DNA from: an uncultured Dehalococcoidia bacterium
GTDB taxonomy: Bacteria; Chloroflexota; Dehalococcoidia; Dehalococcoidales; UBA1222
NCBI GenBank assembly: GCA_903844845.1
Contig: CAIMVG010000025.1
Coordinates: 1-50,005, forward strand
DNA length: 50,005 nt
Reading direction: 5' to 3'
Both the position numbers and the translations under genes were made by a program. This document shows, piece by piece, positions 1 to 50,005 of the stretch. Every line of letters starts with the position of its first letter. Position 1 is the stretch's first letter. The notes beneath the pieces are model-generated. The model did no database searches. It had not been told where the DNA came from and saw nothing but the letters and a program-made list of their open reading frames with translations.

Positions 1-1
1 C

Positions 2-55
2 ATCATTGACGTAATGCATGAAGCGAATATACCCGCTTCGGTAATAACTTTCTAG
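2..55 (+). CDS. possible C-terminal tail of a gene cut by the window edge
   Basis: Only one forward frame is open from the left edge. It gives about 17 residues ending in ASVITF and a TAG stop at 53-55. The other two forward frames stop within 12 bases. This could be the end of an upstream protein, but the stretch is too short to identify or to exclude chance. The rest of the gap, up to the protease gene, shows no recognisable gene. Confidence 0.2.
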   Translation: MIDVMHEANIPASVITF

Positions 56-228
56 ATAGATCTGCTTCAATCGGGCTCCCTGTCTTCACCCCCCAGAGAG
101 TCCAATATGTTTCTGAACTTTTTCAGCAGGCAATGAAAACACGGCTTTACTTCTCCTTTACTCTTTTGTTGTATCATATTCCCTTATACTGTTGCAGTTT
201 TTTCGCGCAACAAAAGGGGATGCTGACA

Positions 229-1308
229 ATGAATAAACTTAAAATAATTATGGTTTCGATATTGTCCGCCATGGTCATCTCCAATGCAGGATGCGGTCTT
301 ATTCCGAGTCCTACACTCACACAAACCAAAACGATCACGGCTGCTATAACAACCGTTGCGTTGAATACCAATACCAATTCCTCCGGGTTCCTAGACTTTT
401 CCAACGTTGTGGAAGAAGTAAGGCCATCGGTGGTACAAGTGGAGACAGATGTAGCAGCCGGGTCAGGTTGGGTCGTTGATTCTAACGGCATCATCGTCAC
501 CAATGCGCACGTGCTGGAAAATGGCACAGGGGGAACTGTTTCCGCTTCGCAAATAACAGTAGTAACCTCTGACAATCAAACGTACGTCGCAACATCAATA
601 AAAACCGATGTTTCTTCGGACCTCGCAATCATCAGAATCAACGCCACCGGGCTAACCGCCGCCAGCATCGGGAAGTCCGCTGCACTCAAAGTCGGCCAGC
701 CAGTCGCTGCCATCGGGAATGCCCTGGACCTCGGCATAAGCATGACCGGCGGTTGGGTCAGCCGCTTGAATGCCACCGTGACTGACGAGAACGGAGTTAC
801 TCACACAGACCTGATCGGAACAGACACCGCAATCAACCCTGGTAACAGCGGGGGGCCCCTGGTTGATACTTCAGGTAAGGTCGTCGGAATCACGAGCATA
901 AAACTGATCGACACTGGCGTAGAGGGAGTGGGCTATGCAATCAGTATCGATTCCGCGATGCCTGTTATTACACAACTCATCAATAGCGGATACGTCTCAA
1001 GAGCTTACATGGGTGTGAACGGCCTTACAACAGTCGACAGCATCGTTGCTTCCCAGAATAATCTCGGAACTGACACAGGCGTTTTTATCGGAGGAGTGGT
1101 TGCGGGAAGCCCCGCAGATAAGGCAGGCCTCAAAGCAAAAGACGTTATAACTGACGTCGACGGAACCGCAATTACGAATAACGGGCAACTTGTCCAATTG
1201 ATTCAATCCAAAACTCCAGGTACCCAGGTCAAAATCTCAATTTTACGGGGGACCAACAAACTGACGATATTAGTCACATTAGGCTCGACTCCCGTACCGA
1301 CAACTTAG
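229..1308 (+). CDS. HtrA/DegP-like trypsin-type serine protease with PDZ domain, probable lipoprotein
   Basis: Periplasmic or surface-anchored quality-control protease of the S1C (HtrA/Deg) family, 359 aa. The catalytic triad is visible: His94 in TNAHV, Asp131 in SSDLAII and Ser207 in NPGNSGGP. A single PDZ domain fills roughly residues 260-355 (GVNGL, then AGSPADKAGLKAKDVI). The N-terminus is a hydrophobic signal ending SNAGC near residue 26, a slightly off-consensus lipobox, so membrane anchoring is likely but not certain. I chose ATG 229 because a strong AAAAGGGGA ribosome site lies at 212-220. The longer frame from ATG 133 adds a second hydrophobic stretch with no such site. The gene stands alone with over 180 bases to the next gene. 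Family assignment is secure; the substrate is unknown. Confidence 0.93.
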   Translation: MNKLKIIMVSILSAMVISNAGCGLIPSPTLTQTKTITAAITTVALNTNTNSSGFLDFSNVVEEVRPSVVQVETDVAAGSGWVVDSNGIIVTNAHVLENGTGGTVSASQITVVTSDNQTYVATSIKTDVSSDLAIIRINATGLTAASIGKSAALKVGQPVAAIGNALDLGISMTGGWVSRLNATVTDENGVTHTDLIGTDTAINPGNSGGPLVDTSGKVVGITSIKLIDTGVEGVGYAISIDSAMPVITQLINSGYVSRAYMGVNGLTTVDSIVASQNNLGTDTGVFIGGVVAGSPADKAGLKAKDVITDVDGTAITNNGQLVQLIQSKTPGTQVKISILRGTNKLTILVTLGSTPVPTT

Positions 1309-1493
1309 GGAGATCGATTACTTGAAAGCTGTTGAGTTCAAACTTTGAACCGCGGTTAAAAAATATCAACCGTAGTAATTTGACACGAGTGCATCGAGAA
1401 TCCGATGAGAGATTCCCAAGTCCCCTCCGGATTTTTGTCTTCTGAATAGAGTTGAGGCTTGCTGTGCTAAAATAACGCAGTGAGGCAAATAAA

Positions 1494-4070
1494 ATGATTC
1501 CAGTAAACCTTAAGATGCACAATTTCATGCCTTACAAAGGCGACGCCCCTCTGTTATCTTTTAGGTCAATCCACACTGCCTGCATTTCAGGCGACAACGG
1601 AGCCGGCAAGTCTTCCATTATCGATGCAATCACCTGGTCACTCTGGGGGAAAGCACGTTCTAAAAGCGACGACGAATTGGTGTACCAGGGCGAAAATGAC
1701 ACGATGGTGGAATTCGATTTCAATGCCGGGGATCAACTATATCGCATCATACGCAAGCACTCCCGTTCTAAAAGCAAGAAAGGCTCGGGTCAAAGCAGCC
1801 TAGATCTTTTCATTTGCAACGATGGCGAATATCTGTCGATCTCCGCCGAACGCTTCACACAAACCCAGGAAAAGGTAGAAGCCATACTTCACATGGACTA
1901 TGAAACATTTACCAATAGTGCCTACCTGCGCCAGGGGCACGCGGACGAATTTACCCACCAGCCTCCGGGTAAACGCAAGGAAGTTCTCGCCAACATCCTC
2001 GGCCTGTCGGTCTACGACATTTACGAAGAACAATCCAAAGAAAAAGCCAGGGAAGCGGAACAGGCAAAAATGCGTCTTTATTCCGGAATCGCCGAACTCG
2101 ACGATGAACTGGCACTTAAACCATCACTCGAAACCGACCTGAACGAATCCGAAAAAATTCTCGCTGATATAGATCTGGCGACAGAAAAAACGGGCTGTGA
2201 GGTGAAACAGCTCAGGGCAGAAGCCCAGGCGCTGGAAAACATCAAAGCACAGCTTTCACAAATAGACTCGGCGATCACCCGCCACCTTGGCGACATCGAA
2301 CGCGAGAAAGAAGTATTTAGAAATAGTACCTCTCGCCTGGCGGAATATAAGAATCTCTTGGACAACCGGTCGGCTATCGAGTCTGGTTTTCAGGAACTTA
2401 AAGCAGCGCGTGAAAAGTACGATCTGCTGAGCCAGCGATCCAGGCAGTTTTCCAGGTTGACCGAAAAATATAACCAGCTGGAAAAAATTTGCGACAGGGC
2501 ACAGAATGACTTGAACACCCTGCACAAGCTCGCCGAAAATGATGCGCTCCAACTGGAACGTAAATGTGAAAAGCTTCCAGAACTCAAGCTGGAACAGAGA
2601 AAAATAGCGACCGCCCTCGCCGAACTCGCCCCTCTCGAAAACGAAATAAAGGCGAGAAGGGACAGCGTCGGAGCACAAAAAACCGCTTTATTTAACGCAT
2701 CGGAAAGCACCCTCCTGCTCAGATCGGAGATCAGGACCATTGATGAAAAACTAGGAATCCTGCTTGAAACTAAAAATGAAGCACGTTGTCCCCTTTGCGA
2801 AACCGAACTCGGCACTCGTGAATTAGATCTGGTCCGGTCAAAATACGCCGCGGAAAAAGCGAACAAGCTGGATTCCATCAAACAACTGGAATGCAATTCC
2901 ACCAGGCTGTCTTCAGAGATCAAAAAAAACGAAGCGGATGCCTCAGCCCTCGAAGCCACACTGAAACAGGAAAGCCGTAACCTGGTCGCTCAGGAATCTC
3001 GCGTAGCACAAGCCATCAAAGAAGGGGTTGAAGCCTCAGCCAGACTTGCCGATGAAAAACAGGAGATCGCTGAAATCGAAGCGAAACTAGCTTCCCAGGA
3101 CTACGCCCCAACCGAGCGGAAAGCCATCGTCGAAATATTGGCGGAAATAGCATCGTTGTCATACGACGAAAAAGAACATGATGCCCTGCAATCGCGCAAA
3201 GAAAACCTTGCCGGATGGGAAGAACAAAAGAAAAACCTTGACGAGGCTCTAAGCCTGTTAAATCAGGAAAACGATAACGCTTCAAGGTCTAAACAAATCA
3301 TCGATCAAGTCAAAACCAGGCTAGACTCAGACACCATTCTTCAACAAGAATTTTCCGTTAAATTAAAAGAACTGCCGGAAATATCACGGCGACTGTCCGC
3401 CGCAGAAAACGAGTTGGCAAAGAAACTGGAAGAACAGAGGGTTTCGAGGGAGAAAACAGCCGTCCTCAAAGAGCGTATCAAGCAACTCTCAGAGCTCGAA
3501 AAACGCAATTTGGAAAAACGCCGGGAACTGGCGGAAGCATCGGTGAAAGAAAACCTATATCGCCAGTTAACTGATATATTCGGCAAAAAAGGCCTGCAGG
3601 CGATGCTTATCGAAACGGCACTCCCGGAAATCGAAACAGAGGCAAACCGCCTGCTGGCGAGGATGACGGATGGCCGCATGAACCTGACGTTCGAACCCCA
3701 GAAGACAACCAAAAAAGGGGATATTTCCGAAACGCTGGACATCAAAATCGCCGACGAACTGGGAACCAGAAATTATGAAATGTTCTCTGGAGGAGAAGCA
3801 TTCAGGATCGATTTCTCTATCCGAATAGCACTAGCACGGTTGTTGGCGAAACGAGCTGGCGCTCCGCTTCCGACGCTTATCATAGATGAGGGTTTCGGCA
3901 CGCAGGACGCAGACGGTATAGAAAAACTAAAAGAAGCGATCAATTCAGTGCAGGACGATTTTCAAAAAATCCTGGTAATCACTCATATCGATGAACTTAA
4001 AGATGCGTTCCCCGCACGAATAGACGTTGTTAAAAAAAACGAGGGCTCTACGGTAGAGATCAGTCAGTGA
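1494..4070 (+). CDS. sbcC: SbcC/Rad50-type DNA repair exonuclease ATPase subunit
   Basis: ATPase subunit of an SbcCD (Mre11-Rad50 type) nuclease that processes DNA ends and hairpins, 858 aa. The Walker A motif GDNGAGKS is at residues 33-40. Long charged coiled coils flank a zinc hook CPLC at 432-435. The ABC signature (SGGE, about 765) and Walker B (LIIDEG, Asp798/Glu799) lie at the C-terminus, the full split-ATPase layout. A GAGGCA ribosome site precedes ATG 1494, and an extended -10 (TGCTAAAAT, 1465-1473) lies upstream. The nuclease partner SbcD is usually encoded next to sbcC but is absent on both sides here. It must be elsewhere, or this protein works with another nuclease. Confidence 0.95.
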   Translation: MIPVNLKMHNFMPYKGDAPLLSFRSIHTACISGDNGAGKSSIIDAITWSLWGKARSKSDDELVYQGENDTMVEFDFNAGDQLYRIIRKHSRSKSKKGSGQSSLDLFICNDGEYLSISAERFTQTQEKVEAILHMDYETFTNSAYLRQGHADEFTHQPPGKRKEVLANILGLSVYDIYEEQSKEKAREAEQAKMRLYSGIAELDDELALKPSLETDLNESEKILADIDLATEKTGCEVKQLRAEAQALENIKAQLSQIDSAITRHLGDIEREKEVFRNSTSRLAEYKNLLDNRSAIESGFQELKAAREKYDLLSQRSRQFSRLTEKYNQLEKICDRAQNDLNTLHKLAENDALQLERKCEKLPELKLEQRKIATALAELAPLENEIKARRDSVGAQKTALFNASESTLLLRSEIRTIDEKLGILLETKNEARCPLCETELGTRELDLVRSKYAAEKANKLDSIKQLECNSTRLSSEIKKNEADASALEATLKQESRNLVAQESRVAQAIKEGVEASARLADEKQEIAEIEAKLASQDYAPTERKAIVEILAEIASLSYDEKEHDALQSRKENLAGWEEQKKNLDEALSLLNQENDNASRSKQIIDQVKTRLDSDTILQQEFSVKLKELPEISRRLSAAENELAKKLEEQRVSREKTAVLKERIKQLSELEKRNLEKRRELAEASVKENLYRQLTDIFGKKGLQAMLIETALPEIETEANRLLARMTDGRMNLTFEPQKTTKKGDISETLDIKIADELGTRNYEMFSGGEAFRIDFSIRIALARLLAKRAGAPLPTLIIDEGFGTQDADGIEKLKEAINSVQDDFQKILVITHIDELKDAFPARIDVVKKNEGSTVEISQ

Positions 4071-4102
4071 CCGAATAATCTCTTGAAAACAGAGTTGGGT
4101 TC

Positions 4103-4654
4103 CTAAAGCCCCAGGTCACTGCTTATCGATTGCATGGCCGCCAGCCCCAAAGCAATAAATTCATCAAGAGTCAGTCCCAACATGGCGCAGGAGGCTATCT
4201 GCTCGCGGTTGGCTCCGGCTGCGAAACTTTTCTCTTTGAAGCGCTTGCTTATCGAGGCCGCCTGCACCGCACCAAGCTTCTTTTCGGGCCTGATTAAAGC
4301 ACCCGCAGTAATTAGACCTGTGAGCGGGTCAGCACATAACAGAGCTTTATCCATCAAGGTATCACAAGCAACCCCAAGGGCGGAGTTGTGACAGAGAATG
4401 GCATGCGCAATATCCGGATTAACACCCATTTTCTGTGCCATCTGAGCGCTTAATTTGCCATGTTCAGTCATATCGCCGGCGAGTATCTCGATATCTACAT
4501 CATGCAATAGACCTGCGAGACCCCATTCCTCTGCGTTTTCGTGGAATTTTATCGCCAGGGCGCGCATGATCGATTCTGTCGCAAGCATATGTTTGACCAT
4601 ATTCTGATTTTTCACATTATCCGTTACGGCCTTCAAAGCGTCAGACCTATTCAT
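4103..4654 (-). CDS. HD-domain (HDIG-type) metal-dependent phosphohydrolase
   Basis: Small soluble protein of 183 aa built on an HD fold. It shows an early His in MVKHM, the LLHDVD doublet, then EHGKLS, HAILCHN and a later Asp in CADPLTG, matching the metal ligands of HDIG-type phosphohydrolases. Single-domain members of this family act on nucleotides or other phosphoesters; the substrate cannot be told from sequence. It converges with sbcC, 32 bases apart, and diverges from the membrane protein at 4765. The ATG at 4654 has purine-rich sequence (AAGAAGGG) upstream on the minus strand. Nothing nearby suggests a pathway. Confidence 0.85.
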   Translation of the reverse strand: MNRSDALKAVTDNVKNQNMVKHMLATESIMRALAIKFHENAEEWGLAGLLHDVDIEILAGDMTEHGKLSAQMAQKMGVNPDIAHAILCHNSALGVACDTLMDKALLCADPLTGLITAGALIRPEKKLGAVQAASISKRFKEKSFAAGANREQIASCAMLGLTLDEFIALGLAAMQSISSDLGL

Positions 4655-4751
4655 AATTCGATTCGTCCCTTCTTCAAATGATCGACAACTATATTAACCG
4701 AGTCGCAGTAAAAAAATCAAAGGCATTTCAGTCGGTAACTCAGGCGTATGG

Positions 4752-4757
4752 TATACT
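4752..4757 (+). promoter_or_regulatory. -10 box seven bases before the start codon (leaderless)
   Basis: TATACT ends 7 bases before ATG 4765, so the transcript should start at or next to the A of the ATG. No ribosome site lies between. The -35 region is weak (TTCAGT about 19 bases upstream). This supports ATG 4765 over the in-frame ATG at 4678. Confidence 0.55.
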
Positions 4758-4764
4758 CGCTCAT

Positions 4765-6183
4765 ATGGCGCATCAATCAACCCGGGAAATAACCCCGCCC
4801 CACCGAATATGGCTGTTTTTTATTGCTATTTTAGTCAACCTCATAGGCTCAGCTCTTTCCGGTTTGGCCCACTATTTGAACTCCCCCTGGCTCGCGGTGA
4901 TAGCGAGTTTATCTTGCCTGTTATGGTTCGTTACGATATTCGCCATAGCTATTCCGGCAACCGATAAAAAACTGGAAAATACATCGAATTGGTTGAGGCC
5001 TTTCGGCAAAACCATTATCGCATTTTTGGGGATTGTCACTACACTTGAAATAATCGGAGTCATTCTCGTTTTCCTTGCGCCCAAGAGTCCGATGGGGTCT
5101 TCGCTCGGGAAATCAATAAAGCACTCTTTTGAACCGGCAGATGCAATGGCACTCACACAGCAGGCTGCTTACAACCTGCTTGACGGGAAAAACCCTTATA
5201 CTTCCTCAAATATAATCACTGCTCTCAACTCTTCAAGCACAGCCTTCGACAAGATAACCCCCCTATTCAAAGGGAATTTCTCTGCGGATTTTCCATATCC
5301 GAATACCGACCAGTTACGCAACCTTTGGGAAGAATCCATCAAGACCCCCGAAACCGTTCCGGTTGAGATTGAAACTCATCAGAGTTATCCGGCAGGTTCT
5401 TTCCTGCTACCCGCACCGTTTCTCGCTCTTGGCATCAATGACATCAGGATCGTATATATCTTGCTGGCCCTTCCAGCCATCGCGTATGTCGCACGGCTCA
5501 TTAAACCCGGATTGAAGGTGTATTTTATTCTAGGAGCCGCGCTAAGCCTGGAAATCTGGAATGCCGTTGCGGGAGGAGATACCAGTCTGCTCTACTTTCC
5601 GTTTTTGTTGCTTGCCTGGGTTCTCTTGCCGCGTAAAATCTGGATATCGGCACTTTGTATGGGCATCGCGATCGCCACCAAGCAAGTTGCCTGGTATTTT
5701 CTGCCTTTTTTCGCGATATTGATATTCCGAAATCGAGGATTCAAACTGGCTGTTTGGACAAGTGCGATTGCGGCTAGTGTTTTCGCATCGTTTAACCTTC
5801 CATTTATTTTCATGAATCCCGGTTCATGGTACACATCAGTCGGTGCGCCCTTGCGAGACAGCCTATTCCCTGAAGGAGTGGGCCTTGTTACGATCGTGAC
5901 CAGCGGGCTGGTGCACATGACCTCGCAAACGATGTTCAGTTTTCTGGAAGGACTCGCAATCATGCTCTGCCTGATATGGTATTATCGCAATTGTCTCCTG
6001 TATCCCCAAACGGCGCTTATTCTCGCAACCTTGCCCTTATTTTTCGCATGGCGCAGCAACTGGAATTATTTTTATTACACTGATATCGTACTTCTTGCGG
6101 CAGTGCTACTGGAAGCTTCCGGTCCTGGAAACCAAAGTTACCAGAATCAAACGATTAAACCTGCAGTCTCCAGTGCGGTATAA
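4765..6183 (+). CDS. polytopic membrane protein, GT-C/DUF2029-like
   Basis: Integral membrane protein of 472 aa with about ten hydrophobic segments and a large non-membrane loop (about residues 105-215) between the third and fourth. The loop region includes AAYNLLDGKNPYTSS, and later segments read SLEIWNAVAGGDTSLLYFP. This layout resembles GT-C fold, polyprenol-phosphate-dependent glycosyltransferases (DUF2029/GT87-like), which build envelope glycans. That is a fold-level resemblance, not a firm call. ATG 4765 is chosen because a TATACT -10 box sits 7 bases upstream, implying a leaderless message. ATG 4678 would add 29 residues but lies upstream of that promoter. The next gene, 124 bases downstream, is unrelated in function. 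Confidence 0.7.
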   Translation: MAHQSTREITPPHRIWLFFIAILVNLIGSALSGLAHYLNSPWLAVIASLSCLLWFVTIFAIAIPATDKKLENTSNWLRPFGKTIIAFLGIVTTLEIIGVILVFLAPKSPMGSSLGKSIKHSFEPADAMALTQQAAYNLLDGKNPYTSSNIITALNSSSTAFDKITPLFKGNFSADFPYPNTDQLRNLWEESIKTPETVPVEIETHQSYPAGSFLLPAPFLALGINDIRIVYILLALPAIAYVARLIKPGLKVYFILGAALSLEIWNAVAGGDTSLLYFPFLLLAWVLLPRKIWISALCMGIAIATKQVAWYFLPFFAILIFRNRGFKLAVWTSAIAASVFASFNLPFIFMNPGSWYTSVGAPLRDSLFPEGVGLVTIVTSGLVHMTSQTMFSFLEGLAIMLCLIWYYRNCLLYPQTALILATLPLFFAWRSNWNYFYYTDIVLLAAVLLEASGPGNQSYQNQTIKPAVSSAV

Positions 6184-6307
6184 ACATGTCGTCAACCGTG
6201 AACGGATCGAACAGATTGTATGGTATATTTCATAATAACAGTGTTTCAATACACGATTTTTACGGAAATATTGTAAAATGTACGGCAATAGGATCGACTG
6301 AAGACAA

Positions 6308-8398
6308 ATGAACCTTGATACAAATAACGGAGCTTCCTCCCCAAACGGAAAACGGGAAGAAACTAAAAAAATCAACCCCGAGTTGATAAGCATCGAAACC
6401 CATCGCGGCACACGTCCAGGGGAATCGTATGCACGGGTTAAACGTGTAAGCCAGTTCATCAAAGCAGGACCCGGGTATTTCGTGGCCAAACCTGAACAAG
6501 AAATCCCGAAAAGCAGGGCAGAACGCAGCTATCGGGGGTTGAAAAGAATCTTCATCGGGCGGCCGCTTTTTACAGCAGAGGAAGGGACTCAAAGACTAAA
6601 CAAGGTAAGGGCCCTCGCCGTGTTCGGTTCGGATGCTATCTCATCCAGCGCTTATGCTACCGAGGCATCTCTCACGATACTAGTGGTTGCCGGGGGCGCC
6701 GCATTGGGAGTTTCCCTATACACCGCGCTGGCGGTAGCGATCCTTCTGTCAATTGTTGCGTTTTCTTATCGCCAAACAGTCCACGCCTACCCTCAGGGAG
6801 GGGGCTCCTACAATGTGAGCCGAGAAAACCTGGGTCAGCGATTCGGGCTTCTAGCGGCAGCGGCCCTTCTTATCGATTATGTGTTAACGGTGGCCGTTTC
6901 TATAGTTGCTGGGGCACAGGGTGTGATTTCGGCCCTTATCGCGGCCGGTTACTCCAACCAGATGAACAACATACAGCATTCGCTTCCGTCATTTTTCAAT
7001 CTCACGGTTATCTTGAGTATCTTTTTCATAGGCCTGATGGTGCTCGGGAACCTGCGCGGCGTCCGTGAAGCAGGTACGGTCTTTTCCATCCCCACTTATC
7101 TATTCATCGTCGGGGTCAGCATCATGATTATCGTGGGATTATTAAAATGGTCAACTGGAAATCTTCACCCCGCAACACCCCAGCCGATCCTGATAGCCAC
7201 GACCCCACTCACCCTATGGCTGGTATTACGTGCTTTTTCTGCCGGGGCCGTAGCCATGAGCGGGACTGAAGCCATCTCAAACGGCGTTCCGGTTTTCAAA
7301 CAGCCCTCATCCAAAAATGCGGCAACTACGATAACAATCATGGCAGGGCTGCTGGCAGTCTTCTTCGTCGGCATCACCTTCCTGGCCACCCGGTTGCACC
7401 TGGTGCCTGACCCCGGGAAGGAGACTATTATTTCCATGGTCGCCCTTTCAGTTTTCGGCCGCAACGTTTTTTATTATATATTTCAGTTCGCTACCGTGGG
7501 CATCCTGGTCGTAGCAGCCAATACGGCGTTTGCCGACTTCCCGAGGCTTTCTTCAGTACTCGCACGAGACAATTTCATGCCGCACCAGTTCCAGTTCAGA
7601 GGAGACCGGTTGGCGTTCACGACAGGGATCCTCTTCCTCGGGTCGGTCGCCGCAATCCTGGTTGTGGTTTTCGAGGGAAACGTCGACCGGCTTATCAACC
7701 TGTATGCCATCGGGGTTTTTCTGGCCTTCTCCATGTCCAATTCAGGCATGGTGGTGCACTGGTGGAGGTTGCGCGGCCCCGGCTGGAAAAGAAGCCTTGC
7801 CATTAACGGTACGGGGGCTGTCTTTACAGGCCTGGTACTAATCATCGCCATACTCACCAAGTTCACAGCGGGGGGCTGGCTGGTTGTCATCCTGGTTCCT
7901 CCCATCATCCTCCTTTTAACACGCATCAACCGCCACTACAAGCAAGTCGGAAAAGAGTTAAGCGTAGTGCCAGACCAGTTGCCGCCCGCTAAGATCAACC
8001 AACTGGTGTTAATCCTGATAGACGACGTAAACTACGGTTCGCTGAGGGCTTTTTCATTCGCGCGGACGATCGATGCTGAGAGAGTGGTTCTGCACGTCTC
8101 CACGAACCCCGAGAAAACACAGAAACTAAAGGACAAGATGCAGAAATACGCGCCGGACCTCAAGCTGGTCATCATCGAGTCTCCGACTCGAAGTTTTAAC
8201 CAGCCCTTGCTGGCCTATGTGGATGCCGTTCAAGCCCAATCACCGACAGCGTTCATCACCATGATCCTGCCGGAATTCATCACCGCGCATTACTGGGAAC
8301 GGTTCCTGCACAACCGGACCGCGGCCCGCTTGCGAGGTGTTTTCGAGCGGCATCCTAACGTAACCCTGGTCATGGTACCGTACCTGCTCGAGAAATAA
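6308..8398 (+). CDS. APC-superfamily permease resembling the potassium importer KimA
   Basis: Transporter of 696 aa. After a hydrophilic N-terminal extension of about 75 residues come motifs I recognise from Bacillus KimA (YdaO): FIGRPL, SDAISSSAYA, SYRQTVHAYPQGGGSY, SRENLG, FGRNVFYY and RGDRLAF. About twelve membrane helices end near residue 545. A cytosolic C-terminal domain follows, the position where KimA binds c-di-AMP. High-affinity K+ uptake is therefore the best guess, but related APC carriers move amino acids and the substrate is not proven. The extension is longer than in KimA. The start ATG 6308 has only weak ribosome-site character, and a TAAAAT (6274-6279) is a possible -10. No c-di-AMP riboswitch is visible upstream. 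It converges with uvrA across a hairpin. Confidence 0.8.
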   Translation: MNLDTNNGASSPNGKREETKKINPELISIETHRGTRPGESYARVKRVSQFIKAGPGYFVAKPEQEIPKSRAERSYRGLKRIFIGRPLFTAEEGTQRLNKVRALAVFGSDAISSSAYATEASLTILVVAGGAALGVSLYTALAVAILLSIVAFSYRQTVHAYPQGGGSYNVSRENLGQRFGLLAAAALLIDYVLTVAVSIVAGAQGVISALIAAGYSNQMNNIQHSLPSFFNLTVILSIFFIGLMVLGNLRGVREAGTVFSIPTYLFIVGVSIMIIVGLLKWSTGNLHPATPQPILIATTPLTLWLVLRAFSAGAVAMSGTEAISNGVPVFKQPSSKNAATTITIMAGLLAVFFVGITFLATRLHLVPDPGKETIISMVALSVFGRNVFYYIFQFATVGILVVAANTAFADFPRLSSVLARDNFMPHQFQFRGDRLAFTTGILFLGSVAAILVVVFEGNVDRLINLYAIGVFLAFSMSNSGMVVHWWRLRGPGWKRSLAINGTGAVFTGLVLIIAILTKFTAGGWLVVILVPPIILLLTRINRHYKQVGKELSVVPDQLPPAKINQLVLILIDDVNYGSLRAFSFARTIDAERVVLHVSTNPEKTQKLKDKMQKYAPDLKLVIIESPTRSFNQPLLAYVDAVQAQSPTAFITMILPEFITAHYWERFLHNRTAARLRGVFERHPNVTLVMVPYLLEK

Positions 8399-8427
8399 CC
8401 ATCGTGCCTGGTTTCGCTGTAACCAAA

Positions 8428-8451
8428 AGAGGTGAGCAACTGCTCACCTCT
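8428..8451. terminator. bidirectional hairpin between convergent genes
   Basis: A perfect 10-bp inverted repeat (GAGGTGAGCA / TGCTCACCTC) lies between the 3' ends of the KimA-like gene and uvrA. An A-run precedes it and a T-rich stretch follows, so it could end transcription from both sides. Confidence 0.7.
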
Positions 8452-8494
8452 ATTATTTCGATTGTAATTTAATAACGTTTTTAGTTTTTTCAGG

Positions 8495-11329
8495 CTATTT
8501 TTGCGTTTCCAACACTTTTTTAAGATAGAAAGCGGTAGCCGATGTTTCGTGCCTGGCAAGCTGTTCAGGCGTGCCTGTCGCAACCAGCCGCCCTCCTGCG
8601 TCACCCGCCCCCGGCCCGAGGTCTATAATCCAGTCTGCGTTTTTGATCACATCCAGGTGGTGTTCGATGATAATCACAGAGTTTCCGCTATCCACCAATC
8701 GCTGCAACACGCGCATGAGAGCCGCCACGTCCTCGAAAGAAAGGCCAGTCGTCGGTTCGTCAAGGATATACAAGGTCCGGCCGGTTGCGCGTCGTGAAAG
8801 CTCTGAAGCAAGTTTGACGCGCTGTGCCTCACCGCCCGAAAGGTATGGTGCGGGCTGACCGAGCCGGATGTAATTCAGTCCCACCGAATGCAGTGTCTCG
8901 AGCTTGTTTTTTATCTTTGGAAAATGCTCGAATACGCGAAGGGCCTCTTCGACGGTCATATCGAGGACTTCGGCTATGTTTTTCCCTTTGAATTTTATCT
9001 CCAGCACCTCCCGGTTGTAACGCGCGCCGTGGCAAACTTCACAGGGCACTGTTACGTCCGGCAAGAACTGCATCTCAATCTGGATAAACCCCTCGCCGTG
9101 GCAGGCCTCGCAGCGGCCCCCTTTCACGTTGAAAGAGAACCGGCCGGCTTCATAACCCCTGAGCCTGGCTTCGGGAGTTGTGGCGAACAATTCTCGTATG
9201 TGAGTGAACATTCCCGTGTAAGTCGCGGGATTGGAACGCGGGGTACGCCCGATGGGCGACTGGTCGATATCGATGACCTTGTCGATATTCTCAATCCCGC
9301 TGAAAGACTCAGCCTCCCCGGGCTTTTCACGCGACCGGTAAAGCACCTGCGCCAATTTGCGGTAAAGCACTTCATTTATCAGCGTGCTCTTTCCGCTTCC
9401 GGAAACGCCAGTTATGACAACGAGTTTACCCAGGGGGATGCGCACGTCAATATTTTTGAGGTTATTCTGGCGGGCGCCCTTGATCACGATTTCCTCACCC
9501 GAGCCTTTACGCCGTTTGTCCGGCATGGATATCTGCTTGCGCCCCGAGAGATACTGGCCGGTAAGAGAATCCTCGGATCCCAGGATCTCGTCAAGCGTCC
9601 CTGCGGCAATCACCCTGCCCCCGTGTTCTCCGGCCCCCGGCCCCATGTCGATGATATAATCAGCCGCCCGCATAACAGCCTCGTCATGCTCCACCACTAT
9701 GACGCTGTTGCCCAGATCCCGGAGACGTTTCAGGGTCTCGACCAGCCGGTAGTCGTCGGCCGGATGAAGGCCGATGGTCGGCTCGTCGCATATATAAAGC
9801 ACGCCCATAAGCCCGCTTCCTATCTGCGTGGCAAGGCGGATGCGCTGGCCCTCACCGCCGGAGAGCGTGCCGGACGAACGTTCAAGTGTCAGGTAATCCA
9901 ATCCTACATTTTCCAGGAAACGCAGACGCGAGGTTATCTCTTTTAAAATCTCTTTTGCTATGGCCTTTTCTTTTTCACTGAGGACCGAACCGGTGCCGGC
10001 GAGCGTATCCATCCATTCAAGGGACTTGTTGACAGACATGCCAGTGGTCTGGACGATATTGATTCCACCAATGGTGACGGCCAGAGCTTCGGGTTTGAGA
10101 CGGCGCCCTTCGCAGACCTGGCAAGGTGAAGCTACCATGTATTGCTCCATAGCAGCGCGTGACATCTCCGACTCGGTATCGTGATGCAACCGTTCCAGGC
10201 GGGGGATAACTCCCTCGAAACCTTCGGTATATACTTTTTCCCTGCCGAACCGGCTGCGGTACCTGTGGGATTCGCCGCCTTCGCCGTAGAGAACGATATC
10301 CAGCGATTCTTTGCTCAGGTCTTTTACAGGGGCGTTCAGGGAAAAATGGTGCCGCCTGGCGACATCTTCGAGTTGAGAGTAATACCACGTTTGCCATTGG
10401 TAAGGGTGAATGGCTCCTTTGGCGAGAGACAACTCTTTATCGGGTATAACCAGGTCTGGGTCAAACTCCATTTTGATCCCGAGGCCAGTGCACGCCGGGC
10501 AAGCCCCGTGCGGGCTGTTAAAGCTAAATGTGCGGGGTTCCACCTCACCGAGGCTTATCCCGCAGTCCGGGCAGGCAAACTGCTCTGAAAAGAGGAGCTC
10601 TTCACCTTCAACGATGGAAATCAATACCACGCCCTTGCCGAGTTTCAGGGCCGTCTCAACCGAATCGGCGATGCGGCTCTGGTTGCCCTCCTGTCCGATG
10701 ACAAGCCGGTCGATGACGGCTTCGATGGTATGCTTCTTTTTTTTATCCAGGTCTATCTCGCCATCAAGCTCCTTGATGATATTGTCCACCCTCACGCGGG
10801 CATAACCGCTCTTGCGCAAATCATCAAATACTTCTTTGTACTCGCCTTTTCGGTCTTTCACGAGGGGAGCCAGCACCAGGATGCGCGAACCACCCGGCAA
10901 AGCCTGGACTGCGTCGACGATCTGCTGAACCGTCTGCATGGATATCTCGCGACCGCACTGAGGGCAATGCGGATGCCCGGCCCTGGCAAAAAGAAGCCTG
11001 AGATAGTCGTATATCTCAGTGACTGTTCCGACTGTCGAACGCGGATTGTGGCTGACACCTTTCTGGTCGATCGATATCGCGGGGCTTAGCCCTTCGATAT
11101 AGTCCACATCAGGCTTTTCCATCCGCCCGAGGAACTGCCGGGCATAGGCGGAAAGGGATTCCATGTAACGCCGTTGCCCCTCAGCATAGATAGTATCGAA
11201 TGCCAGCGAACTTTTACCGGACCCGGAAACGCCGGTGATCACCACCAGCTTGTCACGGGGGATAGTTATGTCAATGTTTTTAAGGTTGTGCTCTCGCGCA
11301 CCCTTGATGAAGATGAAATTTTGAGGCAT
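8495..11329 (-). CDS. uvrA: UvrABC excinuclease subunit A
   Basis: Damage-recognition ATPase of nucleotide excision repair, 944 aa, normal for the family. There are two ABC modules, each with GVSGSGKS (residues about 31-38 and about 640), signature LSGGEGQR or LSGGEAQR, and Walker [11 protein letters not shown] or [10 protein letters not shown]. Zinc-binding CxxC pairs are present: CPQC, CPDC...CPAC, and CEAC...CEVC in the second half. A ribosome site AAGGTAAG precedes the ATG, and TACAAT on the minus strand upstream is a likely -10. UvrB and UvrC are not nearby. The gene is monocistronic and diverges from the M20 amidohydrolase. The long open frames on the opposite strand here are shadows. 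Confidence 0.98.
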
Positions 11330-11451
11330 AAAACTTACCTTGTTATTGTAACATCGCAGGTAAGGCGGAACAAGCGACCAGCGTCACACTTCCTACCGGG
11401 AGAACGGCGGTTTCAATGAAACGTCCCGGGGGCACGGCGCATTTCAATACT

Positions 11452-11479
11452 TTGAAGTGATATGCCGGTCGGCTATAAT
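11452..11479 (+). promoter_or_regulatory. promoter for a leaderless transcript
   Basis: TTGAAG (11452-11457), a 16-base spacer and a perfect TATAAT (11474-11479). ATG 11486 begins 7 bases after the -10 box, exactly where transcription should start. This is the cleanest leaderless promoter in the window. Confidence 0.75.
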
Positions 11480-11485
11480 AGTGCG

Positions 11486-12667
11486 ATGGACACTCAACAA
11501 TTAACCGATGTAAAAGCCCAGGTCAGAAATGTTATTAAACGCCACCAGGCAGAGTTGCGGATCCTCGCGCATCAGATACACAGCAATCCAGAAACTGCCA
11601 TGAACGAGTACAATGCGGCCGGATGGCTCACAGAGGCGCTGGAAACCCGAGGATTCTCCGTCGAGCGGGGGATATGCAGCCTCCCGACTGCATTTCGGGC
11701 AACATACGGAACGGGGAAACCCGTGGTGGCATTCATCGCAGAATATGACGCCCTGCCCGGCCTGGGGCATGCCTGTGGGCATAACCTCATAGCGACCGCT
11801 GCGGTCGCCGCCGGACTGGGGACTAAAGAAGCGGTGGACATTTTCGGCGGTAGTGTCCAGGTCATCGGTACGCCTGCCGAGGAGCTGGACGGCGGCAAAA
11901 TTATCATGGCGGAAAGAGGGGCCTTCGCGGGCATCGACGCCGCGATGATGACGCATCCAGGAACTTTCGACAGCGCTATGATCTCGGCGCTGGCTTGCGT
12001 TGCACTCGACATCGAATTTTTCGGCAAGGAAGCGCATGCGGCTGCACACCCGGAACAGGGAATCAACGCCCTGGAAGCCATGATTCAATCGTTTAACGCC
12101 ATCAACTCCCTCAGGCAGCATATATCAACCGATTCCCGGATCCACGGGGTCATCACCGACGGAGGACAGGCAGCCAACATCGTGCCCGCACATACGGCAG
12201 GGCGTTTCCTGGTGCGCGCCGGCAACATGGGCTATCTCAATTCGCTCAAAGAAAGGGTGCTGGATTGTTTCAAAGCCGCTGCCATGGCGACGGGAGCCCG
12301 CCTCGAATACCATTGGGACGACAAGGAAATCTATGCCCCGATGCGAAACAACTCGACGCTGGCACGGCTTTATACTGAAAATATGGAACGCATAGGCAGT
12401 GCCGTCCCGCTTTTCAATGCGGCACAATCTTTCGGAAGCACCGATATGGGGAATGTGAGCCAGATCGTCCCATCTATCCATACATCCGTTGCCATAGCCC
12501 CCCAGGGAGAAAGCGAGCACACCGTCGAATTCGCCCGCTACGCGGCGAAAGAAAACGGTCTGACCCAGAGCCTGAGGGCAGCCACCGGACTTGCCATGAC
12601 CGCTATCGATGTCCTGGCGTCGCCCGACACGATGGCCGCGGTCCGATTAGAATTTGATAAATCATAG
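11486..12667 (+). CDS. M20-family amidohydrolase/dipeptidase (PM20D2/AbgB-like)
   Basis: Zinc-dependent hydrolase of 393 aa in the M20 peptidase family. The metal site is visible as GHACGHN, the catalytic acid pair in GTPAEE, and later His residues in MMTHPG and HAAAHPEQG, the latter in the dimerisation/lid region. The sequence style fits the PM20D2/AbgB branch, which cleaves amide bonds such as beta-alanyl-lysine or p-aminobenzoyl-glutamate. The actual substrate is unknown. Translation should start at ATG 11486, which lies at the predicted first base of the mRNA (TATAAT at 11474). The in-frame upstream ATG 11462 lies before the promoter. It is cytoplasmic, with no signal peptide. It is followed 124 bases later by the dehydratase activase gene, which has its own -10. 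Confidence 0.9.
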   Translation: MDTQQLTDVKAQVRNVIKRHQAELRILAHQIHSNPETAMNEYNAAGWLTEALETRGFSVERGICSLPTAFRATYGTGKPVVAFIAEYDALPGLGHACGHNLIATAAVAAGLGTKEAVDIFGGSVQVIGTPAEELDGGKIIMAERGAFAGIDAAMMTHPGTFDSAMISALACVALDIEFFGKEAHAAAHPEQGINALEAMIQSFNAINSLRQHISTDSRIHGVITDGGQAANIVPAHTAGRFLVRAGNMGYLNSLKERVLDCFKAAAMATGARLEYHWDDKEIYAPMRNNSTLARLYTENMERIGSAVPLFNAAQSFGSTDMGNVSQIVPSIHTSVAIAPQGESEHTVEFARYAAKENGLTQSLRAATGLAMTAIDVLASPDTMAAVRLEFDKS

Positions 12668-12791
12668 GCTATCCGCCGCATTTCGTCCGCCTCGTGAATC
12701 TGCAAATGCGGTAATCCGGAGTTTTTGCCACCCCAAAACCTTAGGGGTATAATATTTGGGCTGATTGCTTTTCCCTTCATCAGTCGTTGAA

Positions 12792-13631
12792 ATGAAATAT
12801 TACCTCGGTATCGACATCGGCTCGGTATCCACCAAATTGGTTGTCCTGGATGACGGCTTGAATCTGGCGGCGAATGTCTGCTTGCCCACTCATGGCGAAC
12901 CCGGGAAAGCCGTCAACAACGGGCTGGAACTGATCCGGGGAAAATTCGAATCCGAGCCGGAAATATTCCGCACGGTGATTACTGGCAGCGGCCGCGCGTT
13001 CGTCGCAGCACTCGTGGGAGCCGACCTCGTAAAAAACGAGGTCACCTGCCAGGCAGCCGCGGCATCGAAATATTTCCCGGGAGCCCAAACAGTCATCGAG
13101 ATAGGCGGCCAGGACAGCAAGATCATCCTGCTCCGGGATGGATTGGTGGCAGATTTCGGCATGAACACCGTATGCGCCGCTGGAACAGGCAGTTTTCTGG
13201 ACCACCAGGCCCAGCGTCTCGGGCTGAGCCCTGAAAAATTAGGCGAGACAGCCTGCAGGAGTTCTGCCCCGGCCAGGCTTTCAGGCCGCTGCACAGTTTT
13301 CGCGGAATCAGAGATGATCCATATGCAGCAAAGCGGCAGCAGGCTGGAGGATGTTGTGTTCGGGTTATGTCAAACCCTGGCCCACAATTATCTCAACAGC
13401 GTAGCTGCCGGAAAAGAAATCATGGTGCCGGTCGTTTTCCAGGGAGGGCTGGCTTATAACCGCGGGATGGTACGTGCATTTGAAGACGAGATGAATGTGA
13501 AATTGGTGATACCCGAACATCCCGAGCTCATGGGAGCCATCGGGGCGGCGCTATTGGCTGCCCGGCACCGTGGGATCACCCCTACTAAATTCAAGGGGTT
13601 CAATGCCCCAAGTGTGTCTGACAAGAGGTAA
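12792..13631 (+). CDS. 2-hydroxyacyl-CoA dehydratase activase (BcrAD/BadFG/HgdC family)
   Basis: Homodimeric ATPase carrying one [4Fe-4S] cluster between subunits. Family members drive ATP-dependent electron transfer into 2-hydroxyacyl-CoA dehydratases or benzoyl-CoA reductase. The protein has 279 aa and begins with the ASKHA ATP-binding motif GIDIGSVSTK. The two cluster cysteines are present: Cys128 in TVCAAGTGSF and Cys167 in GRCTVFAESEM. Further motifs are IGGQDSK and VFQGGLAYN. ATG 12792 fits the family start. A TATAAT at 12748-12753 gives a leader of about 30 bases with no clear ribosome site, and an upstream in-frame TTG (12765) is possible. No dehydratase subunit genes lie nearby. plsX starts only 8 bases downstream, so the two are probably co-transcribed. 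Confidence 0.93.
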   Translation: MKYYLGIDIGSVSTKLVVLDDGLNLAANVCLPTHGEPGKAVNNGLELIRGKFESEPEIFRTVITGSGRAFVAALVGADLVKNEVTCQAAAASKYFPGAQTVIEIGGQDSKIILLRDGLVADFGMNTVCAAGTGSFLDHQAQRLGLSPEKLGETACRSSAPARLSGRCTVFAESEMIHMQQSGSRLEDVVFGLCQTLAHNYLNSVAAGKEIMVPVVFQGGLAYNRGMVRAFEDEMNVKLVIPEHPELMGAIGAALLAARHRGITPTKFKGFNAPSVSDKR

Positions 13632-13639
13632 AGGAAAAA

Positions 13640-14665
13640 ATGAGAATCGCTATCGATGCCATGGGGGGTGATTTCGCCCCCGTTGAAATCGTTAAAGGGG
13701 CTATCAAGGCCATACACGAATACAAGGGTGTCGAAATCATCCTCGTCGGCAAGCAGCCTCTGCTCCACGTATTGGCAGGACGGCAATTCAAAAAACTGGG
13801 GATCAGCGTGGTTCACGCCGAGCAGAACATCGAATTCCATGAACATCCGATGGAGGCTTTGCGTCAAAAGCCTGACGCCTCTATTCCAGTAGGCATTGGA
13901 CTTCTCAAGTCAGGTAAAGCCGACGTTTTTATCTCAGCCGGCTCAACAGGCGCAGTTTTCGCCGCTTCCTTGATGATGCTCGGAAAGATCGAGGGAGTCT
14001 CCCGCCCGGCTATAGCCAGCATCATCAACGTGAGCCATTCCCGCCTGCCGGCGCTGCTCCTTGACGCAGGCGCTAATTCGGACTGCCGTCCCGAGCACCT
14101 GGTACAGTTCGCACAACTAGGCAACCTCTATGCCAATCGCATTTTCGGCATGGAATCCCCGAGGATAGGGCTTCTCTCCAACGGAACCGAGGAAACAAAA
14201 GGGAATCGCCTGACCGTCGAAACCCACCAGCTCCTCAAATCGGCCGGCCTCAACTTTATCGGCAATATCGAAGGCAATGACCTGGTGAACGACGTTGCGG
14301 ACGTTATAGTGACTGACGGTTTCACGGGAAACATACTGCTTAAAGCCCTGGAGGGTCTCGGGGAGTCTATCGTCAATATACGCGGCGGCGAGAAAGCGCA
14401 TACCAGCGGCAATCCACGGTTGACCGGCAAAGCCCTGTCCGCCGCGGTAGGATTAAGTTCCTTCATCAGGAACATGGACTACAGCGAATTCGGCGGCGCA
14501 TGTCTACTGGGTGTGAAAGGAAATGTTATAATTTCACATGGAAGGAGCAAAGCCAAAGCGATAAAAAATGCTATCGGCATTGCCAACCGGACTGCGGAAC
14601 GCGACATAGCGAGGGCGCTTGGAGAGGTGAGATATGAACCAGGAAACGATAAAACAGACTTATGA
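13640..14665 (+). CDS. plsX: phosphate acyltransferase PlsX
   Basis: Converts acyl-ACP to acyl-phosphate, the first step of phospholipid synthesis in bacteria using the PlsX/PlsY route. The protein has 341 aa, a full-length match. It begins RIAIDAMGGDFAP, the diagnostic PlsX N-terminus, and continues with ISAGSTGAVFA, LLDAGANSDC, SNGTEETKG and the C-terminal GGACLLGVKG. The ribosome site GAGGTAAAGG precedes ATG 13640. It follows the activase by 8 bases and overlaps trxB by 32 bases, so translation of the two is probably coupled. In many bacteria plsX sits with rpmF and fab genes; here it does not. Confidence 0.97.
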   Translation: MRIAIDAMGGDFAPVEIVKGAIKAIHEYKGVEIILVGKQPLLHVLAGRQFKKLGISVVHAEQNIEFHEHPMEALRQKPDASIPVGIGLLKSGKADVFISAGSTGAVFAASLMMLGKIEGVSRPAIASIINVSHSRLPALLLDAGANSDCRPEHLVQFAQLGNLYANRIFGMESPRIGLLSNGTEETKGNRLTVETHQLLKSAGLNFIGNIEGNDLVNDVADVIVTDGFTGNILLKALEGLGESIVNIRGGEKAHTSGNPRLTGKALSAAVGLSSFIRNMDYSEFGGACLLGVKGNVIISHGRSKAKAIKNAIGIANRTAERDIARALGEVRYEPGNDKTDL

Positions 14666-15572
14666 CGTCATCATTATAGGAGGCGGTCCCGCCGGTCTTT
14701 CTGCCGCCATATATACCTCCCGAGACAGGCTCGATACGTTGCTCATCGAAAAAAACCTGACCGGCGGTATGATAAACGAGGCGGAAAAAGTAGATAATTT
14801 TCCAGGGTTTCCTGAAGGGATTTCAGGGATGGACCTGACCGCCAAGATGTTCGAGCAAGCGAAAAAATACGGGTTGAAAGACATCAGCTCTGAAGTTAGC
14901 ACCATCATGGTCAAGGGTAAGAGTGATTTCGCAGTCACCACAAGCGATGGCGAATTCACATCCAGAAGCGTCATCATCGCTGGAGGGTCGGACAAGCAGA
15001 AGCTGGACGCCCCGGGCGAAAAACAATACATCGGTCGCGGCGTTTCATACTGCGCAACCTGTGATGCACCTTTTTATAACGATAAAGTCGTAGCGGTAGC
15101 GGGAGGAGGCAACTCGGCACTGTATGAAGCCATGCACCTCGCTAAATTCGCCAGAAAAGTATACATCATCCACCGGCGTGACCAACTGAGGGCTACTCCG
15201 GTCGTGCAGGAGAGGGCAAAGGCCGAACCTAAAATCGAATTCATCATGAGTACGATAATTGAAGCCGTCGAAGGCGGGGATTTTGTAGAAAAATTAAAAC
15301 TCAACAACGTTGCCACAGGGCAAAAATCTGATTTGCCCCTCGATGGAGTATTCATTTCAATTGGGCTAAAACCCAATACAGAATACCTTAAAGGGTTGGT
15401 TGCTCTGGACGAAAACGGCATGATAACGGTAAACGACAAGATGGAAACCAGCGTCCCGGGGATATACGCCGCGGGGGATATCAGACACAATTCGATACGC
15501 CAGACCGTGGCTGCGGCCGGCGACGGCGCAGTAGCCGCGGTCAATGCTAAGAGATGGGTAGACGAGGCATAA
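14634..15572 (+). CDS. trxB: thioredoxin reductase
   Basis: FAD/NADPH-dependent reductase that keeps thioredoxin reduced, 312 aa. The FAD-binding GGGPAGLSAA is near the N-terminus, the redox-active CATC is at residues 140-143, and an NADPH-binding GGGNSA follows. The C-terminal FAD motif AAGDI is also present. These give the complete low-molecular-weight TrxB architecture. GGAGAGGTGAG upstream is a strong ribosome site lying inside the end of plsX, which it overlaps by 32 bases. No thioredoxin gene is adjacent. The 198-base gap after it holds the rplI promoter. Confidence 0.96.
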   Translation: MNQETIKQTYDVIIIGGGPAGLSAAIYTSRDRLDTLLIEKNLTGGMINEAEKVDNFPGFPEGISGMDLTAKMFEQAKKYGLKDISSEVSTIMVKGKSDFAVTTSDGEFTSRSVIIAGGSDKQKLDAPGEKQYIGRGVSYCATCDAPFYNDKVVAVAGGGNSALYEAMHLAKFARKVYIIHRRDQLRATPVVQERAKAEPKIEFIMSTIIEAVEGGDFVEKLKLNNVATGQKSDLPLDGVFISIGLKPNTEYLKGLVALDENGMITVNDKMETSVPGIYAAGDIRHNSIRQTVAAAGDGAVAAVNAKRWVDEA

Positions 15573-15707
15573 TTTCTACCTCTTGAACAACTATCACAAA
15601 CAATTTTTAAATATCAAGGTAATGGCGGTTCGTTTATTTCAAAAACAGATACTAAAGTCTAAATATCCGAACCTTCCCCGGACGGGCTAAAATCGGTCAT
15701 TTCGTTA

Positions 15708-15736
15708 TTTAACTCCCGCTCCGCATTTAGTATAAT
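15708..15736 (+). promoter_or_regulatory. promoter of the rplI-dnaB operon
   Basis: TTTAAC (15708-15713), a 17-base spacer and TATAAT (15731-15736), followed by a leader of about 28 bases with the GAGGTGAG ribosome site of rplI. This contrasts with the leaderless genes elsewhere in the window. Confidence 0.65.
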
Positions 15737-15770
15737 GGGTTATCAAAAAATCCCCTGAGGTGAGAACGCC

Positions 15771-16223
15771 ATGAAAGTTATTTTTCTTAAAGATGTTCCG
15801 AACGTAGCTAAAGCCGGTGAGGCGAAAGAAGTGAACGACGGCTACGCGCGCAACTTCCTGATCCCCAAAAAGCTAGCTGCGCTCGCGCAGGGAGACGTCC
15901 AGCAGCATTTTGAAGCCGAGCAACGCGCCATCGCCCGCCGCCAGGCCCAAGCCGCGGCTGAGATTGAAGCCCTGGCTAAAAAAATCGAGGGCAAGACAGT
16001 GACCATTAAAAGCAAAGTCGGGGCCAAGGACCAGCTTTATGGCTCAATAACGAACACCGACGTTGCTGAAGCCCTTTCCAAACTGATAGGCAGCGAAATA
16101 GACAAGCGCAAAGTCGAATTAGCCGAACCGATCCGCCATACCGGCACTTTCGACGCGCTCGTCAGGCTCAACGGAGAGTTGGCGCCCGGGATAAAAGTTA
16201 AAATCACGCGCGAGGAACCCTAG
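15771..16223 (+). CDS. rplI: 50S ribosomal protein L9
   Basis: Ribosomal large-subunit protein L9, 150 aa. The N-terminal domain carries the family hallmark [17 protein letters not shown] then [12 protein letters not shown], joined by a long charged helix (about residues 42-75) to the C-terminal RNA-binding domain. A ribosome site GAGGTGAG precedes ATG 15771. It ends one base before the GTG of dnaB; rplI-dnaB is a common bacterial pairing. Confidence 0.98.
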
Positions 16224-16224
16224 A

Positions 16225-17598
16225 GTGCCTATCGACAAGCTGCCTCCTCACGACATAGATTCTGAGGAAGCAGTCAACGGTTCGCTGCTGATAGACGGAA
16301 AGAGCGTTTACCAGGTTGCGGTGCTGTTACGCCCCGAAGATTTTCTCTCGGAAGCAAACCGTTGGATATTTCAAGCGGAGCTTTCCCTGTACCACCGTGA
16401 CGAGGCTATAGATCAGATTACGGTGGCCCAGGAACTGGAGAGGATAGGGCAACTCGACAAAATCGGAGGGGTGGCGTACCTGAACCATCTGATATCCATC
16501 GTTCCGACCTCTCTGGATATCGAACACTATGCCCAGATAGTTTACCGGCTATCTATCATGCGCCAGCTTATCTCAGCCGCCGACAGGATTTCAGGGATGG
16601 GTTACGACGCGGACCCGGACATCGCATCGACATTAAACAAAGCCGAGGACGTGCTTTTCAGGCTCAGGACGGAACGCGGGCACCTTGATTTCGTGCCGAT
16701 CAAAAACGTCCTTGACAGATATTTCGAGACACCCCCTCCACCGGAAGCAGGTGTTTTACAGCGCCTGCCCCACGTTTATTCCGGTTTTCACGGGCTGGAC
16801 GAATTGACCGGGGGGTTGCAGCGCTCCGACCTTATCATCCTGGCCGGAAGGCCGAGCATGGGAAAGACCTCACTCGCGTTAAATATTGCCCGTAACGCGG
16901 CCCTGGAACAGGGGGCCTGTGTTGCATTGTTCAGCCTGGAGATGTCCAGGGAATCACTCGTTCAGCGCCTCCTGTCGAGTGAAGCCGAAATCAATTCTAA
17001 GCACATGCGGCTGGGCCAGAACACGGAAGAAGAGGAAAAGGCCATCATGGAGGCCCAGGGCAAACTGTCTAACGCGGCTATCTATATCGACGATTCGCCG
17101 ATGCTGCGTGTCGTGGAAATGCGGAGCAAAGCCCGGCGGCTGCATTACGAACGCCCGCTGGACCTTATCATACTCGACTATCTCCAGCTGCTTCAGAGCG
17201 AAGGCCGAGTAGAAAACCGCGTCCAGGAATTATCAAATATTACGAGAGCCCTGAAAGCACTCGCAAGAGAACTGAATGTGCCGTTGATTGCCGTATCGCA
17301 GCTTTCACGCGCTGTAGAGGGCCGGGTTTCCCACGTTCCGCAACTTTCGGACTTGAGAGAATCCGGGTCCATCGAGCAGGACGCCGACCTCGTGGTCTTC
17401 ATATACCGCGATGAAGTTTATTACCGCACCGAGGATGAATGGCTGAGGGAACATCCGGACCAGGAATACCCTCGCGAACTTGCGGACATCATCATCGCCA
17501 AGCACCGTAACGGGCCTATCGGCCAGGTCAAAGTACGTTTTAAAAACGCCCTTACGAAATTTGAAAATCTTTCAAACGCGGAGCCCCAACTGAGATGA
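16225..17598 (+). CDS. dnaB: replicative DNA helicase DnaB
   Basis: Hexameric 5'-3' helicase of the replication fork, 457 aa. The N-terminal DnaG-interacting domain (PHDIDSEEAVNGSLL) is followed by a RecA-like motor with Walker A GRPSMGKTS (from residue 208), Walker B LIILDYLQL and the C-terminal SDLRESGSIEQDAD motif. Translation starts at GTG 16225, two bases after the rplI stop, with CGAGGAA as ribosome site. It overlaps the next gene by four bases (ATGA). There is no intein. The two genes downstream look like its loading factors, so this is a primosome operon. Confidence 0.97.
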   Translation: MPIDKLPPHDIDSEEAVNGSLLIDGKSVYQVAVLLRPEDFLSEANRWIFQAELSLYHRDEAIDQITVAQELERIGQLDKIGGVAYLNHLISIVPTSLDIEHYAQIVYRLSIMRQLISAADRISGMGYDADPDIASTLNKAEDVLFRLRTERGHLDFVPIKNVLDRYFETPPPPEAGVLQRLPHVYSGFHGLDELTGGLQRSDLIILAGRPSMGKTSLALNIARNAALEQGACVALFSLEMSRESLVQRLLSSEAEINSKHMRLGQNTEEEEKAIMEAQGKLSNAAIYIDDSPMLRVVEMRSKARRLHYERPLDLIILDYLQLLQSEGRVENRVQELSNITRALKALARELNVPLIAVSQLSRAVEGRVSHVPQLSDLRESGSIEQDADLVVFIYRDEVYYRTEDEWLREHPDQEYPRELADIIIAKHRNGPIGQVKVRFKNALTKFENLSNAEPQLR

Positions 17599-18302
17599 AA
17601 CCTTTCAGCGGCTTCCCTGCGAATATGCAATTTACTCCCGTACCGAACCTATTTATGAACATGCTCATGCCCGGTATGGATAGCCCGGAATTGAAATGCA
17701 TGTTATATATCTTCCAGACGATTTACGGTAAAAAAGGCGCGCCCCGGTTCGCCACTCTCAGCGAACTTCTTTCCAATCCCTCCCTGACGGCAGGCCTCCA
17801 CCCGGATGGGAAAAGCGCCGAACTGCAGATCAAGGACGCACTCTCCTCGGCTATGGCGCGCGGGGCCATCATTTCCATAGATGTGACACAGGAAGGCAAA
17901 CAGGAAAGCCTGTTTTTTCTGAACACTTCCAGTGAACGGGAGGCAGTGGAACAGATCAAATCTGGCAAGTTGAAACTACCTAAAATTGAGATTGTTAAGG
18001 CCGCCGTCAAACCGGTCGAGCAGGAAAACATCTTCACGCTCTATGAACAAAACATCGGCATGTTGACCCCGATGACGTCAGAAGAAATCAAGGATGCACT
18101 GACCCAATATCCAGAAGACTGGCTGAGAGATGCCATCCGTGAATCCGTGAATGCCAATAAGCGTAACTGGCGCTATATCGAGCGCATACTTGAGCGCTGG
18201 ACCACCGAAGGTAAAAAAGATGGAACGCATCAACGAGACGATCAAAAAGACAACACTGACAAATACACCCAAGGCGCCTACGGGCACCTTATCAAGCGTT
18301 AA
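17595..18302 (+). CDS. DnaD-domain primosomal protein
   Basis: Likely helicase-loading accessory factor, 235 aa. The N-terminal half resembles a winged-helix DnaD/DnaB-like initiation domain (MDSPELKCMLYIFQTIYGKKG, shortened). The C-terminal part (about residues 145-205) has the DnaD/DnaB_2 pattern: IFTLYEQNIGMLTPM, then AIRESVNANKRNWRYIERI ending near a conserved Trp. A hydrophilic tail follows. It starts by ATGA overlap with dnaB and overlaps the dnaC-like gene by 83 bases, a tightly coupled trio. In Firmicutes DnaD, DnaB and DnaI load the helicase; a similar role is inferred here from domain and position. Confidence 0.88.
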   Translation: MKPFSGFPANMQFTPVPNLFMNMLMPGMDSPELKCMLYIFQTIYGKKGAPRFATLSELLSNPSLTAGLHPDGKSAELQIKDALSSAMARGAIISIDVTQEGKQESLFFLNTSSEREAVEQIKSGKLKLPKIEIVKAAVKPVEQENIFTLYEQNIGMLTPMTSEEIKDALTQYPEDWLRDAIRESVNANKRNWRYIERILERWTTEGKKDGTHQRDDQKDNTDKYTQGAYGHLIKR

Positions 18303-19632
18303 GACCGGGGCCAAGGCGAGCCAGGGTGATCTTTGCTCCAAATGCAAAGGGGCCGGTTTTGTGCATCCCCTGCTTCCTGACGGAAAAACAGATTACCGCA
18401 ATACTGTTCCGTGCGTCTGCGCGCTTGAAGTTGAAGCCGGGAAGCGCCATCTCCGTTTAGAAGGACTTTCAAATCTCGGGGCCCTCAAAAACCTCACCTT
18501 TGACAAACTAATGAGACAGGGAAGAAACGGGGCCAGCGAAAGCCAGCGCCTCTTCGGCGCGGCTTATGATTCCGCCAGAAAATTCGCTGCCGAACCCACG
18601 GGTTGGCTTGTTTTCATCGGCCCGACCGGTAGCGGTAAAACCCACCTGGCGGCTGCCGTTGCGAGTGAACGCATCGAAAGAGGCGGCTCCGTGTTTTTTA
18701 TCACAGCCCCCGACTTACTGGACCACCTGAGGGCTGCGTTCAACCCTGAAAGTGAAATCAGCTACGATCGCCTCTTCGAACAGGTGCGTAACACACCGCT
18801 GCTTATTCTAGACGACCTGGGAAACCAGGCGAGCACCCCCTGGGCCCAGGAAAAGTTGGACCAGTTATTGAATCACCGTTTCAGTTACGAATTGCCGACG
18901 GTCCTCACAACCGAACGCCGGGTCGAACAACTGGATGAAAGGCTGCGCAGCCGACTCGGCGACACAAGGATTTGCCAGAGCTTTTTGCTTGAGGAAAATA
19001 AAGGGGCTGATGACTGTGCCTGGGCCACAGGGCTCGAGCTCCAAAAAAGCATGACTTTTGCGACCTTCGATTACAGGCGTGTTAACTTGCCGCAGGAACA
19101 ACAGGACAACCTGGAACGCGCCTATCGCCTGGCCCTGGAGTTCGCAAAGTCACCTGAAGGATGGATAGTTTTCCAGGGAGCTACGGGTTGCGGTAAAACA
19201 CACCTGGCGGCGGCGATAATCAATTTCCAATACCAGGCAAGAAAACCCGGTTTGTTCGTTGTCGTCCCGGAGTTTCTGGACCATCTTCGATCGACTTTCA
19301 GCCCCGATTCCAAGGTAACCTACGACCAGATGTTCGAAAGGGTAAAAACCAGCCCGGTGCTGGTACTGGATGACTTTGGCGAACAGAGCACGACTCCCTG
19401 GGCCCAGGAGAAGCTCTATCAGGTCATCAACTACCGTTACAACGCCCAATTGCCGACGGTCATCACCACCAGCAAGTCCCTTGAAGAGCTGGAAGGCCGA
19501 ATCAGTTCACGCCTGGCTGACCACAAGATGAGCACCCCGTTTGCGTTGATGGCACCCGATTACCGCACGGATATACGCTCGACCACACAGGCTAAAAGGC
19601 CTTATATCAAAAAGAGCGCTTCGCGGGGATAA
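18220..19632 (+). CDS. DnaC/DnaI-like helicase loader with two tandem AAA+ ATPase domains
   Basis: Protein of 470 aa, about twice the usual DnaC/IstB-like length. A four-cysteine zinc module comes first (CSKC near residue 39, CVC near 67), as in DnaI. Two full AAA+ domains follow. Domain 1 has Walker A GPTGSGKT (134-141), Walker B LLILDDLG (about 194) and arginine-finger region ERLRSRL. Domain 2 has GATGCGKT (320-327), LVLDDFG (about 381) and GRISSRL. The two share long matching stretches such as KTHLAAA, FLDHLR or LLDHLR, and STPWAQEKL or TTPWAQEKL, so they arose by internal duplication. ATG 18220 follows a GAAGG site and lies inside the end of the dnaD-like gene. Loading of DnaB is inferred from the operon. 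Confidence 0.92.
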   Translation: MERINETIKKTTLTNTPKAPTGTLSSVKTGAKASQGDLCSKCKGAGFVHPLLPDGKTDYRNTVPCVCALEVEAGKRHLRLEGLSNLGALKNLTFDKLMRQGRNGASESQRLFGAAYDSARKFAAEPTGWLVFIGPTGSGKTHLAAAVASERIERGGSVFFITAPDLLDHLRAAFNPESEISYDRLFEQVRNTPLLILDDLGNQASTPWAQEKLDQLLNHRFSYELPTVLTTERRVEQLDERLRSRLGDTRICQSFLLEENKGADDCAWATGLELQKSMTFATFDYRRVNLPQEQQDNLERAYRLALEFAKSPEGWIVFQGATGCGKTHLAAAIINFQYQARKPGLFVVVPEFLDHLRSTFSPDSKVTYDQMFERVKTSPVLVLDDFGEQSTTPWAQEKLYQVINYRYNAQLPTVITTSKSLEELEGRISSRLADHKMSTPFALMAPDYRTDIRSTTQAKRPYIKKSASRG

Positions 19633-19680
19633 TAACAGGCAAGGGGCACATTATTCGGAGAACGGGATTCTGGAAAGGGC

Positions 19681-20148
19681 TCAGACCGGAGCCAGAGAAA
19701 CCGTACCAAGGTCAGGCCCGGAAATTTCTTGGGGTGTAACTTTTAAGGTCATTTCATTGACTAATTCCCGCAACCGGTTCATGTCTGCCTCGGAAAGATC
19801 GGCAGCGGGAATGATGCTGATTTCCTGTTCAGGGTCGCCTTCTTTGTAGCAACAACCAATTTTTATCACGCTGTGTTCATAAGCGTAGAACGTCAATTTT
19901 ACCCGTGAAACTCCCGCGGCATTGTCTTTTTGAAACCCTTCGAGGCGGATATTGCTTAACGGATAATTATCTTCAGCCTTTTCGGATTCACCCATCCAGA
20001 TCGACAACTTCATGTCCTGCTGAGAATCGATGGCAGTCGTGACGGTCACGCTGCGGCGCGCCGGAAGCGGACTGGCTTTGGGGATAACAACCACGAAATC
20101 GCCGTTATGCGATGATAAACCGATAGACCATTTTGCGACTGCTGCCAT
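19681..20148 (-). CDS. uncharacterised protein
   Basis: Not recognised. Starting at ATG 20148 it would have 155 aa; an in-frame TTG at 20178 would add ten residues. The composition is that of a soluble globular protein, with beta-rich middle segments (VKLTFYAYEHSVIKIGCCY) and a C-terminal helical stretch SEADMNRLRELVNEMTLKV. No signal peptide or membrane segment is seen. Upstream on the minus strand TTGACA is followed by a poor -10 (TAGAGT) very close to ATG 20148, so this may also be leaderless. It converges with the primosome operon. A shift in gene style here gives no functional clue. Confidence 0.7.
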   Translation of the reverse strand: MAAVAKWSIGLSSHNGDFVVVIPKASPLPARRSVTVTTAIDSQQDMKLSIWMGESEKAEDNYPLSNIRLEGFQKDNAAGVSRVKLTFYAYEHSVIKIGCCYKEGDPEQEISIIPAADLSEADMNRLRELVNEMTLKVTPQEISGPDLGTVSLAPV

Positions 20149-20278
20149 ATATTGAAACTCTAATAGATTGACGTTCAAGTGTCAACCTCGAAGGCTTTCT
20201 CATTTTGATTTGACTAGTTGCGGCAGACTCTTTAGCATATAAGTTCATCAAAGCATCGTTTATGCGGAAGCCCATCCA

Positions 20279-20452
20279 ATGGAAAGAACGACCGCCGACG
20301 ACAGTGTGGTGCGGGACACGAATGATTTCGGGCAACTCCTGTACAGACTGGTGTTATTGCCTAAAACAACCACGGGGGCCGTTAAACTCCGCCTCGTTAA
20401 TGTGATTAAACCCGATATTTTAATTCTAATATCGAGAAAGGGAAAGAATTGA
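20279..20452 (+). CDS. possible 57-aa hypothetical protein
   Basis: Small open frame from ATG 20279 to TGA 20452 whose end overlaps the TTG start of the zinc-ribbon gene (TTGA). A CGGAAG stretch lies 9 bases upstream as a possible ribosome site. The predicted product has a hydrophobic middle (LLYRLVLLP) and a C-terminus KPDILILISRKGKN. No family is recognised. It could be a real upstream partner of the next gene or a chance frame. Apart from this, the 300 bases after the minus-strand gene at 20148 show nothing. Confidence 0.3.
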   Translation: MERTTADDSVVRDTNDFGQLLYRLVLLPKTTTGAVKLRLVNVIKPDILILISRKGKN

Positions 20453-20730
20453 AAGATCTTGAAATTGAGATCCATTGCCCCCATTGCGACTCGGGGATGA
20501 ACGTGATGCTGAGCCAGATAGCCCGGGAAGAAACGGTCCATTGCCATTCATGCAAAAAGCCCATTCACATGAAGCCCGACCCGAAACCAAGCCAGGAAGA
20601 AAAAATCAGGGTAATCAAGTCTCTAGAAGATATCAACCTGTCCATGAAGAAAATAACCGATGCCCCTGCCAAACCGGAACCCGACCGGGATAACAGCATC
20701 GGGAATAATAAATCGCACCAGAACCTTTGA
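20449..20730 (+). CDS. small zinc-ribbon protein
   Basis: Protein of 93 aa with two CxxC pairs (HCPHCDSGM and HCHSCKKPI) about 22 residues apart near the N-terminus. That is a typical zinc ribbon of the kind that binds nucleic acid or ribosomal partners. The rest is charged and probably disordered, ending NKSHQNL. Start TTG 20449 follows the purine-rich AGAAAGGGAAAG. There is no downstream partner until the HNH gene 92 bases later. Function is unknown. Confidence 0.7.
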   Translation: MKDLEIEIHCPHCDSGMNVMLSQIAREETVHCHSCKKPIHMKPDPKPSQEEKIRVIKSLEDINLSMKKITDAPAKPEPDRDNSIGNNKSHQNL

Positions 20731-20822
20731 GCTTGTCAGGAATCATAGTTCAGTCGGAAGGATATTTGCCTGCCGGGCCGTTATTGGCCTAAAATATAAA
20801 ATTATATAACAGCGAGGGATGG

Positions 20823-21341
20823 GTGATAATAAACTCTCCGGTGCTGGTCCTAAATCAGAGTTACGAACCACTGAACATCTGCCAGGCACGAAGGGCGCTC
20901 GCCCTAATCCTGGAGGGCAAAGCGGAGATGCTTGAGGATGGCCTTGGATTTTTACATACTTCCCGGGCTTCTTATTCGATACCTTCGGTAATAAAACTTG
21001 AATATACCGTGCGAAGGCCCCGGCCTGACAGCAAACTGACACGTCTCGGGGTATTTTACAGAGACGGTTTTGTTTGCCAGTATTGCGGGCGGGAAACGAC
21101 ACTTACCATCGACCACGTTATCCCTCGGTTCCAGGGTGGAAAACACACGTGGGAAAATGTCGTGGCCGCGTGCGTCTCATGCAACCGGCACAAGGCAGGG
21201 AGAACGCCTGAACAGGCTAACATGAAACTTAAAAAAATCCCTGTGAAACCGCGCAACCAAGGCACTTTTTTCTTGCCGCAGCGTTACACCGGCAACGTTT
21301 CACGCTGGGAGAAGTACCTCACCAAGTTCGGAGCAGGCTAG
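20823..21341 (+). CDS. HNH endonuclease-family protein
   Basis: Protein of 172 aa. The C-terminal half contains an HNH motif: CQYC (zinc), TIDHVIPRFQGGKHTWENVVAAC, then VSCNRHKAG. The N-terminal half begins PVLVLNQSYEPLNICQARRAL, the signature of a widespread stand-alone HNH family found in many bacterial chromosomes (including cyanobacteria and Chloroflexota), function not established. Start GTG 20823 follows GCGAGGGAT; an A/T-rich -10 (TATAAA or TATAAC) lies about 20-35 bases upstream. It is not associated with an intron or intein here. Confidence 0.9.
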   Translation: MIINSPVLVLNQSYEPLNICQARRALALILEGKAEMLEDGLGFLHTSRASYSIPSVIKLEYTVRRPRPDSKLTRLGVFYRDGFVCQYCGRETTLTIDHVIPRFQGGKHTWENVVAACVSCNRHKAGRTPEQANMKLKKIPVKPRNQGTFFLPQRYTGNVSRWEKYLTKFGAG

Positions 21342-21367
21342 GTATTTTCCGGGGAAAACGTTACTTT

Positions 21368-22348
21368 TCAGATACCGTCATCTTCAACCGGGAGGGTTTC
21401 AGACGGCGCAGTGTCATCGACCCCGGGTTGAATAACTTCTGCGGATTTTTCGTCAGGTTCTGCTGCCGCGGCGCCTGTTGAAAAAACCTCCGGCGTCAAG
21501 GGCTGTACGGGCCTCTGCATCGGCTGAGGCCTTGGTTCAACCGGCCTGTTCTCCATTACCTTAACTTTGGAAGCCAGTGCCTCAAGGCGCACGCCGGTCT
21601 CGTATTCTACCAGGACTTTTTCTTCCAGAGTATTATGCCCGACGACCAATGCCGGGCCGGCCTCGGTCATAACATGTTGACCTTCACGCGGCATCTTCTC
21701 TTTGATCGCCCGATATTGTTCACACTCGTAACCCAGGCAGCATAACAAGCGGCCGCAAACTCCGGATATCTTCATGGGATTCAGGGGAAGGTCCTGAACT
21801 TTAGCCATTTTTATGGAAACGGGCGAAAATTCATCCAGGAAAGCCGCACAGCAATGCTCCCTCCCGCACCTGCCGAAACCGCCCAACAGCTTCGTCTCAT
21901 CCCTCGGACCCACCTGGCGCAGTTCCACCCTGACTTTGAGGTTATGGCTCAAATCGCGCACGAGTTCACGAAAATCTATACGGCCTTCGGCGCTGAAAAA
22001 TATGGTAAGATGTGACGCATCAAGATTATATTCCGCAGAAATGAGTTTCATGGGCAAAGCAAGCGTACTCACCAGCCGCCCCGCTTCTTTGAGTGCCTCA
22101 CTCTCTTTACCGCAAAGCCGCGCGGCTCTTTCCACGTCCTCCGGGGCAGCGAGACGGACTACAGGTTTGAGCGGGCCGGCTAATTCACCGGCGGTCTCGG
22201 TTGTCGTGAATACTACCGCCCGGCCCAACCCCAAACCGTTGGTTGTTTCCACAACGACATTGTCCCCCAGTTTTAGCGCTATGCCTGCGGGATCGAAATG
22301 ATATATTTTTCCGCTCTTGCGGAAGCGGACACCTACAATTTCAGCCAT
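21368..22348 (-). CDS. ricT: PSP1-domain protein RicT (YaaT)
   Basis: Homologue of Bacillus RicT/YaaT, part of the RicAFT complex affecting RNase Y activity and development. It has 326 aa, with the PSP1 core in the first 220 residues: GRCGREHCCAAFL, KMAKVQDLPLNP and SGVCGRLLCCLGYE, containing the cysteines that bind Fe-S clusters in the Bacillus complex. A low-complexity Pro/Glu-rich tail (about residues 260-326) follows. It lies 24 bases after holB, the same holB-ricT order seen in Bacillus. RicA and RicF are not in the window. Family assignment is secure; the RNA-processing role in this organism is inferred. Confidence 0.93.
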   Translation of the reverse strand: MAEIVGVRFRKSGKIYHFDPAGIALKLGDNVVVETTNGLGLGRAVVFTTTETAGELAGPLKPVVRLAAPEDVERAARLCGKESEALKEAGRLVSTLALPMKLISAEYNLDASHLTIFFSAEGRIDFRELVRDLSHNLKVRVELRQVGPRDETKLLGGFGRCGREHCCAAFLDEFSPVSIKMAKVQDLPLNPMKISGVCGRLLCCLGYECEQYRAIKEKMPREGQHVMTEAGPALVVGHNTLEEKVLVEYETGVRLEALASKVKVMENRPVEPRPQPMQRPVQPLTPEVFSTGAAAAEPDEKSAEVIQPGVDDTAPSETLPVEDDGI

Positions 22349-22372
22349 ATTATCTCCTGTGAAACGGACATA

Positions 22373-23386
22373 TTATTTCTGATACGGGGGCAAATCCAGC
22401 ATCAGCACCTCGAGGGCGAGGCGGGGGTTCGCATTCTGGCGCAACTGTTTCTGCACCTGCGTAATCGCCCCTATCGCGTCCCGTATCTGTGTTATGTTAA
22501 ATCCTCCGCTGATCGATTGCAACCTGCTCGAATAATCCATGTTGGTCAGATCCCCCGGGAGCCCCGCTTTTAGCAAAAGCAGGTCCCTCCAAACACCAAG
22601 CCAGGCTTCCAGGGTTTCCCTTACCTCGGCCTTCTTCTGTGTAAAACGCGCGGATAATTCCCCTGTATATTCAAATCGTGAATCCAGATCGCTTTCGATC
22701 ACATCGATGAGCTGTTCAATACGGTCAGCCCGAAAATCGAGGACCGTTTGATCATCAGCTGCCGAAAAAGCCCAACCCGGCCTCCCACAGCTCATGCGGC
22801 TGATAAGGGCGGCTTTTTCGGGTGGCATGCCCCGTTGAACAAGCGAGGCCGCGATTTTTTCGACTGCAACCGGTTTGAGATCAAGACGCTGGCACCGGGA
22901 TATAACGGTTTCAGGCAGGCGCTTCGGCTCAGACGCCAGCAAAATAAATACTACCTTTTCCTGTGGCTCCTCGAGAGTTTTCAACATACAGTTGGCAGCT
23001 TCTGCAGACAGAAGTTCTGCTTCCCCGATAATGAAGACACGGTACCCCCCTTCAAACGGGGGCAGGCTCGCCCAATGCTGGATATCGTTGCGGATTTGGT
23101 CGATCCCGATTTCCGAGTGTGAACGGTCTTCTTCGGAAACGGCCGAACCCAGCGTAACGACCTGAACGTCGGGATGCGAAAGAGCCATGATACGAAGGCA
23201 TTGAGAGCAGGTTCCGCAGGGAGAATCCGAAGATCGGCAGTTCAAGGCCTGCGCCAGGGTCAGGGCTACAGTCATTTTACCGACATGAGTCGGGCCGCTG
23301 ATGAGGTAGGCGTGTCCCAGGTTCCCTGTTTCCAAACTGCGCTTGAGCCGGGCCAACGCCGATTCATGTCCTACAATCGGCCACAT
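22373..23386 (-). CDS. holB: DNA polymerase III delta' subunit
   Basis: Clamp-loader subunit, 337 aa. The AAA+ domain begins GHESALARLKRSLETGNLGHAYL with P-loop GPTHVGKMT. The usual Lys-Thr/Ser is Lys-Met, consistent with the non-hydrolysing delta' role. The zinc module CRSSDSPCGTCSQC is at about residues 50-63, followed by LLSAEAANCMLKTLEEP, SRCQRL and a helical C-terminal domain. It lies 16 bases after lysA and 24 before ricT, in one minus-strand operon. The dnaX and holA genes are elsewhere. Confidence 0.92.
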   Translation of the reverse strand: MWPIVGHESALARLKRSLETGNLGHAYLISGPTHVGKMTVALTLAQALNCRSSDSPCGTCSQCLRIMALSHPDVQVVTLGSAVSEEDRSHSEIGIDQIRNDIQHWASLPPFEGGYRVFIIGEAELLSAEAANCMLKTLEEPQEKVVFILLASEPKRLPETVISRCQRLDLKPVAVEKIAASLVQRGMPPEKAALISRMSCGRPGWAFSAADDQTVLDFRADRIEQLIDVIESDLDSRFEYTGELSARFTQKKAEVRETLEAWLGVWRDLLLLKAGLPGDLTNMDYSSRLQSISGGFNITQIRDAIGAITQVQKQLRQNANPRLALEVLMLDLPPYQK

Positions 23387-23402
23387 GAATTAGCCTCCAA
23401 TC

Positions 23403-24710
23403 CTACAGCGAATCGCAGCGTGTGAGGTCCTGATAGGTCTCGCGGCGGCGTACCAGCCGATCGTGGCCATCCGCCAACATCACGATAGGAGCCTTTAGGG
23501 AGGCATTATAATTGCTGGACATCGGGATACAGTATGCTCCGCATACAGGGATAGCAATCACATCTGCGCCCTTGACGGGCGGCAATTTAATATTTTTGAC
23601 CAATATATCACCCGACTCGCAGAAACGGCCGGCGATGGTGACGGCGTCAGTATCTTTATCATTCATCTTGCCGGCTAAAACGGCTTCGTATTTCGAGTCA
23701 TAAAGTGCCGGCCTGATGTTGTCTGCCATCCCTCCGTCAACGGAAACATACCGCAGCGGCCCGGCAACATCTTTGATATTGCCAGCTTTATACAACGCGA
23801 CTCCTGACCGTGCTACGATAGCACGTCCCGGTTCGATAACCAGCCCGGGGAGAGCCAACTTAAGCTGTCCGCATTTTGCCACTATACCGGAAGTGATCTT
23901 TTCGGCAAAATACGAAATTTCGGGTACCCTGTCCTCGAGGGTGTAGGCCACCCCGTAACCGCCGCCGATATTGAATTCTTCAAGCTCAAATCCATATTTG
24001 TATTTCATCTCGGCTGCCATCTCCAGAATCAGGTCAATCGATTCCAGGTAGGGGTTAACCTCCGCAATGAGCGAGCCTACATGAAAATGTAGGCCGACAA
24101 GGTTAACTGACGGAGCCGCCATCGCCCGAGAAACAGCTTCTTCAGCCATGTAAAGCGGGAAACCGAATTTGCTGCCAGCCCCTCCGGTGGCTATATGGCT
24201 GTGCGTATGGGCTTCGATCCCGGGTGTAATACGAAGCAGAATATCAGGAATGTGCCCGCTCTCTTCGGCCATCGAAGTCAACCGAGCCAGGTCGTCCATC
24301 CCGTCTACAACGAACCTGCCGACATGTCGGCTCAAGGCAGTTTTGATCTCTTCCGCGGATTTGTTGTTGCCGTGAAAATAAACCATGTCCATGGGGAACC
24401 CTGCGGATTCTGCGATAAAAAGCTCGCCTCCGGACACCACATCAAGCCCAATGGCTTCTTCTTTTAACAGTGCCGCCATCGCCCCATTCAAGAACGCTTT
24501 GCCGGCATAGACCACCGTGGTATCGGGATAACGTTTGCCGAACTCATTTTTGAATTCGCGGCACTGCTTTCTAATCGTGAGTTCATCGAGAACATAGAGG
24601 GGAGTTCCGTATTTAACGGCCAAATCGAGGGTATCGCAACCACCTATCACAAGGTGGCCTGCTTTATTGATCTCGGAAGCAACCGGGAAAAGTTTTATTC
24701 TGCTATTCAT
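23403..24710 (-). CDS. lysA: diaminopimelate decarboxylase
   Basis: PLP enzyme of the final lysine-synthesis step (meso-diaminopimelate to L-lysine), 435 aa. The PLP lysine lies in VVYAGKAFL (about residue 70). Further motifs are HVGS, the glycine-rich ELEEFNIGGGYGV, EPGRAIVARSG and the C-terminal CESGD...GAYCIPMSSNYN of fold-III decarboxylases. The start ATG 24710 has AGGAAGAG upstream. First gene of a lysA-holB-ricT operon, a functionally mixed unit. Arginine decarboxylase relatives are longer, so lysA is the best call. Confidence 0.96.
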   Translation of the reverse strand: MNSRIKLFPVASEINKAGHLVIGGCDTLDLAVKYGTPLYVLDELTIRKQCREFKNEFGKRYPDTTVVYAGKAFLNGAMAALLKEEAIGLDVVSGGELFIAESAGFPMDMVYFHGNNKSAEEIKTALSRHVGRFVVDGMDDLARLTSMAEESGHIPDILLRITPGIEAHTHSHIATGGAGSKFGFPLYMAEEAVSRAMAAPSVNLVGLHFHVGSLIAEVNPYLESIDLILEMAAEMKYKYGFELEEFNIGGGYGVAYTLEDRVPEISYFAEKITSGIVAKCGQLKLALPGLVIEPGRAIVARSGVALYKAGNIKDVAGPLRYVSVDGGMADNIRPALYDSKYEAVLAGKMNDKDTDAVTIAGRFCESGDILVKNIKLPPVKGADVIAIPVCGAYCIPMSSNYNASLKAPIVMLADGHDRLVRRRETYQDLTRCDSL

Positions 24711-24759
24711 CTCTTCCTATGATAGCAAGCATAAGGATTTCCCGTCAATCAAAATGGCT

Positions 24760-24789
24760 TTGACTGGGCACGTGAAGGTTTAATATAAT
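24760..24789 (+). promoter_or_regulatory. promoter upstream of the His-tailed protein
   Basis: TTGACT (24760-24765), an 18-base spacer and TATAAT (24784-24789). This implies a leader of about 105 bases before ATG 24901. A second A/T-rich -10-like TATTCT near 24860 could give a shorter one. Confidence 0.5.
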
Positions 24790-24900
24790 CGTAGTGTACA
24801 AACCTGAAACCGGGGGGAATAGTACAGGAATATTTTATCTCGCCGATTTTCTCATAAAATAATATTCTAATACTGCAAATTACACCTGAGGAGGAGAAAT

Positions 24901-25599
24901 ATGTCAGAAACACTGGGAAAGATAGAAAAACCCGAGGCCAGCCAATTCAAGTTCGGCCGCAAGCTTTTCTTCGTGCCGCTCATCTTTAGATCCATCGAAA
25001 AAGATGCGTCGCTCTCAGAATTGGCATCACGTTATTGGAGCGAGGTTGAAAACCAGATAGACGGGCTGGAATCCAAGCTTTCAGCGGTAAAAAGAATATA
25101 TCATGAGATGCTTGTGGGCGAGGACGATTCCCGACACCTGAGTGAACTGAGCTCGGGAAGCGAGAAACTTGTTGGAATCTTAAAGAACAGAGGGGGCGTG
25201 TTAACCTATATCGAGGACCCCGAGGTACTGGGTGAGTTCCTGGACTGGGGGCGGTGTATCTCAATCGGATTACGCAGCCCGGCAGTCTTTGAAAAAGTCT
25301 ACAAGGCTTATGAAGAAGCGGACTGTAAGCGCCTCGAACTGCTCGCCAAAAAGATCGATGAAACGCTCGGGACGGATGAATCCTCGGTTTTATTCATGCG
25401 TGAAGACCACAGACTCCAATTTCCTTCAGATATCCAGGTATTCTACGTAGCTCCGCCCTCGCTAGATGCGATCCAGCGGGCTCTGAGAGAGAAACAGGAA
25501 GAGAGGCGCCGACGCGCCGGTCAAGAACAAGAGCACGAACATGCGAACGACAGCGACCACGAGCATCCAGACGAACCGCCAAAATCGGAAAACGATTAA
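24901..25599 (+). CDS. uncharacterised soluble protein with His/Glu-rich tail
   Basis: Not recognised; 232 aa. It has a strong ribosome site (GAGGAGG) and its own promoter, so it is probably well expressed. Residues 1-195 look like a mostly helical globular domain, with segments SELASRYWSEVENQIDGLESKL and LSSGSEKLVGILKNRGG. A cysteine at position 118 lies in GRCISIGL and one at 141 in EADCKR. The last 35 residues are very polar (RRRRAG, then EQEHEHANDSDHEHPDEPP), a histidine/acid tail that could bind divalent metals. No signal peptide or membrane helix is seen. It is monocistronic and followed by a strong hairpin. Confidence 0.85.
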   Translation: MSETLGKIEKPEASQFKFGRKLFFVPLIFRSIEKDASLSELASRYWSEVENQIDGLESKLSAVKRIYHEMLVGEDDSRHLSELSSGSEKLVGILKNRGGVLTYIEDPEVLGEFLDWGRCISIGLRSPAVFEKVYKAYEEADCKRLELLAKKIDETLGTDESSVLFMREDHRLQFPSDIQVFYVAPPSLDAIQRALREKQEERRRRAGQEQEHEHANDSDHEHPDEPPKSEND

Positions 25600-25604
25600 A
25601 CAGT

Positions 25605-25630
25605 TAAGGGGGAGCATAAGCTCCCCCTTA
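25605..25630. terminator. hairpin between convergent genes
   Basis: An 11-bp inverted repeat (TAAGGGGGAGC / GCTCCCCCTTA) with a four-base loop lies between the His-tailed gene and the HAD gene. The T-run is short on both sides, so termination strength is uncertain. Confidence 0.65.
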
Positions 25631-25669
25631 GAATATTCGCAACATCGGTTTTGATCCGATTCGGTTACC

Positions 25670-26365
25670 TCATATCCGATCTGTGATTTCCGTCAAACTA
25701 TTGATTTTTTCGGCGGCCGGTATCTCGTCGAAGTAGCCGCCCCGGTCCAACAACAGCGCCTGCATCCCTGCCCCTCGGGCTCCCTGAACATCGACCACCC
25801 ATTGATCGCCCACATAGAGGACTTCTCCCGGAGACACCCCCATCAACTCGGCACCTTTCCGGAAAATCTCTTTTTGGGGTTTGGAAGTGCCTGCTTCATG
25901 AGAGGTCAGTCTTACCTTGATCGAGTTCAAAATACCCAGTTTTTCAAGGAGAGGCGAAATATCCCTGTCAGCATTGGAAATGATCCCGAGGGGCAATTTT
26001 CGGGCCGTAAGGGAATTTAATGCAGGTATAACATCGCCGAAAAGAACCAGGTCATATTTTGCATTTTTCATATCGCTCAAAATGGTTTTGATGATCTCAG
26101 GGTCAGGTAAAATGCCGGCTTCTTTCAACACAACTGCCTGATACTCATACCAGAGTTCCGCAGTTTCTTCCTTGCTGCGATCTTTTAACGCTTTTTTCCC
26201 CGTTTCGCGGTAGAAAAACTCATCAGCAGTGACCAGCGGGCGACGGAGTTTTTTAGCTGGTATTTCGATCCCCATGCGTGCCAGGGTACCCGCGACACTC
26301 TCTTCTCTCGGGGGATCGTAACCGATCAAAGTGTGATACAAATCAAAAAATACAGCTTTTACCAT
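25670..26365 (-). CDS. HAD-superfamily phosphatase
   Basis: Hydrolase of 231 aa with Rossmann-like HAD core and a helical cap inserted after motif I. Motif I is DLYHTL: the second Asp of the usual DxDxT is replaced by His (FFDLYHTLIGY), as in several HAD1 enzymes that keep phosphatase-like folds. Motif II is SNAD, the motif III lysine is in SKPQKEIF, and motif IV is VGDQWVVDVQGA. The substrate cannot be told. Start ATG 26365 is preferred; an in-frame TTG at 26407 would add 14 residues. A TACAAT -10 lies just upstream. The 286-base gap after its start shows no gene. Confidence 0.85.
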   Translation of the reverse strand: MVKAVFFDLYHTLIGYDPPREESVAGTLARMGIEIPAKKLRRPLVTADEFFYRETGKKALKDRSKEETAELWYEYQAVVLKEAGILPDPEIIKTILSDMKNAKYDLVLFGDVIPALNSLTARKLPLGIISNADRDISPLLEKLGILNSIKVRLTSHEAGTSKPQKEIFRKGAELMGVSPGEVLYVGDQWVVDVQGARGAGMQALLLDRGGYFDEIPAAEKINSLTEITDRI

Positions 26366-26651
26366 GCTCGGTCTTTCATTCCAACGGCATTCATAAAAAT
26401 CAATCAATTGTATCTATTCCAGATACGTTAGTAAAGAAAAAGCAGCATGTAGAATATAATCCTGCAAACATAAATCTAAAGCTTCATAAGAATTGACAGC
26501 TAAGTATGCCTGATATAGAATATTGCGAACGTTAAAGGCGCAAGGCGTCGCGCCCTTGTGGGAATCACATTCAGGCATGAGATGCAGCAACTTTTCTGGA
26601 TAAGTTTCCCGGAACCAGAGTAAATCCATTTTGTCGTTTGCAGGAGTAAAC

Positions 26652-26840
26652 ATGGGCAACAATGTAAAAAAATCGAATGAAACCAGGACCACCGTCGGGG
26701 TCAAGCAGAGCACGAAAGATAAATTGGACCAGAACCGCGCTCCCGGACAATGCTACGATGGATTCATTTGCCAACTGGTGGACCTCTGGGAACAGACCGG
26801 AGACGCTAAAAAGGGATCGGCTCGAAAAACCAGGGTGTAG
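26652..26840 (+). CDS. small ribbon-helix-helix-like protein
   Basis: Protein of 62 aa. Its core (RTTVGVKQSTKDKLDQNR, then YDGFICQLVDLW) has the beta-strand plus two-helix pattern of ribbon-helix-helix DNA-binding proteins, including small antitoxin-like ones common in archaea and Chloroflexota. GCAGGAGT lies before ATG 26652, a good ribosome site. No toxin-like gene is adjacent: the next gene is 340 bases away and unrelated. It may regulate its own promoter or be an orphan antitoxin. The fold assignment is moderate. Confidence 0.65.
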   Translation: MGNNVKKSNETRTTVGVKQSTKDKLDQNRAPGQCYDGFICQLVDLWEQTGDAKKGSARKTRV

Positions 26841-26933
26841 CAACATACACTACCCCGGCACAGGCGGCTCGCAGTGTTGACATCCCAGAACTTCTCAACG
26901 ACGGCACTATCGGTTGCAGTATATGCCAATCGG

Positions 26934-26959
26934 ACCCTCGGGAAATCCCCGGGGGTTTT
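26934..26959 (+). terminator. rho-independent terminator
   Basis: A 9-bp stem (ACCCTCGGG / CCCGGGGGT) with a five-base loop, followed by TTTTC. It lies 94 bases after the small ribbon-helix-helix gene. The rest of the 340-base gap to 27182 holds no gene I can support, only a TATAAC-like -10 near 27083. Confidence 0.6.
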
Positions 26960-27181
26960 CTCGTTTAGGAGCAAAACCCATACCGGTAATTTTACTGCCA
27001 ACTAAATAAATGCTATAACTAAAAGCGCGCGAGATCTCCAGAGAGACACAGGTCACAGCTTTAATACCCTGTAAATTGTATTATAACGATATAGAAGTGG
27101 AGACTCCTAAGTACCAGATTTATGCCAACAAGATAATGAGGTTCGTCTCGTCCTCGAAAAAGGAAAGCCGTTTAAAAGAAA

Positions 27182-27901
27182 ATGACAGATGATGAAAAAA
27201 CCCGAAAGCAGGGGATTTCCAGAAGGGAATTCCTTAAAGATGCAGGGCTAGTAGTCGGCGGGGCGACGATCGGCTCCGCAGCTTTTCTGTCGTCCTGCAA
27301 AACTGCGGTCAACCCCGATAAAACTGTCACTCTATCGACAGTGACGACTCCGGCAAATAGGTTCATCGATCCAATCGACGGCACAGAATGGCCGACTCTG
27401 GGTGATCTGCAGGCACATTTCGCCGAAACGCATCCTTACGCCGGAGACATCAACCTGGTCACCTTGGATATCAACGGCGTAGATTACACCTTGCAGGTGG
27501 AAGCTACGGACACCCTGGCTAACGTTCTCCGCGATAAACTGGGCCTTTTCGGAACCAAGGTCGCCTGTGACATGGGCCAGTGCGGTACCTGTACCGTTCT
27601 AATGGACGATATTGCTACCTTTTCATGCCTTAATCTGGCCATCGAATGCGGCGGCAAAAAGATCACCACTATCGAAGGACTTTCCGATGGAACGATCCTA
27701 AGCCCCATCCAGCAAAAGTTCTACGACAATGACGCCTTCCAGTGCGGGTATTGCACGGGGGGATTCATCATGGCAGGGTTGAGCCTGTTAAAGGTCAATC
27801 CAAAGCCCAGCGCCGACGAGGTTCGCCTTGCCATTTCCGGACATATGTGTATTTGCGGCAACTACAAGAAAGTCGTTGATGCAATTACCGGAGGCGTGTA
27901 A
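27182..27901 (+). CDS. Tat-exported (2Fe-2S) protein, xanthine dehydrogenase small-subunit type
   Basis: Electron-transfer subunit of 239 aa. A twin-arginine signal (SRREFLKD, residues 12-19, then a hydrophobic stretch ending SSCK) precedes a linker and the two [2Fe-2S] domains of the CoxS/XdhC-type small subunit. The plant-type site has Cys129, 134, 137 and 149 (CDMGQCGTC...FSC). The second site has Cys188, 191, 223 and 225 (CGYC...CIC). Such subunits normally pair with a molybdopterin large subunit. None is encoded in this window: a terminator follows, then a disrupted tRNA site. The linker (residues 60-100) is longer than in cytoplasmic homologues. It may be co-exported with a partner encoded elsewhere, or be an orphan. 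Confidence 0.93.
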   Translation: MTDDEKTRKQGISRREFLKDAGLVVGGATIGSAAFLSSCKTAVNPDKTVTLSTVTTPANRFIDPIDGTEWPTLGDLQAHFAETHPYAGDINLVTLDINGVDYTLQVEATDTLANVLRDKLGLFGTKVACDMGQCGTCTVLMDDIATFSCLNLAIECGGKKITTIEGLSDGTILSPIQQKFYDNDAFQCGYCTGGFIMAGLSLLKVNPKPSADEVRLAISGHMCICGNYKKVVDAITGGV

Positions 27902-27950
27902 CAGATTCCTTCCCTATACCAAAGTATATAAGCCAATTTAAGAGAAACGA

Positions 27951-27977
27951 AAAAAGCCCCCAAATAGGGGGCTTTTT
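27951..27977 (+). terminator. rho-independent terminator
   Basis: An 11-bp stem AAAAAGCCCCC / GGGGGCTTTTT with loop AAATA and its own U-run, 49 bases after the (2Fe-2S) gene stop. A near-perfect intrinsic terminator that also works in reverse. Confidence 0.9.
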
Positions 27978-27995
27978 GGCTTTGAGATTAGTGAT

Positions 27996-28012
27996 TGGTA
28001 GCGCATACGGGA
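27996..28012 (-). repeat. displaced tRNA-Glu 3' end with CCA (left attachment site)
   Basis: Read on the minus strand this is the last part of the T-stem, the acceptor strand ATGCGCT, discriminator A and CCA. Positions 27998-28012 are identical over 15 bases to 31094-31108 in the intact tRNA-Glu, in the same orientation. This copy has an encoded CCA and the intact gene does not, as expected if an element recombined into the original tRNA 3' end and supplied a new one. Confidence 0.75.
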
Positions 28013-28042
28013 CGCATGACTAGGCACGATAACCGCCCCTAA

Positions 28043-28537
28043 CAGGCGTCAAATAGCTCGCCTGCGTTAAATGTGCACTCTCAATTCCACGCCTGGGATA
28101 ATAGCTACGTCTTTACCGAGCCCAAGAGTGAACACAGCCGGCGCGCCATAGCCCTTTCACCCTCCGTCATCAATCTCCTGAAGCGAGCCAAGGAAAGGCG
28201 GAAGCTGGACTTGATCGACTATGGTTTGCCCTTCTCTGAAGACAGTGGGGTATTCACCAGCATTGACGGGAAGCCCTTCCGGCCCAACACCATCACCCGG
28301 GCCTGGCATGACGCTGCCAAACACGCCGGGGTGAAAGATATCCGGCTGCATGACGCCCGGCATACCCACGCCTCGATCATGCTGAAAAGGGGAATACATC
28401 CCAAGATAGTCCAAGAAAGGCTGGGCCATTCCAGCATCCAGATGACTCTAGATACCTACAGCCATGTGGCCCCGGGCCTGCAGCAAAAAGCTGCGGAAGC
28501 CTTTGAGACGGCGTTAAATCCGGTGGTGGTGGTCTGA
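28043..28537 (+). pseudogene. truncated tyrosine recombinase/integrase (C-terminal catalytic part)
   Basis: Frame open from 28043; the first usable start is GTG 28073 (154 aa). It carries the second half of a phage-integrase catalytic domain: beta-hairpin Lys in FTEPKSEHSRRAI, the HDARH box, LGHSS and the nucleophile Tyr in LDTYSHV. The N-terminal DNA-binding domain and the catalytic region with the first active-site Arg are missing. The homology begins abruptly after a TAA at 28040. That makes it a remnant that could not catalyse recombination alone. It lies 31 bases inside the left tRNA repeat, as expected for the integrase of the surrounding element. Confidence 0.88.
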
Positions 28538-28650
28538 TGGTTATCGAGCCCAGCTCATCCAAACTCGCCGATGTACTTCCCTTCTACGGGACGTTGCAAC
28601 CGCGATAACCATTTTTAAGATAACTTATTTAACTTGTGTCCGCATGGGAG

Positions 28651-28656
28651 TATCAT
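28651..28656 (+). promoter_or_regulatory. -10 box of a leaderless small gene
   Basis: TATCAT lies six bases before ATG 28663, with TTAACT (28629-28634) 16 bases upstream as a -35. No ribosome site is seen. Confidence 0.45.
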
Positions 28657-28662
28657 AGTTTT

Positions 28663-28950
28663 ATGATAAATACGAACAATATTCATCGAGTGATAACACA
28701 GATAATAGGATACCTAGCGATAGCTTCGCTGATTGGTGCACTTTACTGTTTTCTCCTTCTTATGGACAAAAGCCCTTGGCCTGCTGTGTCGGTGATATTA
28801 CTTGGTGTAGGTTCGACGCTTAGCGTGGTTGGGTTTACTCGAACTGGTGGAAATAGAGGGCCAGCCATATTTGCTCTAATACTAGCTGTTCCGATGCTGG
28901 CTAGTTTTATTTTACTTTCGGTACCAGTGCTTCTCAGACACCTCGGATAG
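28663..28950 (+). CDS. small membrane protein
   Basis: Protein of 95 aa with three predicted membrane helices (about residues 12-34, 40-58 and 67-90) separated by short polar turns (LMDKSPWP, FTRTGGNRG). No family is recognised. It appears leaderless, with TATCAT ending six bases before ATG 28663. It lies inside the putative tRNA-Glu element, between the recombinase remnant and the sigma factor, 143 bases before the latter. Confidence 0.65.
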   Translation: MINTNNIHRVITQIIGYLAIASLIGALYCFLLLMDKSPWPAVSVILLGVGSTLSVVGFTRTGGNRGPAIFALILAVPMLASFILLSVPVLLRHLG

Positions 28951-29080
28951 CCTACCGCTTCATAGAATGGCAGCCATACCTATTTGTCCCCAATAGCCCA
29001 TTAACCCTTTCCCCTCTCCGTCCAACTCATTACCTTTAATATTGTTCTGTGAGTGCAACCTTTTTGCCCTTCGCCGGTTA

Positions 29081-29086
29081 TATAAT
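29081..29086 (+). promoter_or_regulatory. -10 box of the leaderless sigma-factor gene
   Basis: Perfect TATAAT ending seven bases before ATG 29094. No good TTGACA-like -35 is present at 16-18 bases, so an alternative holoenzyme, perhaps the sigma factor itself, may recognise this promoter. Confidence 0.55.
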
Positions 29087-29093
29087 AGCTTTG

Positions 29094-29669
29094 ATGGAAT
29101 TAGAACAGGAACGGCAACTTGTAGAGCGGGCAAAATCCGACCCTCTGGCTTTCGGCATTCTCTACGAAGAATACTTCAACCAGATATTCGGTTATGTTTT
29201 ACGCCGGACAGCTGACTTGTCCATTTCGCAGGACGTTACTGCCGAAGTCTTCTTTAAAGCGTTGAGAAACATCAAATCTTTCCACTGGCGGGGTATTCCT
29301 TTTTCAGACTGGCTATATCGCATAACCATTCATGAAATAGCCAATGTTTATTCCCATAATGGGCATGACCGTATCCTGACGGAAGAAATTAAAATTGCAT
29401 CCGCGCTTTTTGATCAAACGGTTGAAGATGAGGCTGAGGAAGCTCAAGCCAACCTTGAAAAAGAGGCAGAATTTATAATCATCAAGAATTGTATTAATGA
29501 ACTTCCCCCCAAATACCGCGAAGTAATAACCCTGCGCTTTTTCGAAAAGAAGCAGTTGAATGAGATTGCCAGGATACTCGGCAAAAAAGACGGCACAGTT
29601 AAATCTCTGTTGCATCGTGGGCTCGAAAAGCTCCGCGTTAAAATGCAAGATAAAGGTGCAACCTTTTAG
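29094..29669 (+). CDS. ECF-type RNA polymerase sigma factor
   Basis: Sigma-70 family factor of 191 aa. Region 2 is FGILYEEYFNQIFGYVLRR to FKALRNIKSFHW, followed by a variable acidic linker (about residues 105-125). Region 4 is IKNCINELPPKYREVITLRF then LNEIARILGKKDGTVKSLLHRGLEKLR, a helix-turn-helix for -35 contact. There is no region 1 or 3, hence ECF class. ATG 29094 is chosen because TATAAT ends seven bases upstream and the frame upstream is not sigma-like. The membrane-protein gene 37 bases downstream is its likely anti-sigma partner. Both lie inside the putative integrated element. Confidence 0.92.
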   Translation: MELEQERQLVERAKSDPLAFGILYEEYFNQIFGYVLRRTADLSISQDVTAEVFFKALRNIKSFHWRGIPFSDWLYRITIHEIANVYSHNGHDRILTEEIKIASALFDQTVEDEAEEAQANLEKEAEFIIIKNCINELPPKYREVITLRFFEKKQLNEIARILGKKDGTVKSLLHRGLEKLRVKMQDKGATF

Positions 29670-29706
29670 AGGATTGGCGGTTCTATCAATACAGGGAGGC
29701 TGAAAT

Positions 29707-30498
29707 ATGGAAGAAGATAAGTTAACCGAAAAGCTATCCAGTATAGAACTACCGGAGGTTGAATCCCTAGCCTTTCGCCGGAATTTGCACCAGGCGTTGC
29801 TTAATCACGCCCAGGCACCGGAGTTTAAGCAACCTGGCAGGCTTAGCCTCAAATTGGAATCTATGTCTTCGGGTTTCCGTAATTATTTCATCGTGCCCAA
29901 GCCAGCATGGCAGATGGTGTTGCTGGGTGGCCTCATCACCTGCGTTCTTGGCACGTCGATTGGCGTCCCGGTATATGCGAAACAGATTGAACAAAACAGA
30001 AACGCGACGACGCCGGTATATGTATTTTCGTTCCCGCCCACTGAAAGCGGCCTCACCCTTGACCAGTTGAAACAAAAGATGGGGCGCCTGTGGATCCCGG
30101 GATACATTCCGCCGGGATACGTCTTTAAATCCGCCAGCGCTACTGTAGGGTATGATGCCTTCATACAATATCAATTCAAGAATTCATCCTTTTTAAATAT
30201 ATCCGAAACACCCCGGCCACCTATCGGCGGGAAGCCTTCTTATCCTGAGGACAAAATGGAAGCTGTAACGGTAAATGGGTACAGCGGTTATCTTGTGCAC
30301 GGCGGATGGTTAAGCGTCGTTCAATCTGGCGCTACCTTGCCTCCGGTGCCTGATACTAAGAATGCTGTTTGGAATGATACCTGGATGGCCCAACTATGGC
30401 TCAACATAGATGGTTGGGGTGTTAACTTCCTAGTTACTGGAACCGGGTGGACCGACGAGATGCTGATTCAGATAGCCAGTTCTCTGTATGAATATTAG
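29707..30498 (+). CDS. single-pass membrane protein, likely anti-sigma partner (DUF4367-like)
   Basis: Protein of 263 aa. A cytoplasmic N-terminal segment of about 65 residues (KLSSIELPEVESLAFRRNL) precedes one membrane helix at about 70-93 (MVLLGGLITCVLGTSIGVPVYA). An external domain follows with the DUF4367-type pattern: LWIPGYIPPGYVFKSA, then VNGYSGYLVHGGW and a final IASSLYEY. DUF4367 domains often follow ECF sigma factors as sensors or anti-sigma proteins. No zinc-binding anti-sigma motif is seen in the N-terminus. A ribosome site CAGGGAGG precedes ATG 29707. The anti-sigma role is inferred from topology and position. Confidence 0.82.
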   Translation: MEEDKLTEKLSSIELPEVESLAFRRNLHQALLNHAQAPEFKQPGRLSLKLESMSSGFRNYFIVPKPAWQMVLLGGLITCVLGTSIGVPVYAKQIEQNRNATTPVYVFSFPPTESGLTLDQLKQKMGRLWIPGYIPPGYVFKSASATVGYDAFIQYQFKNSSFLNISETPRPPIGGKPSYPEDKMEAVTVNGYSGYLVHGGWLSVVQSGATLPPVPDTKNAVWNDTWMAQLWLNIDGWGVNFLVTGTGWTDEMLIQIASSLYEY

Positions 30499-30601
30499 GC
30501 TTCAACGAGCAATACGATTACCCAACATATCATCAATAGGAGACAGGAACGCATTAAAACGTAAGGATGGAATGGTACCCCAATGTTTGTTGCTACTTTA
30601 A

Positions 30602-30937
30602 TCAGCCAAATTCAGAAGCCAGAGTGACATCGGCTCCATCGATGTAAAACGGGCTGTCCACGAAGGCACCACGGCTCTGAGTACAAACAAGATACCAATC
30701 CTTCTTTTCAAAGATTGCTACAACTATCTCGCCACCTTCACCCAGCCGCTTGCCAACTGCGATTTCACTTTTACCAACGTTGACGGCGCCGTGATGCTCC
30801 GTTTCAAGTTTGTATATTCTGCGGTCGGTAATGGCAAAGCCGGTGGTAGACTGGACGTAATCCCGGAGGCTTGTGTAAAGCTCTTCCTGGCGCTGTTTAC
30901 TTTGCAAAGGGATAAATAAACGTGGTGGGTTATCCAT
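30602..30937 (-). CDS. uncharacterised protein
   Basis: Soluble protein of 111 aa, no family recognised. It has a mixed alpha/beta look, with segments RQEELYTSLRDYVQSTTGFAI, DRRIYKLETEHHG and VVAIFEKKDWYLVCTQSRG. The KDWYLVCTQSRG stretch could be a strand-turn-strand. The ribosome site upstream of ATG 30937 is weak. It lies on the strand opposite the sigma gene pair, the last gene before the intact tRNA-Glu. The 157 bases between it and the tRNA hold two GTTATCG motifs. Confidence 0.6.
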   Translation of the reverse strand: MDNPPRLFIPLQSKQRQEELYTSLRDYVQSTTGFAITDRRIYKLETEHHGAVNVGKSEIAVGKRLGEGGEIVVAIFEKKDWYLVCTQSRGAFVDSPFYIDGADVTLASEFG

Positions 30938-31031
30938 TTTTTTTGAGCCCCGAATTTATCTTATCCGTGCCTGCAAACTATGTCAAAATAGTAACGGCCG
31001 CGGGCAATTCGTGCCTAAAATCAACCCACGC

Positions 31032-31049
31032 GTTATCGTTCCGTTATCG
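31032..31049 (+). repeat. tandem GTTATCG motifs near the right attachment site
   Basis: GTTATCG at 31032-31038 and again at 31043-31049, spaced 11 bases start to start, 45-62 bases inside the right att repeat. The same motif, inverted, lies 15 bases inside the left repeat at 28027-28033, and as an inverted pair at 28540 and 28603. The arrangement resembles integrase arm-type sites. Confidence 0.4.
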
Positions 31050-31094
31050 TTTTTAGGTTATGTAAAGGTTTTTGTGGCTAAAAATGGGGTAGAG

Positions 31095-31168
31095 TAGCGC
31101 ATACGGGATTCGAACCCGTGGTCTCGTCCTTGAGAGGGACGCGTCCTAGGCCTCTAGACGAATGCGCC
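31095..31168 (-). tRNA. tRNA-Glu (anticodon CTC)
   Basis: Full cloverleaf on the minus strand: acceptor GGCGCAT/ATGCGCT, D-arm GTC...GAC, anticodon stem CGTCC/GGACG with loop CTCTCAA (anticodon CTC), and T-arm ACGGG/CCCGT with TTCGAAT. Reads codon GAG. Unlike tRNA-Gln and tRNA-Thr in this window, no CCA is encoded; the bases after discriminator A are CTC. Its last 15 bases recur at 27998-28012. Confidence 0.95.
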
Positions 31169-31260
31169 AGAAACGACTTAATTATCTCTTGAAACGGGAG
31201 TTGAAGTCAAGAACCAACAGGAAAAAGGCAAACCCTAAAGCGAAAACAGTGGAGAGAAAC

Positions 31261-31971
31261 CTATTCCTGAACGGCGCCCGAATCGTGCTGGATGATATAC
31301 CCCGATTTGGGTATGGTGCGAATCAGTATAGGACTCTCGGGATTTTTTTCGAGCTTGCCGCGCAATCGGCTTATCCAGGTCCTCAGCAGTTGGACATCAC
31401 CCTGATATTCAGAACCCCAGACCCGGCTCAGCAACTCTTCATAAGTCATAAATCGCCCTGAGCTCTGCACAAGTTCGGTCAGCAACAGCCACTCTATGCG
31501 GGTAAGATATTTTTCCTCACCCGCGACAGTGACGATATGTTGTTTGAAATCGATGTTTACATCGCCGTGAACAAACAGTTCAAGGGTCTTGCGTTTGTCC
31601 TGCGGTTCGATGCGGCGCCGCACGGCTTCAATCCGGGCAACCAGTTCATCAGGATTGAAAGGTTTGGAAAGATAATCGTCCGCACCCAACTTGAGACCGC
31701 GGATCTTTTCGTCGTCTTCGCCACGGGCCGTCAGCATGATAACAGGGGTAGTTGCAAAGGTGCGCAACTCGCGCATGGCTTCAAGGCCGTCCATCTGAGG
31801 CATCACGAGATCAAGAATTACGAGATCGGGGTTCTTAGAACGGACCTGGTCGAGTGCCTAGATCCCGTTCGCCGCAGTGCAGACATCATACCCGGCAGAC
31901 TTAAGACGTACGTTTAAAAAATTGATAATACGCTCGTCGTCATCGGCTACAAGGATACTAAAACGTTTCAT
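31261..31971 (-). pseudogene. OmpR-family response regulator with in-frame amber codon
   Basis: Reading from ATG 31971 gives a receiver domain (FSILVADDDERIINFL, phospho-acceptor Asp in LVILDLVMPQMDG, Lys in SKPFNPDEL) and an OmpR-type winged helix (RIEWLLLTELVQ, TIPKSGYII). It would be 236 codons, but codon 38 (31858-31860) is TAG, in NGI-stop-ALDQV, where related proteins usually have Glu (GAG). One base change would restore it. Without readthrough the product lacks the acidic pocket. An internal start at 31806 gives a fragment without the phosphorylated Asp. No histidine kinase is nearby. It could be a real nonsense mutation, suppression or an assembly error. Confidence 0.9.
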
Positions 31972-32038
31972 ACTCTATCTGCAAGACATTTCGTATGATA
32001 ATGCCAACCCGGACGAGTGTCAATATAGATAATGGGGT

Positions 32039-32112
32039 TGGCTGGGGAAGAAGGATTCGAACCCTCGCCGGCGGAGCCAGAGTCCGCTGTCCTACCACTA
32101 GACGATTCCCCA
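32039..32112 (-). tRNA. tRNA-Gln (anticodon CTG)
   Basis: Cloverleaf on the minus strand: acceptor TGGGGAA/TTCCCCA, D-arm with AGTGGTAGG, anticodon stem GCGGA/TCCGC with loop CTCTGGC (anticodon CTG), T-arm GAGGG/CCTTC with TTCGAAT. Discriminator G is followed by an encoded CCA (32039-32041). Reads codon CAG. Confidence 0.95.
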
Positions 32113-32246
32113 GCGCAAAGAGAATTATAGCATCTAGTCTGTAAGTGAGCAATCAGCATTGGAAGGGGGACCGAGTCCGAATAAACGTGTTCAGAATCGT
32201 TCTAAGGGATGTATTCACACGCGAAAGTCGCGTGATCTAATATTGT

Positions 32247-32275
32247 TTGACACGGGTTCTTCAAGAGTCTATTTT
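32247..32275 (+). promoter_or_regulatory. promoter of rnc
   Basis: TTGACA (32247-32252), a 17-base spacer and TATTTT (32270-32275). Transcription from here starts near 32282, just before the GAGAGGTG ribosome site and the TTG start. This excludes the longer reading from ATG 32159. Confidence 0.65.
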
Positions 32276-32296
32276 ATCTATCGAGAGGTGTTTATC

Positions 32297-32974
32297 TTGA
32301 TCGACCTGGAAACTTTTCAATCGAATATCGGCTTCCGCTGGAAAAACATCTCCATCCTCGAAGAAGCCCTGACCCACAGTTCTTATGTCAACGAGAACGC
32401 GCATATCGCCTCCAATGAGCGTATGGAGTTTCTGGGTGATGCGCTGCTGGGCCTTGTACTGGCAAACAAATTGTATCTTGAGTACCCGGATCTAGACGAA
32501 GGGGAACTTACCCGTCGGCGCTCGCTGCTTGTGCGGGGCAGTACACTGGCCTCGGTTGCCCGCTCAATCGGGTTGGGAGACGCCTTGTTCCTGGGCAAGG
32601 GGGAGGAAAAAAGCGGGGGGCGCTCCAAAGCTACTAACCTCGCAGGCGCCATGGAAGCCCTTGTGGCAGCTGCTTTCCTCGACCAGGGTTGGGACCCTGC
32701 GCATGATTTCGTCCTCCGTGTACTGGAACCTGAGATAGAGAAACAGCGCAGGGAACTGGATACTGATTATAAATCGCAATTCCAGCTGGAAGCCCAGTCG
32801 CGATTTAAGGCAACCCCGGGTTACCGGATCATCGATGCTGTCGGGCCCGACCATGACAGGCGCTTTACAGCCGAGGTATTCGTGAATGACGAGATCATAG
32901 CCCAAGGCTGCGGCCGGAGCAAAAAACTGGCCGAAGCTGACGCTGCGAGGATGGCCCTTATAAAGCTTATCTGA
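32297..32974 (+). CDS. rnc: ribonuclease III
   Basis: Double-strand-specific endoribonuclease for rRNA and mRNA processing, 225 aa. The catalytic domain has the signature NERMEFLGDALLGLV with the metal-binding Glu/Asp residues, plus YPDLDEGELTRRRS and the second acidic site in NLAGAMEALVAAAFLDQG. The C-terminal dsRNA-binding domain (about residues 150-225) begins DYKSQFQLEAQS and ends GCGRSKKLAEADAARMAL. I chose TTG 32297 because GAGAGGTG lies seven bases upstream and the promoter at 32247 rules out the earlier ATG. A small lysine-rich gene and an acylphosphatase follow. Confidence 0.95.
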   Translation: MIDLETFQSNIGFRWKNISILEEALTHSSYVNENAHIASNERMEFLGDALLGLVLANKLYLEYPDLDEGELTRRRSLLVRGSTLASVARSIGLGDALFLGKGEEKSGGRSKATNLAGAMEALVAAAFLDQGWDPAHDFVLRVLEPEIEKQRRELDTDYKSQFQLEAQSRFKATPGYRIIDAVGPDHDRRFTAEVFVNDEIIAQGCGRSKKLAEADAARMALIKLI

Positions 32975-33032
32975 ATCTTTACAGACTTAATCCCCCTTTG
33001 CTAAACTGAATGAAGGAATTTAGGAGGTTATA

Positions 33033-33173
33033 ATGGGCAGTCATGAAATGTACCGCAAGGAAAACAAGAAACCTAAAAAAGACGCGAAGAAACAATCTAT
33101 CAACGAGATCGTCGCGCCTCCCGCTGTTGAAGTGCAGGTAGTGCGGAAAAAGCGCAAGGAAACTGAGATTTAG
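33033..33173 (+). CDS. 46-aa lysine-rich protein
   Basis: Short gene with an excellent ribosome site (TAGGAGG, 33021-33027) before ATG 33033. The product is very basic: RKENKKPKKDAKKQ near the start and VRKKRKETEI at the end, around a central VAPPAVEVQV. It is probably disordered and may bind nucleic acid. It lies 58 bases after rnc and 12 bases before the acylphosphatase start, so the three may be one transcript. No family is recognised. Confidence 0.7.
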   Translation: MGSHEMYRKENKKPKKDAKKQSINEIVAPPAVEVQVVRKKRKETEI

Positions 33174-33185
33174 ACATCCGCAAAC

Positions 33186-33471
33186 ATGGGGGAAAACGCA
33201 ACCCTAAGTATCATCGTTACGGGCCTTGTTCAGGGCGTCGGGTTCCGTGATTTTACACGGCGCAATGCTTCCGGCCTCGGCCTCGCGGGTTGGGCCCGCA
33301 ATCTACCTGGAGGGCAGGGAGTCGAGATAAACGCAGAAGGGGACCGAACCCGGCTGGAGGCCTTTCTCGAGTTAGTAAAAAAAAGGGCCGCCCGGGGCTT
33401 CGGTTGAAAAAGCCGCCGTAACCTGGAACAAATACCCGGCAAGATATCACGATTTCAAGATAGTGTACTGA
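33186..33471 (+). pseudogene. acyP: acylphosphatase with frameshift in a poly-A run
   Basis: The first 65 or so residues match acylphosphatase: VTGLVQGVGFRDFTRR with the catalytic Arg, then GLAGWARNLPGGQGVEI with the catalytic Asn, and AEGDRTRLEAFLELVKK. After GTA and eight As the frame reads RAARGFG and stops at 33407. With seven As it would continue GPPGASVEKAAVTWNKYP to FKIVY and TGA at 33471, the normal acylphosphatase end. The extra A is thus a one-base insertion in the genome, an assembly error, or a slippage site. The catalytic residues lie before the break. A terminator follows 4 bases later. Confidence 0.88.
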
Positions 33472-33474
33472 ATG

Positions 33475-33512
33475 AAAAAATCCGGGAGGCTATTTCAGCC
33501 TCCCGGATTTTT
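33475..33512 (+). terminator. rho-independent terminator
   Basis: A 15-16-bp stem built on AAATCCGGGAGGC / GCCTCCCGGATTT with a seven-base loop and a closing T-run, directly after the restored acylphosphatase stop codon. Strong in the plus direction and, through the leading A-run, probably also in reverse for the DUF362 gene. Confidence 0.9.
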
Positions 33513-33566
33513 AACCTGGTTTAAAGTACCTCGCCGCCTCAACGCATGACAAGGCCCAATTCGAGA

Positions 33567-34298
33567 CTAGACCTCCAGGTCCACCCGGGCTTCGTCAATC
33601 AGCTTGAGATAATCCATCTTGATCCCCAACGACTGAGAAGCTTCGAGGTCTACTTTATAGGGCTCCCCTATAAAAATCTTGCCAAGGGGCTCTTTGTCGC
33701 CCTTCGCCGGGTCGCCTTTGCTTATAAATCTCTGGCTCGCTTCGATAATGCCAAGATCAAACGGCATGGTATAAAACAGGTCCGCCAGGACTTTATCGAT
33801 GCCCAGGGCGTAGAGTTCTTCCCATCCGCCTTTCGTTCCAGTTCCGTACTTCGTAGAGGGAATCAAGCCAAGCAGGTTGGCAATGGCCAGACGCCCCAGG
33901 CCCCCGATAACTTTGAGCGGGGCAACACTGATAAGATAGTCGCTCGAAAGTATGACGTTGGGCAGCATAAAGGTTGGCATCACCAGCGGTTTAAGCAAAG
34001 GGTTCTCGACCTCTACCAGCGTAGTATCACGTACGTCCAAGGTTAAGACACGCGGGAAATCGTAGCGCAGAGACTGATAAACCGGACCAACCGGCGCCCC
34101 GCTGGCGGTGCCTTCGAGGACAAGAATATCCGCGTCGCTTATTTGCCTGATGCCCAAGATGATGGATACCATCATCTCGCGACTGGTGGTAACCGGGTAC
34201 CCAACCGGGTAACCTGCTACCGGCTTGATTAGAACTCGCCTCGCTCGGGCAATTGCCGGAGGCGCTTCAAAAACAAAATCCTCAGAATCGAATACCAA
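33567..34298 (-). CDS. DUF362-type protein
   Basis: Protein of 243 aa resembling the DUF362 family: RRVLIKPVAGYP near the start, then SDADILVLEGTASG, YLISVAPLKVIGGLGRLAIANLLGLIPS and DLGIIEASQRFIS. No ferredoxin-type cysteines, which some family members carry at the C-terminus, are present, so this is the minimal form. Function in the family is unresolved. It begins two bases after the mobA stop and is surely co-transcribed with it. No membrane segment or signal peptide. The family call is from pattern memory only. Confidence 0.75.
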   Translation of the reverse strand: MVFDSEDFVFEAPPAIARARRVLIKPVAGYPVGYPVTTSREMMVSIILGIRQISDADILVLEGTASGAPVGPVYQSLRYDFPRVLTLDVRDTTLVEVENPLLKPLVMPTFMLPNVILSSDYLISVAPLKVIGGLGRLAIANLLGLIPSTKYGTGTKGGWEELYALGIDKVLADLFYTMPFDLGIIEASQRFISKGDPAKGDKEPLGKIFIGEPYKVDLEASQSLGIKMDYLKLIDEARVDLEV

Positions 34299-34300
34299 CC

Positions 34301-34903
34301 CTAACTCCTCCCCAGAAGCCTTTCGGCTTTTACCAGGTCAGCCTGTGTATTTATGTTCGTAAAACACAAATGTGCTTTATCGAAACGGTCAATCTCAACA
34401 GGCTCAATAAACCGGGCCCGAACCCAGTCAAATAAAGCATCTACTTTGAGTTTATCCTGCGCCAGCAGATTTTCAATCTCCCCTATACAACGCCTTGAAT
34501 AGATCGCCTGTAAAGGTTCGAGATGCGGCCCGATGCGCGGAACCACAACGTCGAACCCTTCGGCAACAGAAACCATATATTTTATAAGATCCTTATTCAA
34601 TAACGGCATATCACATGCCGTGACCAGATTGTACGAATAACCGGAATTCGACAATCCTGTCAAAATACCCCCCAAAGGGCCCTTGCCTCCGACCGAATCA
34701 CTGACGACTGTCATGGCGGTCCCTGTTACTACAGGGGGTAATTCCGCCCCCGGGGCTTTGACAATTATAATTTCACTGTCAAGAAATTCCAGGTTGGATA
34801 TCGCCCGCTGCAGCAGTGTAACTTTACCTAATTCTGCCCAGCTCTTCTGCACGCCAAGACGTTCGCCTTTGCCTCCGGCCAGAATGATGCTGCCAATTTT
34901 CAA
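34301..34903 (-). CDS. mobA: molybdenum cofactor guanylyltransferase
   Basis: Nucleotidyltransferase of 200 aa that converts molybdopterin to its guanine-dinucleotide form. The N-terminal IILAGGKGERLGVQKSW is the nucleotide-binding signature, GKGPLGGI is the GxGPLxGI motif typical of MobA, and TACDMPLLN carries the metal-binding Asp. The start is TTG 34901-34903; a TATAAG -10 lies upstream, ribosome-site character is weak. Translationally linked to the DUF362 gene. A need for molybdopterin cofactor fits the (2Fe-2S) subunit of a molybdo-enzyme at 27182, though the genes are not adjacent. Confidence 0.9.
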   Translation of the reverse strand: MKIGSIILAGGKGERLGVQKSWAELGKVTLLQRAISNLEFLDSEIIIVKAPGAELPPVVTGTAMTVVSDSVGGKGPLGGILTGLSNSGYSYNLVTACDMPLLNKDLIKYMVSVAEGFDVVVPRIGPHLEPLQAIYSRRCIGEIENLLAQDKLKVDALFDWVRARFIEPVEIDRFDKAHLCFTNINTQADLVKAERLLGRS

Positions 34904-35068
34904 GGCGCGGCCAACCCTGGATGAAATTCCCCTTATATCATTCTACCATTAGAGTCAAGTATTTAATATAGGAAACCCGCCCTTTCGGCGATATTTTTTA
35001 GAGGTGCCTGTATCAAAATCCGGGGCAGAAAGGCCATCAAAGGTTGGAGGTCAACCGCTCGCGCATGT

Positions 35069-35074
35069 TATAAT
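35069..35074 (+). promoter_or_regulatory. -10 box of leaderless thiL
   Basis: Perfect TATAAT ending seven bases before ATG 35082, with a TTGGAG at 35044-35049 as a distant -35 (19-base spacer). No ribosome site precedes the ATG. Confidence 0.6.
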
Positions 35075-35081
35075 CCAGACG

Positions 35082-36080
35082 ATGAAGCTATCGGAAATAG
35101 GTGAATTCGGCCTGATAAATGTCCTCTCGAAAATTGTAGAAGACGGCCGGAATCCTAAAAATCCACAATGGAAAAACCTGCTGGCGGGTATCGGCGACGA
35201 TACCGCGGTATGGAGGAACGGCAAAAGGCTCGCCCTGGCAACAACCGATTGCCTGGTGGAAAATGTTCACTTCAAACGGGGGCAATCGAGCTGGCGGGAC
35301 CTTGGATGGAAAGCCCTCGCAGTAAACCTGAGCGATATCGCAGCCATGGGCGGAAAAGCAGAATACGCCCTGGTGACCCTCGGCCTTCCGCACTACACCG
35401 AAACGGAATCGATAATAGAACTTTACGAGGGCATGATTGACCTGGCGAAGATGTGGGGGGTCGTGATTGCAGGCGGCGACACCACTTTGTCGGAAAAATT
35501 CTTCGTCAGCCTCACTGTGACAGGAAGTTCAGGGAAACGCCCGCTGAGACGCTCGTCTGCACTACCAGGGGACTTGATCGCTGTTACCGGCAGTCCCGGT
35601 ATGGCTGCCGCAGGGTTCAAGTTGATCGAAAATGGGGCGAAGGAAAATGAGATTGACTCCCCTCTCAGGCAGGCATTCCTGCGCCCAACCCCGCGCCTGG
35701 AGGAGGGAACCGCGATATGCGCTTCCGGCTGCCGTACGGCCATCGACATCAGCGACGGGCTGGTTGCCGACCTTGGGCGTATCTGCAATTCCAGCGGAAC
35801 CGGCGCCACGATACACACAAGTATGGTACCGGTACACCCTTCGGCAAATAAAATATTTCCTGCCGAGGCCCTGCAAATGGCCCTCGGAGGCGGGGAAGAT
35901 TACGAGCTTTTATTTACAGCGAATTCCGGGGCCATCGAAAAAGTCAAAAGAACAGCTTCAAGCCGGATCACCGTCATCGGAGAAATCACGGCCGGACCGG
36001 CAGGCGTTGTCAATCTAATCGATGAAAATGGCAGCGCATATCGGATCGAGAAAGCCGGATGGGACCACTTTGGCAAATAA
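35082..36080 (+). CDS. thiL: thiamine-monophosphate kinase
   Basis: Phosphorylates thiamine monophosphate to the active diphosphate, 332 aa. The family N-terminus MKLSEIGEFGLI is followed by GIGDDTAVW, TTDCLVENVHF, WKALAVNLSDIAAMGG, GGDTT, then DISDGLVADL and GGGEDYELLF, all ThiL motifs. The start is ATG 35082, which begins the family domain and lies seven bases after a TATAAT. The upstream in-frame start at 35004 would precede the promoter. Other thiamine genes are not in the window. It overlaps the tsaE reading frame. Confidence 0.95.
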   Translation: MKLSEIGEFGLINVLSKIVEDGRNPKNPQWKNLLAGIGDDTAVWRNGKRLALATTDCLVENVHFKRGQSSWRDLGWKALAVNLSDIAAMGGKAEYALVTLGLPHYTETESIIELYEGMIDLAKMWGVVIAGGDTTLSEKFFVSLTVTGSSGKRPLRRSSALPGDLIAVTGSPGMAAAGFKLIENGAKENEIDSPLRQAFLRPTPRLEEGTAICASGCRTAIDISDGLVADLGRICNSSGTGATIHTSMVPVHPSANKIFPAEALQMALGGGEDYELLFTANSGAIEKVKRTASSRITVIGEITAGPAGVVNLIDENGSAYRIEKAGWDHFGK

Positions 36081-36561
36081 CTTCCATTTCAATAGTTCCA
36101 GCCCGGAGGAAACATTCCGCCTGGGGCGCGCTATCGGCGAAATGGCCGCTCCGGGAGATCTAATCCTGCTGAGCGGACCGCTCGGTGCCGGAAAGACATG
36201 CCTGACCCAGGGGATAGCTAAAGGGTTAGGCATCGAAGAGTCCCCTCCCAGCCCTTCGTATGTTCTCGTGCGTGAGTTTAAAGGCCGGATGCCCCTGTAC
36301 CACATGGACCTCTATCGTTTGGGATTTGAAGAGATAGCTGAACTGGGGATCGAGGATTACCTCTCCGGCAAAGGGGTATGCGTCATCGAATGGGCTGAAA
36401 AAGCAGGTTCCCTGATGCCGAAAGAACGTCTTTCAGTTAACCTATCGTATCTGGGGGAACTGGAACGGGGGCTTGAATTTATCCCGGATGGGAGCCGTTA
36501 CGAATTCATATCTCGACGGATATCACAAGTCATGGGCTCAATGCCGAAGGGCGATAACTGA
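36070..36561 (+). CDS. tsaE: tRNA threonylcarbamoyladenosine biosynthesis ATPase TsaE
   Basis: ATPase needed with TsaB and TsaD for t6A modification of ANN-reading tRNAs, 163 aa from TTG 36070. The core has SSPEETFRLGRAIGE, Walker A GPLGAGKT (36-43), SPSYVLVREF, HMDLYRL and IEWAEKAG. TTG 36070 gives the family N-terminus and overlaps the thiL end by 11 bases. The alternative ATG 36022 would add 16 residues and overlap by 59. It overlaps the tsaB fusion gene by one base, so the two are coupled. Confidence 0.9.
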   Translation: MANNFHFNSSSPEETFRLGRAIGEMAAPGDLILLSGPLGAGKTCLTQGIAKGLGIEESPPSPSYVLVREFKGRMPLYHMDLYRLGFEEIAELGIEDYLSGKGVCVIEWAEKAGSLMPKERLSVNLSYLGELERGLEFIPDGSRYEFISRRISQVMGSMPKGDN

Positions 36562-37946
36562 TGTACCTCGCCATCGATACTTCAAGTGATTTCGCCGGCC
36601 TGTCGCTTACAGAAAACGGGCTGATCATGGCTGAACTTTCCTGGCGCTGCGGAAGCAATCATACGGTGGAACTTCTGCCTCATCTGGATATTCTGCTCAA
36701 ACAGTCTTCGATAGCCATACAGGAATTAAAAGGTATAATTATCGCCATCGGGCCCGGCAGCTTTAATGGGCTCAGGGTCGGGTTGGGAACCGCTAAAGGG
36801 CTCGCCTTCAGCCTGGGGATACCGATCGTGGGAGTCAACACTCTCGAAGCTGCCGCCTATCAGCATGCAGAGTGCGGTTTGCCGGTTTGCGCTATCTTCA
36901 AAGCCGGGAAGTGTGATGCGGCGTCCGCCTCTTACCAACAGACTGACCAGGGCTGGCAATGCCTGGTCCCTTGCCGATTGACAACTATCGAACAAATCTG
37001 TGCCTCCACTCGGGGTAAAACCGTGTTCTGCGGCGAACCGACCATACCGATGCTCGAACAAATCCGGAACACACTTGGAACAGAAGCAGTCATCCCATCC
37101 ATGGCGGGATTGTTAAGACGCCCGGGCTTTTTAGCTGAACTTGGCGGGAAATGGCTCGCAGATGCGGAATATGACGACCCGGCCACGTTGCAGCCGTTCT
37201 ACCTGAGGCCCCCGCATATCAGCCCGCCCAAGTCGAAAGGCTCCGGGGCGAACGTACAACCTGAGGTGTGCCGGGCAACCGGGGTGATCTGGGATATGGA
37301 CGGGACCATCGTCGATACTGCGTCAAAACATTATGACGCATGGAAAACGGTTTTCAGCCGCCGCGGTGTCGCATTCAGCCGGGCTGATTTTACAAAGAGT
37401 TTCGGATTGCGCAACGACGATATCATACGGGAAATCCTCGGACCGGGAGCCCGCCCCGAAGAAATCTCATCGATCAGCACAGAAAAAACAGAGCTATTTC
37501 GGGAAGCAGTCCGCAGGGAAGGCGTAAACCCCATGCCAGGGGCAATCGAATTATTAACAGCCCTTCATGCGATAGGTGTCCCAATGGCGGTTGCCTCCTC
37601 TGCCCCGGTCTGTAATATCGAAACATTCATCAAAATGCTCTCTATCGGACCGTTCATCTCAGCCGTCGCCAGCGGCGAGGAAGTCACTCGCGGCAAGCCC
37701 GCTCCTGACATCTTCATGCTGGCGGCAAGGAAGTTGAATATCGAACCCGCGTGCTGTGCGGTGATCGAGGATGCAGTCGGCGGCATCTCCGCGGCCGCCG
37801 GCGCCGGAATGCGTTCAATCGGTGTAGCTGCCAATCATACGAAGAAAAATCTTGAACTGGCAGATATTGTGGTAGACTCTCTAGCTGAACTCTCGGCAAA
37901 TGATGTGATAAATCTTGTCCATGGCAAATTATCGAAGAGTAAATAA
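36561..37946 (+). CDS. tsaB: TsaB fused to a HAD-family phosphatase
   Basis: Protein of 461 aa. Residues 1-225 are TsaB, the scaffold subunit of the t6A complex: YLAIDTSSDFAGLSL, VELLPHLDILL, IIIAIGPGSFNGLRVGL and GIPIVGVNTLEAAA. Residues about 240-455 are a beta-phosphoglucomutase-like HAD hydrolase: DMDGTIVDT (Asp245, Asp247), a cap helix bundle, SSAP, RGKPAPDIF and VIEDAVGGISAAAGAGM. A short Pro/Ser/Lys linker (about 218-235) joins them without stop or frameshift. TsaB is usually alone or fused to RimI or TsaD, so a HAD partner is unusual. All HAD motifs are intact. Its substrate is unknown. Confidence 0.92.
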   Translation: MYLAIDTSSDFAGLSLTENGLIMAELSWRCGSNHTVELLPHLDILLKQSSIAIQELKGIIIAIGPGSFNGLRVGLGTAKGLAFSLGIPIVGVNTLEAAAYQHAECGLPVCAIFKAGKCDAASASYQQTDQGWQCLVPCRLTTIEQICASTRGKTVFCGEPTIPMLEQIRNTLGTEAVIPSMAGLLRRPGFLAELGGKWLADAEYDDPATLQPFYLRPPHISPPKSKGSGANVQPEVCRATGVIWDMDGTIVDTASKHYDAWKTVFSRRGVAFSRADFTKSFGLRNDDIIREILGPGARPEEISSISTEKTELFREAVRREGVNPMPGAIELLTALHAIGVPMAVASSAPVCNIETFIKMLSIGPFISAVASGEEVTRGKPAPDIFMLAARKLNIEPACCAVIEDAVGGISAAAGAGMRSIGVAANHTKKNLELADIVVDSLAELSANDVINLVHGKLSKSK

Positions 37947-37966
37947 TCGGAGGTAGAAAGTAAAAA

Positions 37967-38398
37967 ATGGAACGAACTCTGGTACTGATTAAACCGGACG
38001 CGGTAGAGCGCGGTTTCAGCGGTGCGATCCTCGGCCGCCTGGAAAAAGCGGGCCTGACATTGGTCGGCTTGAAAATGCTCCAGATGGACAAGGCCCTCGC
38101 GGAACGCCACTATGCACCGCACAAGGAAAAGGGCTTTTTCAAGGGTTTGATAAGTTTCATCACTTCCGGGCCCATAGTAGCCGCGGTCTTCGAGGGAGAA
38201 GATGCGGTTAAGACCGCCCGGACCGTCATGGGGTCCACCGACCCCTCCAAAGCTGAAGCAGGCAGTATCCGCAAGGATTTCGGACTGGACATAGAGAGAA
38301 ATGCAGTGCATGGTTCTGACTCTGTAAAAACCGCAGAACAGGAAGTTATGCTCTTCTTTAAAAGCACCGAGATATTCAATTATACGCGGAAGAAATAG
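37967..38398 (+). CDS. ndk: nucleoside diphosphate kinase
   Basis: Transfers the gamma phosphate between nucleoside tri- and diphosphates through a phospho-histidine, 143 aa. It begins ERTLVLIKPDAVERG, and the active-site His115 lies in NAVHGSDS. Other hallmarks are GPIVAAVFEGEDAV and GSTDPSKAEAGSIRKDFG. A GGAGGTAG ribosome site precedes ATG 37967, 20 bases after the tsaB-HAD stop, so it is probably the last gene of thiL-tsaE-tsaB-ndk. It converges with rsfS, two bases apart. Confidence 0.97.
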   Translation: MERTLVLIKPDAVERGFSGAILGRLEKAGLTLVGLKMLQMDKALAERHYAPHKEKGFFKGLISFITSGPIVAAVFEGEDAVKTARTVMGSTDPSKAEAGSIRKDFGLDIERNAVHGSDSVKTAEQEVMLFFKSTEIFNYTRKK

Positions 38399-38400
38399 GC

Positions 38401-38745
38401 TTAAGCGATGCGGACAACGGGTTTCGCCAAGCTCCACAAATTGTCGAACTTGTAATATTCCCTTTCCGGTGATGAAAAAACGTGGACGATCACGTCTCCG
38501 TAATCGAGCAGCATCCACCCCGATAAAGCGGTTCCTTCACGCCGGAAAGGGCTTATCCCTTCTTTCTTAAGGGACCGCTCTATCTCGTCTGAAAGCGCGG
38601 CCAGCTGGCGGGAGGATTCACCACTGGCTATAACGAAATAGTCGGCCAGGCTGCAAACCCCGCGAGTATCAAGAAGAGCGATATCCGAGGCGAGCTTGTC
38701 GCTTGATATTTCAACGATGCGCCTGGCTATTTCGAGGGATCCCAG
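38401..38745 (-). CDS. rsfS: ribosomal silencing factor RsfS
   Basis: Binds ribosomal protein L14 and blocks subunit joining when nutrients are short, 114 aa. The sequence is diagnostic: SSDKLASDIALLDTRGV, SLADYFVIASGESSRQLAAL, EGTALSGWMLLDYGDVIVHVF and REYYKFDNLW. No ATG, GTG or TTG lies in the proper place. An AGGAG ribosome site is followed after nine bases by CTG 38743-38745, the likeliest start. ATC and ATA codons between them are alternatives. A TATAAT on the minus strand (38773-38778) gives a leader of about 20 bases. Confidence 0.9.
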   Translation of the reverse strand: MGSLEIARRIVEISSDKLASDIALLDTRGVCSLADYFVIASGESSRQLAALSDEIERSLKKEGISPFRREGTALSGWMLLDYGDVIVHVFSSPEREYYKFDNLWSLAKPVVRIA

Positions 38746-38772
38746 AGTGATTATCTCCTGCCTGTTTGAACA

Positions 38773-38778
38773 ATTATA
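38773..38778 (-). promoter_or_regulatory. -10 box of rsfS
   Basis: TATAAT on the minus strand, about 28 bases before the CTG start, with AGGAG in between. No clear -35. Confidence 0.5.
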
Positions 38779-38888
38779 TCACAGCGCATCTCGAGGTACA
38801 GGCACCCCGGACCGGATTTGAAGTTGCGGCAGATGTGGTTTGACATGCTAAAACCGCTCTCTTATACTTGCGGGCGAAGGAGATTTCT

Positions 38889-39131
38889 ATGCGTGGTAAC
38901 ATCATGGCTGGCTTGCTGGTTTTCATACTTGGCGGGATCCTTTTCGCCGTGGGGGTGATTGGTTTCGTCGCTTCCGCCACGTCCTCGCCCATCATCACGC
39001 AATGGGACAAGCTCGGCTCCCTCCCTTTGCATTCCCTCTGGCAGGCCACTGTGTTGGTGGCTGTGTTTTTTATACTCTTCCTGGCCGGAATCTACCTAAT
39101 GAAGACAGCATTGTCACGGCAGGGCCAGTAA
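38889..39131 (+). CDS. small two-helix membrane protein
   Basis: Protein of 80 aa with two membrane helices (about residues 7-31 and 51-74) and a short polar loop (SPIITQWDKLGSLPLHSLW). No family is recognised. GAAGGAG lies before ATG 38889, which is preferred over the in-frame ATG 38868, and TATACT lies about 20 bases upstream. It diverges from rsfS and stands alone. Confidence 0.7.
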   Translation: MRGNIMAGLLVFILGGILFAVGVIGFVASATSSPIITQWDKLGSLPLHSLWQATVLVAVFFILFLAGIYLMKTALSRQGQ

Positions 39132-39211
39132 CTTATTTAGCAAGCCATTTATTTTGACACCCGGCCGGGACAAACAAACCGGCACGATTAGCTCGATCCA
39201 AGGTCAAATGC

Positions 39212-39217
39212 TATACT
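39212..39217 (+). promoter_or_regulatory. -10 box seven bases before the start codon (leaderless)
   Basis: TATACT ends seven bases before ATG 39225. No ribosome site is present. The -35 is weak (TTAGCT, 18-base spacer). Confidence 0.5.
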
Positions 39218-39224
39218 CTGCCTG

Positions 39225-40052
39225 ATGGCGACCCTCCTTTTCGGCACAGCCGGTATACCTCAAAGCACATGGCCGCAAGAAACCGGTGAAGGCATCCGCC
39301 GGGTAGCTGCCCTCGGGTTAGACTGCATGGAGATAGAATTCGTACACGGGGTCTATCTTGACGAGGCTAACGCGAAAGCCATGGCGGGAATCGCCCGTAA
39401 CAACAAGGTCAAACTTTCGGTCCACGCGCCTTATTTTTTAAACTTTAACGCCAGGGAACTCCCTAAACTGCATTCAAGCCAGGGAACCCTGCATAAAGCC
39501 GCCAGGATAGCGCGGCTTTGCGGTGCCGAAAGCGTAGTGTTCCATCCCGGTTTCTACCTCGGTAACCCGCCCGGGCAGGTGTACGAAACTATCAAGACCT
39601 CCCTGGAAGGGGTACTGGATAAGCTCAAATCCGATGACAATCCCATCACTCTGCGGCCGGAAAGCTCGGGGAAACCTACACAATTCGGGACGATCGACGA
39701 AATCACCCGGCTTTCTTTAGATCTCCCAAACATAGCACCCTGCATCGACTTAGCCCACTGGCACGCCCGAGGCGGGGGCAACAATTCATACGAAGAATGC
39801 AGCGGTTTGCTCGCGGGATTGAAAAAAGACCTCGGAGAGGCCGCTCTGAAGGAGATGCACATCCATCTCTCCGGTATAGAGTACGGAAAGAACGGCGAGA
39901 AAAAACACCTCCCCCTGAGGTCTTCCGACCTGGAATACGAGCAGTTGCTGAGAGCGCTTAAAGAACATGGAGCCGGCGGTACCCTCATCTGCGAAAGCCC
40001 TAACCGGGAAGAGGACGCCTTGCTCCTCAAAGAGACTTACCAAAAAATGTAG
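39225..40052 (+). CDS. endonuclease IV-like AP endonuclease (xylose isomerase-like TIM barrel)
   Basis: TIM-barrel protein of 275 aa in the Nfo/AP-endonuclease 2 family. The metal-ligand series of endonuclease IV can be followed: His in SVHAPYFLNF, His in VVFHPGFYL, Glu in LRPESSGK, Asp/His in CIDLAHWHA, His in EMHIHLSG, His in KKHLPL and Glu in LICESPN. A role in repairing abasic sites is likely. Some TIM-barrel relatives are sugar isomerases, but the complete ligand set favours a nuclease. Predicted leaderless (TATACT at 39212). It ends four bases from the convergent TauE gene. Confidence 0.85.
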   Translation: MATLLFGTAGIPQSTWPQETGEGIRRVAALGLDCMEIEFVHGVYLDEANAKAMAGIARNNKVKLSVHAPYFLNFNARELPKLHSSQGTLHKAARIARLCGAESVVFHPGFYLGNPPGQVYETIKTSLEGVLDKLKSDDNPITLRPESSGKPTQFGTIDEITRLSLDLPNIAPCIDLAHWHARGGGNNSYEECSGLLAGLKKDLGEAALKEMHIHLSGIEYGKNGEKKHLPLRSSDLEYEQLLRALKEHGAGGTLICESPNREEDALLLKETYQKM

Positions 40053-40055
40053 GAA

Positions 40056-40898
40056 CTATTTCAGAAGGCTTACAACGATCAGCCTCACCCCGGCCAAAAC
40101 GAGTGCGAGCACCAGAAGCCTCATTAAAATCAGGCTTTTTATTTTAGGGGAAAGCCATGCGCCTACCTGGGCCCCGGGTATCACCCCCACCGCTATCCAC
40201 AGAAGTATCGGCCACACCTTCGAGTACGTCCCCGAGGCCGCATGGGTGAGAGTGCCTGTGAGGCCAGTAAAAACCAGGATGAAATGCGAGGTGGCAGTCG
40301 CTATGTGAGCGGGAAAGCAAAGGACATATATCAGCATCGGGACATGAATGATACCGCCCCCGATACCCAGGAGGCCGGCAACAAAGCCGACAATGAAGCT
40401 GAGCATGATCCCGAGCGGCCTGTTGCACGTGTATACAAACTTTTCACCCGTCCTGTCAGTCAGGCAGGTATTCCCCCCGCTGGGAACGGTTACCGCACCC
40501 GTGCCGATTTTCGGTCTCAGCCAGATCAATGCCGAAAAAATCAGCAACACCGTTCCAAATATCAGTGAAAAGACTTTTTGCGGGATATAGTGAAGGGTCC
40601 ATACACCGAAAATAGTCCCCGGGACGGTGGCAAGCGCGAAATAGATGCCGTTCCGATAGTCTATCCGGCCCTGCCGCGCGTAAGCCGTTGTGCCTGACAG
40701 AGCATTCAAGAAGACAATCCCCATGGTGATGCTGGTGAGCGCCTCCGGCCTCGCCTCGGGATAGAGGATCAGCAAAACCGGGGTAAGGATCACAGCCCCG
40801 CCGATTCCAACGAGAGTTCCGTAGCTCCCGGCCAGGAAGCCCACTGCCACCAGGATGAAAGCCAGGGCGGTACCGGTTAAAAATTGAGGATTACCCAT
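40056..40898 (-). CDS. sulfite exporter TauE/SafE-family membrane protein
   Basis: Membrane protein of 280 aa with seven to eight hydrophobic helices. Two related halves each start with a glycine-rich pattern: GSYGTLVGIGGAVILTPVLLI in the first and GFVAGLLGIGGGIIHVPMLI in the second, the hallmark repeat of TauE/SafE transporters. Family members export sulfite, sulfoacetate or other organic anions; the substrate is unknown here. The start is ATG 40898, without an obvious ribosome site. No sulfur-metabolism genes are adjacent. The 178-base gap up to ftsH shows only promoter-like sequence. Confidence 0.9.
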   Translation of the reverse strand: MGNPQFLTGTALAFILVAVGFLAGSYGTLVGIGGAVILTPVLLILYPEARPEALTSITMGIVFLNALSGTTAYARQGRIDYRNGIYFALATVPGTIFGVWTLHYIPQKVFSLIFGTVLLIFSALIWLRPKIGTGAVTVPSGGNTCLTDRTGEKFVYTCNRPLGIMLSFIVGFVAGLLGIGGGIIHVPMLIYVLCFPAHIATATSHFILVFTGLTGTLTHAASGTYSKVWPILLWIAVGVIPGAQVGAWLSPKIKSLILMRLLVLALVLAGVRLIVVSLLK

Positions 40899-41076
40899 AG
40901 CGTTTTTGTTACCCGTGTCACATATCGTATTTTGACATTAGTGTATATTAAGATAACAAACCCGGCAAACAATCATCTCAAGAGTACATATGAAACACGG
41001 CGCCGTTCTCGCAGTTTGCCCGTTCTGAAGCACGCTATGTGTTATACTTATAGGACTAACCGATAGGAGCTTTCCC

Positions 41077-43020
41077 ATGAAAATTAACTGGAAACGAAGC
41101 ATAATCATATATCTCATAATTGCCCTCGCGGCAATAACATTTTTCACCGTGATCCTGCCAGGCTCAAGCGCCAAGCCGGAATCCATCCCCATATCAACAG
41201 CTATCACCATGTCTCAATCCCACGAGATCAAGTCCATCGAGATCAACGGCGATACGATTAACATCACCGGCACAGACGGAAAAACATACGTAACCACCAA
41301 GGAAAGCGGCGCTACTATCTACGAGGTCACCGGATTTGACCTGACGGGTGTCAGCGTCAATGTAAAACAGTCCTCTGGGATCGACTGGGGCAGTATCCTG
41401 CTGACAACCGTCCTGCCGGTTGTTTTCCTCGGTATATTCTTTCTGTTTATTTTCAACCAGGCGAGAGGCGCCAATAACCAGGCCATGAGTTTCGGCCGTT
41501 CACGTGCAAAACTTTTTAACTCTGATAAACCGACGGTAACGTTTGAAGATGTGGCGGGTGTTGAAGAAGCCAAACAGGACCTGCGGGAGGTCGTTGAATT
41601 TCTCAAAACGCGGGAGAAATTCCAGGCATTAGGTGCACGTATACCCAAGGGCGTTCTTTTAATCGGCCCCCCCGGGACCGGTAAAACCCTCCTCGCAAGA
41701 GCTGTTGCCGGAGAAGCCGGAGTGCCCTTTTTCTCGATAAGCGGCTCAGAGTTCGTGGAGATGTTTGTGGGTGTCGGCGCCTCCAGGGTCCGAGACCTCT
41801 TCGAGCAGGCCAAGCGCGCCGCCCCATGTATCATATTTATCGACGAAATCGACGCCGTCGGGCGCCAACGCGGAGCCGGGCTCGGCGGGGGCCATGACGA
41901 GCGCGAACAGACCCTCAACCAGATACTGGTTGAGATGGACGGATTTGACACCAACGTCAGCGTCATCGTGATGGCTGCCACAAACCGTCCGGATATCCTT
42001 GACCCGGCCCTGCTGCGACCCGGCCGTTTCGACCGCCGGGTCGTCCTTGACAGGCCCGATATCATAGGACGCACGGCCATCCTAAAGGTCCATACCAAGG
42101 GCAAACCTATGGCACCTGAGGTCGACCTGGAGGTTATTGCCAAGCTGACCGCCGGATTCTCGGGCGCAGACCTTTCCAACCTGGTAAACGAGGCTGCTAT
42201 TTTGGCAGCACGCCGCAACAAGAAAGTCATCGAGATGTCTGAACTCGAAGAAAGTATCGACCGCGTGCTGATGGGTCCTGAACGCAAGAGCCGGCGCATG
42301 ACTACAAAGGACAAGGAGCTCACGGCCTATCATGAGGCCGGGCATGCGCTGGTAGGGCATACGCTGAAAAGCCTGGAACCGATACGTAAGGTGACGATTA
42401 TCCCCCGCGGAATGGCGGGAGGTTTCACAAAACCACTCGTTGAAGATAAGTTGTATCATATGCGCACATATATCCAGGAAGTCCTCGCCATGGACCTCGG
42501 CGGCCGCGCCGCCGAAGAACTTGTCTTCAAGGAAATGTCTACCGGCGCATCACAGGACATCAAAGAGGCTACCGACCTGGCACGGCGCATGGTCACCAAC
42601 TACGGCATGAGCGATTTACTCGGCCCCCGCACTTTCGGGCAGAAAGAGGAGATGGTTTTCCTGGGCCGCGAAATCACCGAACAACGTGACTACGGCGACC
42701 AAGTAGCAAACCAGATCGATTCCGAGGTAAACCGTATTATCAGGGAAGCCCATGAATTGGCCCTAAAAACGCTCACCGACAATATGCCGAAACTGATACA
42801 ACTGGCAAAAGCGCTGCTTGAGAAGGAAACCCTCGAAGGCCCCGAACTGGATGCCGTTTTCGATAACCCGCCGTCCGACAGCCCGACGCCCGTTGCAACG
42901 CCAGCCGCCGAAGCCTCGATGCCCGGGGCCTCTAACGATACAGGGACGGCCGGCAGCGGCAAAAATACCGACCCCGATCCCGGCATGCTCCAGCACCCTG
43001 AACAATCACCTGCCGCCTGA
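41077..43020 (+). CDS. ftsH: ATP-dependent zinc metalloprotease FtsH
   Basis: Membrane-anchored AAA+ protease that degrades misfolded membrane and regulatory proteins, 647 aa. Two membrane helices (about residues 7-29 and 102-124) flank a small external domain. The AAA+ module has Walker A GPPGTGKT (197-204), Walker B IIFIDEID and the second region of homology [20 protein letters not shown]. The zinc site is HEAGH (419-423). A Pro/Ala-rich disordered tail ends the protein. GATAGGAG before ATG 41077 is the ribosome site, and TATACT (41043-41048) a likely -10. It is monocistronic and ends at a strong terminator. Confidence 0.98.
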
Positions 43021-43040
43021 AAAGAAAACCGCTATTCAAC

Positions 43041-43072
43041 AAAAGAGAGGGGCATTAAGCCCCTCTCTTTTT
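43041..43072 (+). terminator. rho-independent terminator of ftsH
   Basis: A perfect stem GAGAGGGGC / GCCCCTCTC extended by A and T runs, loop of about five bases, ending in TTTTT. It separates ftsH from the convergent polyprenyl synthase gene and may serve both. Confidence 0.9.
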
Positions 43073-43125
43073 ATATTCGATGCCCCTTAAAATCGCTCCC
43101 CCGAAATCAGCCACAGAGTCCGGTT

Positions 43126-44109
43126 CTATTTTTTACGTTTTACCACATAGTCCGCAAGTGAAACCAGGGCTTGGCGCGCCGGAATGTCCGGAAGACTGGC
43201 CAGGTCCCTGCACGCCAGGTCTCGGTAATCTTCCGCCAGGCGGTAGCAATCGTCGATAATTCCAGACGAGCGCACCATCTCCAGGACTTTACGGATATTT
43301 TCTTCCATGTTTTCTTTAGCGGCGATCTTGTGCAGTGGATTGTTGTCCGGATGCATCTCGAGCAATTTATAGGCCGGCAGTGTGAATGTACCCTGTGCGA
43401 GATCGGCGCCCACCGGTTTCCCCACTTCTTTCTCGCTGCCTACAAAATCCAGGATATCGTCCACTATCTGAAAAGCGATCCCCAGGTTGTATCCGTAATC
43501 GCGAAGGATCCCGACGGATCCCTCGGGGGCCCCGCTGAGTACCGACCCGCTCTCGGTGGAAAGGGTGAAAAGCGCGGCCGTCTTAGCGGCGACGCGCTCG
43601 ATGTATTGCGCGAAAGTCTGGTCGAGCTTGAAGGCGGCCAATGCCTGCTTGATTTCCCCGCGGGCGATGATTCCCAGTGTCCGAGAAAAAAGAGCCACAG
43701 CCCTGAGGTTCCCGGTCTTCGTGGCCAGTTCCCCGGCGCGGGCGAACAGAAAGTCGCCCACCAGAATCGCCATGTCCACCCCCCAAATGGAGTTGATCGT
43801 GGCATGCCCGCGCCTGACATCGGCTGAATCTATGGCATCGTCATGTACCAGAGTGGCAATGTGCATCAGCTCGGTTGATGTGGCCATCGGCTGTAAAACT
43901 GCCAGGTCGTAGTCGTAAAAACTTCCGGAAAGAAGGGTGAGGGTCGGCCGCACGATCTTGCCCCCGACCAGTACCTGCCGGAGCATCTTTTCCATGTCGC
44001 TGAACCCGGACTGGCTGTCGATGAGGTCTTTGAAATCTTTTTTGACCCCATCAAGCCCGGTGCCGACCAGCGAATATGCTTCTTTCATATCCAACGGATT
44101 TATCCCCAT
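43126..44109 (-). CDS. polyprenyl diphosphate synthase (trans-isoprenyl type)
   Basis: Elongates allylic diphosphates with isopentenyl diphosphate to make quinone or cell-wall carrier side chains, 327 aa. The first aspartate-rich motif is DDAID (in LVHDDAIDSADVRRG), the second DDILD (in QIVDDILDFVG). The GGK motif is in LVGGKIVRPTL, where the following Arg is the substrate ligand. Product length cannot be predicted reliably; the family includes hepta- to decaprenyl synthases. Its ATG overlaps the metG stop by one base (TGATG), so the two are co-translated. Confidence 0.92.
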   Translation of the reverse strand: MGINPLDMKEAYSLVGTGLDGVKKDFKDLIDSQSGFSDMEKMLRQVLVGGKIVRPTLTLLSGSFYDYDLAVLQPMATSTELMHIATLVHDDAIDSADVRRGHATINSIWGVDMAILVGDFLFARAGELATKTGNLRAVALFSRTLGIIARGEIKQALAAFKLDQTFAQYIERVAAKTAALFTLSTESGSVLSGAPEGSVGILRDYGYNLGIAFQIVDDILDFVGSEKEVGKPVGADLAQGTFTLPAYKLLEMHPDNNPLHKIAAKENMEENIRKVLEMVRSSGIIDDCYRLAEDYRDLACRDLASLPDIPARQALVSLADYVVKRKK

Positions 44110-45806
44110 CAGGTACCGCCCAGGCCCATGCGGCGCGTCTCTTCTTCAATGATAGTGTCGTCCAGCTTGGTGAACAGGACCTGCGGCTGGTTGAGCTTCG
44201 TGCCGGGCTCCGGCATGACCATGGTCCATCCGCCGTCTTCGGCCCGCCCGGGCAGCCCGAGAAAGCCATGAAGCTTCTGCGAGCTGAAAGGGATGAACGG
44301 GTACATAAGGGTCTTGAGCGCGGAAATCACGCCTATCGCCACAAATAATGATGTAGCGGCCGCTTCCTTGTCCGTCTTGATGGCCTTCCACGGGGCTTTT
44401 TCATCAAGGTAGCGGTTCGCCTCCTGGGCCAGAGCCATCGCAGCCCGGATGGCGTCACGGAAATGGCAGCGGTAGAGGAATTTATCACAAACGTCGATGG
44501 CGTCGCGCGCTTTATCCAGCAATGCCCGGCCCGCTTCGTCGATAACGCCGTGGGCCGGCACGGCACCGTCAAAACGCGTATACGTGAAAGTAAGCACTCG
44601 CTGTACCAGATTGCCGTAAGTCGCCACCAGTTCATCGTTATTACGTCTCACGAATTCACGCCAGGAGAAATCCGTGTCGCTGGTTTCCGGCATATTGGCC
44701 GAAAGCAGGTAGCGAAGGGGATCGGCGTCGTAGCGTTCAAAATAATCCCCCACCCAGACCGCGAGGTTGCGGCTCTTTGAAAATTTCTGGGATTCGATGG
44801 TGAGAAATTCGTTGGCAGGGACATCGTACGGCAGCTTGAGGCACCCGATACTTGCCGGGTTGTCTTTGGCGCCGTTGCCCATCTCCATTGCTGGCCACAC
44901 GATAGTGTGGAACGGGATGTTGTCTTTGCCGATAAAGTAATACCCGTGCCCTTCGTCCTCCCAGAAAGGCCGCCAGGCATCGGGTTTTCCCGATTTCTCC
45001 GCCCATTCGATGCTGGCCGACAGGTAACCGATGACGGCCTCGAACCATACGTACAGGCGCTTGCCCGGATAACCGGGCAACGGGACAGGGATGCCCCATT
45101 CGATGTCCCGGGTGATGGCGCGGTCATGCAGTCCTTCTTCAAGATACCTCGTGGAAAAATTCAGCACGTTGGTGCGCCAGTACGTTTTTGTCTTCAACCA
45201 CTCCAAAAGCGGCTGTTCGAAAGCCGAAAGCTTGAGAAAGAAATGCTCGGACTCCTTGTAGTCGGGGGCAGTCCCGCACGTACGGCACCTGGCTCCCACC
45301 AGTTCAGCGGGGTTCATGGGCTTGCCGCATTGCTCGCACTGGTCGCCGCGCGCGTTGGGTGATTTGCACAGCGGGCATGTTCCCTCAACGTAACGGTCTG
45401 GAAGGAACCTGCGGCATTTGTCGCACCACGGCTGCGAGACGCTCTGCTTGTAGATATACCCCTTCTCATGAAGGCGCAGGAACATGTCCTGCGCAATTTT
45501 TTGATGGTTGGGGGTGCGAGTTGTCGTAAACAGGTCCCACGATATACCGAGTTTGTCGAAATCTTCTACGAAAGTGCGGTGATAAAATTCAGCAACTTCA
45601 GCAGGGCTTTTACCTTCGGCTTCCGCGCGGATGGTGACCGGGGTCCCGTGCTGGTCGGACCCGGAAACCATGAGGACATTGTCGCCCTTGGCCCTGTGGT
45701 AACGGGCAAATATATCTGCTGGCAGATACGCGCCTGCGACATGCCCGAGATGCAAACGGCTGTTGGCATACGGCCACGCTACAGCCACCAGTATGTTTTC
45801 GTTCAT
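44109..45806 (-). CDS. metG: methionyl-tRNA synthetase
   Basis: Class I synthetase charging tRNA-Met, 565 aa. It has the HLGH form of the HIGH motif near residue 20 and KFSKSR as KMSKS. Four CxxC pairs in the zinc knuckle insert (CDKC, CPLC, CEQC, CRTC) place it in the two-zinc type. The C-terminal tRNA-binding EMAP-like domain of longer MetG proteins is absent. No strong ribosome site is seen before ATG 45806; the upstream minus-strand sequence (GGGTAG) is only weak. First gene of a two-gene unit with the polyprenyl synthase. Confidence 0.97.
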   Translation of the reverse strand: MNENILVAVAWPYANSRLHLGHVAGAYLPADIFARYHRAKGDNVLMVSGSDQHGTPVTIRAEAEGKSPAEVAEFYHRTFVEDFDKLGISWDLFTTTRTPNHQKIAQDMFLRLHEKGYIYKQSVSQPWCDKCRRFLPDRYVEGTCPLCKSPNARGDQCEQCGKPMNPAELVGARCRTCGTAPDYKESEHFFLKLSAFEQPLLEWLKTKTYWRTNVLNFSTRYLEEGLHDRAITRDIEWGIPVPLPGYPGKRLYVWFEAVIGYLSASIEWAEKSGKPDAWRPFWEDEGHGYYFIGKDNIPFHTIVWPAMEMGNGAKDNPASIGCLKLPYDVPANEFLTIESQKFSKSRNLAVWVGDYFERYDADPLRYLLSANMPETSDTDFSWREFVRRNNDELVATYGNLVQRVLTFTYTRFDGAVPAHGVIDEAGRALLDKARDAIDVCDKFLYRCHFRDAIRAAMALAQEANRYLDEKAPWKAIKTDKEAAATSLFVAIGVISALKTLMYPFIPFSSQKLHGFLGLPGRAEDGGWTMVMPEPGTKLNQPQVLFTKLDDTIIEEETRRMGLGGT

Positions 45807-45872
45807 TCATCTACCCAAAATAAAATCCAATTTAGCACAAATCCCACTGATTGGCTAGGGAGTAGATACACG

Positions 45873-45894
45873 GAGAGGGGCATCCGCCCCTCTC
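45873..45894 (-). terminator. hairpin downstream of the zinc-ribbon gene
   Basis: Stem GAGAGGGGC / GCCCCTCTC with loop ATCC, nearly the same stem as the ftsH terminator, between the zinc-ribbon gene end and metG. No U-run follows on the minus strand, so it may be a weak terminator or mRNA-stabilising hairpin. Confidence 0.5.
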
Positions 45895-45921
45895 TTGAAG
45901 ACTGAAAAAGCGATGCCGTTA

Positions 45922-46200
45922 TTAAACTTTAGATTCTTTGACGGGAGCCGGGGGTTCCGTAGGCAGGCTGGCCTCGCTCTCACGAAGGAAAGTGAGCATC
46001 ATTTCTCCCTTGATTTCCTTGTAGTGGGCGTAACCTTTTTTCTGAGCGCAGTCGATGCAATAGCGCACGCTCTTTCCGCCTTTTTCAACCTCGACACCCT
46101 TGGCGTCTTCATCAACCATGACGTATCGATCGGGATATGGAATCTTATGCTTGCAAACTTCGCAGCTGACAGTGCCGACCGATAAACAACCTCTTCTCAT
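45922..46200 (-). CDS. small zinc-ribbon-like protein
   Basis: Protein of 92 aa with two cysteine pairs, SCEVCKHKI (about residues 13-16) and YCIDCAQKKG (about 47-50), forming a zinc ribbon. The C-terminal tail is Pro/Glu-rich (SLPTEPPAPVKESK). AAGGAGA precedes ATG 46200, a good ribosome site. It follows rsmI by 22 bases and is likely co-transcribed with it. Family not recognised; a ribosome- or RNA-associated role would be a guess from position only. Confidence 0.75.
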   Translation of the reverse strand: MRRGCLSVGTVSCEVCKHKIPYPDRYVMVDEDAKGVEVEKGGKSVRYCIDCAQKKGYAHYKEIKGEMMLTFLRESEASLPTEPPAPVKESKV

Positions 46201-46222
46201 GTCCTATGTCTCCTTGAATTTA

Positions 46223-47038
46223 CTATTTCAATCTGAGCCACTCGCGGTAAAGCTCGCGGCGCGAAATACCTGTTTCGGAAGCCACTTGCGCAACGGATTC
46301 TTTGGCCGACGCTCCCGACAATTTCATTTTTCCCAGCCTGGCCAGGACCTCACCGGTCTCCGGCTCGGAGGCTCCTGCCGGGCGCCCCTCGATTATAAAT
46401 GTAATTTCCCCCCTGGGTTCTGTAAAATATACAATCGCTTCTTCGACGGTGCCGCGGAAAATCTCTTCGTGGAGTTTGGTCAGTTCACGGCAGACTGCGA
46501 TCCGGCGATTGCCCAGTACTGATAGTATATCATGTAACGACTCTATCAGGCGATGAGGAGCTTCGTAGGCAGCCAGAGTGGAGGTTTCCCCCGACACCGA
46601 TTCCAGAATCTTCTTCCTCTCGCCCGCTTTGCGAGGCAGGAAGCCCAGATAATGACAGGCGTCTGTCGGCAATCCAGAAACGGCCAGCGCTGAGATGAAT
46701 GCCGAGGCGCCCGGAACCGGTACGACCCTGATTCCCCGTTCATGCGCTGCCACCACAAGTTCGTAACCGGGATCAGAAATACCCGGCATCCCCGCCTCTG
46801 AAACCAGAGCCACGTCAACGTCCTTCAACCTGGAGAGCAGGAATTCGAGCTTGGCTTTTTTGTTGTGCTCGAAGTAGCTGGTCAAAGATGTTTTGATTTC
46901 GTAACGTGAGAGGAGGTGACTGGTTGTCCTTGTATCCTCGGAGGCAATGAGCCCAACCTCCTTAAGTATACGAACAGAGCGGAAAGTCATGTCTTCGAGG
47001 TTGCCGATGGGTGTGGCTACAATATAAAGAATAGGCAT
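46223..47038 (-). CDS. rsmI: 16S rRNA (cytidine1402-2'-O)-methyltransferase
   Basis: SAM-dependent methyltransferase of 271 aa that modifies C1402 at the ribosomal decoding site. The family start LYIVATPIGNLEDMTFR, SEDTRTTSHLL, SEAGMPGISDPG, PVPGASAFISALAVSGLP and FLPRKAGERKKIL are all diagnostic of the tetrapyrrole-methylase-fold RsmI group. The C-terminal end (ISRRELYREWLRL) is the usual small helical tail. Minus-strand TATAAT lies about 25 bases upstream of ATG 47038, with no clear ribosome site. Confidence 0.97.
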   Translation of the reverse strand: MPILYIVATPIGNLEDMTFRSVRILKEVGLIASEDTRTTSHLLSRYEIKTSLTSYFEHNKKAKLEFLLSRLKDVDVALVSEAGMPGISDPGYELVVAAHERGIRVVPVPGASAFISALAVSGLPTDACHYLGFLPRKAGERKKILESVSGETSTLAAYEAPHRLIESLHDILSVLGNRRIAVCRELTKLHEEIFRGTVEEAIVYFTEPRGEITFIIEGRPAGASEPETGEVLARLGKMKLSGASAKESVAQVASETGISRRELYREWLRLK

Positions 47039-47231
47039 TATGTCAATAACTCGTGTACATTATAGCGCAACGCGGGCAAAGTGTCATCGGCCTTCACCCT
47101 TGATATTATTATGATAACCAGGAGACAAAGTCTTCGCCCAACGTATCGCGCCAATGCTCGAATGCGAGGCATTTTCCTTGACTAGAGCCTGCCCTTTTGA
47201 TATGCTTTTTCTTTAAGGGAGGGCATCCTCA

Positions 47232-48377
47232 ATGGTAAAACCCAATTTCCGTGAATTGCGCCACGCTTATGGCTTTGATGAAGTTGCCATCGTCCCCGGA
47301 GACGTGACCATCAACCCCGAACAGACCGATGTGAGCTATACCATCGGCAAACACAAGTTCGAGATACCTATCATCGCCTCCGCCATGGACGGGGTGACTG
47401 ACCCGGCTTTCGCCGTCCGCATGAGCAAACTCGGCGGCCTGGCGGTACTCAACCTGGAGGGGGTCCAGACACGCTACGACAATCCAAACGAAATCCTGGC
47501 AAAAATAGCCAGCGCACCCGAGACCGAAGTCACTGCGCTGATGCAGAAAACCTACGCCCAGCCCATACGCGAAGAATTGATCACAGCCCGCATCAAGGCC
47601 ATCAAGGCCGGTGGCGCGGTCTGCGCGGTATCTGTCGCGCCCGCCAACACCAAGAAATTCGTAAAAACAATCGTTGATGCCGGCGCCGACATACTGGTAG
47701 TGGCATCCACGGTAACCAGCGTCAGGCACATCTCCAAGAGCGAGCACGGGCTCGTATTTGAAGAACTGGTCAAGCAAGTATCCATCCCTGTGGTAGTCGG
47801 CAACTGCGTCAGCTACAGCGCCTGCATCGGGCTCATGCGCACCGGCGTCGCGGGGATCCTCGTCGGGGTCGGCCCAGGCGCAGCATGCACAAGCCGTGAA
47901 GTGCTCGGCATCGGTGTGCCCCAGATAACCGCCACCATGGATTGTGCCCAGGCGCGCGACGATTACTTCAAACAATCGAAACGTTATGTCCCCGTCATCA
48001 CCGACGGGGGATTCAGAAAAGGCGGTGACGTCTGCAAGGCCATGGCGGCAGGCGCAGACGCCGTTATGATAGGCTCGATGTTCGCCCAGGCCGAGGGTGC
48101 TCCCGGGCTGGGTTTCCACTGGGGGATGGCCAATCCACACGCCTCCCTTCCCCGGGGCACTCGCATCAAAGTCGGCATTACCGGAACGCTGGAGCAGATA
48201 TTGTTCGGCCCTACTTCCCTCACTCACGGCAGCCAGAACCTGGTGGGCGCCCTAAAGAATTGCATGGGTGTATGCGGAGCTGCTGATATATCCGAGTTTC
48301 ACAAGGCCGAGATGGTGATAGCTCCTTCGATCGTAACCGAAGGCAAGTATTACCAGATGACCCGCCCCACCTGCTAA
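47232..48377 (+). CDS. guaB3: GuaB3-type IMP dehydrogenase-related protein
   Basis: Protein of 381 aa with the IMPDH (beta/alpha)8 fold but without the CBS (Bateman) insert, matching the GuaB3 group rather than full-length GuaB (about 480-500 aa). Visible motifs are [50 protein letters not shown] with Cys219 at the catalytic-loop position, [22 protein letters not shown] and GTRIKVG. GuaB3 proteins of cyanobacteria and actinobacteria have been linked to IMP oxidation, so a step in GTP synthesis is likely. GGGAGGG precedes ATG 47232. It is monocistronic and followed by a terminator. Confidence 0.92.
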
Positions 48378-48395
48378 GAAAACACTTTAACCCGA

Positions 48396-48427
48396 CAAAA
48401 AAGCCCCGCTCGACGAGCGGGGCTTTT
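48396..48427. terminator. bidirectional rho-independent terminator
   Basis: Stem AAAAAGCCCCGCTC / GAGCGGGGCTTTTT with a three-base loop between guaB3 and the convergent DUF5946-like gene. A-run and T-run on opposite sides allow function in both directions. Confidence 0.92.
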
Positions 48428-48446
48428 TACTTGTCTCAGAGTATAA

Positions 48447-48887
48447 CTACGGGATTTCAAGGAGTATCGACTCGGCCCATTGTTTCACCCTGTCGGCGGT
48501 CCCACGGGGTTGAAATGGCCGATAAACATCGGCCGTCGTCATCTTCCAGATGTTCAGGATGACCTGCTGTCGCCATGCCGGCCTCAGCACTTTTTTCTGG
48601 CCGTCATACTCGGCCGACGTCCGCCGCCTGATTTCCTCTATGGCCATGGTCCCGTCTAAAAACCCTTTCAGTGAAATCCGCAGCCCGTCGATGGCTTCTG
48701 GCGCAAATTGAGACGGATGCTGAAGATTGTAGCAGGCGACCGTGAGAAAGTGCCGTGAGGCAAGCTCAGGGTCCTGGCCTTCCATCGCCAGTAATGCATG
48801 AAACCGCTCCCGGCAGGTCAACCCGTCGTGACTCAGCGCCCCGCATTCGGAGCAGTTGGGAACATCCATGTCTATCTGTTCGCCCAT
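48447..48887 (-). CDS. DUF5946-like protein
   Basis: Protein of 146 aa beginning with a cysteine motif CSECGALSHDGLTCRERFH, followed by HFLTVACYNLQHPSQF, a pattern I associate with DUF5946. The histidines and cysteines suggest metal binding. The rest is helical, with Arg/Trp-rich segments (LRPAWRQQVILNIWKM). No function is known. ATG 48887 has GGGGAT upstream and is preferred over TTG 48902. It lies 21 bases after the gene at 49691 and is probably co-transcribed. Confidence 0.75.
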   Translation of the reverse strand: MGEQIDMDVPNCSECGALSHDGLTCRERFHALLAMEGQDPELASRHFLTVACYNLQHPSQFAPEAIDGLRISLKGFLDGTMAIEEIRRRTSAEYDGQKKVLRPAWRQQVILNIWKMTTADVYRPFQPRGTADRVKQWAESILLEIP

Positions 48888-48908
48888 GACATCCCCGGGC
48901 AATACTAT

Positions 48909-49691
48909 TTATTCGTCTTCTTCGCCGCCGCCCTCGTCGGGGTCCGCGGCGTGGGTTGATTCCTCTGACTTGAATGCAGGGACTATAGCATTGGCCCGCA
49001 TCCACTTTCTTTTCGTCTTCAGAGTCAGCCCGTCAAGCGTATCACGAAGTTCTTTAAAACCTTCCCGGTTTTCGCCGGAAAGGGACACGACCAGCGCGTC
49101 GATGCCCGCGTCCCAGAGTGACTTGATCTCACTTCCGGTGATGGGTGCAGGAACTACCGCCATGAGCGGCTTGGTAATCCAGTCCCCGATACGCCGGAAG
49201 CGCATCAGGTCCTGGAAGGTGAGCGGCGCGGTTCCCGGGGAGTTGATGATGACTGCGTCTACGGGGAGTTCGCTGAACGCGCGCAACAGGCCGTCTTCAA
49301 GGTCGAAGGGTATCCCGGCAACCCTGCCCGGTTTCTCGATTTCCAACAGAGCCAGCGGCATTTTCTCTGGAGAGAAAACCACGAAATCGGTCCCTGCGCT
49401 GTCGAGTGCCTTAAGGTTCATGGCATCGCCTTCAAACCAGACGCCGAAAGGGATTTCCCCCAATGCCTTGGCAGTGGCTCTGAGAGCCTTCACCGGGGGT
49501 ATTTTAGCTGAAACGATTACAGCTGCATCCGCGCCTGCGCACAGATCAGGTTCTTTTTCAAAATCCTCCAGGTTTGCCCAGGCCACGAGCAGCATTTTAG
49601 GCTTGCTGGAGATACGGGCGCTGTTGAAAAAACCCATGGCCGGAGGGGCAACTTGAAGCGCATTCTTGAGTTTGTCGGAAAAGCGGCTCAT
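48909..49691 (-). CDS. uncharacterised TIM-barrel-like protein
   Basis: Not recognised; 260 aa. Regularly spaced beta-alpha units (KMLLVAWANLEDF, DAAVIVSAKI, PFGVWFEGD, DFVVFSPEKMPL, VDAVIINSPG, KPLMAVVPAPITGSE, IDALVVSLSGEN) suggest a (beta/alpha)8 barrel like those of flavin or pyridoxal enzymes. I see no diagnostic catalytic motif. The last 40 residues are polar and acidic (DPDEGGGEEDE). AAGGAG precedes ATG 49691, and tRNA-Thr lies 36 bases upstream on the same strand. Confidence 0.75.
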   Translation of the reverse strand: MSRFSDKLKNALQVAPPAMGFFNSARISSKPKMLLVAWANLEDFEKEPDLCAGADAAVIVSAKIPPVKALRATAKALGEIPFGVWFEGDAMNLKALDSAGTDFVVFSPEKMPLALLEIEKPGRVAGIPFDLEDGLLRAFSELPVDAVIINSPGTAPLTFQDLMRFRRIGDWITKPLMAVVPAPITGSEIKSLWDAGIDALVVSLSGENREGFKELRDTLDGLTLKTKRKWMRANAIVPAFKSEESTHAADPDEGGGEEDE

Positions 49692-49727
49692 CTAATTCTC
49701 CTTTTTAGGTTGAAGCTGAGAGGGGAT

Positions 49728-49803
49728 TGGAGCCAGCGTCGAGACTCGAACTCGAGACCTGCTGTTTACGAAACAGCTGCTCTACCAACTGAGCTACGCT
49801 GGC
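49728..49803 (-). tRNA. tRNA-Thr (anticodon CGT)
   Basis: Full cloverleaf on the minus strand: acceptor GCCAGCG/CGCTGGC, D-arm GCTC...GAGC, anticodon stem GCTGT/ACAGC with loop TTCGTAA (anticodon CGT), T-arm TCGAG/CTCGA with TTCGAGT. Discriminator T and an encoded CCA (49728-49730). Reads codon ACG. Confidence 0.96.
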
Positions 49804-49853
49804 GCAAAACTATTTATCGCTGGAGGCACTGCCATCCAGCTGCGTAACCTCAA

Positions 49854-50005
49854 TTATATTGGAATCAGCTTCCGTTGTAAACGGCGTGTAAGGGTCCAGT
49901 ACATATGGGATTTCCGGGGGTTGGTGATGAAATTATCCACATAGTAGCGCAAAGGGGAAGATTTTCCAATGCCCCGGTGAGGCTTTTCAGTGTTGTACCA
50001 GATTA
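49854..50005 (-). CDS. C-terminal end of a DDE integrase-core transposase, cut by the window edge
   Basis: A minus-strand frame enters from the right edge and ends at TAA 49854-49856, giving about 50 residues. It reads WYNTEKPHRGIGKSSPLRY near its start, followed by a Tyr/Trp-containing tail ending in KLIPI. The YNTEKPHRGIG stretch is the typical C-terminal motif of integrase-core (IS3/IS481-like) transposases, in which family the catalytic Glu lies a little upstream. The rest of the element is outside the window. The 50 bases between it and tRNA-Thr would contain one element end, but no inverted repeat can be judged without the other end. Confidence 0.8.
   Translation of the reverse strand, partial: IWYNTEKPHRGIGKSSPLRYYVDNFITNPRKSHMYWTLTRRLQRKLIPI

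Follow-up and report, generated by a model that had tools for sequence, protein, structure and literature searches.

In the genome of an uncultured Dehalococcoidia bacterium of the UBA1222 lineage, a 3.1-kb segment is, on the evidence of its sequence, foreign DNA inserted in the 3' end of the tRNA-Glu(CTC) gene, with integration boundaries and a displaced CCA and hairpin that can be read from the 50,005-nucleotide stretch analysed here (the window). The whole account, which is considered likely, comprises integration at tRNA-Glu, one internal deletion, and a grounded remnant whose cargo is a self-regulating sigma factor.

Integration at the 3' end of tRNA-Glu(CTC)

The 15-bp sequence GTAGCGCATACGGGA occurs in identical form at 27998-28012 and 31094-31108, both on the plus strand, and a scan of the window allowing up to three mismatches returned, beyond this exact pair, just two further, poorer matches. 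The tRNA-Glu(CTC) gene occupies minus-strand positions 31094-31168, and the repeat therefore represents its 3' end, through C74. A sequence-only reading had reported these direct repeats and considered a chance match very unlikely; the repeats proved exact, a 15-mer would recur by chance on the same strand within ~5 kb with a probability of ~5e-6 by our own estimate, and the displaced CCA and hairpin fit an insertion. The features of the region are as follows.

27951-27977, minus: terminator hairpin, putatively of tRNA-Glu (11-bp stem, T tract; likeness to relative G004)
27996-27998, minus: CCA formerly after the tRNA-Glu acceptor stem (tRNA followed directly by CCA in relatives, by CTC here)
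27998-28012, plus: attachment core, far copy, 15 bp (exact copy of 31094-31108; 16-bp core at the same tRNA position in G046)
28013-28087, plus: remaining part of the outer left end of the element, inner left arm pair gone (integrase homology starts at ~28088)
28073-28537, plus: tyrosine recombinase C-terminal fragment (Pfam, alignment to relatives)
28540-28546, plus: single GTTATCG, possible arm-site relic (position as in relatives)
28663-28950, plus: 95-aa protein with three predicted transmembrane helices (helix prediction)
29054-29081, plus: promoter-like motif 1, upstream of the sigma gene, TGCAACCTTTT-N11-GGTTAT (motif scan)
29094-29669, plus: ECF sigma factor, 191 aa (Sigma70_r2 and r4)
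29657-29684, plus: promoter-like motif 2, upstream of the partner gene, TGCAACCTTTT-N11-GGTTCT (motif scan)
29707-30498, plus: one-TM partner, 263 aa, putative anti-sigma/sensor (N-terminus likeness; DUF4367 sub-threshold)
30602-30937, minus: hypothetical protein, 111 aa (44% identical homologue on C8)
31031-31051, plus: arm-site pair GTTATCG-TTCC-GTTATCG (layout of relatives' integrase ends; likeness to C23)
31094-31108, plus: attachment core, tRNA-proximal copy (exact repeat)
31094-31168, minus: tRNA-Glu(CTC), integration target, encoded CCA now gone (tRNA call, comparison with relatives)

Several relatives encode CCA immediately 3' of tRNA-Glu, whereas the window tRNA has CTC there and the CCA is found at the far core copy (27998-27996, minus-strand reading). 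Directly 3' of this displaced CCA (minus strand, 27977-27951) stands the region's strongest terminator-like hairpin, with an 11-bp stem and a T tract; a similar hairpin follows tRNA-Glu-CCA in relative G004, and the one in the window is probably the displaced tRNA-Glu terminator. CCA and hairpin now lie 3.1 kb from the tRNA, beyond the far core, and joining the flanks in silico restores a tRNA-CCA-terminator arrangement resembling that of G004. The left flank is syntenic with the tRNA-Glu neighbourhood in G006 and G002. Comparison of this locus among relatives, which the sequence-only reading had proposed, yielded the directly following CCA in several of them but no exact empty site with the order Fer2 gene, terminator, tRNA-Glu; in G001 and G004 the contig is broken or the gene order differs at that place. 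Relatives that lack the repeat and keep the sigma/partner pair, or that show the same gene order without a tRNA boundary, were not seen among the sampled genomes of the family, order and phylum. As in tRNA-integrated islands of the tyrosine integrase type, the element is bounded by a repeat of the tRNA 3' end, with the whole tRNA on one side and the original 3' flank on the other; a functional integrase, which an autonomous island requires and a remnant does not, is absent.

Integrase fragment, arm sites and cargo slot

The recombinase is truncated, as had been proposed, and matches Pfam Phage_integrase (E 2.5e-20) over profile positions 51-169 of 172. The C-terminal ~150 of ~394 aa are kept, about 50-65% identical to the nearest relatives, with homology beginning at ~28088, while the N-terminal ~230 aa and the first catalytic part (Pfam positions 1-50) are gone; the domains of the family, Arm-DNA-bind_4/SAM_3/Phage_integrase, are present in the relative at C5 of the same genome. 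Relatives share a fixed arrangement in which the integrase stop is followed by two arm sites 11 bp apart, ~70 bp and then the tRNA. The window keeps the arm pair and its spacing (31032/31043), but the cargo intervenes and puts the integrase fragment at a distance of 2.5 kb. This right pair, GTTATCG-TTCC-GTTATCG, has the 11-bp spacing; its first site lies 62 bp from the core, and 31002-31062 is 85% identical to C23:10971-11031 of the same genome. A single GTTATCG directly after the integrase stop, at 28540, stands where relatives have arm sites and is a possible relic of one. No left arm pair was found inside the far core in the window, whereas G046, G043 and G133 have one roughly 110-140 bp from the core; CGATAAC was rejected as a mirrored left arm, the left arm pairs of complete relatives running in the same, non-inverted orientation.

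The 7.6-kb element of G046 (record JACPPV01), which is another species, occupies the same tRNA-Glu at the same core position, with a 16-bp core repeat, CCA at its far end, arm pairs of 11-bp spacing and an integrase 59% identical over the C-terminal part. It differs in a longer integrase (two overlapping frames) beside the tRNA, in arm pairs at both ends, and in carrying a Prim-Pol/D5-type replication gene and no sigma cargo. Five other loci (C5 of the same genome, G133, and records L235, L255 and L273) also hold cargo between integrase and arm pair, and in these and the window the arm-to-tRNA distance is kept at 64-87 bp despite the cargo. L255 is a close analogue, with a 40-bp tRNA-Arg core repeat, an integrase C-terminal fragment, a MarR-type gene, an arm pair and the tRNA within ~1.3 kb. 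The same slot in other elements holds a MarR-type regulator, a STAS-like pair, a HEPN-like protein or flavodoxin, and the sigma/partner pair type is widespread in the order, so that the earlier view of a signalling pair as unusual cargo is only partly right. It is tentatively suggested, as a rather unlikely generalization, that the stretch from integrase stop to arm pair serves this integrase family as a general cargo slot, and that small derivatives reduced to an integrase C-terminus, a single slot gene or operon and the tRNA-side arms recur as a class maintained by selection and perhaps mobile in trans.

In the proposed history, an element whose tyrosine integrase belongs to a tRNA-targeting Dehalococcoidia family with an arm-binding domain entered the 3' end of tRNA-Glu(CTC) and moved the tRNA's CCA and terminator to its own far end, its cargo sitting between the integrase gene and the tRNA-proximal arm pair as in some relatives. 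One later internal deletion, starting ~75 bp inward of the far core and ending within the integrase gene, would have taken the left arm sites, other element genes and the N-terminal integrase part, leaving the ECF sigma factor, its one-TM partner and two small genes as cargo. With most of the integrase lost, the element is probably stuck in place and no longer mobile on its own. The earlier proposal that a larger element left this remnant is supported.

Under a rival reading, tandem accretion would have brought two elements together at one tRNA: an inner remnant that holds the integrase fragment (28013 to ~28585), and an outer one (~28592-31093) that holds the cargo and has no integrase. The GTTATCG behind the integrase stop, together with TACGGGACG (28585-28593) and CGATAACC (28603), resembles a decayed junction and would fit this reading. 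Some tandem islands at ssrA in Dehalococcoides are reported to lack integration modules (PMC3146451), and locus L249 looks like such a case. Those ssrA islands, like the element described here, lie at the 3' end of an RNA gene and are bounded by its direct repeats, but they use the serine recombinases DsiB/DsiA, target tmRNA and carry reductive dehalogenases. CIMEs and accretion products of integrative elements (Pavlovic et al. 2004, cited in PMC3146451) are likewise reported to be att-bounded cargo without a working integrase, whereas the window has neither left arm sites nor a convincing middle core. The proposed middle core matches at 9/15 bases, a score equalled by 24% of shuffles; the far core is intact though equally free to drift; the middle spacing differs from that of relatives; a second left arm pair is absent; and other loci show integrase-cargo-arm-tRNA without any middle core. 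A tandem origin is accordingly judged unlikely, and one internal deletion of one element is preferred because the integrase-to-arm slot recurs in five other loci, even if it leaves GTTATCG at 28540 and CGATAAC at 28027 and 28603 unexplained.

The mini-element, though it lacks an integrase of its own, would still be mobile if related integrases in the cell acted on it in trans. This reading draws on the intact tRNA-side arm pair and core, two apparently full-length related integrases in the genome (C5, C28), a similar element end at C23 and the recurrence of small derivatives (L255, L273); with the left arm pair gone, and with arm units beside the resident integrases (TGGTGAGTGA at C5, GTTAGC at C28) that differ from GTTATCG, it is decidedly improbable. 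That the segment was never mobile, its cargo having arrived through ordinary recombination and the repeat being chance or an old tRNA duplication, would agree with a G+C content near that of the surroundings except around the sigma gene. This last reading is hardly credible and already contradicted by the exact core at the tRNA end, the transferred CCA and hairpin, the integrase fragment, the canonical arm pair at canonical distance and the related G046 element at the same tRNA.

The sigma factor, its partner and the promoter-like motif

The ECF sigma factor, whose most likely start is 29094, consists of sigma-70 regions 2 and 4 alone and scores above the cut-off for TIGR02937 but below that for TIGR02952. 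It matches SigW (PDB 5wuq) with a phmmer E of 7.9e-18; at E <= 1e-30 it was detected in none of the nine other same-family genomes of the sample. The adjoining 263-aa partner has one TM, and its N-terminal ~90 aa resemble the partners of related sigma factors; an N-terminus of this type stands 3' of the sigma gene in about 19 of 21 sigma loci, as assessed by eye. With this adjacency and conserved N-terminus, the marks looked for in a cognate anti-sigma factor, the partner is a putative anti-sigma/sensor. The sigma factor and adjacent partner named in the sequence-only reading stood, whereas the DUF4367 assignment (PF14285; E 0.072) stayed below the gathering score, at 14.0 bits against 22.1. 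The N-terminus is not recognised by Pfam, and for the outer domain the searched genomes yielded no clear relative; the full-length partner occurs in no genome of the order or phylum sample, where matches were weak and partial, and a pattern search of genome_contigs and viral_contigs gave no close relatives. An AlphaFold model of the partner from a single sequence was discarded (mean pLDDT 34.8), and the sole PADLOC match in the cargo, a marginal CARF on the sigma factor (E 0.005), was judged a chance hit. The two small genes named earlier are both present: the 95-aa protein, most likely starting at 28663, has three hydrophobic helices and no family match beyond a weak DUF6962 in the Pfam search, and the 111-aa minus-strand protein has a 44% identical homologue at C8 of the same genome.

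The arrangement resembles ECF sigma/membrane anti-sigma pairs such as SigW-RsiW in its adjacent one-TM partner and upstream promoter-like sites, and differs from them in a partner N-terminus missed by Pfam and a second motif between the two genes. The conserved motif, TGCAACCTTTT-N11/12-SGTTAT, lies upstream of both genes and, with up to three substitutions, immediately precedes the sigma gene at 17 of 21 related sigma loci. As the scans show, the motif pair is conserved and near-unique in its own genome; the motif is new here, the pair type being already found across the order, and the literature search found no paper describing such a pair with DUF4367 in Chloroflexi. The partner's cytoplasmic N-terminus would keep the sigma factor bound at the membrane until the partner's outer domain receives a signal that frees it, and the freed factor may then transcribe its own and the partner gene from two promoters of the same type.

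Control of host genes had also been proposed. ECF factors often act on distant genes, which counts in its favour, and loose promoters would escape a strict scan. The 1.9-Mb genome, however, has just two exact sites of the strict form, both in the element; mismatched sites are no commoner than in the reversed-pattern control; and exact matches across the order lie mostly at sigma/partner genes, with none in reversed-pattern controls. Relaxing the pattern brings in one more site, C8:22179, which stands at an unrelated frame. Because the strict motif is restricted to the two element sites, with one looser match elsewhere, host reprogramming is unsupported and seems improbable; as far as promoter matches show, the sigma switch controls itself alone.

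As an example of a grounded tRNA island the element is clean and open to test; it comes from a poorly cultivated lineage of the Chloroflexota and suggests a cargo location for this tyrosine-integrase family. It also supplies a candidate promoter, testable in a heterologous host, for a type of sigma/partner pair known from the order, and it cautions against a tempting assumption, since a sigma factor gained by horizontal transfer does not have to rewire the cell that receives it.

The tRNA-Glu(CTC) site and its boundaries

The direct 15-bp repeats that the sequence-only reading placed at the ends of the element are confirmed, as the 15-mer GTAGCGCATACGGGA occurs exactly at both 27998-28012 and 31094-31108. 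Two features define the surrounding host locus:

31094-31168, minus strand: tRNA-Glu(CTC), whose 3' end is the second copy of the 15-mer
27977-27951, minus strand: terminator-like hairpin with an 11-bp stem, beyond the CCA of the far copy

An encoded CCA directly follows the tRNA-Glu acceptor stem in five compared genomes (G001, G003, G004, G005, and G007), whereas CTC comes next in the window; the minus-strand reading of the far copy gives ...GCGCTACCA, with CCA present. The two host flanks joined alone yield a tRNA, CCA, short spacer, and hairpin, closely matching the G004 tRNA-Glu. Among the compared genomes, which are drafts and may hide empty sites, G006 and G002 carry a homologue of the window gene at 24901-25599 on the 3' side of tRNA-Glu, so the left flank has, judging from gene order, long adjoined this tRNA. 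The response-regulator gene next to the tRNA (31261-31971, minus strand) has an in-frame stop at about 31858-31860, where the sister genome G001 has glutamine, and its receiver domain is cut.

Because integrase-family members adjoin tRNA-Glu(CTC) in G046, G024, and G106, this tRNA is a site in use for integration. The G046 integrase, directly beside the tRNA, is 59% identical to that of the window over the C-terminal part and comprises two overlapping frames that jointly look near full-length. Its core is 16 bp (ATCCGGTATGCGCTAC), with a second copy 7.6 kb off and CCA kept at the far end; the interval between the copies contains a Prim-Pol/D5-type replication gene along with further small frames. 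G024 has a C-terminal integrase fragment at this tRNA; in G106 the family is represented there by a long open frame. Many orphan C-terminal fragments of about 50-90 residues occur across the order, those examined (G024 and records L255 and L273) lying beside or near tRNA genes. The same family also occurs at tRNA 5' sides (L103, L115), where 37-38 bp of the tRNA 5' half are repeated.

Putative integrase arm sites and cargo slot

The recombinase is indeed truncated, as previously proposed: its frame aligns with relatives of ~394 aa from residue ~230 to ~374, and catalytic-domain Pfam positions 1-50 are missing. In most surveyed loci, the integrase points toward a tRNA, with a near-identical short-site pair 11 bp apart at its stop codon, which is about 40-110 bp from that tRNA. 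Where both ends are visible (G046, G043, and G133:C32), each end has a site pair, the two oriented alike. Given where they lie, that they repeat, and that an intact family member has an Arm-DNA-bind_4 domain, these pairs are putative arm sites. The window contains one such pair and has no left pair:

31032-31049: arm pair GTTATCG-TTCC-GTTATCG, with typical spacing to the tRNA

The surrounding 31002-31062 is 85% identical to C23:10971-11031, elsewhere in this genome and beside the 3' half of a tRNA-Arg(CCT). At this tRNA-Arg(CCT) site, C5:1-4100 (L048) carries an intact integrase and cargo, while on C23:1-11300 (L119) the 3' half with CCA and the GTTATCG arm pair adjoin type I restriction-like genes, an arrangement that hints at an island in tandem or split form. 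A third GTTATCG pair lies at C8:95580-95600 (L126) beside toxin-antitoxin-like frames, with no tRNA found nearby.

In six loci the arm pair instead lies far beyond the integrase stop, the intervening slot holding cargo, and the arm-to-tRNA distance remains within 64-87 bp. L234 and the G133 entry are one locus, and L249, which looks tandem, was excluded; the two underlying surveys overlap, so their counts are not additive as independent, and the by-eye check covered the named slot loci only.

Slot loci: arm-pair distance beyond the integrase stop, and slot content
Window: +2493; sigma/partner
Own-genome C5: +1446; STAS-like DUF4325 gene and gene weakly like DrmA
G133:C31: +773; HEPN-like
L235: +940; flavodoxin
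L255: +720; MarR-type regulator
L273: +826; unknown 250-aa protein

L255 resembles the window in having a core repeat (40 bp in L255) and an integrase reduced to its C-terminus, although its outer side resembles the end of a further element. Since the slot layout recurs and L255 resembles the window, the stretch between the window's core repeats would represent a single element with slot cargo that later underwent one internal deletion. Alternatively, this stretch could comprise two elements, which would accommodate the GTTATCG directly past the integrase stop that a single element leaves unexplained; however, the middle core this requires matches at only 9/15 bases, a level reached by 24% of shuffles and no better than chance.

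The sigma factor and its putative switch

The sigma factor of this presumably single element has regions 2 and 4. Relatives at E <= 1e-30, mostly 45-57% identical, occur in 15 other genomes of the 156 in the order and in 0/9 of the remaining genomes of the same family, a distribution that fits horizontal acquisition. By eye, a protein with a similar N-terminus is encoded next after sigma in about 19/21 loci; aligned partners share this N-terminus, behind which come a hydrophobic segment and outer domains that vary, and the outer part of the window partner has no clear relative among the genomes searched. The 111-aa element gene has a 44% homologue in its own genome (C8:83352-83636, L051).

The motif TGCAACCTTTT-N11/12-SGTTAT, which resembles an ECF promoter in having AAC at the -35 position, lies upstream of sigma in 17/21 loci including the window (<=3 substitutions) and often upstream of the partner gene too. 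Copies in the window and the few relatives where it was first spotted are no test; the tests are the own-genome and wider-genome scans and the wider sigma loci. The strict pattern has two exact own-genome sites, both inside the element; near matches (<=3 mismatches) carry no signal, numbering 14 versus 24 for the reversed control. A looser pattern adds one own-genome site (C8:22179) and, in other genomes, a few sites away from this sigma type (G077, G016, G145 C25, and G147); its sites fall mostly at sigma/partner genes, with 0 in controls. No exact motif was found upstream of the 95-aa three-helix gene or the 111-aa gene. Because the motif sits mostly at sigma/partner genes and strict own-genome sites occur solely in the element, the pair is likeliest a self-contained, autoregulated sensor switch, of which the 95-aa and 111-aa genes are, by position only, candidate outputs.
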